In this document: in pieces, positions 1-37,619 of the stretch | Layout of the letters: every line of letters begins with the position of its first letter | Position numbering within the stretch: position 1 is the stretch's first letter | NCBI GenBank assembly: GCA_021775105.1 | Contig: JAJFIJ010000107.1 | Span: 1 to 37,619, forward strand | DNA: 37,619 nucleotides | DNA from: Rhodospirillales bacterium | GTDB taxonomy: Bacteria > Pseudomonadota > Alphaproteobacteria > Rhodospirillales > Casp-alpha2 | Reading direction: 5' to 3' | Translations under genes and position numbers: made by a program | The notes under the pieces: generated by a model | The model's database searches: none | Told to the model about the DNA's origin: nothing | What the model saw: the letters and a program-made list of their open reading frames with translations, nothing else

Positions 1-624
1 CTTTGTGAAAACCCCGGCACCTATTCTTATGAAGACCTTGTCAAACCGCACCAGCTTGAGGAACGGGTCTACCGGTTCCGCTGCGTCGAGGCATGGTCGA
101 TGGTTGTCCCGTGGGTGGGTATTCAGCTCAGCGATATCATCAAGCGCCTGGCGCCGACGGGCGATGCCAGATATGTCGCGTTCGAGACCCTGAACGATCC
201 CGATCGCATGCCTGGGCAAAGACGTCAGGTGTTGCGCTGGCCATACCGCGAAGGGTTGCGCCTGGATGAGGCGATGAACCCGCTGACGCTGTTTACGGTT
301 GGTCTTTACGGCGAAGAACTGCCCAACCAAAACGGCGCGCCGATCCGTCTGATGGTGCCGTGGAAATACGGTTTCAAAAGCATCAAATCCATCGTTCGTA
401 TCTCGTTTACCACCCAGCAACCGCCGACGTCGTGGAATATGTCGGCAGCACGGGAATACGGGTTTTATTCGAACGTCAACCCGAACGTCAGTCATCCGCG
501 CTGGAGTCAGGCCAAGGAACGCAACATCGGTGAGTTTCTTAAAAAACCGACCCTCATGTTCAATGGGTACGAAGAAGAAGTCGCCGCCCTGTACGCGGGC
601 ATGGACCTGAGGAAGAATTACTGA
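1..624 (+). CDS. msrP: MsrP, protein-methionine-sulfoxide reductase molybdenum subunit (5' truncated)
   Basis: This is the C-terminal part of the periplasmic molybdopterin enzyme that repairs oxidised methionines in envelope proteins, using electrons from MsrQ. The reading frame is open from base 1, so the gene begins outside the window. The visible part starts with the oxidoreductase molybdopterin domain, including [11 protein letters not shown], whose cysteine is the expected molybdenum ligand. It continues through [16 protein letters not shown] and the family-typical end ([18 protein letters not shown]). The ORF track starts at an internal ATG (100) and so loses the cysteine-bearing segment. 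The stop lies 2 nt before msrQ, as expected for an msrPQ operon. Identification is firm. The Tat signal and N-terminus cannot be seen. Confidence 0.95.
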
Positions 625-626
625 GC

Positions 627-1298
627 ATGAGCGGTTCCGAAGGCTCGACAGTCGCGGCGTCAGCACCAATACTCAAACCCATGTCCAGCGATAGCCTGAT
701 CCGCCGCGTCCTGAAGCCCGCTGTCTGGGTTCTCTGTCTTGCGCCAGCTGGCTGGCTGGCATGGCTGATCTGGCAGACATTTACGGTTAACCCCGATGCG
801 CTGGGGGCAAATCCGGTTGAATACATCAACCGCTATCTCGGTGACTGGGCGCTGCGGTTCCTGCTGATCGCGCTGGCGGTAACGCCCGTCAAACACCTCA
901 CCGGCTGGAAACAGATTACCCGGTTCAGAAGACTTCTCGGCCTGTTCGCGTTCTTTTATGTGATCCTCCATATTTCCAGCTACATTGGCGTCGATCAGTT
1001 TTTCGACTGGCTGGCGATCTGGAAAGACATCGTCAAACGCACCTATATCACTGTCGGCATGGGCGCCTTTGTTATCCTGACCGCGCTGGCCGCGACCTCA
1101 ACCAAAGGCATGATCAAACGCCTCGGCGGCAAACGCTGGACCAGACTGCACAAATCCGTCTACGTGGCGGGCGCGCTCGGCTGCCTGCATTTCTTCATGA
1201 TGCGCAAGGGTTTGCAGCTGGAGCCGATTATCTATGCCGGAATTTTATTGGCGCTATTTGCGGTGCGGGGCGTGAATGCGCTCAGGAAACGTGCTTAA
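627..1298 (+). CDS. msrQ: MsrQ, heme-binding membrane subunit of the MsrPQ system
   Basis: This inner-membrane b-type cytochrome of the ferric-reductase-like transmembrane family passes quinol electrons to MsrP. At 223 residues it has the usual family length. Hydrophobic segments are visible around residues 33-52 (AVWVLCLAPAGWLAWLIW), 73-88, 107-125, 147-162 and 180-220. Candidate heme histidines lie in VILHISSYIG and LHKSVYVAGALGCLHFF. The start ATG follows the msrP stop by 2 nt, so the two are probably translationally coupled. Its last 45 nt overlap the 3' end of the convergent HAD gene. Confidence 0.95.
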   Translation: MSGSEGSTVAASAPILKPMSSDSLIRRVLKPAVWVLCLAPAGWLAWLIWQTFTVNPDALGANPVEYINRYLGDWALRFLLIALAVTPVKHLTGWKQITRFRRLLGLFAFFYVILHISSYIGVDQFFDWLAIWKDIVKRTYITVGMGAFVILTALAATSTKGMIKRLGGKRWTRLHKSVYVAGALGCLHFFMMRKGLQLEPIIYAGILLALFAVRGVNALRKRA

Positions 1299-1943
1299 CA
1301 CCCCCACCAGTTCTGCCATATGATCAATCGTCAATACGGCACCGGCATCAACAAGCCGTTGACCGTCTGTGTCTGGCGCATATCCGATTACCGGCATACC
1401 CGCGCTTTTTGCGCTCTGAACGCCGGCAACGGAATCTTCAATCGCAAGACCCTGACGGGGCTCAAACCCCAGAAATTGTGACGCCCTGATATAAACTCCG
1501 GGATCAGGTTTGTGACGCCCGTCGTCGTGGCTGGACAAAACCCGATCTTCAACAACATGGTCGAGCGACAAGGCGACGAGGCCGATATTAACAAATGATC
1601 TTGGACTACCACTTGCTACGGCCAGAGGCAGCCCTGCTTGCGCAACCGCACTAACGGCATCTACTGCCCCAGCGATGGGTGATACTTGCTGGTAAACCTC
1701 GGACGCCGCGCGTTCGATTACCATCTTCGCCCAGCCTGAAGGGAGCTTGATTCCATAATCTGCCTCAAGGGCCGGAACGCTCTTTGCCAGATTATCGCCC
1801 CGGTATTTGTTGAGAAGGGTATCAATATCGACATCCGCTCCGACCCTGGTCAGGGCATCCGCGACCAGGGCAAACCAGGCACTGACCGTGTCGGCGAGCA
1901 CGCCGTCAAAATCGAAAACAACGAATTCTGTGTTTTGAATCAC
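1254..1943 (-). CDS. HAD-superfamily hydrolase, subfamily IA (phosphoglycolate / beta-phosphoglucomutase type)
   Basis: This is a cytoplasmic phosphatase or phosphomutase of unknown substrate. All four HAD motifs are visible: VFDFDGVLADT near residue 9 (catalytic Asp pair), ASGSPRSF near residue 115 (motif II), KPDPGVYIRA near residue 144 (motif III lysine) and IEDSVAGVQSA near residue 168 (motif IV). The cap is the alpha-helical type inserted after motif I. Residue count (229) is typical. The start is GTG, preceded by GGTGGA about 5 nt upstream. The gene is convergent with msrQ, overlapping it by 45 nt, and its 5' side faces the polA-like relic. The class is certain. The substrate is not predictable from sequence. 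Confidence 0.9.
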   Translation of the reverse strand: MIQNTEFVVFDFDGVLADTVSAWFALVADALTRVGADVDIDTLLNKYRGDNLAKSVPALEADYGIKLPSGWAKMVIERAASEVYQQVSPIAGAVDAVSAVAQAGLPLAVASGSPRSFVNIGLVALSLDHVVEDRVLSSHDDGRHKPDPGVYIRASQFLGFEPRQGLAIEDSVAGVQSAKSAGMPVIGYAPDTDGQRLVDAGAVLTIDHMAELVGVLSTFPERIHAPHRK

Positions 1944-2037
1944 AAGGGTCCACCGCGCTTTCTTAATCCGGGGAAACTGACATCACATCCTGCCGATAAA
2001 CCGGAAGACCCCTTACATAACACGTCGGCTGGTATAA

Positions 2038-2097
2038 ATGCGTATCGTTCCAGTTATCTCCCATCCCCATATCGGTGACCAGCGGAACGTTCGGGCT
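2038..2097 (-). pseudogene. Relic of the 3' end of polA (about 20 codons)
   Basis: Read on the minus strand, this short segment encodes VPLVTDMGMGDNWNDTH. It aligns with the C-terminus of the intact polA in this window, VPLVVDMGVGDNWDDAH. By eye, 46 of 60 nucleotides match 5615-5674 without gaps, and 14 of 20 residues match. Similarity starts right at the RES stop codon (2097) and fades after the histidine codon, where polA has its stop and the relic reads on as TTA TAC. It lies in the same orientation as polA, about 3.5 kb downstream of it. I read it as a leftover from integration, exchange or duplication at the polA 3' end. Chance similarity is unlikely because it covers the exact terminus in frame. 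Confidence 0.7.
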
Positions 2098-2654
2098 CAC
2101 GCAGATGCCCGGTTTTTGGCCCGCCAGTCGACCCAGTCAATCGGGCTTTCGGCGACCACGTTGAGGCTTTCCAGATTGAAACCGTCCAGAAACAGCACGA
2201 GGTTCTGACAATCGTACCGTGCGCTCGGCGAAAGGATACCGTCGAAGCCCATAAAGGCCGCCGCAGCCCCGATCTCCTGTGTCCGCGCATATAGCAATTG
2301 GGCGTATTTCGCCTCTTCCACGCCAAGGGCAACAAGATCGGCCATATTTAACAAGATCAGTGTCCGGTCCGTCACAGCATGCAGCTCAAAAAGATTGTGC
2401 CGCATTTTCGACGGAAACACAGATTGTCCACGGTTCAGATGAAAATGGATTTCGGCAATCGCTCCGTCGGCTGCTTGGGCGGAATAGAGAACACTCAGGT
2501 GCGACGGATTCCAGCGACCCGCGCCGCGCGACCCGTCCAGGACCGACCGTCCGTCCCTGACAACCCGCCAGATGGTGCCGCCAAAGGCGTGGCCGTCCAG
2601 CTCATCAAGCGCATCAAGCAGCCGATCATCATGGACCCGTCGCCCCACAGTCAT
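2097..2654 (-). CDS. RES-domain toxin of a RES-Xre toxin-antitoxin module
   Basis: RES-domain toxins bind and degrade NAD+, halting growth when their Xre antitoxin is lost. The three residues naming the family are visible in order: Arg in GTIWRVV (about residue 30), Glu in AIAEIHFHL (about 68) and Ser in SPSARYDCQNLVLF (about 144). The family motif GRWN is at 47-50. At 185 residues it is close to the usual 150-230. The start ATG directly abuts the antitoxin stop (TAA then ATG), so translation is probably coupled. It is third in a probable three-gene operon. No truncation or missing key residue is apparent. Its stop lies at the edge of the polA relic. NAD+ loss is known for the family and inferred here. 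Confidence 0.9.
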   Translation of the reverse strand: MTVGRRVHDDRLLDALDELDGHAFGGTIWRVVRDGRSVLDGSRGAGRWNPSHLSVLYSAQAADGAIAEIHFHLNRGQSVFPSKMRHNLFELHAVTDRTLILLNMADLVALGVEEAKYAQLLYARTQEIGAAAAFMGFDGILSPSARYDCQNLVLFLDGFNLESLNVVAESPIDWVDWRAKNRASA

Positions 2655-3011
2655 TTAGAGATAAACCCCACTGTCGAGGCGTTCGATCACTTCCAGAACC
2701 TCGGCCGAACGTCCCTCATTGATCAGGTCATAGGGTCTTTGCCCTTGCAGTTGCGGATGCGGCGACTGCAGCCAGAGGCGGACTTCGTCCGGTTCATAAA
2801 AATCGGACAGGCGCTCCGCCACCCATCGCAGCTCTGCGATAGTGGTCTGCTTTTCAATGGTCGGGGCACCTTCCCCCTGACTCCACCGCGTCACTGTCGG
2901 CGGCGATACGCCCAGAATATTGGCAATATCCCGGCCCTTCAGACCTCCAAACTCCTTCAGACCGGCAACCAGTCTTGATACGGCAGTTTCTTTCATGGCA
3001 ACATTAGTCAT
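2655..3011 (-). CDS. Xre/MbcA/ParS-type antitoxin partner of the RES toxin
   Basis: This 118-residue antitoxin is expected to bind and neutralise the RES toxin and to repress the operon. An N-terminal helix-turn-helix lies around residues 25-48 (GRDIANILGVSPPTVTRW). The C-terminal MbcA/ParS/Xre toxin-binding domain ends in RPYDLINEG and VLEVIERLDSGVYL, matching the family pattern for the segment that plugs the RES active site. The ATG at 3011 overlaps the end of the upstream 433-residue gene by 8 nt. AAGGA about 8 nt before it serves as a ribosome site inside that gene. A second in-frame Met at residue 6 is possible. Operator binding to the inverted repeat at 4323-4375 is inferred. Confidence 0.9.
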   Translation of the reverse strand: MTNVAMKETAVSRLVAGLKEFGGLKGRDIANILGVSPPTVTRWSQGEGAPTIEKQTTIAELRWVAERLSDFYEPDEVRLWLQSPHPQLQGQRPYDLINEGRSAEVLEVIERLDSGVYL

Positions 3012-4305
3012 GCCAAGGTCCTTTTTGAATTTTTACCCTGTCGCCCGAATGCCCTGACAATTCATTTGCAAAATTGGTTGGACCCAGCTGTTCGTGAAGA
3101 TTCGTTAACGTTTCTTCAAATCGAATAAGGCGGGTGTTAGCATTGGATATCTTCTTTTTTGCATCATCATCAATCTTTTTAAGATTCATTGCCCTGCCAG
3201 ATAGACGACGTGCTAGTTCAATGTGTTCAGAAATTAACCGGTCTGCACGCATGGTCTCTGGAGTTTGAGATAAATCACTAACTTGTCGACCTTTCTGAAC
3301 CATTAGATGAGCCTCTGGATAACTCAACATCCGTTCAATATCTCCACAACATGTATGGTCCGGACATCCGAACATCTCACGTGAAGTTCGGGCGTCTTCA
3401 AACATTTTCCGGGCATCTCTTATCTTAAGACGACGGTCCAGAGCTGGAATATAGACGGTCTTTACTTGCCCAAAAGAACCCTCCGTTTTCGGTTTCAGCC
3501 ATTCCTTTGCGGAAAATCGCTCTTTACCAGATATGCCATGAGAAAACCCACTCGAAGCTCCAAATGCACATAGAGCGAGAGAGGCGAGGCCCCCAACTTG
3601 ATCCGCGATGATTGGGCGTCCCAATGCATGAAAAGAAAACAAGCCCTTTATGCAACGCGCTACCGCAGCAGCTTTAGAATCTGCACCAAATCCAGAAATT
3701 CTCAACCAAAGACAATCAAACGGCATGTCGCGCAGACCATTGATCAAACCGTCTCGAAATTCAGGGTCACGGAACTGGGAATAGGTGATGATTAAAGGAT
3801 AGTCGATTGAAATTTCTGCACCGCCTTTGCGGTCAAGTGATTGACGCAATGCAATGCATGCGCGGCGGTCAACTTCAAACCAGTGATATTGATCTTCTCC
3901 GAGATAATGTGTCGGAGCCATGACCGAACTAATTTTCTTTTCAACAGCGAAATCAGCTACTTGATCAACTACAGTGCGATTTGTGCTCGGTATGAAGAAG
4001 TCGTCAATTTCAAGAGGACGATCCTTATTCGACCAAGGCGCCGCTCGAACAGCGCTGCTGAAACGACCGGGCGCACTCAGTTCAGCAACATTAGTGTCGA
4101 GAACAATTTCAGCATTCTCATCATGTATCGACCTTATCAAACTGGATTGGCGCTCAAAATTGGCAGCGTCAATTACAAAGCGTTGACCATCCAACTTACC
4201 CGCACTCAACAACTGTTCAGTTTGAACATGGTCGGAGTATCCAACGCGGGTAAATTGTGCAATCTGGCGAGGTCTACTGTGTAAGTAATGTATGTTTTGT
4301 GACAT
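3004..4305 (-). CDS. Unrecognised 433-residue protein, first gene of the RES-Xre operon
   Basis: I do not recognise this family. The protein has no signal peptide or membrane segment. Alternating strand-like stretches (RFVIDAANF, AEIVLDTNV, SVMAPTHYL, PLIITYSQF, DCLWLRISGFG, RPIIADQVGG) and the Gly/Ala-rich segment at residues 236-258 suggest a TIM-barrel-like fold. Near residue 314 comes a CPDHTCC motif, followed by His333 and His361 in a helical C-terminal part. This loosely recalls the zinc region of tRNA-guanine transglycosylases, but the spacing differs and the link is only a guess. A good ribosome site (TGGAGG, 6 nt spacing) precedes the ATG. The gene overlaps the antitoxin by 8 nt and is clearly AT-richer than RES, Xre and all neighbours, suggesting separate acquisition. 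It is real coding by length, ribosome site and operon fit. Confidence 0.8.
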   Translation of the reverse strand: MSQNIHYLHSRPRQIAQFTRVGYSDHVQTEQLLSAGKLDGQRFVIDAANFERQSSLIRSIHDENAEIVLDTNVAELSAPGRFSSAVRAAPWSNKDRPLEIDDFFIPSTNRTVVDQVADFAVEKKISSVMAPTHYLGEDQYHWFEVDRRACIALRQSLDRKGGAEISIDYPLIITYSQFRDPEFRDGLINGLRDMPFDCLWLRISGFGADSKAAAVARCIKGLFSFHALGRPIIADQVGGLASLALCAFGASSGFSHGISGKERFSAKEWLKPKTEGSFGQVKTVYIPALDRRLKIRDARKMFEDARTSREMFGCPDHTCCGDIERMLSYPEAHLMVQKGRQVSDLSQTPETMRADRLISEHIELARRLSGRAMNLKKIDDDAKKKISNANTRLIRFEETLTNLHEQLGPTNFANELSGHSGDRVKIQKGPWHD

Positions 4306-4322
4306 TCATATCCTCCATTTAT

Positions 4323-4375
4323 AATATTGCATAAAAATTTCATAAAATCAAGTCATGAAATTTTCATGCAATATT
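4323..4375. promoter_or_regulatory. AT-rich inverted repeat, candidate operator of the three-gene RES-Xre operon
   Basis: Two 21-nt arms (4323-4343 and 4355-4375) are reverse complements with one mismatch, separated by 11 nt. Each arm itself contains a 13-nt dyad: ATGAAATTTTCAT (perfect) on the right and ATAAAAATTTCAT (one mismatch) on the left, with centres 24 nt apart. The repeat ends about 18 nt upstream of the 433-residue gene's start and covers where its promoter must lie. AT-rich -35/-10-like hexamers occur but cannot be chosen with confidence. Autorepression by the Xre antitoxin is the simplest reading. The right arm touches the aminotransferase stop codon, so a role in ending that transcript is possible too. 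Confidence 0.6.
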
Positions 4376-5547
4376 TATCCAGTTGCCGCCACCTCCGCCG
4401 CCAGCAAATTCCTGAACACGTCAACGAAGCCCATAAAATCGGCTTCTTCGGTCACCAGCGGCGGGTCGATGCGGAACATGCCGCCTCGATTGCAGACGAT
4501 GTAACCCTGTTTCAGCAATCCCTCATATATCCGGTCACCAACCTCGCCATCGACGAAATCAATACCGTAGATCATTCCCCGTCCACGGACTTCGCGGATA
4601 TTGTTATCGTCGGTCAGGGTTTGCAGGGCGGCCAGAAACTTTTTGCCCTTGTCGGCAGCTTTCCGGATCAGGTTTTCATCGCGGAATACGGCAATAACCT
4701 CATGCGCAATAGCCGCGGCCATCGGGTCGTTCTGGTGCGACTGCATATATCTGAATGTGCCCTGTTCCAGCTCCTTCGCGGTGCGCCGGTTGATGGCGAG
4801 CGCGCTCACCGGATATCCGTTCCCGAGTCCTTTTCCCATACACAAAAAATCAGGGTCGATTTCGTAATGGTTGCAGCCAAACCATGCGCCGGTTCTGCCC
4901 ATTCCGGTGGTGACTTCATTGACCAGTATTTTGCCGCCTCGACCCTGGATCAGGCGTGTGATGTTTTTTATCAGGGATACGGGCGGAAAGCGGACGAAAC
5001 CGGACGCACTTCCCGGCTCGAAAGCGAAAATCGATACGGCGTCCGGAATGCCCTGCAACCTCGGACAATCGCTTTTGCAGTCCTCCCGGTCCGGACAGAT
5101 GGCGCATTCCTGCCAATCGAACTCAAACCAGCCGTCGCCGCGCTCCGTCGTTGCGCTGTATGATCCAAAATAGGCGTCATGCAGGCAGAGTGTGGCGGCG
5201 TCCGGCGCAATATGACGGCACATCTGACGCGCGAGTTCGACAGCCTCGCTGCCGGAGGACAAAAATACGCATTGCCCGGCGTCCATGTCGGCAATCGAGA
5301 GCACGGATCGGGCGGCTTGCTCAACAATGTTGCTCGAATAACAGAAACCGGTGTGAGCGATAGACTCAGCCTGCCTGGCCATGGCGGCATTGATTCTCGG
5401 GTGCTTGTGACCCAGCGGCAGGCACCATACCCCGGATTCCAGATCAAGATAGCGGTTTCCCCCGGCATCGACCAACCAGGCTCCGTCACTGTCGACAATA
5501 TCGGGAACTCGGATGTCATGCCCTGTGCAATTGAAAACGCTGCTCAT
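4375..5547 (-). CDS. Class III PLP-dependent aminotransferase with a four-cysteine insertion
   Basis: This fold-type I aminotransferase is of the acetylornithine/ornithine/GABA aminotransferase group, with unknown substrate. Seen from the ATG at 5559 (394 residues), it has SSGSEAVELA near 101, EPGSASGF near 181, NEVTTGMGRTG near 214 and CMGKGLGNGYP with the PLP lysine near 243. Two oddities stand out. CAICPDREDCKSDC (Cys 152, 155, 161, 165) looks like a metal or Fe-S knuckle. The usual Asp that contacts the PLP ring nitrogen is Asn214, a variant I believe also occurs in some subfamilies. I prefer the start at 5547 because GGGG sits 6-8 nt upstream. 5559 is the alternative. Codon use looks like the host's. 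It lies between polA and the RES operon, all on one strand. Confidence 0.85.
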   Translation of the reverse strand: MSSVFNCTGHDIRVPDIVDSDGAWLVDAGGNRYLDLESGVWCLPLGHKHPRINAAMARQAESIAHTGFCYSSNIVEQAARSVLSIADMDAGQCVFLSSGSEAVELARQMCRHIAPDAATLCLHDAYFGSYSATTERGDGWFEFDWQECAICPDREDCKSDCPRLQGIPDAVSIFAFEPGSASGFVRFPPVSLIKNITRLIQGRGGKILVNEVTTGMGRTGAWFGCNHYEIDPDFLCMGKGLGNGYPVSALAINRRTAKELEQGTFRYMQSHQNDPMAAAIAHEVIAVFRDENLIRKAADKGKKFLAALQTLTDDNNIREVRGRGMIYGIDFVDGEVGDRIYEGLLKQGYIVCNRGGMFRIDPPLVTEEADFMGFVDVFRNLLAAEVAATG

Positions 5548-5611
5548 TGAAAACCCCATTCTTGCTGCGAAGATCGGACCGTTCGCGATGATACCGTTGT
5601 GGCCAGTCTAT

Positions 5612-8389
5612 CTAATGCGCATCATCCCAGTTATCGCCGACCCCCATATCAACGACCAGCGGCACATCGAGGCTGGCGGCGGATTCCATGGTTTTTTTGA
5701 CGATGGTCTGGGTTTTTTCCATTTCGCCATCGGGGACTTCGAAGATCAGTTCATCGTGGACCTGCAAGAGCATTCTCGCCGATGATCCGCCTGATGTCAG
5801 GGCGTCGGGGACGGCGATCATGGCGCGTTTGATGATATCCGCCGCACCGCCCTGAATCGGCGCGTTGATGGCAGCGCGTTCGGCCATACCGCGCATGTTG
5901 GGGTTCTTTTCGTTGATCCCGCGGACATGGCATTTGCGGCCAAACTCGGTCATCACGTAGCCGAATTTTTTGGCTTCTTCCTTGGTCCGGTCCATATAGG
6001 CGCGAATGCCGGGGTAGCTCGTAAAATAAGCGTCGATATATTCCGCCGCCTCGCCGTTGCCGATTCCGAGCTGGCGGGCCAATCCAAACGCCGAAATGCC
6101 GTAGATGATGCCGAAATTGATGGCCTTGGCACGCCGCCGGGTCATCGGGTCCATACCTTCAATCGGTTCACCAAACACCTGATTGGCGGTGATCGCGTGA
6201 ATGTCCTGGCCTTTGTGAAAGGCGATCTTGAGCGCATCGATATCGGCGACGTGGGCCAGCAGGCGCAGCTCGATCTGCGAATAATCGGCGCTGAGCAACT
6301 GAAAGCCTTCTTCGGCGATAAAGGCTTTCCGAATTTTTCGCCCTTCTTCCGTGCGGATCGGGATGTTCTGCAAATTCGGGTCCGATGACGACATGCGCCC
6401 GGTTGATGCACCGGCCTGATTATAGGAGGTGTGCACGCGCCCGGTGTTCGGGTTGATTTCGGTGATCAGGGCATCGGTGTAGGTGCTTTTCAGTTTCGCC
6501 AACTGCCGCGCCTCGAGAATTTTGGCCGGCAGCTCATGGCCCTGATGGACAAGCCCTTCCAGCACGTCGGCGCCAGTCTGATAGGCGCCCGTTTTGGTTT
6601 TCTTGCCGCCGGGAATGCCCATTTCATCAAACAGGATTTCCCCCAGCTGTTTGGGCGATGCGATGTTGAACGCGCGCCCCGCCAGCGTGTGAATTTCGGT
6701 TTCCAGCACGGCAAGGCGCTTGGCAAAATCATCGGACAGACGTTTCAGTTCCGTCGCATCAACGCGAATGCCCCGGCGCTCCATATTGCCGAGCACCGGG
6801 ATCAGCGGTCGTTCCAGCCGCTCATAAACACTGACCATGTGGTCTTCGGCTAGGCGCGGTTTGAACTGATTGTAAAGCCGGAGTGTCACTTCCGCATCTT
6901 CGGCGGCATAATCAAGCGCCGCCTCGAGCGGCACATAATCAAACGTCACCTGGGCCTTGCCGGTGCCGGCAACCTCCTTGAATTTGATCGTCTCATGGTC
7001 AAGAAAGTCGCGCGCCAGCTCATCCATACCGTGCCCGTGCAGACCGCCTTCCAGACAGTAAGAAAGCACCATCGTATCGTCCACCGGAGCGACGGAAACA
7101 CCCCTTTTTTCAAAGATATGGCAATCATACTTGATGTTTTGCCCGATCTTTATTACACCGGGATCTTCAAGTAATGGTTTAAGAAGAGTTAAGGCAACAT
7201 CTGAGCTGATTTGCACGATTTCTTCGGCTTTTTCATCAATCGGGTCATCGAGCAGATCAAGCGTGCGCTGTGCCTTGGCCGATTTATGCGCCAGCGGGAT
7301 GTAGCAGGCCGACCCCGGACGGGTCGCCAGTGAAATCCCGACCAGTTCGACCTGCAGGGCATCAAGACCGGTGGTTTCCGTATCCACGGCAACCAGGCCG
7401 GTGCGGCTGGCCTCGGCAATCCAGCGCTCTAGCGCCTCAACCGTCTGCACCAGCTCATATTCCGGCCCCTTGTCGGCAGACTCCCCGCCATTATTCAGTG
7501 TTTCTTCCGCCGATACGCCCATTTTCGCCGACACCGAGCCGATCAGCGACTTGAATCCCTGTTCCTGGAGGAACCTCAGCAGGGTTTCCGGGTCCGGTTT
7601 ACGGACAACGAACTCGGAAATGCGCCGTTCCAGCGGCACATCGTCCTTGAGAGTCACCAGTTCGCGTGAAATCCGCGCCATATTGGCCTGTTCGAGCAGT
7701 TTTTCGCGTCTTTTCGGCTGTTTTATCTCTCCGGCGCGCTCAAGCAGGGTTTCAAGATCGCCATACTCATCAAGCAACTGGGCCGCAGTTTTCACGCCGA
7801 TTCCCTGCACGCCCGGCACGTTATCGGACGAATCACCAGCCAGAGCCTGCACCTCAATCACTTTTTCCGGTCCGACACCGAACTTCTCGAACACCTGCTC
7901 GCGGCCAATCACCTTGTTTTTCATGGCGTCCAGCATGGTCACCTGATCATTGACCAGTTGCATCAGATCCTTGTCGGACGAAACGACCGTGACTTCGGCG
8001 CCCATTTCGGCGGCTTCACGGGCGTATGTGGCGATAATATCGTCGGCTTCATAGCCTTCCAGTGAAATCGCCGGGACATTCAGGGCCTCGGTCGCTTCAC
8101 GAACCAGGGCAAATTGCGGGATCAGTTCGTCCGGCGGCGGCGGTCGGTGGGCCTTGTATTCGGGGTAAATATCGCTCCTGAAGGTTTTCCGCGCCTTGTC
8201 GAAGATCACCGCGATATAATCCGCTTCGGTGTCTTCGATCAGTTTCATGATCATTTTGGTAAAGCCGAACACCGCATTGACCGGCGTACCGTCCGGTCGG
8301 GTCATCGGCGGAAGACCATGAAAAGCGCGGAAAATAAAGCCCGAACCATCGATCAGAAAGACATGTCTGGGCGCGTTGCCGTCGGTCAT
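5612..8389 (-). CDS. polA: DNA polymerase I
   Basis: This three-domain repair and Okazaki-fragment polymerase has the usual length (925 residues). The N-terminal 5'-3' exonuclease domain (about 1-290) begins with FLIDGSGFIFRAFHG. A proofreading 3'-5' exonuclease domain (about 320-515) keeps its acidic motifs VAVDTETTGLD, IGQNIKYDCHIF and YAAEDAEVTL, so proofreading is probably active. The polymerase domain carries motif A SADYSQIELRLLAH, motif B RRAKAINFGIIYGIS and motif C LLQVHDELIFE. The ATG is preceded by AGGGGTGG. The C-terminus VVDMGVGDNWDDAH is the part duplicated as a relic at 2038-2097. The gene stands alone, with 508 nt of noncoding DNA upstream. Confidence 0.98.
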   Translation of the reverse strand: MTDGNAPRHVFLIDGSGFIFRAFHGLPPMTRPDGTPVNAVFGFTKMIMKLIEDTEADYIAVIFDKARKTFRSDIYPEYKAHRPPPPDELIPQFALVREATEALNVPAISLEGYEADDIIATYAREAAEMGAEVTVVSSDKDLMQLVNDQVTMLDAMKNKVIGREQVFEKFGVGPEKVIEVQALAGDSSDNVPGVQGIGVKTAAQLLDEYGDLETLLERAGEIKQPKRREKLLEQANMARISRELVTLKDDVPLERRISEFVVRKPDPETLLRFLQEQGFKSLIGSVSAKMGVSAEETLNNGGESADKGPEYELVQTVEALERWIAEASRTGLVAVDTETTGLDALQVELVGISLATRPGSACYIPLAHKSAKAQRTLDLLDDPIDEKAEEIVQISSDVALTLLKPLLEDPGVIKIGQNIKYDCHIFEKRGVSVAPVDDTMVLSYCLEGGLHGHGMDELARDFLDHETIKFKEVAGTGKAQVTFDYVPLEAALDYAAEDAEVTLRLYNQFKPRLAEDHMVSVYERLERPLIPVLGNMERRGIRVDATELKRLSDDFAKRLAVLETEIHTLAGRAFNIASPKQLGEILFDEMGIPGGKKTKTGAYQTGADVLEGLVHQGHELPAKILEARQLAKLKSTYTDALITEINPNTGRVHTSYNQAGASTGRMSSSDPNLQNIPIRTEEGRKIRKAFIAEEGFQLLSADYSQIELRLLAHVADIDALKIAFHKGQDIHAITANQVFGEPIEGMDPMTRRRAKAINFGIIYGISAFGLARQLGIGNGEAAEYIDAYFTSYPGIRAYMDRTKEEAKKFGYVMTEFGRKCHVRGINEKNPNMRGMAERAAINAPIQGGAADIIKRAMIAVPDALTSGGSSARMLLQVHDELIFEVPDGEMEKTQTIVKKTMESAASLDVPLVVDMGVGDNWDDAH

Positions 8390-8897
8390 AAACCACCCCT
8401 GAATTGCGTGAACCCGATTGGAAAACTGACCCCGACTTTACCCTTCCGACACGGCGGGGCAAAGCACGATCCGGTGAACCGGAGAGGAAAATCCGGTCAG
8501 AATCGGCAAAAAAAGGAGCAATTTTGACTGATTTTTATTTCATCATATGTCCGGATATGTCGGAATTTTATCCTCAGACAGCCTGTTGTGACCCAAAAAT
8601 TCGGATATTTCATTCAGTTTAGTGAAAATTTGTCACAAAACAGGGTAAATTATACAAACCTGCGAACTCTAATCACGCTTCAGTGAGCGGTGGTGATTCG
8701 CTTTGTTAACCATTTCTGTGTACCCTTGTACTCACGATCAGACAGGGCAAATAAGCAGAAAGCTTATGGATTGACCCAAAAGGCAAAAAACAAGGACAGG
8801 AGTACCAACAAGGCGGACTTAACCGCCCAAGCCAATAAAGGGAGGGTTGCCCCGGCCGGAAGGCATGGTTTTCGGCCCCGAGATGAGGAGAATACTC
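8390..8897. other. 508-nt intergenic region between divergent polA and the exported-protein gene
   Basis: I find no convincing gene here. The ORFs called in it (8114-8527, 8404-8622, 8690-8983) have no family features and run into real genes. The half nearest polA is AT-rich and contains the nested inverted repeat at 8582-8644. Nearer the rightward gene are a small GGCGG/CCGCC hairpin (8812-8827) and a GGCCGGAA/TTTCGGCC stem (8854-8877) just before the ribosome site. The region is long enough for two promoters and perhaps a small RNA, but no promoter is clear enough to mark. Confidence 0.6.
8582..8644. repeat. Nested inverted repeat upstream of polA
   Basis: CCTGTTGTGAC (8582-8592) faces GTCACAAAACAGG (8632-8644). 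The arms are complementary except for two extra A residues on the right. Inside them, TTTCA and TGAAA form an inner pair around a 10-nt loop. It could be a structured RNA leader, an operator or a small-RNA hairpin. The sequence alone does not decide. Confidence 0.45.
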
Positions 8898-9242
8898 ATG
8901 AAACCCTTGATCAAGATCGTAAGCGCCAGTGCATTCGCGATGACCGCACTGTTTTCCCCATTGACCCTTACCAGCACAGCTGAAGCCCAACAGATGGTCC
9001 AGCGCGCTGGTCCCGTATGCGGAGACCGCACCGCGCTGATGACCCAGTTGAAGGGCAAATATTCGGAACAGCCCAAATCCATGGGCCTCGCCGCCAACGG
9101 CTCGGTACTTGAAGTGCTGACCGCCAAAACCGGCACCTGGACGATTCTGCTGACCACGCCCAACGGCATCACCTGCCTGATCGCGGCGGGTGAACACTGG
9201 GAAGACATGGAACAGCAGAACGCCGACTATACGCCGAGCTGA
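8898..9242 (+). CDS. Small exported protein of unknown function
   Basis: This 114-residue protein has an N-terminal signal peptide (MKPLIKIVSASAFAMTALF, likely cut after STAEA). The mature part is about 85 residues with two cysteines (GPVCGDR and GITCLIAAG) that could form a disulfide in the periplasm. I do not recognise the family, though the plan (GDRTALMTQL ... GLAANGSVLEVLT ... TWTILLTTPNGITCLI) looks like a conserved alphaproteobacterial envelope protein. The start at 8898 is chosen over the ORF-track start (8847) because GAGGAG lies 7 nt upstream and the signal peptide begins exactly there. It is monocistronic, with convergent zf-CHCC downstream. Confidence 0.8.
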   Translation: MKPLIKIVSASAFAMTALFSPLTLTSTAEAQQMVQRAGPVCGDRTALMTQLKGKYSEQPKSMGLAANGSVLEVLTAKTGTWTILLTTPNGITCLIAAGEHWEDMEQQNADYTPS

Positions 9243-9306
9243 ATAAAATCAGACGAGGATTTCAGGAAAATGAAAATCACTCAATTGAATGCCGTATAAT
9301 TCTGCC

Positions 9307-9486
9307 TCAATGCCCCGCCGATACTTTCGCGCCTTCCCGGAGGACAAAGTGCTGTGAGCAGTAGGGGCAGGTGATATCGGTCTTTTCACCCATTTCAAGA
9401 TAGACCAGCGGGTGCCCAAGCGCACCGCCGCCGCCATCGCAACCGACTGTTTTGCTGTCGCTCTCGATTGTTTCGCTGTCTGACAT
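9307..9486 (-). CDS. zf-CHCC zinc-finger protein (NDUFS6-like), 59 residues, not in the ORF track
   Basis: Translating the minus strand from the ATG at 9486 gives a 59-residue protein with the zf-CHCC signature: VGCDGGGGALGHPLVYLEMG, then ITCPYCSQHFVLREG. The Zn ligands would be Cys16, His25, Cys40 and Cys43. This is the bacterial counterpart of the mitochondrial complex I accessory subunit NDUFS6 and is widespread in alphaproteobacteria, where its role is little defined. It is one residue below the track's length cut. The track instead lists a shadow frame (9249-9584). It is divergent from the ABC ATPase with a 170-nt spacer. Motif match and length are excellent. Confidence 0.9.
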   Translation of the reverse strand: MSDSETIESDSKTVGCDGGGGALGHPLVYLEMGEKTDITCPYCSQHFVLREGAKVSAGH

Positions 9487-9656
9487 GCTGGCCTCTTGTT
9501 CGGGTCATCAGGATCGTCCTCAAATGATAGCTTCGGGTGACGGTGAATTCCAGACCCAAGACAGGTTTTTATCACCACCGGCAACGCGCGGATGGACGAA
9601 GGGCGGATCGGCGCTTATGTTTGGATGCTGTTCATCGATTTAAACGAAATTCCCTC

Positions 9657-10637
9657 ATGGCCTCATCTTCACCCCCTTCTTCATCCGGCCCCGACTATGC
9701 GATCGAGATTTCCGGTCTCAGCAAGACTTACGCGCCGTCCAACCGCCAACCGGCGAAACAGGCGCTTAAAGATGTCTCGCTGAAGATTCCGCGCGGCTCG
9801 TTTTTTGCCCTGCTCGGGCCGAACGGGGCCGGCAAATCAACGCTGATCAATATCCTTGCCGGTCTGGTCGTCAAATCCTCGGGCGACGTCAAAATCTGGG
9901 ACCACGATATCGAACAAGAGATGCGAAAAGCGCGCCGGGCCATCGGCATTGTGCCGCAGGAACTTAACATCGACCCGTTTTTCACACCGTTCGAAATGCT
10001 GGAACTGCAGGCCGGTATGTATGGCGTCGCCAAAGTCGACCGGCGCACGGCAGAGGTTCTCGATGCGGTCGGTCTGACCGACAAGAAAAATGCCTACACC
10101 CGCTCGCTGTCGGGCGGCATGCGACGGCGTTTGCTGGTCGGCAAGGCGATGGTTCACCAGCCGCCGGTGCTGGTGCTCGACGAGCCGTCCGCCGGCGTCG
10201 ATGTTGATCTCCGTCGCCAGCTCTGGGCGCATGTGCAGGACATGAATGCCGAGGGCACGACGGTGCTGTTAACCACCCACTATCTCGAAGAAGCTGAAGC
10301 CATGTGCGACACCATCGCGATCATCAATCATGGCCGCCTGATCGCCTGTGAGCCGACGCCCGACCTGTTGTCCCGGCTCGACACCAAGGAGATGACCATC
10401 ACCATCGAACAATCGCTCGACGTTTTACCGGACGGTCTCAATGCCTTTAACGGCGTGCTCAAGGGCGACAACAGGCTGGCCTTTCGATATCCGCCAAGCC
10501 AGGTATCGGCCGGGCAGATTCTCAACGCCGTTTACGGGGCCGGGTTGACGATTGCCGACGTCTCGACCGAGGAAGCCGAGCTCGAAGACATTTTCGTCAA
10601 GCTGACCCGTGAGCCGGAAGCGACCGCGCCAATATGA
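9657..10637 (+). CDS. ABC-2 type transporter ATP-binding protein
   Basis: This is the cytoplasmic ATPase of an exporter of the YadG/CcmA/NatA type. It shows Walker A LLGPNGAGKSTL (about residue 57), Q-loop IVPQEL, signature LSGGMRRRL, Walker B VLVLDEPSAGVD and the switch histidine in TTHYLEEAE. The C-terminal extension of about 80 residues is typical of drug or polysaccharide exporter ATPases. I start it at MASSSPPSS (9657) because the upstream 40 codons in the track look non-coding. The ribosome site is weak. The odd point is that the next gene is a hydrolase and no ABC-2 permease is in the window. The substrate is unknown. Confidence 0.9.
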   Translation: MASSSPPSSSGPDYAIEISGLSKTYAPSNRQPAKQALKDVSLKIPRGSFFALLGPNGAGKSTLINILAGLVVKSSGDVKIWDHDIEQEMRKARRAIGIVPQELNIDPFFTPFEMLELQAGMYGVAKVDRRTAEVLDAVGLTDKKNAYTRSLSGGMRRRLLVGKAMVHQPPVLVLDEPSAGVDVDLRRQLWAHVQDMNAEGTTVLLTTHYLEEAEAMCDTIAIINHGRLIACEPTPDLLSRLDTKEMTITIEQSLDVLPDGLNAFNGVLKGDNRLAFRYPPSQVSAGQILNAVYGAGLTIADVSTEEAELEDIFVKLTREPEATAPI

Positions 10638-10656
10638 TCTGGCGGGGCGCAAAGGT

Positions 10657-11652
10657 ATGAAAAAGCGGGGAATCGGCCTGTTTCTGGTGCTGTTCATCGC
10701 TGCCTGTGCGCCCCGGCTTCACGCCCCCGGCCCGAAAACCGGCGAAGCGCAGCTGAGCGGGCAGGCGATCATTACCGCCGACGGCGCGCGGTTGCCGCTC
10801 CGCCAGTGGATGCCAGAAACCGGCACACCGCGTGCAGTTATTCTGGCGCTGCACGGGTTCAACGATTATTCCAACTTCTTCGATGATCCCGGCCAGTTCC
10901 TTGCCCAGCGCTACCGGATCGCGTCTTACGCCTATGACCAGCGGGGTTTTGGCGAAACCGCCAATCCGGGGAGCTGGGCCGGGGTCGCGGCCTATGCCGA
11001 TGACACAAGGGAAGCTGTTCGACTATTGAAACAAAAGCACCCGGCGCTGCCGGTTTACCTGTTGGGCGAAAGCATGGGCGGGGCGGTGGCCATGGTCGCC
11101 ATGAGTTCCCCGTCGCCACCCGACGTGAACGGCACGATATTATCGGCGCCTGCCGTCTGGGGGCGGGTGACGATGCCGTGGTATCAGCGGTTTGCGCTGT
11201 GGCTGGGGGCCAATACGGTGCCGTGGATGACGCTGACCGGCAAGGGGCTGAACATCAAACCATCCGACAACATCGAAATGCTGATCGAACTTGGCAAGGA
11301 CCCGCTGGTGATCAAGGAAACCCGCATCGGCACCATCTACGGGCTGGTCAACCTGATGGATGCCGGGCTCAAGAGTGCGCCGGGCTTCACCGCCCCCGCG
11401 CTTATTCTGTATGGTGAGCTGGACGAGATCGTGCCGAAAAAACCAACCGCCATGATGCTGGAAAACCTGCCGGTCAAAAGCCGTGACGATCAGAAAACTG
11501 CGCTTTACCAAGGCGGTTATCACATGCTGCTCCGCGACATCCCGGCGGCGACCGTGTGGAAAGACATCGCCGCCTGGATAAAAGACCCGTCAAAACCGTT
11601 GCCATCGGGAGCCGACCGGCGCAATCTTTCGATCCTGACAGCCGAGGACTGA
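10657..11652 (+). CDS. Alpha/beta hydrolase, predicted lipoprotein (monoacylglycerol lipase / lysophospholipase type)
   Basis: This is a serine hydrolase of the Hydrolase_4 / PldB group. From the ATG at 10657 it begins MKKRGIGLFLVLFIAACAP, a lipoprotein signal peptide with the cysteine at position 17, so it is probably membrane-anchored outside the cytoplasm. The catalytic triad can be placed: Ser in LLGESMGGAVAM, Asp in YGELDEIVP and His in GGYHMLLRD. The oxyanion motif is ALHGFNDYSN. The track start (10609) lies inside the ABC ATPase and would bury the signal peptide. It follows the ATPase by 19 nt and precedes the oxidoreductase by 3 nt, so the three are likely co-transcribed. The true lipid or ester substrate is unknown. 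Confidence 0.85.
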   Translation: MKKRGIGLFLVLFIAACAPRLHAPGPKTGEAQLSGQAIITADGARLPLRQWMPETGTPRAVILALHGFNDYSNFFDDPGQFLAQRYRIASYAYDQRGFGETANPGSWAGVAAYADDTREAVRLLKQKHPALPVYLLGESMGGAVAMVAMSSPSPPDVNGTILSAPAVWGRVTMPWYQRFALWLGANTVPWMTLTGKGLNIKPSDNIEMLIELGKDPLVIKETRIGTIYGLVNLMDAGLKSAPGFTAPALILYGELDEIVPKKPTAMMLENLPVKSRDDQKTALYQGGYHMLLRDIPAATVWKDIAAWIKDPSKPLPSGADRRNLSILTAED

Positions 11653-11655
11653 GCG

Positions 11656-12969
11656 ATGCCCAAATCCCCCGATATTAGCGAGCTGAAACTGACCCCGTAC
11701 TGGTGGGAATCGGCGCCGCGCCCGGAGGTTGATCTGGTCGATATTCCACCAATTGCCGACGTCGGCATTGTCGGTGCCGGGTTTGCCGGCATGACCGCGG
11801 CGCTGACACTGGCCAGGGCCGGAAAAAGCGTCGTTGTGTTTGATGCCATGCGCGCCGGTGAAGGGGCGAGCAGCCGCAACGGCGGGATTTGCAGCGGCAA
11901 TATCAAATTCAGTTTTTCGGCAATGATCGAAAAATTCGGCCTTGAGCAAGCCAAGGCCATTTTCGGCGAAGGCATTGCCGCCCGAACGGCGCTGATCAAA
12001 ATGATCGAAGACGAAAACATCGGCTGCGGGTTTAAAATGGTCGGCCGCTTCGATGGCGCCAATCATCCGCGCGATTACGATATCCTCAGCCGCGAAACGG
12101 ATTTGCTCAACACACATCTCGATTTCGGCGCCCACATGGTCCGGCAATCGGAACAGCGCGAAGAACTCGGTACTGATCTTTACAAAGGCGGTCGCATTCG
12201 CCCCGACATCGGCGGTGTGCAGCCTGCCGAACTGCACGAGGGCATTTACCAAAGTGCGCTGAAAGCCGGGGTCACGGTAATCGACCGGACGGCGGTGACC
12301 AACATCTCCAGATCATCCGACGGCTTCACATTGAGCACAGCGCGGGGCGCGACCAAGACCGGCGACTGCATCGTCGCAACCAATGGCTATACCGATCAGG
12401 TGACGGCATTTCTCCGCCGTCGCATCATCCCGATCCCGAGCCAGATCATCGCCACCGCGCCGATTGACCCCGATTTGATGAACAAACTGATGCCGAAACG
12501 CCGGATGGTCGGCGATACCCGCAATCTTTATAATTATTACCGCCCGTCACCGGACGACAGCTGCATTGTGTTCGGCGGACGGCGCGGGGCCGATACCGAT
12601 GATGACATGCAGAAATGCCTGCATCTTTATCATAATCTGGTCGAGGTTTTCCCCGAGCTTGAAGGCACAAAACTGAGCCATTCATGGTGGGGGTATACCG
12701 GTTATTCATTCGATTTCCTGCCGCATCTGGTGGTCGATGACGGCATTCACTACGCCACCGGGTTCTGCGGATCAGGGGCCGTGTGGGCACCCTGGCTCGG
12801 ACGCAAGGCGGCCTACAAAGTGCTCGGCAACACGGAAGACTCCGGCTCGGTCATCGCCGAACGTCCGTTCCCGACCAAACCCTTCTACGACCTCAACCCG
12901 TGGTTCGTGCCGTGGATCATCCGCTGGTACGGGTTAAAAGACAAATTTTTGTATGGAAGAAAGTTTTAG
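11656..12969 (+). CDS. FAD-dependent oxidoreductase, DAO family (PuuB-like)
   Basis: This flavin amine or amino-acid oxidase-type enzyme has the DAO fold (437 residues). The Rossmann dinucleotide motif is DVGIVGAGFAGMTAALTLA near residue 36. SSRNGGICSG near 75 is the substrate or FAD-binding segment common to gamma-glutamylputrescine oxidoreductase (PuuB) and OrdL-like proteins. The C-terminal FAD motif is HYATGFCGSGAVWAPWLG. Such enzymes oxidise amines or N-methyl amino acids with O2. The actual substrate is not indicated, because no other polyamine genes lie nearby. It starts 3 nt after the lipoprotein hydrolase stop. Confidence 0.85.
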   Translation: MPKSPDISELKLTPYWWESAPRPEVDLVDIPPIADVGIVGAGFAGMTAALTLARAGKSVVVFDAMRAGEGASSRNGGICSGNIKFSFSAMIEKFGLEQAKAIFGEGIAARTALIKMIEDENIGCGFKMVGRFDGANHPRDYDILSRETDLLNTHLDFGAHMVRQSEQREELGTDLYKGGRIRPDIGGVQPAELHEGIYQSALKAGVTVIDRTAVTNISRSSDGFTLSTARGATKTGDCIVATNGYTDQVTAFLRRRIIPIPSQIIATAPIDPDLMNKLMPKRRMVGDTRNLYNYYRPSPDDSCIVFGGRRGADTDDDMQKCLHLYHNLVEVFPELEGTKLSHSWWGYTGYSFDFLPHLVVDDGIHYATGFCGSGAVWAPWLGRKAAYKVLGNTEDSGSVIAERPFPTKPFYDLNPWFVPWIIRWYGLKDKFLYGRKF

Positions 12970-13027
12970 GTTGTTTTTGGTCGCAATAAAGACGTTAGCG
13001 CAGATAACGTCCCTTACGTCGTCACTA

Positions 13028-13096
13028 CGCTCGGGATTTGCTTGTTTGTAACGCAAATGCGTCGTCGCAAATGAAGGCATTCGCTCGGGATTTGCT
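13028..13096. repeat. 15-bp direct repeat in the convergent 3' spacer
   Basis: CGCTCGGGATTTGCT occurs at 13028-13042 and again at 13082-13096, 54 nt apart. Related short pieces (ACGTCGTC / GCGTCGTC, and CGCAAATG twice) suggest a degenerate tandem unit. The spacer separates the convergent oxidoreductase and FAA-hydrolase genes and shows no clear terminator. It may be a dispersed genomic repeat. Confidence 0.55.
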
Positions 13097-13121
13097 GAGT
13101 CCCTCTAAATACCATTCTTGA

Positions 13122-13988
13122 TTACTTCTCATCCATGATCGGATTTCTGAGCAGGCCGACATTTTCAATCTCGATTTCGCAGATGTCTCCGTCTTTCATC
13201 CAGACCGGCGGTGTACGCGCGTGGCCGACACCCGAAGGCGTGCCCATGACCAGCAGGTCGCCGGGCTCCAGGGTCAGGCATTCGCTCAGCAGTTCGACCG
13301 TTTCGGCGACCCCGAAAATCATCTGATCGGTGTTGGAATCCTGCATCACCTCGCCATTCAGCCGCGTCTGGATGCGGGACCCGGCACAGCCCGGGGGCAG
13401 CTCATCGGCGGTGACAAACTCTGGGCCGAAACCGCCGGTACCATCGAAGTTCTTGCCAATCGTCCACTGGCTGGTGCGTTTCTGGTAATCGCGCACGGAG
13501 GCCTCGTTGAACACCGAATACCCGGCAATGACAGACAAGCCGTCCGCCGCCTTGACATGCCGCGCCCGCTTGCCGACCACGGCGACCAGCTCGGCTTCAT
13601 AATCAAGCCGCTCGGAAACGCGGGGACGGATGATTGGTGAGTTGTGACCGACCAGCGACGTCGCCGCGCGCATGAAAAACGACGGATATTCCGGTTTGTC
13701 GTGCCCGCCTTCAGCGGCGTGGGCGTAATAATTAAGACCAAGGCAGATGATCTTGCCGGGCCGGGCGATCGGCGGCAGAACCGTGATCGCGTCTTCATCG
13801 ACCAGCGCCGCCGCCGGGGCTTCCGCCGCCGCATTGGCAAGGCTGGCCAGGGCGGCGGGATCGAGGGGGAGCACGTCCATGACATCGGAGACCACACCGG
13901 CCGAGACAAACGACAGATCAACCAGCCCCCTGCCGGTCCGCAAGCCGAGCCGTTTTTCTCCCGCCCTCTCAAAAGCCGTAAAGCGCAT
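13122..13988 (-). CDS. Fumarylacetoacetate hydrolase (FAH) family protein
   Basis: This is a metal-dependent hydrolase, decarboxylase or isomerase-type enzyme of 288 residues, acting on 2-oxo or 1,3-dicarbonyl acids. The N-terminal small domain is followed by the FAH core starting at IICLGLNYYAHAAEG. The metal ligands fit the Glu in LDYEAELVAVVGKR and nearby acidic residues. QWTIGKNFDGTGGFGPEFV and LEPGDLLVMGTPSGVGHART are family hallmarks. Members include acylpyruvases, 2-hydroxyhepta-dienedioate isomerase and 2,4-didehydro-3-deoxy-L-rhamnonate hydrolase. Given the sugar-acid dehydratases nearby, a role in sugar-acid breakdown is plausible but inferred. GGAG lies 7 nt upstream of the ATG. 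Confidence 0.9.
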   Translation of the reverse strand: MRFTAFERAGEKRLGLRTGRGLVDLSFVSAGVVSDVMDVLPLDPAALASLANAAAEAPAAALVDEDAITVLPPIARPGKIICLGLNYYAHAAEGGHDKPEYPSFFMRAATSLVGHNSPIIRPRVSERLDYEAELVAVVGKRARHVKAADGLSVIAGYSVFNEASVRDYQKRTSQWTIGKNFDGTGGFGPEFVTADELPPGCAGSRIQTRLNGEVMQDSNTDQMIFGVAETVELLSECLTLEPGDLLVMGTPSGVGHARTPPVWMKDGDICEIEIENVGLLRNPIMDEK

Positions 13989-14105
13989 CTGCCGTCTCCG
14001 ATCCGTGTTATCCAGGGGTTCAAAGTCCGAGGTGTTCTGGATATCAGATCATCGACATTTGTAAACCGGCAACAAAGCGGGCGACACGCCGCTGCCCATA
14101 ACTGC

Positions 14106-14135
14106 TTGCGTGAAGGAGTCCAAAGGCGCTAGATT
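14106..14135 (+). promoter_or_regulatory. Candidate sigma-70 promoter of the tRNA-Arg gene
   Basis: TTGCGT (14106-14111) and TAGATT (14130-14135) are separated by 18 nt. The -10 element ends 22 nt before the tRNA, giving a short leader. Position and hexamers fit, but no conserved discriminator was tested. Confidence 0.4.
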
Positions 14136-14157
14136 GCGCCCGCTCACCACAACCGAC

Positions 14158-14234
<77 letters not shown>

Positions 14235-14301
14235 GGTTTTCTAACATTTTGGTCCTTTTTAGTAATGCGCCGCCACCACATTGAGGCGCGTGCGGTGTCT
14301 T

Positions 14302-14326
14302 CCCGCCGGGGCGTTCCGGCGGGTTT
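14302..14326 (+). terminator. Rho-independent terminator after tRNA-Arg
   Basis: CCCGCCGG (14302-14309) and CCGGCGGG (14316-14323) form a perfect 8-bp GC-rich stem with a 6-nt loop, followed by TTT. It lies 68 nt past the tRNA. The T tract is short but the stem is strong. Confidence 0.6.
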
Positions 14327-14381
14327 GCAGGTTTGTTCTTTTGAAGAATAATTTACTTTCCGGTGCGCTGGCGGTGAAAGG

Positions 14382-14420
14382 TGTTACCCATGTTCCCGGT
14401 CTGAAATGTTACCTATGTTT
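14382..14420. repeat. Tandem TGTTACCYATGTTY repeat, possible insertion-sequence end relic
   Basis: TGTTACCCATGTTC (14382-14395) and TGTTACCTATGTTT (14407-14420) are near-identical 14-mers 25 nt apart. Paired TGTTACCYATG repeats are, in my recollection, seen near ends of some integrase-core (IS481-like) elements. No transposase fragment is visible nearby, so this would be a bare relic. Confidence 0.35.
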
Positions 14421-14496
14421 ATGGTTGCTCATGGTGTCTTTTTCCGACATCTTCGGATTACCCCCATACCTTGACCGTACTATGGGATTTCGCCGA

Positions 14497-14691
14497 TCAG
14501 GACGCTTTGCGGATTTTTGTCGGGGGCTGGTGACCGGGGACGGTGGTCGGGGTCTGGTCCGGAGTCGGGGCCTCTGTCGGCGTGAGGCGGGGGCGCGCCA
14601 CACCTTCACGTTTCCTCTGCTCATATTCACGCATGAGATCGTGCAGGCTGTGTATATCCCGGTCTTTGTTCAGGTAGGGGCTGTTTTTCAT
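14497..14691 (-). CDS. Possible 64-residue hypothetical protein
   Basis: From the ATG at 14691 the frame reads MKNSPYLNKDRDIHSLHDLMREYEQ and then a Pro/Thr-rich tail. The first half is charged and helix-prone and reads like real coding. The track start (14733) is a TTG without support. The ribosome site is weak (GGGA, 4 nt away). It is not recognised as any family and could be spurious. It is the only candidate gene in the 610-nt stretch between the tRNA and the IlvD-type gene. The rest holds the tRNA terminator, the TGTTACC repeats and an inverted repeat. Confidence 0.3.
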   Translation of the reverse strand: MKNSPYLNKDRDIHSLHDLMREYEQRKREGVARPRLTPTEAPTPDQTPTTVPGHQPPTKIRKAS

Positions 14692-14772
14692 GGTCCCAGA
14701 ATAACCGCCTGAGATTAACAGACCGTCAATCAAACTGGTTAACAGACGCTAACGATAAACATAATTTTATCG

Positions 14773-14824
14773 GCTTTTATCGACATTTCGGCGGCAAAAC
14801 AGGCAGTCAAAGGCCGATAAAAGC
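14773..14824 (-). terminator. Inverted repeat downstream of the dehydratase operon, possible terminator
   Basis: GCTTTTATCG (14773-14782) and CGATAAAAGC (14815-14824) are perfect 10-nt complements around a 32-nt loop, about 20 nt past the stop of the leftward dehydratase gene. A second TTTTATCG copy at 14765 allows an alternative pairing. The stem is AT-rich and the loop large, so this is not a textbook terminator. Confidence 0.35.
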
Positions 14825-14844
14825 ACACGTTTCCCCGGAACGCC

Positions 14845-16569
14845 TTATGAACGTTTGGGCACTTTCCGGGTCATGTCCGGCCTTGAAAAGGCAAAATCGG
14901 TGCCGTGTTCGGCTTGCAGGATATTTTCATGGAACAGGCGGGCGTAACCGGTGGCTGCCGGATCAATCGTCAGCGTCGGGGTTTCTGACTGGCGACGCTT
15001 GAGTTCGGCCTCTTCGACATTGAGGCGGAGCAAGCGGGCGGGCACATCAAGGGTGATGCTGTCGCCGTCGCGGACCAGACCGAGCGGACCGCCGATCGCC
15101 GATTCCGGGCTGACGTGCAGGACAATGGTGCCGGACGCGGTGCCGCTCATGCGACCGTCGGAAATGCGCACCATGTCCCGGACCCCCTGTCGGGCCAGTT
15201 TTCCGGGAATCGGGATCAGTCCGGCTTCCGGCATGCCGGGCGCGCCGCGCGGGCCAATGTTCTGCAGGACGAGGATATCGTCCGCGGTGACATCGAGATC
15301 GGGATCATCCATGCGGTTGGCGAGGTCCTCCAGTGAGGTAAAAACCACGGCGCGACCGGTATGGGTCATCAGCTCCGGCGACGCGGCGGATTGTTTGATG
15401 ATCGCGCCATTGGGGGCGAGATTGCCCCCGAGAAAGGCAATGCCGCCTTCGCCATAAACCGGATCGTTGATCGGGCGGACAACATCCTGCGGCCACGGGT
15501 CGGGCATGACGCCGAGATTTTCGCCGAGCGTTTTGCCGTTGATCGTCATCTCATCCAGATGCAGCATACCCCGCAATTCATGCATCACGCGCGGCAGACC
15601 CCCGGCGCGGTGCAGGTCATCCATGTAGTGCTGGCCCGACGGTTTCAGGTTGACCAGCACTGGCGTGGTCCAGCCCATCTGATCGAACGCTTCGAGATCG
15701 ACATCGATACCGAGCCGCCCGGCCATGGCGGTCAGATGGATGATCGCGTTGGTCGAGCCGCCGATCGCCAGCAGCACCCTGAGCGCATTCTCGAACGCCT
15801 TCGGGGTCATGATCCGGTCGGGCGTCAGTTGTTTGACGGCGATGTCGACGGCAACCTCGCCGGTGCGTTCGGCGATGCGGCGGCGTTCGGCGAGCACGGC
15901 GGGGGCACTGGCCCCGTTCGGCACCATTAGCCCCAGCGCCTCGACCAGGCACGCCATGGTGCTGGCCGTGCCCATCACGCCACAGGTGCCGACCGACGGC
16001 ACCAACTGGTCGTTGACCTCGCTGATTTCCTGATCATCAATTTCGCCACCCCGGTAATTGGCCCAGAAGCGACGGCAATCGGTGCAGGCGCCGACCCGCT
16101 CGCCGCGATGCGAACTTGACAGCATCGGCCCGGTGACCAGCTGGATCGCCGGCACACCGGCACTGGCGGCCCCCATAATCTGCGCCGGCACGGTCTTGTC
16201 GCAACCGCCGATCAGGACCACCGAATCCATCGGCTGGGCGCGGATCATTTCTTCCGTATCCATCGCCATCAGGTTGCGCAGATACATGCTGGTCGGGTAC
16301 GCGAAACTTTCATGCAGCGAAATCGTCGGGAAATCAATCGGCAGGCCGCCCGCCAGCATGACACCACGTTTGACCGCCTCGATCAGGTCGGGGATGTTGC
16401 CGTGGCAGGCATTATATCCGCTGTAGGTATTGGCGATGCCGATGATCGGCCGCGACAGGGCATCATCGGACAGGCCAAGCCCCTTGATGAAGGCTTTGCG
16501 GATGAACATCGAGAACCCGGCGTCACCATAGTTGGTCAGCCCGCGGCCCATACCCTTTTTGTCGTTCAT
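14845..16569 (-). CDS. IlvD/Edd family dehydratase (dihydroxy-acid or sugar-acid dehydratase), copy 1
   Basis: This is an Fe-S-dependent dehydratase converting 2,3-dihydroxy acids or aldonates to 2-keto-3-deoxy acids (574 residues, normal). The three cluster cysteines appear in SGYNACHGNIPD, IGGCDKTVPAQ and VGTCGVMGTASTM, and the active-site region GRMSGTASG lies near residue 480. In this superfamily, IlvD acts in valine/isoleucine synthesis while relatives act on L-arabonate, D-xylonate or gluconate. The tandem paralog and neighbouring aldolase and FAH genes favour sugar-acid catabolism. It follows the second dehydratase by 24 nt on the same strand. The substrate is unassigned. Confidence 0.9.
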   Translation of the reverse strand: MNDKKGMGRGLTNYGDAGFSMFIRKAFIKGLGLSDDALSRPIIGIANTYSGYNACHGNIPDLIEAVKRGVMLAGGLPIDFPTISLHESFAYPTSMYLRNLMAMDTEEMIRAQPMDSVVLIGGCDKTVPAQIMGAASAGVPAIQLVTGPMLSSSHRGERVGACTDCRRFWANYRGGEIDDQEISEVNDQLVPSVGTCGVMGTASTMACLVEALGLMVPNGASAPAVLAERRRIAERTGEVAVDIAVKQLTPDRIMTPKAFENALRVLLAIGGSTNAIIHLTAMAGRLGIDVDLEAFDQMGWTTPVLVNLKPSGQHYMDDLHRAGGLPRVMHELRGMLHLDEMTINGKTLGENLGVMPDPWPQDVVRPINDPVYGEGGIAFLGGNLAPNGAIIKQSAASPELMTHTGRAVVFTSLEDLANRMDDPDLDVTADDILVLQNIGPRGAPGMPEAGLIPIPGKLARQGVRDMVRISDGRMSGTASGTIVLHVSPESAIGGPLGLVRDGDSITLDVPARLLRLNVEEAELKRRQSETPTLTIDPAATGYARLFHENILQAEHGTDFAFSRPDMTRKVPKRS

Positions 16570-16593
16570 GCGTTTGCCCTGTCCGCTTTCAGC

Positions 16594-18330
16594 TTAATAG
16601 ATATCCGGTTCCCCGACCGGCGCGCCAAACGCGGTTTCGAGAAAATCGAAATCACAGCCGTCCGACGCCTGGGTGATGTGTTTTGAGAACATGTGGCCGT
16701 ATCCGCGCTCAAAACGGGGCGGCGGGGCGGTCCAGTCGGCTTTGCGTTTCGCCAGTTCGGCGTCATCGACATCAAGCTGCAGCAACCGGTTTTCAACGTC
16801 GACGATGATCATGTCACCGTTCCTGACCAGGGCCAGCGGTCCGCCGATGTAGGATTCCGGTGAGACATGAAGAGCGCAGGCACCGTAACTGGTACCACTC
16901 ATGCGCGCATCGGATATCCGCATCATGTCGCGCACGCCCTGTTTGACCAGCTTGACCGGGATCGGCAGCATGCCCCATTCGGGCATGCCGGGTCCGCCCA
17001 TGGGACCCGCGTTGCGGAGAATCAGGATGTGATCGGCCGTGACATCAAGGTTTTCGTCATCAACCGCCGCCTTCATCGACGGGTAGTCATCAAACACCAT
17101 CGCCGGGCCACTATGTTGGAGGAACCGCCCGTCCATGGCCGAAACTTTCATGACACAGCCGTCGGGTGCGAGATTACCCTTCAGCACAGCCAGCGCGCCG
17201 GTCGCATAAATCGGATTGTCGAGCGGGCGAATGACGTCATCGTTATAGACTTCGGCATCGGCAATATTGTCGCCGATGGTTTTGCCGGTGACAGTCATAC
17301 AGCCCAGATCAAGATGGCCCTCAATCCGTTTCAGCATGGCCTTGAGGCCACCGGCGAAATAGAAGTCCTCCATCAGCCATTTGTCACCATTGGGACGGAT
17401 GTTAGCGATCACCGGCACGTCCCGGCTGATTTTCTCGAAGTCATCGAGACTGATATCGAACCCGGCGCGCCGCCCGAGAGCGACGACATGAACGATGGCA
17501 TTGGTAGAGCACCCCATCGCCATGGCCGCAGCGATGGCATTTTCGAACGATGCCCGGCTCAGGACTTTTGCCGGTGTCAGGTCTTCCCAGACCATATCGA
17601 CAATGCGCCGACCGGTTGAGGAGGCAAGGCGGATATGGTTGGAGTCGGGGGCCAGAATGGAAGCGCCGCCCGGCAGGATGAAACCCATCGCCTCGGCGAT
17701 CGAGGTCATGGTGCTGGCTGTGCCCATGGTCATGCAATGACCGTAAGACCGGGCGATGCCCTGCTCGACCTCGGACCAGTCCTGTTCGCTGATATTCCCG
17801 GCGCGCCGTTCGTCCCAGTATTTCCAGGAATCCGATCCGCTGCCCAGCGACTTGCCCTTCCAGTTGCCGCGCAACATCGGTCCGGCGGGAAAGAAGATCG
17901 ACGGAAGGTTGGCACTGATTGCGCCCATCAGCAGGCCGGGCGTGGTTTTGTCACAGCCGCCCATCAGGACAACACCATCCAGCGGATGCGAACGGATCAG
18001 TTCTTCGGATTCCATGGCGAGGAAGTTTCGATACAGCATGGTCGTCGGCTTGACGAACTGTTCCGCCAATGACATGGCCGGAAGCTCGATCGGGAATCCG
18101 CCCGCTTGCAGGACCCCGCGCTTGATGTGCTCGACCCGGTCCTTGAAGTGCACATGACAGGGATTGATGTCGGACCAGGTATTGAGAATTCCGATCACCG
18201 GCTTGCCTGTCCAGTCTTCGGCATCATATCCCATCTGCATGGCACGCGAGCGATGGCCGAAGGACCGCAAATCGTCAGCCTCGAACCAGCGCTGACTTCT
18301 CAATTGTTTTGGCTGCTCATCTGTGCTCAA
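16594..18330 (-). CDS. IlvD/Edd family dehydratase (L-arabonate dehydratase-like), copy 2
   Basis: This second Fe-S dehydratase (578 residues) is clearly diverged from copy 1. The cluster cysteines are in NTWSDINPCHVHFKDR, MGGCDKTTPGLLMG and SYGHCMTMGTASTM. RMSGTSYGACALHVSPES lies near residue 500. The opening LRSQRWFEADDLRSFGHRSR and NTWSDINPCH resemble aldonate dehydratases (L-arabonate, D-xylonate, galactonate group) more than biosynthetic IlvD. The start is TTG, with GGGGG about 8 nt upstream. No in-frame ATG fits. It is first of the two-gene leftward operon, divergent from the RraA-type gene across 60 nt. Confidence 0.88.
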   Translation of the reverse strand: MSTDEQPKQLRSQRWFEADDLRSFGHRSRAMQMGYDAEDWTGKPVIGILNTWSDINPCHVHFKDRVEHIKRGVLQAGGFPIELPAMSLAEQFVKPTTMLYRNFLAMESEELIRSHPLDGVVLMGGCDKTTPGLLMGAISANLPSIFFPAGPMLRGNWKGKSLGSGSDSWKYWDERRAGNISEQDWSEVEQGIARSYGHCMTMGTASTMTSIAEAMGFILPGGASILAPDSNHIRLASSTGRRIVDMVWEDLTPAKVLSRASFENAIAAAMAMGCSTNAIVHVVALGRRAGFDISLDDFEKISRDVPVIANIRPNGDKWLMEDFYFAGGLKAMLKRIEGHLDLGCMTVTGKTIGDNIADAEVYNDDVIRPLDNPIYATGALAVLKGNLAPDGCVMKVSAMDGRFLQHSGPAMVFDDYPSMKAAVDDENLDVTADHILILRNAGPMGGPGMPEWGMLPIPVKLVKQGVRDMMRISDARMSGTSYGACALHVSPESYIGGPLALVRNGDMIIVDVENRLLQLDVDDAELAKRKADWTAPPPRFERGYGHMFSKHITQASDGCDFDFLETAFGAPVGEPDIY

Positions 18331-18390
18331 TTTTGGCCCCCATTACTTTAAGTGCATTTTGCCTCATTACAGAATTAAGGAAACCCATAA

Positions 18391-19092
18391 ATGTCAGAAC
18401 TGACGCGAGACGACCTTGATGCCCTGACCCAATGGGATACGCCGACGATTTGCAACGCGCTCGAAATCACCAATCCCGAGCGGCGAGGGTCAGGTTTCAC
18501 CATTGAGCCGCTGGTCTGTCTGGATCCGGGCCTCAAACCGATCATCGGTTATGCCCGCACCGCCATGATCCGGGCGGCCGCACCGCCAGCCAATACATCA
18601 GGAAAGGGGTCTGGGGAACGTGTCCCTTATTATGAATATGTGGCAAGCGGAGAAGAACCCAAGATTATCGTCATTCAGGATATCGACCCAAAACCGGGCG
18701 TTGGCGCCTTCTGGGGCGAGGTTCATACCGCCGTGCACAAGGGGCTTGGTGCACACGGTGCAATTACCAACGGCAGTTTCCGTGACCTGCCCGACAGCGC
18801 ACCGGGGTTTCAACTGCTGGGCGGGATGGTCGGTCCCAGCCATGCCCATGTTCATGTGGTTGACTTCAATGTCCCCGTCAACGTGCATGGCATGGCTGTC
18901 CAGCATGACGACATCATCCACGCCGATCAGCACGGTGCGGTAATCGTGCCGGTTGATGCCGTTCGCCGGATTCCCGATGCCGTCGACCTGATCACCAGGA
19001 AGGAAGCAAAAATACTGGATGCGGCAAGAAAGCCTGATTTCAGTATCGACACACTTAAGGAAGCACTTTCCGAGATGAGTGAAATTCATTGA
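18391..19092 (+). CDS. RraA / HMG-CHA aldolase family protein
   Basis: This 233-residue protein belongs to the family that includes 4-hydroxy-4-methyl-2-oxoglutarate aldolase, oxaloacetate decarboxylases and RNase E regulator RraA. The core [22 protein letters not shown] is followed by the Arg-Asp pair in FRDLPDS that binds substrate and Mg2+. [25 protein letters not shown] is the conserved C-terminal half. The longer N-terminal and C-terminal parts fit the catabolic aldolases better than RraA (about 160 residues). AAGGAAA lies 8 nt upstream of the ATG. It is divergent from the sugar-acid dehydratases and overlaps the permease, so it is likely part of the same catabolic route. Reaction is inferred. 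Confidence 0.85.
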
Positions 19093-20147
19093 CCGATCAT
19101 CCTGCCGGTATAGGGTTTTTCGAGAAATGGCTGTCGCTGTGGGTTGCACTTTGCATATCAGTCGGCCTGATCCTCGGAAACCTTGCTCCCGGATTGTTTG
19201 AAATGCTTGCCGGGTGGGAGGTCGCTTCGGTAAATCTGGTTGTCGCCATACTGATCTGGGCAATGGTTTATCCGATGATGGTCAACGTCGATTTCGCCAG
19301 CCTCAAACACATCGGCGACCGACCCAAGGGACTGGTCGTCACCATTATTGTTAACTGGCTGATCAAGCCGTTCACCATGGCCGGGCTTGGGGTGCTGTTC
19401 TTCGAAGTTCTGTTCGCCGATCTGATTGCACCGGCAGATGCCCAGCAATACATCGCCGGGCTGATCCTGCTCGGCGCGGCACCGTGCACGGCGATGGTTT
19501 TCGTCTGGTCACAGTTGACGCGGGGAGATGCGACCTACACGCTGGTTCAGGTGTCGGTCAACGACATCATTATGGTCTTTGCCTTTGCCCCTATCGTTGC
19601 CTTGCTGCTCGGCGTGACCGATATCGCCGTGCCCTGGGAAACCCTGCTGTTGTCAGTTGTTCTTTACGTCGTTATTCCGTTGGCGGCGGGCTGGTTGACG
19701 CGCCGTCAGTTGGTCAGTCATGCCGAAAAAGGCATTTCCGGTGAAAAGGCCGTCGAGCGGTTTACCGCGGCAATCAAACCGGTGTCGATTATCGGCCTGC
19801 TGACAACCGTTGTTCTGCTGTTCGGTTTTCAGGGCAAGATCATAATTGAGCAGCCGTTTCTGATCGGTCTCATCGCCATCCCCCTGATCATTCAATCCTA
19901 TGGAATTTTCGTGATTGCCTATGGTGCCGCCTGGGCCTGGAAAATTCCCTTCAATGTTGCAGCTCCCTGCGCACTGATTGGCACATCGAACTTTTTCGAA
20001 CTGGCCGTCGCTGTCGCAATCAGTCTGTTTGGACTGGAATCCGGCGCCGCCCTGACCACCGTTGTCGGTGTGCTGGTTGAGGTGCCGGTGATGCTGTCGC
20101 TTGTCGCCTTCGCAAACCGGACCAAATACCTGTTTGCCGGAAATTGA
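19089..20147 (+). CDS. ACR3-type (arsenite / BASS superfamily) permease
   Basis: This inner-membrane transporter of about ten segments has 352 residues. Features are [31 protein letters not shown], the conserved cysteine in [20 protein letters not shown] and [20 protein letters not shown] near the end, all strongly ACR3-like. ACR3 proteins expel arsenite in exchange for protons. No arsR, arsC or arsH is present. The gene instead overlaps an RraA-type aldolase (TTGA: TTG start inside the stop), so a role with organic-acid metabolism is possible. I accept the TTG start because of this coupling and the short distance to WLSLWVALC. No in-frame ATG lies near enough. Confidence 0.85.
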
Positions 20148-20246
20148 TTTACACCTGTTCACCTGACCTTTCGGTTTGGCGCTGGAAAATCGCTCAAGTC
20201 CCCGTTAAATTCAGGTTCAGGGACGTTTAATTCGGGATTCAGATTT

Positions 20247-21083
20247 ATGGATGAAATGCAAAGAACAACGGAAGAAGCCATACGCATGGCGACTGAAGTC
20301 ATGACCACTTATGGCCTTGATGTGATTGGTGCAATTGTCATTCTTGTCATTGGCTGGATGGCAGCAGGATGGGGGAAGCGTGTCACAACGCTGGGCCTCA
20401 ACAAGACCGACAAGGTTGACGCCCTGATCACCGGTTTTGTGGCTAACGGTGTACGCTACGCGATCCTCATTTTTACCGGCATTGCCGTCCTTGAGCGTTT
20501 CGGGGTCGAGACGACAAGTTTTGTTGCTGTCCTTGGTGCCATGGGTCTGGCCATTGGCCTCGCCATGCAGGGCGCACTCAGCAATGTCGCCGCCGGGGTT
20601 ATGATCCTGATGTTCCGCCCGTTCAAGGTTGGCGACTTCATCGAAGGCGGTGGAATTTCCGGGACCGTCAAAACCGTTTCCCTGTTTCTGACTTATATGA
20701 ACACACCGGACAACGTTGAGATCATCTTGCCCAACAGCCAGCTCTGGAATGCGGCCATTCGAAACTACAGTTTCAATGACACGCGCCGCCTCGATCTGCT
20801 GTTCGGGATTGGTTATGACGATGATATCGACAAGGCCATCAAGATTATCAACGATATCATTGTCTCCGATGACCGTTGCCATTCTGATCCGGAACCGGTG
20901 GTCGTGGTCGGCAATCTTGGCGACAGCTCGGTCGATCTGATTGTCCGTGTCTGGTGCAAATCCGGAGATTACTGGGCCCTGAAATGGGACATGCTGAAGA
21001 CCGTCAAGCAGACTTTCGACAAGAAAGAAATATCAATCCCCTACCCGCAACGCGACGTGCATCTCATTCAGTACGACGGCTGA
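20247..21083 (+). CDS. Small-conductance mechanosensitive channel (MscS family)
   Basis: This inner-membrane tension-gated channel releases solutes on osmotic downshock. It has three membrane helices: about 28-46 (VIGAIVILVIGWMAAGW), 66-90 and the pore-lining TM3 around 92-125 with the Gly/Ala pattern LGAMGLAIGLAMQGALSNVAAG and then MILMFRPFKVGDFIEGGG. The beta domain and cytoplasmic alpha/beta region follow. At 278 residues it equals E. coli MscS size. It stands alone, 99 nt after the permease gene, and is convergent with yjbQ. Ribosome site is weak. Confidence 0.93.
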   Translation: MDEMQRTTEEAIRMATEVMTTYGLDVIGAIVILVIGWMAAGWGKRVTTLGLNKTDKVDALITGFVANGVRYAILIFTGIAVLERFGVETTSFVAVLGAMGLAIGLAMQGALSNVAAGVMILMFRPFKVGDFIEGGGISGTVKTVSLFLTYMNTPDNVEIILPNSQLWNAAIRNYSFNDTRRLDLLFGIGYDDDIDKAIKIINDIIVSDDRCHSDPEPVVVVGNLGDSSVDLIVRVWCKSGDYWALKWDMLKTVKQTFDKKEISIPYPQRDVHLIQYDG

Positions 21084-21094
21084 ACCTGACCTTC

Positions 21095-21514
21095 TCAGTC
21101 CCCCATCAGGTGCAAATGAACCGTGCGCCGATGGGGGCGGGACCGGTGTTCGAACAGATAAATTCCCTGCCAGATCCCAAGCACCGGACGTCCGTCTGCG
21201 ACCGGAATATTCAGCGATACATCGGTCAGCGCCGAACGGATATGGGCAGGCATGTCATCCGCCCCTTCGGATGTGTGGCGATACAGTGACGGGTCTTCGC
21301 GAACAAGAGTTTTGAAGAAGTTTTGCAGATCGCGGAGAACATCCGGATCGGCATTCTCCTGAATTGTCAGGGATGCTGAGGTGTGTTGACAGAACAGCGT
21401 CAGCATGCCGGCACGGATGTCAGTGCCACCAACCCAGCGACAAACATCATTGGTGAAATCGGTCAGACCCTGACCTGACGTTTCGATGGCAATCTCTGTG
21501 TGCTGCTGAATCAA
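21095..21514 (-). CDS. YjbQ/UPF0047 family protein (secondary thiamine-phosphate synthase type)
   Basis: This small cytoplasmic beta-rich enzyme has 139 residues. Motifs are LTLFCQHTSASLTIQENADPDV, the histidine pair region in DDMPAHIRSAL and GTWQGIYLFEHR-like LGIWQGIYLFEHRSRPHRR at the end. Members show weak thiamine-phosphate synthase activity; the true role is unsettled. The start is TTG, with AGAGGG 7 nt upstream. It is convergent with mscS, 11 nt apart. Confidence 0.92.
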   Translation of the reverse strand: MIQQHTEIAIETSGQGLTDFTNDVCRWVGGTDIRAGMLTLFCQHTSASLTIQENADPDVLRDLQNFFKTLVREDPSLYRHTSEGADDMPAHIRSALTDVSLNIPVADGRPVLGIWQGIYLFEHRSRPHRRTVHLHLMGD

Positions 21515-21605
21515 GCGATACCCTCTCGTTTGGTGATGACTTCATCTTAGGCCAATCCTGTTAGACCCGTCTTGCAATTAAATCACCCGGTTGGTACATA
21601 TAGTC

Positions 21606-22052
21606 ATGCTCGAACAAAACATGAACAACAGTGCGACTCGGGACATAACCCGTGGTGTTTGCCGATTGCTGGGCAGTATGGGGTATTGCGTCCTTCGTGA
21701 GTTCAGATTGACGTCCGGACGGCGGGTCGATGTCGCTGGCTTGAACCGCTCCGGAAAATTTATTGTCGCCGAAGTTAAATCCTCTCTGGAGGATTTCAGA
21801 AGTGATGGAAAGTGGCCGGATTATCTGGATTTTTGTGACGCCTTTTATTTTGCCGTCAATCCTGATTTTCCGAAAGACATCCTGCCCGCTGAGCACGGCT
21901 TGATCATCTCCGATGCCTATAGCGCCATCATACATAAAGAAGGTCTGGCATTATCCATGAACGGGCAGCGCCGCCGTGCCCAGACGCTCAGGTTTGCCAG
22001 AACGGCGGCGGATCGTTTGCAGAATTTGATTGATCCCGGACAATCAACCTGA
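21606..22052 (+). CDS. mmcB: MmcB family DNA repair protein
   Basis: This alphaproteobacterial PD-(D/E)XK-type nuclease family is named for a Caulobacter protein linked to ImuB/DnaE2-dependent mutagenic repair. Signature stretches are ITRGVCRLLGSMGYCVLREF, GRRVDVAGL with the Asp, FIVAEVKSSLEDFRSD with the Glu-x-Lys pair and KWPDYLDFCDAFYFAVN. I start at the ATG at 21606 (148 residues) rather than the TTG at 21591. Its last 9 nt overlap the convergent hypothetical gene. No imuA/imuB/dnaE2 in this window. Function is by family membership. Confidence 0.9.
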   Translation: MLEQNMNNSATRDITRGVCRLLGSMGYCVLREFRLTSGRRVDVAGLNRSGKFIVAEVKSSLEDFRSDGKWPDYLDFCDAFYFAVNPDFPKDILPAEHGLIISDAYSAIIHKEGLALSMNGQRRRAQTLRFARTAADRLQNLIDPGQST

Positions 22053-22439
22053 TCGGCGTTCGCCATCTTTGGATCGTTTTGCCAGATATTCCTGCGCTTT
22101 TTCAATGCGGTCCTGCTTGATCGTACGCAGAAAATCACCAACCGCATCACGCATCCCTGCAACTTCTTCTTCGGTAAACGTATTGCCTTCCGAATCCGGA
22201 AGAATTGCTTCCAGATCAATAATGAATTTCATAACGGTCATGGCGTCATCATCACGGGTAAACAACTGCTGAACGACGACGGTTGCACAGTCCTTCAGGG
22301 TTCCCGGTGTATGCGCGCTACGGATCAGGACGATAAACCCCATCTTTGAATCTTCAAAGACACTTTCCCAGTCTGTCACCCCGTCGGCTGTTTGGGGCCA
22401 TGGGCTATGGTATTCTTCATCCATTGCGGAACCGTACAT
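22044..22439 (-). CDS. Hypothetical 131-residue protein
   Basis: I do not recognise this protein. It is acidic and soluble with no signal or membrane segment: a short strand-rich N-terminal half (WESVFEDSKMGFIVLIRSA), a central TVMKFIIDLEAIL stretch and a charged helical end (VGDFLRTIKQDRIEKAQEYLAKRSKDGERR). Coding is supported by composition and by its fit between neighbours: it overlaps convergent mmcB by 9 nt and has its own 86-nt upstream spacer. An alternative ATG lies 5 codons in. It may be a small conserved alphaproteobacterial protein. Confidence 0.7.
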   Translation of the reverse strand: MYGSAMDEEYHSPWPQTADGVTDWESVFEDSKMGFIVLIRSAHTPGTLKDCATVVVQQLFTRDDDAMTVMKFIIDLEAILPDSEGNTFTEEEVAGMRDAVGDFLRTIKQDRIEKAQEYLAKRSKDGERRSG

Positions 22440-22525
22440 TCCTGTTGGTGCATCTCATCGAAGGCGCAAACAGACACGCCGCTCAAGAATCGCACCAACC
22501 TAGCGCAAATACCTATAAGGAAAGG

Positions 22526-23248
22526 TTAACCATAACGATGAAGCCGTTCACCGTTATGGTGTAACCAGCGCTTCGCACCCGCCATATCCGATGTCAGCCG
22601 ATCAACCAGCCGCCAGAAATTTTTGCCATGATTATGTTCAACGATATGTGACACTTCATGAGCAATAACGTAGTCAAAGACAAATTCCGGTGCCAGAATC
22701 AACCGCCAGCTAAAAGACAGGTTGCCATTCGATGCACATGATCCCCAGCGTGACCGGGTGTCGCGAATCGATATGCGTCCGGCCTTATGGCCAAGCCGTT
22801 CGGTTTTGTCGGCAACCCGCAGGGTTATCTCACGCCGTGCTTCGCGTTTGATCCAGTCCGTTACCCGACGGGGCAGAAATTCAAGATCGCCGCTGGCATG
22901 AATACCCGTCTCGTCGCGCCATACACCGCGTCGGGCATCCGGATGATGGCGGATTTGCACATCCACACCAAGAAACGGAATGATCACGCCATCGGTGATG
23001 GGGATGCGTTGGGGCAGATTGGCAAGGCTGTCTTCAATCCACCCGGCCTTGCTCTCAACAAACTGAAGCGCTTCGCGCACACTTGCCCGTTTTGGCATGG
23101 TAACCGCGACCTTGTCCGGGTCATCTGCGCTCCGCCCACCCTCAACACGAAGGATCATGCGCCGCGCTTTCGGGTTATGGCGAAGCGCGACCGGCACACG
23201 CGACCCGTTTAAATCGACGAACTGAAGATTTTCCGGATCCCGTGCCAC
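22526..23248 (-). CDS. M48-type metallopeptidase, YgjP/DUF45 (SprT-like) family
   Basis: This is a predicted zinc metalloprotease of 240 residues. The zincin motif is VIAHEVSHIVEHNHGKNFW (HEVSH plus downstream His). The upstream TRSRWGSCASNGNLSFSWRL is the strong YgjP signature. The N-terminal half (VALRHNPKARRMILRVEGG ... ITDGVIIPFLGVDVQI) is the usual beta domain. Physiological targets are unknown for the family; some members sit with restriction systems but none is seen here. The GTG start has a weak ribosome site. The last codons form a 12-bp hairpin (22531-22558). Confidence 0.9.
   Translation of the reverse strand: MARDPENLQFVDLNGSRVPVALRHNPKARRMILRVEGGRSADDPDKVAVTMPKRASVREALQFVESKAGWIEDSLANLPQRIPITDGVIIPFLGVDVQIRHHPDARRGVWRDETGIHASGDLEFLPRRVTDWIKREARREITLRVADKTERLGHKAGRISIRDTRSRWGSCASNGNLSFSWRLILAPEFVFDYVIAHEVSHIVEHNHGKNFWRLVDRLTSDMAGAKRWLHHNGERLHRYG
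22531..22558 (-). repeat. Hairpin formed by the last codons of the YgjP-like gene
   Basis: On the minus strand CATAACGGTGAA, loop CGGC, TTCATCGTTATG gives 12 bp with one G-U pair, ending 3 nt before the stop codon. No strong U tract follows, so it is a weak terminator candidate or an mRNA-stabilising 3' stem. Confidence 0.4.
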
Positions 23249-23279
23249 CTGTCTGATCAGCCTGTCTGAGCCATCTTAA

Positions 23280-24203
23280 TCAGATGGCTGGCATCTGGTA
23301 ATCGATGGCATCAAAAGCAGCGAACAGTTCGCTCGCTTTTTCGCCGCTCAAATTCTGAAGTGGTGGGCGCATATTCAGCCAGTCATCATTTCCGCAATGG
23401 CGCGCCATCAGGGTTTTCAGCGCCGGGGCTCCCGGAGGGAATGAGCTGATAACCTGACGAACCTGGGTCAGGGTTGCATTTGCCTTGGTGACGTCTTCAC
23501 CCGCATGGAATCCGTTATAAACCTGACCGGCCAGCGACGATGCAACATTGGCGCACGCGGTAATGCAGCCCCCACCGCCCTGCTCAAGCAGCGACAGCAG
23601 AAGGTCGTCCGCACCGGCCAGCACACAGAATCCGTCGAAGTTTTTCGCAGCCCCTGCCATGTTATCAAAAACGCCGGAGCTGTCTTTCATGCCGACGACC
23701 GTATCAGGATAGGCCTTGATGAGCATTTCGATCAGGTTATAGCTGATCGGCGTCGCAGACATCTGCGGGAAGTGGTAGAGATAAATCTTCAGACGATCAT
23801 CGGCGACACCCTGAATGACTTCTGAAAAGTGCGCAAACAACCCTTCATCAGACGGGGTTTTATAATAGAACGGCGGCAACATCAGCACACCTCTGGCACC
23901 GGCATTGACGGCAACTTTGGTCAACGAGATTGCATCTGACACCGCGCAACTGCCTGTCCCCGGCATCAACGTCTCTCCAGGCACGCCCGCCTCGACCAGT
24001 CCTTCGATAATACGAATACGTTCTTTCAGGCCGAAAGAATTGGCTTCTCCGGTGGTTCCGAGGATTGCCAAACCATCGCAACCATTGGCCAGCAGCCAGT
24101 TGCAATGTGCAGTCATCGCTTTTCCGTCAGGGGTTCCATCCGCAGTCTGCGGGGTCAAAGCGGCGGCAAGTACGCCTGTGAAACGGTCAGATGGTAAACT
24201 CAA
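23280..24203 (-). CDS. DapA/NanA-type class I aldolase (dihydrodipicolinate synthase family)
   Basis: This Schiff-base TIM-barrel lyase of the DHDPS/N-acetylneuraminate lyase family has 307 residues. It shows AILGTTGEANSFGLKER (pyruvate carboxylate site), YLYHFPQM with the catalytic Tyr and VVGMKDSSGVFDN with the Schiff-base Lys. AGADDLLLSLLEQGGGGCITACANV is the conserved barrel end. The last part favours a catabolic member (2-keto-3-deoxy acid aldolase or dehydratase) over lysine-pathway DapA, in line with the sugar-acid dehydratases about 5 kb away. The start is TTG, with a strong GAGGAG 6-8 nt upstream. Substrate undetermined. Confidence 0.88.
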   Translation of the reverse strand: MSLPSDRFTGVLAAALTPQTADGTPDGKAMTAHCNWLLANGCDGLAILGTTGEANSFGLKERIRIIEGLVEAGVPGETLMPGTGSCAVSDAISLTKVAVNAGARGVLMLPPFYYKTPSDEGLFAHFSEVIQGVADDRLKIYLYHFPQMSATPISYNLIEMLIKAYPDTVVGMKDSSGVFDNMAGAAKNFDGFCVLAGADDLLLSLLEQGGGGCITACANVASSLAGQVYNGFHAGEDVTKANATLTQVRQVISSFPPGAPALKTLMARHCGNDDWLNMRPPLQNLSGEKASELFAAFDAIDYQMPAI

Positions 24204-24227
24204 GGTCTTCTCCTCTATTTTAAAATA

Positions 24228-24692
24228 TTATGCCGGCCAACTGACGACATGGTTTTCAAGGTCATCCGTTTCGCGTTCGGACACAATTCGCCCACGAACA
24301 GAAATTCCAGCTGCATGCACTGTATCCGGGTCGCCCGATATCAACGGATGCCACCAGTACAAACTCTTCCCTTCCGCCAACAGGCGGTACGCGCAGGTTG
24401 ACGGCAGCCAGGGGTAACGTTTCAAATTCTGATGCGTTAGAATCTGGCAATCAGGAACGTAGCGTTTGCGATCTTCGTAACTGGCGCAACGACAGGTTTC
24501 CGGATCAAGCAGGCGGCACGCAACATCGGTGTGAAAAATCTCGCCGGTATCCTCATTTTCCAGTTTGTTCAGGCAACACCGCCCACATCCATCACAAAGC
24601 GACTCCCACTCAGCCGATGTCATGTCGCCAAGCGGCTTGACTTGCCAAAAGGGTTGCTCAGCGGGTTCTGCGTTTTTAGTGCGACCGAACAT
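24228..24692 (-). CDS. UPF0260 (YcgN-like) cysteine-cluster protein
   Basis: This 154-residue protein matches the YcgN/UPF0260 family. It has [30 protein letters not shown] near the N-terminus, [44 protein letters not shown] and VSWPA at the end. The many conserved cysteines suggest a metal or Fe-S site. No function is established. I start it at 24692 (GGAG 9 nt upstream, homology begins just after) rather than the track's 24776, whose first 28 codons look non-coding. It ends 24 nt before the DapA-like gene begins. Confidence 0.9.
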
Positions 24693-24793
24693 TCGGATCG
24701 GCTCCGGGTCTGAAAAGAAAGGCGCATCCGTGCCTCTCAGAAAACCCGTGGTATACCAAGCCCGTCGATTTGGCAAGGCACGGGGACTGCCAA

Positions 24794-26134
24794 TTAGCCC
24801 TCAACCGTATCAATCAGATGCAGAAATGACCCGGCCACGTTTTTATGCACCAGCCCAACCTGCCCGAGGTCTTCCCCGGCTGCGTTGCTGGTCCGAAAAA
24901 GCGGCCGGTCTTCTCCGGGTTTTGTAATTGAGGCGTAATGAAATTCGTGGCCGCGAAATCTCTGTCCATGCGCGCCCAGGGGTGAACCGGTCAGGGATAT
25001 CATCTGGCGGTATCCGAGATGAAGTTTACGATTGGCAAAGCTGGTTTCGACACCCAGTAATCCCGCCATTTCATGGCGCACCCCATCAACATCGGTCAGC
25101 GCCTGTCCGAGCACCATGAACCCACCACATTCTCCGAAGATCACCTTCCCGTTCGCCGCCGCCTTTTTCAGGTGATCAACAAACCCGTTGGTCGACAGTT
25201 GTCCGGCGTAAAGTTCGGGATAACCCCCCGGCAGATAAACACTGTCGGCAGTGTTATCCGGCGCTTCTCCGGCCAACGGAGAAAACGGCAGAATTTCCGC
25301 CCCCGCTTGGCACCAGCCATCCAGTACGCCGTGATAAACGAAGGCGAACGCCTGATCACGGGCGACGGCGATGCGCTGGCCGAAGGGCCTGATGGGCATG
25401 GCCGACGAAGAAACCTCCATCCGTTTCAAGGGGCGGGCAAGACTTTGCAGCCGGCTTAAATCGACATGCTCCCCGATCCAGTTTGCCGCTGTTTCCAGAA
25501 ACGGCTCAAGTTCGTCATGCTCCTCTGCCTGAACCAGACCCAGGTGACGCGACGGAAGAACCAGATCGTCACGTCTTGGCAGGCATCCCAGAACCGGAAT
25601 GTGCGGAAGGTGCCTTGTCATGGCGCTCTGCAGGATCGTTCCATGCCGGGCGCTGCCGGTCCGGTTAAAAATCACGCCGGCAACGTCAACATCGGCGGCA
25701 TGATCAGCGAAGCCACGGACAAGTGCCGCAGCCGATGCGGCCTGGGCGCGGGCGTCAACAACCAGAACGGCCGGCCAGCCGGTCAAACGGGCCAGCGAGG
25801 CAGTTGAACCGTCAACCTGATCATCCTCAATTCCGGCACCATCAAACAAACCCATCACGCCTTCGGCGACGATCAGATCACCGCCATCGTCAAGCCGCTC
25901 CAGCGCATGGGCAAGTGTCGCCGGGCGCATGGCCCAGGTATCAAGATTGAGGCACGGTTGACCACTGGCCTGTGAATGGAAGGCGGGATCGATGTAATCA
26001 GGACCAACCTTTGCCGATGTAACCCGGACCCCGGCATTTTTCAGGGACCTCAGCAACGCCAGCGTGAACAGGGTCTTGCCACTACCGGATGCCGGGGCGG
26101 CAACAATCAACCCTTTTGGCGAACCCGAACTCAC
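24794..26134 (-). CDS. cobB: Cobyrinate a,c-diamide synthase
   Basis: This is the glutamine- and ATP-dependent amidation of cobyrinate side chains a and c (CobB in the aerobic naming, CbiA in the anaerobic). The N-terminal P-loop-like domain begins [20 protein letters not shown], then [12 protein letters not shown]. The C-terminal class I glutaminase carries Cys in [12 protein letters not shown] and His in [24 protein letters not shown] is a family hallmark. At 446 residues it is full length. GTG start overlaps the SCO gene stop by 4 nt (GTGA), so the two are translationally coupled. It completes the set of steps to the a,c-diamide. Confidence 0.96.
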
Positions 26135-26811
26135 AGATATTCGCGAATTCTCTTCGCCATCGTTTCGGCATCTGTACCATGGCTGAAGTGGGCGAGAAAT
26201 TTACCATCCGGCCCGATTAGATAGGTAATTGCGCTGTGATCCATCAGATAGTCTTCCGGATCATCCTTATTCTCGCCTGATTTGGCATAATAAACACGAT
26301 AGGCCTTGGCCACGGCCTTGATCTGTTCAGGGGTTCCGGTCATGGCAATCAGACGGGGGTGAAAGTAAGACGCGTATTCTTTCAGGTGTTCGACCGTATC
26401 GCGTTCCGGATCAACGGTAATGAAGACCGGCGTCACGTTGGTTACTTTTTCACCGAGGGCATCAATCGCATCAGATGCTGTGCTCAATTGGGTCGGGCAG
26501 ACATCCGGGCAATAGGTATAGCCAAACATCACCAGAAGGTATCTTCCATAGAAATCTTTTTGCGTAACCGCCGTTCCATTGTGGTCCGTCAGCGCGAACG
26601 GTCCGCCGATGGGAACGGATGAGGACGTAGGCGCCGACGCCGCCGGAGCATCGGTCTTCTGCGATGATTTCGGCGTTCTTTCATACACCCCCCAATAGGC
26701 CACTGCGACAGCGATCAGAACGGCTGCCAGCCCTGCCACCATACCGACACGCGTTGTTTTTGGCTGGTTTGCGGGTTGCACGTTCGGGGTTTCAGGTTCG
26801 TTTTCCGCCAT
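26131..26811 (-). CDS. SCO1/SenC/PrrC family copper chaperone-like protein
   Basis: This membrane-anchored thioredoxin-fold protein assists CuA assembly in cytochrome c oxidase or senses redox state. A single N-terminal membrane helix (VGMVAGLAAVLIAVAVAYWGVY, about 22-43) anchors the domain outside. Copper ligands are visible: CxxxC in FGYTYCPDVCPTQL and His in LMDHSAITYLIGPDG. FALTDHNGTAVTQKDFYGRY is the family's start. GGGAAATT precedes the ATG. Its stop overlaps cobB's GTG, tying copper or oxidase biogenesis to the corrin operon. It is divergent from cbiD across 122 nt. Confidence 0.95.
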   Translation of the reverse strand: MAENEPETPNVQPANQPKTTRVGMVAGLAAVLIAVAVAYWGVYERTPKSSQKTDAPAASAPTSSSVPIGGPFALTDHNGTAVTQKDFYGRYLLVMFGYTYCPDVCPTQLSTASDAIDALGEKVTNVTPVFITVDPERDTVEHLKEYASYFHPRLIAMTGTPEQIKAVAKAYRVYYAKSGENKDDPEDYLMDHSAITYLIGPDGKFLAHFSHGTDAETMAKRIREYL

Positions 26812-26933
26812 AATTTCCCTCGGCTTTCAAATCGGCCAGTACTATGACCCTGATGGGACTGACCTTCAAGATAAAGCGGCCTGCCGTGTGCCATTGATGA
26901 GCGCTGGCAGCAAGCATATATCGGGGTTAAGTT

Positions 26934-28049
26934 ATGGCCATGACAGGCCGAAAACCATCACCTGAATCCGGCGATCTCCGCCGTGGCTGGACCACCGGGG
27001 CCTGTGCGACGGCGGCGACGGCAGCGGCCTGGCGCGCCCTGCTGACCGGGGTTTTTCCGAAAACCGTTACCATTCGCCTGCCGAGAGGTCAGCTGGTCGA
27101 GTTCGATCTGTTTTCAACCGAACTTGGCGACGGCTTTGCCCGCACCAGCGTGATCAAGGATGCCGGTGATGACCCGGATGTCACCCACCAGGCCGAAATC
27201 ATCGCTGAGGTCCGACACGGCGACCCCGAAACAGGGGTCCGTTTCCGGGCAGGCACCGGGGTCGGCACGGTAACTATGGCCGGCTTGCCGCTTGAGGTCG
27301 GTGAACCGGCGATCAATCCGGTTCCCCGGCAAATGATGGAGACGACGGTTCAGGAAATTGCCGCTGAATTCGCCGCCAATGGGGATGTTGAAATTACCCT
27401 GTCGATCCCCGGCGGAGAAAAACTGGCGGGAAAAACCATGAACGGTCGGCTGGGTATTCTGGGCGGCCTGTCGATCCTCGGGACCACCGGGATTGTTATC
27501 CCGTTTTCCTGTTCGTCATGGATTCATTCCATCCATCGGGGCATCGACGTCGCCTGCGCGGCAAACCTCGGCCATATCGCCGCGGCAACCGGATCGACAT
27601 CCGAAGCGGCTGTGCGCAAAAAATTCAATCTTTCCGAGCAGGGATTGATCGACATGGGTGATTTCGCCGGCGGGCTCCTGAAGTATCTTCGCAAACACCC
27701 GGTTCCCCGACTGACGCTTGCCGGCGGGTTTGGCAAACTGGGCAAACTGGCGCAGGGGCATCTCGATCTTCACTCGTCGCGCTCACGTCTTGACATGGAC
27801 CATCTGGCGGCAATGGCAAAAGACGCAGGTGCGGACCGTGACCTCATCGCCGCCATCAGGGCTGCCAACACCGGACTTGAAGCTTTGCAGCTTTGCCAGA
27901 AAGCGGGCGTTCCCGTTGCCCGTCAGGTTGCCGTTCGCGCCCGCGAAGTCGCCATGGCGGCACTGGCAGGAGATACCGAGGTTGATGTTCTGGTCTATGA
28001 CCGCGAGGGCAATCAGGTCGGACAATCAGGCGGAGGTGCAGAGGAATGA
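26934..28049 (+). CDS. cbiD: Cobalt-precorrin-5B (C1)-methyltransferase
   Basis: CbiD performs C-1 methylation after CbiG removes the C2 unit, in the cobalt-early pathway. The N-terminal motif is LRRGWTTGACATAATAAAWRALL, and SCSSWIHSIHRGIDVACAANLGHIAAATGSTSEA and LAGGFGKLGKLAQGHLDLHSSRS are CbiD hallmarks. 371 residues is normal. GGGG in the leader lies about 10 nt upstream. It overlaps cobK by 4 nt. I saw no riboswitch in the 122-nt spacer behind it. Confidence 0.97.
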   Translation: MAMTGRKPSPESGDLRRGWTTGACATAATAAAWRALLTGVFPKTVTIRLPRGQLVEFDLFSTELGDGFARTSVIKDAGDDPDVTHQAEIIAEVRHGDPETGVRFRAGTGVGTVTMAGLPLEVGEPAINPVPRQMMETTVQEIAAEFAANGDVEITLSIPGGEKLAGKTMNGRLGILGGLSILGTTGIVIPFSCSSWIHSIHRGIDVACAANLGHIAAATGSTSEAAVRKKFNLSEQGLIDMGDFAGGLLKYLRKHPVPRLTLAGGFGKLGKLAQGHLDLHSSRSRLDMDHLAAMAKDAGADRDLIAAIRAANTGLEALQLCQKAGVPVARQVAVRAREVAMAALAGDTEVDVLVYDREGNQVGQSGGGAEE

Positions 28050-28795
28050 ACAAAAGGGTTTTGATCCTTGGCGGTACTGGAGAGGCGGCAAAGCTGGCCC
28101 GGCGGCTTGATCCGGAAATCCCGGAAAGCGTCGAGGTCATCACCTCTCTCGCCGGGCGAACAAAAAATCCGCCGGACCTGCCGGGCAGGGTCATCAGTGG
28201 CGGATTTGGCGGCACTCAGGGCCTGAAAACCTTTATCGAACAGGAAGGCATCACGCTTGTCATCGATGCAACCCACCCGTTTGCCGAAACCATTTCCGAC
28301 AGCGCCAATGTCGCCTGCACGGTGACCGACACGCCGCGTATGACACTGGCGCGCCCGGAATGGAGGTTGCCACCGGACGGCAAATGGCTGGAAGTCGATG
28401 ACATGGCAGCCGCCAGTGAGGCCATCCGCGCCTTTGCCAAACGCACCTTCCTGACCATCGGCACACGCGGGCTGGATGCTTTTTCTGACCACGACGAGAT
28501 GTGGTTTCTGGTTCGCCTGATCGAGGAGCCGGATAATCCACTGCCGCTCAAGGATTACCTAATCATCACCGGACGCCCGCCTCATGATCTTGAGGCGGAA
28601 CGTCAACTGATCACGGATTACAACATCGATTGTCTGGTCTCCAAACATGCAGGCGGCGCGGCAACAGAAGGCAAAATCCGCGCCGCCCTCGCGGCCCAAA
28701 TTCCCATCGTCCTGATCCGCCGCCCGCCACGCCTGCCCGGTCACTGGACGGAATCACTGGAGGACTGCGTTGAATGGATAATGAAACAACTCTGA
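28046..28795 (+). CDS. cobK: Cobalt-precorrin-6A / precorrin-6A reductase
   Basis: CobK/CbiJ is the NADPH-dependent reduction of the macrocycle. The 249-residue protein opens RVLILGGTGEAAKLARRL and has VISGGFGGTQGL, LVIDATHPFAETISDSAN, RPEWRLPPDGKWLEV and LVSKHAGGAATEGKI, all family features. It starts at an ATGA overlap with cbiD and is followed after 9 nt by the GFA-family gene. Confidence 0.96.
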   Translation: MNKRVLILGGTGEAAKLARRLDPEIPESVEVITSLAGRTKNPPDLPGRVISGGFGGTQGLKTFIEQEGITLVIDATHPFAETISDSANVACTVTDTPRMTLARPEWRLPPDGKWLEVDDMAAASEAIRAFAKRTFLTIGTRGLDAFSDHDEMWFLVRLIEEPDNPLPLKDYLIITGRPPHDLEAERQLITDYNIDCLVSKHAGGAATEGKIRAALAAQIPIVLIRRPPRLPGHWTESLEDCVEWIMKQL

Positions 28796-28804
28796 GGTCG
28801 ACGA

Positions 28805-29239
28805 ATGCAAGCTGATACGTCCGAACCAAAAGCAGGTGGCTGTCTGTGTGGTGCCGTGCGCTATGAAATTCACGGGCCGTTGCGCGATGTCGTCAACTGC
28901 CACTGCGCCATGTGCCGGAAACTGCATGGTGCCTTCGGGGCCCACAGCAAGGCCCTGAAAACAGACATCAAACTTATCGCCGATGAGGGTCTCAAATGGT
29001 ATGCCACCTCATCCATCGCCCGGCGCGGCTTCTGCGGAACCTGTGGCAGCAACCTGTTCTGGGAACCGCACACACAGCCCGCAACCGGCATCCTCGCCGG
29101 AACGCTCGACCCGCCGACCGACCTCAAAACCATCGGCCATATCTTCACCGCCGAGAAAGCTGATTTTTACGAGATCACGGATGACGCACCGCAGTTTGAA
29201 GGGTCGTCGGAAGGAAAGCTGGAGGGCGATTGCCTTTAG
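28805..29239 (+). CDS. GFA family protein (glutathione-dependent formaldehyde-activating enzyme-like)
   Basis: This small zinc protein (144 residues) of the Gfa/CENP-V fold shows the full cysteine set: GGCLCGAVRYEIHG near residue 13, NCHCAMCRKLHGAFG near 36 and FCGTCGSNLFWEP near 79. Some members speed glutathione-formaldehyde adduct formation, but most have no proven role. It trails cbiD-cobK on the same strand with a 9-nt gap and meets cobM tail to tail with a 4-nt overlap. It probably rides with the cob genes by position only. Confidence 0.9.
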   Translation: MQADTSEPKAGGCLCGAVRYEIHGPLRDVVNCHCAMCRKLHGAFGAHSKALKTDIKLIADEGLKWYATSSIARRGFCGTCGSNLFWEPHTQPATGILAGTLDPPTDLKTIGHIFTAEKADFYEITDDAPQFEGSSEGKLEGDCL

Positions 29240-30006
29240 GACCCTGCTGTTTTCTTCGGCCTTAACACATGGTGATGGTCGGGCGCGTAGAGGCGGCTGT
29301 CGTCGAAGCTTTCGGGGTCGATGACATGGCCGACCAGAATCAGCGCGGTGCGGGTGATGCCTGAACCTTTTACCAGATCACGGATGGTTTTGAGCGTGCC
29401 CTTGATGATCTGCTCGTCGGGCCAGCTGACACGGTAGACGACGGCGACCGGGCAGTCTTCGCCGTAATGGGGCACCAGATCGCGAACGACATTGGCGAGG
29501 TTGTTGACCGACAGGTGAATGGCGAGGGTGGCGCGGCTTTTGCCGAGATTTTCCAGCTCCTCGCCTTCCGGCATGGCCGAGCTGCGCATCGCCGTGCGGG
29601 TCAGGATAATCGTCTGGCTGACGTTGGGGAGGGTCAGTTCCGTTTGCAGCGAAGCGGCAGCAGCGGCGTAGGCGGAAACGCCCGGCGTAATATCGTAGGC
29701 AATGCCAAGATCGTCGAGCCGGCGCATCTGCTCGGCAATCGCCCCGTAGAGCGACGGGTCGCCGGAGTGAACGCGGGCCACGTCATTCCCGGCGTCACGC
29801 GCGGTTATCATTTCGTCAATGATCTCATCAAGGTTCATCGGTGCCGTATCGAGCACGCGCGCACTGTCACCGGCTTCGGCGATAATCGCTTCCGGCACCA
29901 GTGACCCGGCATACAGCACGACCGGGGCGTTGCGGATAATTTCAAGCCCGCGCACCGTAATCAGATCAGGTGCACCCGGACCGGCACCTATAAAATGGAC
30001 GATCAT
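29236..30006 (-). CDS. cobM: Precorrin-4 / cobalt-precorrin-4 C11-methyltransferase
   Basis: CobM/CbiF is the SAM-dependent C-11 methylation. The 256-residue tetrapyrrole methylase starts VHFIGAGPGAPDLITVRGLEII and has ARVHSGDPSLYGAIAEQMRRL, ITPGVSAYAAAAASLQTELTLP and ILTRTAMRSSAMPEGE, which place it in CobM rather than CobI/J/L. It is separated from the other leftward cob genes by the CigR-like gene and overlaps the GFA gene by 4 nt at its 3' end. Confidence 0.96.
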   Translation of the reverse strand: MIVHFIGAGPGAPDLITVRGLEIIRNAPVVLYAGSLVPEAIIAEAGDSARVLDTAPMNLDEIIDEMITARDAGNDVARVHSGDPSLYGAIAEQMRRLDDLGIAYDITPGVSAYAAAAASLQTELTLPNVSQTIILTRTAMRSSAMPEGEELENLGKSRATLAIHLSVNNLANVVRDLVPHYGEDCPVAVVYRVSWPDEQIIKGTLKTIRDLVKGSGITRTALILVGHVIDPESFDDSRLYAPDHHHVLRPKKTAGS

Positions 30007-30024
30007 ATCAATTTTGTTTCCCGT

Positions 30025-30726
30025 TTATTTTTGGCCCGTGACCACATCACGAAGAACATCAAGAATGATCCCGGTTGCCTGATCAACAAGCACCACATCA
30101 TTACCGGCAATCACCCGCTCGGTTCCCGTCTGTTCAGGTGGAAGCTGGGTATTCAGATCACCGGGCAAGTCGCGTTTTGCCAGTCCGGGCGGCAGCCGAC
30201 CATTTTTGTCGAGCTGCTTTTGCAGTCCCGGCGGCAAGGATTTGCGTTTGGCCAGACCGGCGGGCATCTTCTTGTTTTTGTTTTTTCCCTTACCTTTATC
30301 TTTCTTGCCCTTGTCCTTCTTGCTTTTCTTGTCTTTCTTTTTGCTTTTGTCTTTCCCGGTTTTCCCGCCTTCTCCGCCCTCTGCACCTTCCGGCCCCTGT
30401 TCGCTGGACGTGGAGGTCGAGCTGGAGGTGGTCGTGGAAGAAGACCCTGACGTCGTCTGCCCGACAACGGTATCAAGCACCTGCTTCAGGACCTGTCCGG
30501 TGGCCGTTGAAACCGTATCCGTCGCCGTTGTTGTTGATGTCGCGCTGTGACCGAAGAACCCTTCAATGATTTTTTTCTCTGCCGCACTGAACAGGACTTG
30601 TCCCAACTGCTGACCGGTCGACTGGACAACGGAGCCTGTCGCGTTTTTTGGCGGCGGCGGGGTTGACTGGGCCAGCGCCGGCGAGACCAGAAAAGACGAT
30701 AACAATAGGACGGATAAACGCTGCAT
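30025..30726 (-). CDS. Lysine-rich exported protein, CigR/RcnB-like C-terminus
   Basis: This 233-residue secreted protein lies inside the cob operon. The signal peptide is MQRLSVLLLSSFLVSPALAQ. Next comes a Ser/Thr-rich stretch (TTSGSSSTTTSSSTSTSS), then a Lys-rich tract of about 45 residues (KDKSKKKDKKSKKDKGKK). The C-terminal domain with LPPGLQKQLDKNGRLPPGLAKRDLP and VIAGNDVVLVDQATGIILDVLR resembles CigR/RcnB-type envelope proteins. The ATG at 30726 is preferred over the track's TTG at 30750, because AGGAAA lies upstream and the signal peptide begins there. No link with corrin chemistry is known. A metal-related role is only a guess. Confidence 0.7.
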   Translation of the reverse strand: MQRLSVLLLSSFLVSPALAQSTPPPPKNATGSVVQSTGQQLGQVLFSAAEKKIIEGFFGHSATSTTTATDTVSTATGQVLKQVLDTVVGQTTSGSSSTTTSSSTSTSSEQGPEGAEGGEGGKTGKDKSKKKDKKSKKDKGKKDKGKGKNKNKKMPAGLAKRKSLPPGLQKQLDKNGRLPPGLAKRDLPGDLNTQLPPEQTGTERVIAGNDVVLVDQATGIILDVLRDVVTGQK

Positions 30727-30758
30727 AATGATTTTCCTGTTATTGTTCAAGGCAACTG

Positions 30759-32546
30759 CTATGCCATTTTAGCCGCATATCCTCGCGGGGTATAGACACG
30801 CGGGTTTCCACCGAGGTTTATCAACCGGCTTTGTGAATTGCCGACCATCACCAGCGTCAGCATATCGGCGTGATCCGGCGTCAGTTCACCCAGCGTAATA
30901 TAGGTAACGGTCTCTTCAATACGACCGAGGTTGCGGGCCAGCATCACCGGGGTTTCCGCCGGACGTCTGATGAGCAACGTATCGCGGGCGATTTCAAGCT
31001 GATGACGGCGGCGTTTCGAAACCGGGTTATAAAAAGCAACAACAAAATCACCCTCGGCGGCAGCTTTCAGGCGACGCTCGATCTCTTCCCAGGGCGTCAG
31101 CAGATCAGACAGGGAAATGGTGCAGAAATCATGGCCAATCGGCGCGCCAATGCGGGACGCTGCGGCCTGAATGGCACTGACACCCGGTTCGACCTCTATC
31201 AGGGTGCGATTCCAGTCGGCGCGGTTTTCACGGTCGATCAATTCGAATACCAGCGTCGCCAGTGCATAGATACCGGCGTCGCCCGAGCAGACCAGCGCCA
31301 CGTCCCGCCCTTCGCCAGCCAGATCGAGTGCTTTCCTGACCCGGTCTTCTTCCTGGGCCAGTTCAGACATGTGTTGTGTTTTCCCGGCAATCAGATCGCC
31401 CAGCAGATCGAGATACAGTTTATACCCAACAACATCTTCCGCCCGCGTCACGGCCTTGGTGACCGCCGGTGTGCGCCAGTCCGACTTGCCGGGGCCAATG
31501 CCGACAACCGAAAGCCGCCCGCGTCGTCGACCAATTGATTGGGCATTTATATTCCCGTCCGCCAGACCAATGGCCACGGTGGCGCGTTTTGATTTTGTCT
31601 TGGCGACAATCAATTCACCCGCCTCACCTGCAGCCGCCAGCGCCGCACCTTCCGATACCCCGTGACACCCAACTTCGGCGAACACCACGTCGGACGGATT
31701 GATCAAACGCGCAGACTGACGCTCCAGTTCTTCAGCCGGGAAAAACCGGGCCGGAACACCGAGATGATCGGCCAGCGCATGGACGGCATTCTCATCCATC
31801 TTGACGTCAATGGAGGCAACGCAGGCAATCGCCTGGTTTGTCAGCCCATGATCTTCAAGCGTTTTCTCGGCCAGCCCGATCAGTTCATCCGCATCCGTAT
31901 TGCGCTCACAACCGACACCGAGCGCGAGCACCGGCGGGTGCAGGGTAAATTCTTCGGCGGCTTTCTTATGGGAAACGCGGATCACACGCTCAGCGGAATC
32001 GGAAACCGGCATTGCGCTTTGACTGAGCCACCCGGCATCCCCGGCCTGCACATCCAGTTTTACCGGCTCCCCCGCCAGAACCGCAGCCATGATGTCCCTG
32101 GCCTTTCCGGGGTTGCTGACGTGCCATCCGACCGGTGGATCATCAAGCGCGACCCCGAAGGCAACGTCTCCCGCCGTCGTCAATGCCGGATGCCCTCTGG
32201 TCAATTTCGCCAACTCCTGAGCCAACCGGTTGGCCCCGTGATGCCCACCGAGCAGGGGAACGATACTGGCCCCGTTTTCCGAAATGGCGAGAACCGGCGG
32301 TTCCACTGTTTTATCGGCGAGCAATGGAGCGACAGCGCGGACCAGAATTCCGGCGGCACAAATACCGACAATGGTCTGGCCGGTTTTAAAGAGGTCCTGA
32401 AAATGCGTGATGGTGTCATCGAAAATCTGGTCGGCATTTTCGACCCGGCCCCGGCGACCGTGCACGACGGCACCGGGGAAAGTCGGGATCAGAAATTTTG
32501 CCAGTTCGGCACCGCGTTCTGTCAGGGCAACAAAGACGATGCTCAT
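30759..32546 (-). CDS. cobJ: Fused CbiG (cobalt-precorrin-5A hydrolase) - CobJ/CbiH (precorrin-3B C17-methyltransferase)
   Basis: This 595-residue fusion does two neighbouring steps: CobJ/CbiH contracts the ring and methylates C-17, and CbiG later removes the C2 unit as acetaldehyde. Residues 1-230 are the CbiG N-terminal and linker parts (TERGAELAKFL, VGICAAGILVRAVAPLLADK, LLGGHHGANRLA). About 205-335 is the CbiG C-terminal/CobE-like domain (VLALGVGCERNTDADEL, SEGAALAAAG). From about 343 the CobJ methylase follows (RLSVVGIGPGKSDWRTPAV, LVCSGDAGIYALATLV, VEPGVSAIQAAASRIGAPIGHDFC, VAFYNPVSKRR). It overlaps cobI by 4 nt. Confidence 0.95.
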   Translation of the reverse strand: MSIVFVALTERGAELAKFLIPTFPGAVVHGRRGRVENADQIFDDTITHFQDLFKTGQTIVGICAAGILVRAVAPLLADKTVEPPVLAISENGASIVPLLGGHHGANRLAQELAKLTRGHPALTTAGDVAFGVALDDPPVGWHVSNPGKARDIMAAVLAGEPVKLDVQAGDAGWLSQSAMPVSDSAERVIRVSHKKAAEEFTLHPPVLALGVGCERNTDADELIGLAEKTLEDHGLTNQAIACVASIDVKMDENAVHALADHLGVPARFFPAEELERQSARLINPSDVVFAEVGCHGVSEGAALAAAGEAGELIVAKTKSKRATVAIGLADGNINAQSIGRRRGRLSVVGIGPGKSDWRTPAVTKAVTRAEDVVGYKLYLDLLGDLIAGKTQHMSELAQEEDRVRKALDLAGEGRDVALVCSGDAGIYALATLVFELIDRENRADWNRTLIEVEPGVSAIQAAASRIGAPIGHDFCTISLSDLLTPWEEIERRLKAAAEGDFVVAFYNPVSKRRRHQLEIARDTLLIRRPAETPVMLARNLGRIEETVTYITLGELTPDHADMLTLVMVGNSQSRLINLGGNPRVYTPRGYAAKMA

Positions 32547-33250
32547 TCACCCGCTCCGGCTTCGGCGTGGCGGACAAGGATCATCGAGAAATAGGGGGCG
32601 ATGGCATCGCCCAGTTCATCAAGTCTGCGGACTTTCTGATTTTTCATGCTGGCATGTTCCACGTAAAAGGCATGTTCACTGAGGTCGAGATCATTGAGGA
32701 TGCGGCAAACTTTTTTCAGATGCCGTCCGATTTTCATCACGGCGACGGCCTCTGATTCAGCGATGCGGCGCTTCAAATCTTCGTCGTCAAGGGTCGCCGG
32801 AATGAGACTGAGAACCTGACTGCGCGAAACAAGCGGAACGCCCGCCGCCGCCGCGCAGGCACCAACCGATGAGACGCCGGGGACTACCTCAATCGGAAAA
32901 TCTTCGGCAAGGCGCGAAAACACATACATGAAAGACCCATACAAAAACGGATCACCCTCACAAAGCACGGCAACATCGCGTCCGGCACTCAGGTGCCCGG
33001 CAATTTCTTTTGAATAATGATCATACACGTCATGGGCGGGGAACTGTCCGGCGACCATCGGGGTGCGGATGATAATCTCTTGACGACCGTCCGGGATATG
33101 CGGCGCAGCAATGGCGCGGGCCAGACTGTCGCCGGTATCAGGGGCCGGGTAGGCAATGACCGGTGACTGGGCGATCAACCGCACCGCCTTCAACGTTAGA
33201 AGCTCCGGGTCACCCGGCCCGACGCCAAGTCCATAAAGCGTGCCGGTCAT
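32543..33250 (-). CDS. cobI: Precorrin-2 / cobalt-precorrin-2 C20-methyltransferase
   Basis: CobI/CbiL is the SAM-dependent C-20 methylation, the first methylation after cobalt insertion. The 235-residue methylase opens LYGLGVGPGDPELLTLKAVRLI. VLCEGDPFLYGSFMYVFSRL, VVPGVSSVGACAAAAGVPLVSR and VAVMKIGRHLKKV are CobI features. Its start overlaps the cobL stop and its stop overlaps the cbiG-cobJ start, each by 4 nt, so this is a tightly coupled operon. Confidence 0.96.
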   Translation of the reverse strand: MTGTLYGLGVGPGDPELLTLKAVRLIAQSPVIAYPAPDTGDSLARAIAAPHIPDGRQEIIIRTPMVAGQFPAHDVYDHYSKEIAGHLSAGRDVAVLCEGDPFLYGSFMYVFSRLAEDFPIEVVPGVSSVGACAAAAGVPLVSRSQVLSLIPATLDDEDLKRRIAESEAVAVMKIGRHLKKVCRILNDLDLSEHAFYVEHASMKNQKVRRLDELGDAIAPYFSMILVRHAEAGAGE

Positions 33251-34467
33251 TGTTTTTGTGCTTTCACTTGCAAGACATCCATAAGCGGACGGAGCGCCGT
33301 CATGCTGCCAACGGCACCGGACCGGGCAACCGATATTCGCGTCAGGTCACCGCCGTGGGTTTTCTGAAATTCCATCAGTGAGATGTGTGCTTCCACCGTC
33401 ACGCCATTGGCAACCAGTCGACCGCCGGTACGCAAACGATCCCAGCAGGCGTTCATCAAACCCCGGTCACTGACCCCTCCACCGACAAAAATCGCGTCCG
33501 GCGCATCTTCAACTTCGGCCATCTTTGCCTCAGCGTTGCCTTGAAGCACCTGAAGCCGGGGCACGCCCAGGTTCGCGGCGTTGCGGGAAATGACCTGACA
33601 TTTTTCTGCATCCGTCTCAATCGCAATTGCCTTGAGCGACGGATCACTGCGCAACCACTCGATCCCGACCGCCCCCGATCCGGCACCGACATCCCAAAGT
33701 ACTTCCCCCGGCATCGGTGCCAGCAGGGCAAGTGTCGCCGCCCGGACTTCGCGTTTTGTGATTTTGCCATCATGTTCGAAAGCCGCTTCCGGCAGTCCCG
33801 CCAGTCGGGACCAGTAAACGGCATCCGGTCCGGCCACACATTCAAGGGCGATGGTATTGAGATCAACCGTTTGGCCGGGTGCCCAGTCGGCGGCTGTCCC
33901 TTTTATATGATTTTCAAGTTCGCCACCCATGTGTTCGAACACGTGAAGCACACTTTCGCCAAATCCTTTATCGACAAGCAGCCGGGCAAGGTCGCCGGGC
34001 GTCGTGCCATCCCGGCTGAGGATCAGAAGCTTTGTATTGGGCGCAAGATATAAATTGATCACGTCCAGCGGGCGCCCGTGGACGGTAACCTGTTGAACAT
34101 CCGGCAACGACCAGCCCATGCGCGAAGCCGCCAGACTGAACGCGCCGGGGGCCGGAATAACCGTCATCTCTTCGGCGGCGAAGCGTTTGCGCAACGTTGA
34201 CCCGGCACCGAAATTCATCGGATCGCCGGACGCCAGAACAACGACGTTTTTCTGTTTGTAGGCATCGAGCTCCTCGACGGCGTTAAAAAAACCCTTGCCC
34301 CAGTCCATGCGCTCGGCGCCATAATCCGCCACCTTGGCGAGATGACGACTGCCGCCGACAAGAATTTCCGCATTCCTGATCAGGTCGACAGATGACGCGG
34401 GCAAACTGTCCAGCCCGTCTTCGCCAATGCCAATCACCGTCAGCCAGCGTTTCGTGCCAGAACTCAT
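33247..34467 (-). CDS. cobL: Precorrin-6Y / cobalt-precorrin-7 C5,15-methyltransferase, decarboxylating (CbiE-CbiT fusion)
   Basis: CobL methylates C-5 and C-15 and decarboxylates ring C's acetate. The N-terminal CbiE domain (about 1-205) starts LTVIGIGEDGLDSLPASSV and has VVLASGDPMNFGAGSTL. The C-terminal CbiT domain (about 225-406) shows KITKREVRAATLALLAPMPGEVLWDVGAGSGAVGIEWL, the SAM site, and DAIFVGGGVSDRGLM. 406 residues is the normal fused length. It overlaps cobH and cobI by 4 nt at either end. Confidence 0.96.
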   Translation of the reverse strand: MSSGTKRWLTVIGIGEDGLDSLPASSVDLIRNAEILVGGSRHLAKVADYGAERMDWGKGFFNAVEELDAYKQKNVVVLASGDPMNFGAGSTLRKRFAAEEMTVIPAPGAFSLAASRMGWSLPDVQQVTVHGRPLDVINLYLAPNTKLLILSRDGTTPGDLARLLVDKGFGESVLHVFEHMGGELENHIKGTAADWAPGQTVDLNTIALECVAGPDAVYWSRLAGLPEAAFEHDGKITKREVRAATLALLAPMPGEVLWDVGAGSGAVGIEWLRSDPSLKAIAIETDAEKCQVISRNAANLGVPRLQVLQGNAEAKMAEVEDAPDAIFVGGGVSDRGLMNACWDRLRTGGRLVANGVTVEAHISLMEFQKTHGGDLTRISVARSGAVGSMTALRPLMDVLQVKAQKQ

Positions 34468-35135
34468 GTCATGTCTCCGGCAATGGCGTTGATCGCGGCG
34501 GCGGCGATAGCGCTGCCGCCGCGGCGACCGAGCAAGGTCATGTAGGGGATGTCGCCAGCGTGATCGACCAGCGCCTGCTTTGATTCGGCGGCACCGATAA
34601 ACCCGACCGGAAAGCCCAGAACAAGCGCCGGTTTAGGGCCGCCTTCGGCGATACTTTCAAGCAAACGGAACAGAGCCGTCGGCGCATTGCCAATAACAAC
34701 GATGGCACCTCCAAGTTGATCGCGCCAGAGATCGACGGCTGCGGCGGACCGGGTCGTTGCCATTTCCGTCGCCATTGACGGCACGGCAGGGTCGTTCAGG
34801 GTACAGATGACCGCATTGTCGTTGCCGAGGCGTTTACGGATAATTCCGGAGCCGACCATTTCCGCGTCGACGAATACAGGACGACCGGCATCGAGTGCCG
34901 TCACGCCCGCAGCAACCGCACCTTCACTGACCCGAACGTCAGCGGCAATATCGGTCATGCCACAGGCGTGGATCAGGCGGACGACAACTTTTATTTGCTG
35001 ATCAGAGAACCGGCCCAGGTCCGCCTCGGCGCGGACGGTGGCGAACGAGCGCCGGTAAATTTCTTCCGGGTCACGAATGTAGTCAAACACAGGCCTCTGC
35101 TCCGGCATCACGGGTTCAGTCTTTATCTGATCCAT
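34464..35135 (-). CDS. cobH: Precorrin-8X / cobalt-precorrin-8 methylmutase
   Basis: CobH/CbiC moves the methyl group from C-11 to C-12, giving hydrogenobyrinate or cobyrinate. It has DYIRDPEEIYRRSFATVRAEADL, the catalytic His region VVRLIHACGMTDIAADVRVS, GVTALDAGRPVFVDAEMV and FPVGFIGAAESKQAL. I start at ATG 35135 (223 residues). The track's 35291 start is in the cbiX His-tail read in the wrong frame (MGMGIHTGIHM). Another ATG at 35108 (MPEQRPVFDYIRD) is equally likely by homology and lies just past the cbiX stop. With 35135 it overlaps cbiX by 20 nt. Confidence 0.93.
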   Translation of the reverse strand: MDQIKTEPVMPEQRPVFDYIRDPEEIYRRSFATVRAEADLGRFSDQQIKVVVRLIHACGMTDIAADVRVSEGAVAAGVTALDAGRPVFVDAEMVGSGIIRKRLGNDNAVICTLNDPAVPSMATEMATTRSAAAVDLWRDQLGGAIVVIGNAPTALFRLLESIAEGGPKPALVLGFPVGFIGAAESKQALVDHAGDIPYMTLLGRRGGSAIAAAAINAIAGDMT

Positions 35136-36105
35136 GCGCGTGCCCATGATCATGTGAATGCCCGTGTGAATGCCCATGCCCATGACCGTGCCCGTTATGC
35201 ACACCGTGATCATGCGCACCATGTCCATCGGTGCCAATTCCCATAACATGATGATGGTGACCAACCTGCGCCGCACCCTGATCATCTTCATAGCCGATAA
35301 TCTGTTCGCGGTACTTGCAGAGCTGGCAGTTCATGTTGTTGGTACCATTCAGCGCCTCGTCAATGCGGTCGGCAAAACAGTCAAGAAGCTGTTCATGGTC
35401 GTTCAGGTAGGAGGCGTTGATCACCTCGACATCCGGGTTCGATGCCGCCGCTTCATCGGCCCAGGTGTAAATCCGTCTGACCAGAATGCCGGTGAACAGA
35501 AAATACGGGAAAACGATGATCCGCTTGTACCCCAGCTTCAGGGCATGGCGCAGGCCTTCATCGACAAGCGGATAAGCAACACCGGAATAACTGACTTCGG
35601 CCCAGCCAAACCCCATGCCTTCCCAGAGCATCCGGGCGACCTTGTTGACATTGGAATTGGCATCCGGATCATTGGTGCCGCGACCAACGACCATCAGCAG
35701 GGTGTCTTTGCGCGATACGTCTTTGCCGGATGTTTTTTCAGCTTCCTCGATACGGTCCCGCGCTGCTGCAAGCAGTTTCGAATCGATCGCCAGTTCGCGT
35801 GCGAAGACCAGTTCGAGGTCCGGGTTTTCGGCTGCGTAGTTATTGATTTCCGACGGTAGATCATTTTTCACATGGCCTGCGGCAAACAGCATGCCGGGCA
35901 GACAGATAATCTTTTCCGCGCCGCGTTCTTTAAGCTTGTCGAGACCTTCGCGAAGGATCGGTGTGGCGAATTCAAGAAAGCCGCTCTCGACATCGTAATC
36001 CGGAAGGCGTTTCCTCATATGAACAGCGAGGGTGTTGAATTCTTCTACAGCAGCGTCGTCACGGCTGCCGTGGCCGCAAATCATTACGGCGGTATTGTCT
36101 GTCAT
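35116..36105 (-). CDS. cbiX: Sirohydrochlorin cobaltochelatase CbiX, long form with MxCxxC motif and His-rich tail
   Basis: CbiX inserts cobalt into sirohydrochlorin, the entry to the cobalt-early branch. Two chelatase repeats are visible: VMICGHGSRDDAAVEEFN with FLEFATPILREGLDKL and PGMLFAAGHVKNDLP, then LLMVVGRGTNDPDANSN with AYPLVDEGLRHAL and FPYFLFTGILVRRI. After them comes MNCQLC, the MxCxxC type motif that holds a 4Fe-4S cluster in long CbiX proteins, then a tail of about 45 residues with some 18 histidines (HGHGHGHSHGHSHDHGH), probably a cobalt store. It is first of the leftward operon cbiX-cobH-cobL-cobI-cobJ. No B12 riboswitch was found in the 187-nt divergent spacer. Confidence 0.95.
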   Translation of the reverse strand: MTDNTAVMICGHGSRDDAAVEEFNTLAVHMRKRLPDYDVESGFLEFATPILREGLDKLKERGAEKIICLPGMLFAAGHVKNDLPSEINNYAAENPDLELVFARELAIDSKLLAAARDRIEEAEKTSGKDVSRKDTLLMVVGRGTNDPDANSNVNKVARMLWEGMGFGWAEVSYSGVAYPLVDEGLRHALKLGYKRIIVFPYFLFTGILVRRIYTWADEAAASNPDVEVINASYLNDHEQLLDCFADRIDEALNGTNNMNCQLCKYREQIIGYEDDQGAAQVGHHHHVMGIGTDGHGAHDHGVHNGHGHGHGHSHGHSHDHGHAHGSDKD

Positions 36106-36264
36106 GTCGCCTGGTCCTTGCCTCTGAGCGTTTACGTACCGACAACGAAAACCGTCGCGCGGTGCCGTCAGAACTGGTCATCGCCTCCGGCTCATCAAGC
36201 CCGCGCACATTAAAGGAGATGATCGGTTAAACAAAGACAGAAAACGACGTTATCTGATTTACAA

Positions 36265-36281
36265 ACGCCACCTGTTGGCGT
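36265..36281. promoter_or_regulatory. 17-nt palindrome before the MFS transporter gene
   Basis: ACGCCA, 5-nt loop, TGGCGT forms a perfect 6-bp dyad ending 11 nt before the ATG at 36293. It overlaps the place of the ribosome site, so it could be an operator or an mRNA hairpin. It also lies in the divergent cbiX/MFS spacer, which otherwise shows no recognised element. Confidence 0.35.
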
Positions 36282-36292
36282 CAGTTACGATT

Positions 36293-37471
36293 ATGACCGA
36301 TTCACAACACTATTTCCTCCAGCCTCTGGAGCGCCGCAACACGATTATTGCACTGTTTTTCAGCGCCTTTATCATCGGTATCGCCTTTGGTGGACTGGCA
36401 CCTTTGCTGGCACTGGTTCTGGAATCGCGCGGTGTTTCCACCCTGATGATCGGGTTGAATTCGGCAATGTCACCGATCGGAGTCATTTCGACGACCCTCA
36501 TAACGCCCTGGCTGATCAAACGGCTGGGCGCCGTCAACACCCTGCTGCTCGGCAGCGGCATCATCATGTTGGCGATCCTGCTGTTCCCTGTTTTCGATCA
36601 GCTATTCATCTGGTTTGCCCTGAGATTTGTCATTGGCATCGGCCTGGCCCTGCCCTGGGTTGTATCTGAAACCTGGATCAACAGGGCGACGCTATCGTCG
36701 TCGCGCGGCAGGGTGATGGCGATTTACACCATGATATTGGCGCTCGGTTTTGCTGCCGGGCCGGTGGTCGTCGCCTTCACAGGGTCGAAAGGGGCGGTGC
36801 CCTATCTGATTTATGCCACCTTCGTTGGCCTGTCTGCCTTGCCAATTTTGTGGATCCGTCACCTCGCACCGCCGATGGAGGTGCCGGCGCATACCAAATT
36901 GAGCGGGCTGGCCGCCGCGGCACCGACAATTTTTGGTGCCGCCATGCTGTCCGGGCTGACCGACGCCGCAACCTTCAGTTTCCTGCCGCTATATGGTCTT
37001 CGGCTCGGGTTCGAAGAAAGCTATGCGGTTACGTTGTTAAGCCTGTTTTTGGCAGGCAATCTGTTGCTGCAATACCCCATTGGCTGGATGGCGGATCATG
37101 TCAGCCGACGCGGCATGCTTCTGTTCTGTGGGGCCGCCTGTGCACTTGGCCCGGCGATGGTGCCAATCATCTATCAATCACCCCTGGCCCTCGCCGCCAC
37201 TCTTTTCATCTGGGGCGGCGGAGCCTGGGCAATTTATGGCGTCGCCCTGACCATGCTCGGGGACCGGTTCCCCGGCGGCCAGATGACGGCTGCCAATGCC
37301 GCCTTCATCATGGCCTTCGAGCTGTCCAATATCGTCGGCCCACCAGCGTCCGGTTATGCGATAACGCTTTGGCAGCCTCATGGCTTGATGTTTTTCATGG
37401 CGATAATCGGGGCGTTGTTTTTTGTGCTGACTGCGGGGCGGGGTATTGTGCGGCGGGTCAGAGGAAGATAA
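36293..37471 (+). CDS. MFS transporter (YcaD-like group)
   Basis: This inner-membrane transporter has 392 residues and about twelve predicted helices. Clear segments are IIALFFSAFIIGIAFGGLAPLLALVLESRG (TM1), SAMSPIGVISTTLITPWLIKRLG (TM2 with an inter-helix motif), FALRFVIGIGLALPWVVSETWINRA and, in the second half, TFSFLPLYGLRLGF and LLQYPIGWMADHVSRRGML (motif A-like). The WVVSETWIN feature resembles YcaD/YfkF-like MFS proteins, whose substrates are unknown. I choose ATG 36293 over the TTG at 36275. The next gene starts 4 nt later, so they are probably an operon. Confidence 0.88.
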   Translation: MTDSQHYFLQPLERRNTIIALFFSAFIIGIAFGGLAPLLALVLESRGVSTLMIGLNSAMSPIGVISTTLITPWLIKRLGAVNTLLLGSGIIMLAILLFPVFDQLFIWFALRFVIGIGLALPWVVSETWINRATLSSSRGRVMAIYTMILALGFAAGPVVVAFTGSKGAVPYLIYATFVGLSALPILWIRHLAPPMEVPAHTKLSGLAAAAPTIFGAAMLSGLTDAATFSFLPLYGLRLGFEESYAVTLLSLFLAGNLLLQYPIGWMADHVSRRGMLLFCGAACALGPAMVPIIYQSPLALAATLFIWGGGAWAIYGVALTMLGDRFPGGQMTAANAAFIMAFELSNIVGPPASGYAITLWQPHGLMFFMAIIGALFFVLTAGRGIVRRVRGR

Positions 37472-37474
37472 CCA

Positions 37475-37619
37475 GTGGCCGGAATCAATTATGACGACCT
37501 GATCGCCTTCATCATTGTCGGCTTTGCCCTGACCGGCAGTCCGGGACCGGCGACGCTAAGTCTGGCCGCGACCGGAGCTGCCTACGGGTTTCGGTCCGGT
37601 TGCTCCTACCTGATGGGTA
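37475..37619 (+). CDS. LysE/RhtB family exporter, 5' end only
   Basis: This is the first 48 codons of an amino-acid exporter-type membrane protein, cut by the window end. The GTG start follows the MFS stop by 3 nt with GAGGAAG 7 nt upstream. The translation AGINYDDLIAFIIVGFALTGSPGPATLS has the family's characteristic PGP motif in TM1 (GSPGPATL), then AATGAAYGFRSG. An ATG at 37491 is out of frame. The frame is too short for the 60-residue track cut. Substrate unknown. Confidence 0.85.
   Translation, partial: MAGINYDDLIAFIIVGFALTGSPGPATLSLAATGAAYGFRSGCSYLMG

Follow-up and report, generated by a model that had tools for sequence, protein, structure and literature searches.

We identified a three-gene operon in which a 433-residue protein (hereafter X), which the inspected records label simply as a hypothetical protein, precedes an Xre antitoxin and a RES toxin. 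X, Xre, and RES travel and evolve together, and the cassettes are carried on conjugative plasmids and other mobile loci. Our favored but tentative interpretation is that X, the first cistron of this mobile operon, may act as a sensor or modulator of toxin release and not as an essential antitoxin.

A RES/Xre toxin-antitoxin pair preceded by a third gene

The operon lies in the window, by which we mean the whole 37,619-nucleotide stretch of DNA analyzed. Its features are:

2097..2654, (-) strand: RES-domain toxin (185 aa), PF08808 E 5e-17
2655..3011, (-) strand: Xre/MbcA/ParS-type antitoxin (118 aa), PF09722 E 4e-8
3004..4305, (-) strand: X (433 aa), first gene of the operon, open reading frame call with ATG start
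3307-3309, (-) strand: codon of His333 of X, putative fourth ligand, from conservation
3346..3366, (-) strand: Cys motif CPDHTCC of X, residues 314-320, from conservation in 36 homologues
4323..4375, (-) strand: putative Xre operator/promoter, nested inverted repeats just before X
4338-4360, (-) strand: operator core TTTCA-N13-TGAAA, within the nested repeats

The PF08808 and PF09722 matches both exceed the gathering cut-off, and the antitoxin also matches NF049845 (E 4e-12), below the cut-off of that model. The active-site-like residues R30, R47, Y57, E68, and S144 are all present in the window toxin; position 144 is Ala or Asn in some relatives. These genes are a RES/Xre toxin-antitoxin pair, and an earlier note on this DNA was right to place X next to an NAD+-degrading toxin. 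RES toxins destroy NAD+, which leads to cell death or arrest; to our knowledge, the trigger that releases them is mostly unknown. The start of Xre and the stop of X overlap by 8 nt. On its 5' side, the operon is preceded by genes for a class-III aminotransferase and DNA polymerase I.

The putative operator consists of an outer inverted repeat (AATATTGCAT...ATGCAATATT) and an inner one (AAAATTTCAT-N11-ATGAAATTTT). A core of the form TTTCA-N(12-14)-TGAAA was found 5' of 25 of 31 operons, counting in the Pannonibacter operon that lacks X, and in 0.4-0.5% of shuffled or background stretches. In several of them, the arms match perfectly over 16-18 bp. The arrangement resembles that of Pseudomonas putida Xre-RES, which represses from an inverted repeat in its promoter (PMC12204516). 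Xre may bind the repeat in the window.

Distribution and co-evolution of the cassette

A tblastn search of plasmids detected X in 24 records at 21-41% identity, with the label hypothetical protein where the gene was annotated. Xre and RES adjoin X at all 13 inspected plasmid loci (the unannotated L014 was judged by its open reading frames). The apparent absence of RES from Gordonia bronchialis pGBRO01 was rejected as an annotation gap: an unannotated RES open reading frame (L044:2472-3041, (-) strand) lies beside the annotated Xre. Scans with the single X protein returned no relatives from genome contigs or viral contigs. For the genomes, a closer-knit alignment (A2) was required, and searching 84,980 species genomes with it revealed 19 further X loci; viral contigs and phage records yielded none. 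An HMM scan of open reading frames recovered the order X, Xre, RES at 19/19 genome loci, one of which (L042) is fragmentary.

Cassettes occur in Alphaproteobacteria, Actinobacteria, and metagenome-assembled genomes assigned to Eremiobacterota and Poribacteria. On actinobacterial plasmids (Gordonia, Mycolicibacterium, Rhodococcus, and Clavibacter), X is divergent from Xre-RES and still adjacent to it, and the X of Gordonia sp. SMJS1 links the proteobacterial and actinobacterial groups by sequence. X is rare, occurring in 3/385 genomes of the class versus 92/385 for any RES gene.

Protein distance matrices from 37 complete cassettes were strongly correlated (r = 0.95 for X and RES, 0.93 for X and Xre, and 0.92 for Xre and RES), with Mantel p values at the lowest level that 2,000 permutations allow and with shared host ancestry adding to r. 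In the Rhizobiales copies, the dN/dS of X was ~0.03-0.07 (NG86), indicating strong purifying selection. When 30 other alphaproteobacterial RES loci were compared with profiles of the X-linked Xre and RES proteins, the best score was at most ~30 bits; X-linked actinobacterial Xre and RES, which lay outside the profile set, scored >80 bits. On these sequence scores, the X-linked Xre and RES proteins are a subgroup of their own.

Rhizobiales cassettes adjoin plasmid repABC, transposition, or integrase genes. On Roseobacter-type plasmids the neighbors include a type IIG restriction-modification protein, an MzaB-like ATPase, QatA, and Gabija. Such mobile-element and defense-gene neighbors suggest a role in stability or defense. 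In a Dinoroseobacter shibae plasmid (L018:7235-10379), GajA and GajB of Gabija lie directly downstream of X-Xre-RES; the same place is taken by QatA in L017 and by the type IIG protein in L015.

Loss of X and dependence on the pair

Close relatives of the window toxin were found in 16 plasmid records, 14 of which contain X. The other two are Pannonibacter plasmids, and the one inspected retains the operator and the first codons of X, followed directly by Xre-RES. In two genomes (G032 and G115), X is internally deleted and the Xre-RES behind it is intact. The toxins of Pannonibacter, G032, and G115 all keep R30, R47, Y57, E68, and S144. As Xre and an active-site-intact RES were kept in these three cases, which are few and of which two come from draft genomes, X is probably not required to restrain the toxin.

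Conversely, no intact X was found at a locus without Xre and RES sequences among the loci recovered. On contigs of sufficient length for a judgment, X always had Xre and RES as neighbors, the exception being Rhodococcus ruber, where X is decayed. In G365 (L022:257-1080, (-) strand), RES is in pieces beside an intact-looking X and Xre, so that X without a working toxin looks to occur, at least transiently. Since X depends on an Xre/RES locus and the pair survives the loss of X, the simplest reading is that X acts through the pair. Conserved yet dispensable to Xre-RES, X suggests itself as a candidate for either the missing input or a tuning device of these toxins.

Predicted fold and putative metal site of X

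Sequence searches assigned X to no family: there were no matches in Pfam or NCBIfam, and only insignificant ones in PADLOC, PHROGs, and PDB sequences (best E 0.03, 0.19, and 0.08, respectively). PDB sequence matches to phosphoribosyl-anthranilate isomerase and MutY (E 0.1-0.5) were treated as noise; the former is likewise a barrel.

An AlphaFold2 model of X, built with 19 aligned relatives, had a mean pLDDT of 86.3 and a pTM of 0.87. It shows a (beta/alpha)8 barrel followed by a beta-hairpin, the Cys loop, and a C-terminal helical domain of three long helices. The strands, in barrel order, are residues 16-21, 42-46, 66-70, 127-129, 166-174, 198-204, 232-235, and 253-257, as expected from the possible TIM barrel that the earlier note had read from regular strand-like segments. 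A second model, of a divergent Eremiobacterota relative, had a pLDDT of 84.8 and unchanged topology. The predicted barrel fold is secure.

In a Foldseek search of the PDB, the best 50 matches to the window model were all tRNA-guanine transglycosylase (TGT; E 1e-6 to 1e-5), aligned over the full length at 11-14% identity with TM-scores of 0.41-0.56. TGT is heavily represented in the PDB, so these 50 amount to one family matched many times. The best matches in the BFVD viral library were uncharacterized phage proteins, with annotated queuine tRNA-ribosyltransferases at ranks 9, 15, and 31. With the Eremiobacterota model, TGT matches span ~430 columns and pyruvate kinases score higher over the barrel only. 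The likeness to TGT that the earlier note had proposed therefore holds for the window model, of which TGT is the nearest solved fold, and is weakened by the second model, which favors pyruvate kinase barrels.

We aligned 36 X homologues and compared their conserved residues with those of TGT. The motif C-x-D-x2-C-C-x12-H (C314, C319, C320, and H333) is complete in 31/36 relatives, lost as a whole in 4/36, and represented by three of the four residues in 1/36. The four copies without it form one clade of related marine Rhodobacterales, probably reflecting a single event. Retention or loss as a set is consistent with a metal site, and the three Cys and one His in the C-terminal part of X may form a Zn site, judging from conservation. 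His361, which the earlier note had listed with these residues, is not conserved and was rejected as a metal ligand; the other four stand. By strand order, the putative site falls after strand 8, with the ligand His at the start of a helix. Sequence and predicted secondary structure support a position topologically equivalent to that of the TGT Zn subdomain. The spacing is unlike that of classic TGT, as had been noted before: C-x4-C-C-x12-H in X versus C-x-C-x2-C-x25-H in the TGT Zn motif.

The TGT landmarks used here are the nucleophile Asp280, Asp102, and the strand order of the family. Asp is found at the Asp280 position in 0/36 X members, which have His, Asn, Ser, Phe, Thr, or Val there (placed by strand order, with no superposition). 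X is not a TGT by this test because the nucleophile is absent. Asp70 closes strand 3 in all X members but one, L043, which has Glu; the L041 sequence is truncated at this position. Its context, G-x-E-I-x-L-D-T, would correspond to TGT Asp102 and to GAKIFLDSGAF of phage 9g DpdA, an equivalence by strand order only. Further conserved strand-end residues are H133, W200, R202, and D235, several of which vary outside the proteobacterial group. The last 25 residues of X have a mean charge of +3.8, with a pI of ~9 in most members; the window copy is neutral.

Profile comparisons gave no membership in either the TGT or the DpdA family. PF01702 (TGT) had no match at E 1 to X and 14 other members. The PADLOC DpdA profile, which does detect true bacterial DpdA, did not match X, and HHalign of the X profile against 41 TGTs was not significant (P 0.05; 2 of 200 column-shuffled decoys were higher). 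No genes for 7-deazaguanine (preQ0/preQ1) synthesis or Dpd proteins were found beside the inspected cassettes, whose conserved neighbors are Xre and RES only. Together with the Zn spacing and the missing nucleophile, the profile results speak against the TGT/DpdA membership suggested earlier. The enzyme idea survives as a modeled structural resemblance without family membership, and a specific kinship of X to TGT is plausible but unproved.

Comparison with known systems

The cassette shares the order of an Xre/MbcA/ParS antitoxin followed by a RES toxin, and the conserved R, E, and S/A residues, with MbcTA, NatRT, ParST, P. putida Xre-RES, and GndRX. RES-Xre modules are enriched on plasmids (PMC2701414). 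Those described in the open-access literature that we consulted have two genes, whereas here a barrel gene precedes the antitoxin behind the same operator. We found no description in that literature of a three-gene RES-Xre system or of a TGT combined with a toxin-antitoxin system, and the X-Xre-RES variant thus appears to lack a published description. Three-component systems such as HigBA-SecB and HipBST likewise combine a toxin-antitoxin pair with a third co-transcribed gene; they differ in that X is an unrelated barrel, encoded first in the operon, and the RES toxin degrades NAD+.

X resembles TGT (PF01702) in its predicted barrel, in the Cys/His subdomain after it, and, going by strand order, in the Asp that closes strand 3. 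It differs in sequence (~12% identity, no profile match), in lacking the Asp280-type nucleophile, in its Cys/His spacing, and at the C-terminus, where it has an additional long helix and most members also have a basic tail. DpdA, of both the phage 9g and the bacterial Dpd type, is alike in having a TGT-like barrel, L-D-[ST] at strand 3, and a mobile conflict context, but differs from X by profile and by its 7-deazaguanine/Dpd gene neighborhood.

Possible roles of X

The reading that we favor, tentatively, is that of a modulator. Xre, alone or with RES, would repress the whole operon from the conserved repeat upstream of X, and RES would deplete NAD+ once Xre is removed. The polar barrel pocket of X (D70, H133, R202, and D235), with the basic tail, would bind a signal, either a nucleic acid or a nucleotide, and X would then act on the Xre-RES complex and set the moment of toxin release. 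We base this on the linkage, the co-evolution, the operator in 25/31 operons, the asymmetry of loss, the defense context, and the basic tail, the last argument being weakened by the neutral tail of the window copy. X could equally be an enzyme. A more specific version, which we consider improbable though not negligible, is that X derives from TGT, no longer performs base exchange, recognizes a base or nucleic acid instead, and triggers the NAD+-depleting RES in a plasmid-borne defense or stability system. If true, a barrel shaped like tRNA-guanine transglycosylase would have gained a new job.

X could instead serve as an accessory antitoxin or a chaperone-like partner, stabilizing Xre or buffering RES in the manner of SecB in HigBA-SecB (TAC) systems. 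The shared operon, the X/Xre translational overlap, seen in the window and also in several further cassettes, and the co-evolution with both partners agree with this; the loss of X at least three times with Xre and a catalytically intact RES retained indicates that protection is possible without it, and with its size of 430 aa, its barrel, and its conserved polar pocket, X does not look like a known toxin-antitoxin chaperone. On balance we regard such a role as rather unlikely. That dispensability, in three lineages, also counts against an enzyme acting on RES chemistry (ADP-ribose-1''-phosphate, nicotinamide, or an ADP-ribosylated target) that would tune or reverse the damage. The placement of D70, H133, R202, and D235 at C-terminal strand ends resembles an enzyme pocket, and X is strictly associated with RES, but family searches linked it to none of the known NAD-salvage or ADP-ribose enzymes, and we think this role unlikely.

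We give slightly less credence still to a divergent TGT/DpdA-type base-exchange enzyme acting on DNA or RNA with RES as its effector arm. TGT gave the best full-length fold matches, BFVD phage proteins annotated as queuine tRNA-ribosyltransferases also match, Asp70 sits at the end of strand 3 like its TGT and phage 9g DpdA counterparts, and the three Cys and one His follow strand 8. Set against this are the absent Asp at the Asp280 position, the different Zn spacing, the lack of profile support, and a putative Zn site that is gone in one whole clade. The inspected cassettes also have no preQ0/preQ1 or Dpd genes beside them, and tolerance of X loss is at odds with a self-marking enzyme. Finally, X can be lost, as would a passenger hitch-hiking with the mobile RES-Xre pair; its adjacency in both arrangements, co-directional in Alphaproteobacteria and divergent in Actinobacteria, its correlated evolution (r = 0.95), and the strong purifying selection make this very improbable.

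Other observations in the window

The GC content of X is 45%, compared with 56-58% for Xre and RES. The three genes are alike in GC in most other cassettes, making the window X compositionally odd. The class-III aminotransferase immediately 5' of the operon (4375-5559, (-) strand) contains an inserted Cys-rich stretch (CAICPDREDCKSDCP) that may be a metal or Fe-S site. A tRNA-Arg(CCG) gene at 14158-14234 on the (+) strand is the sole tRNA and the sole Rfam match in the window.
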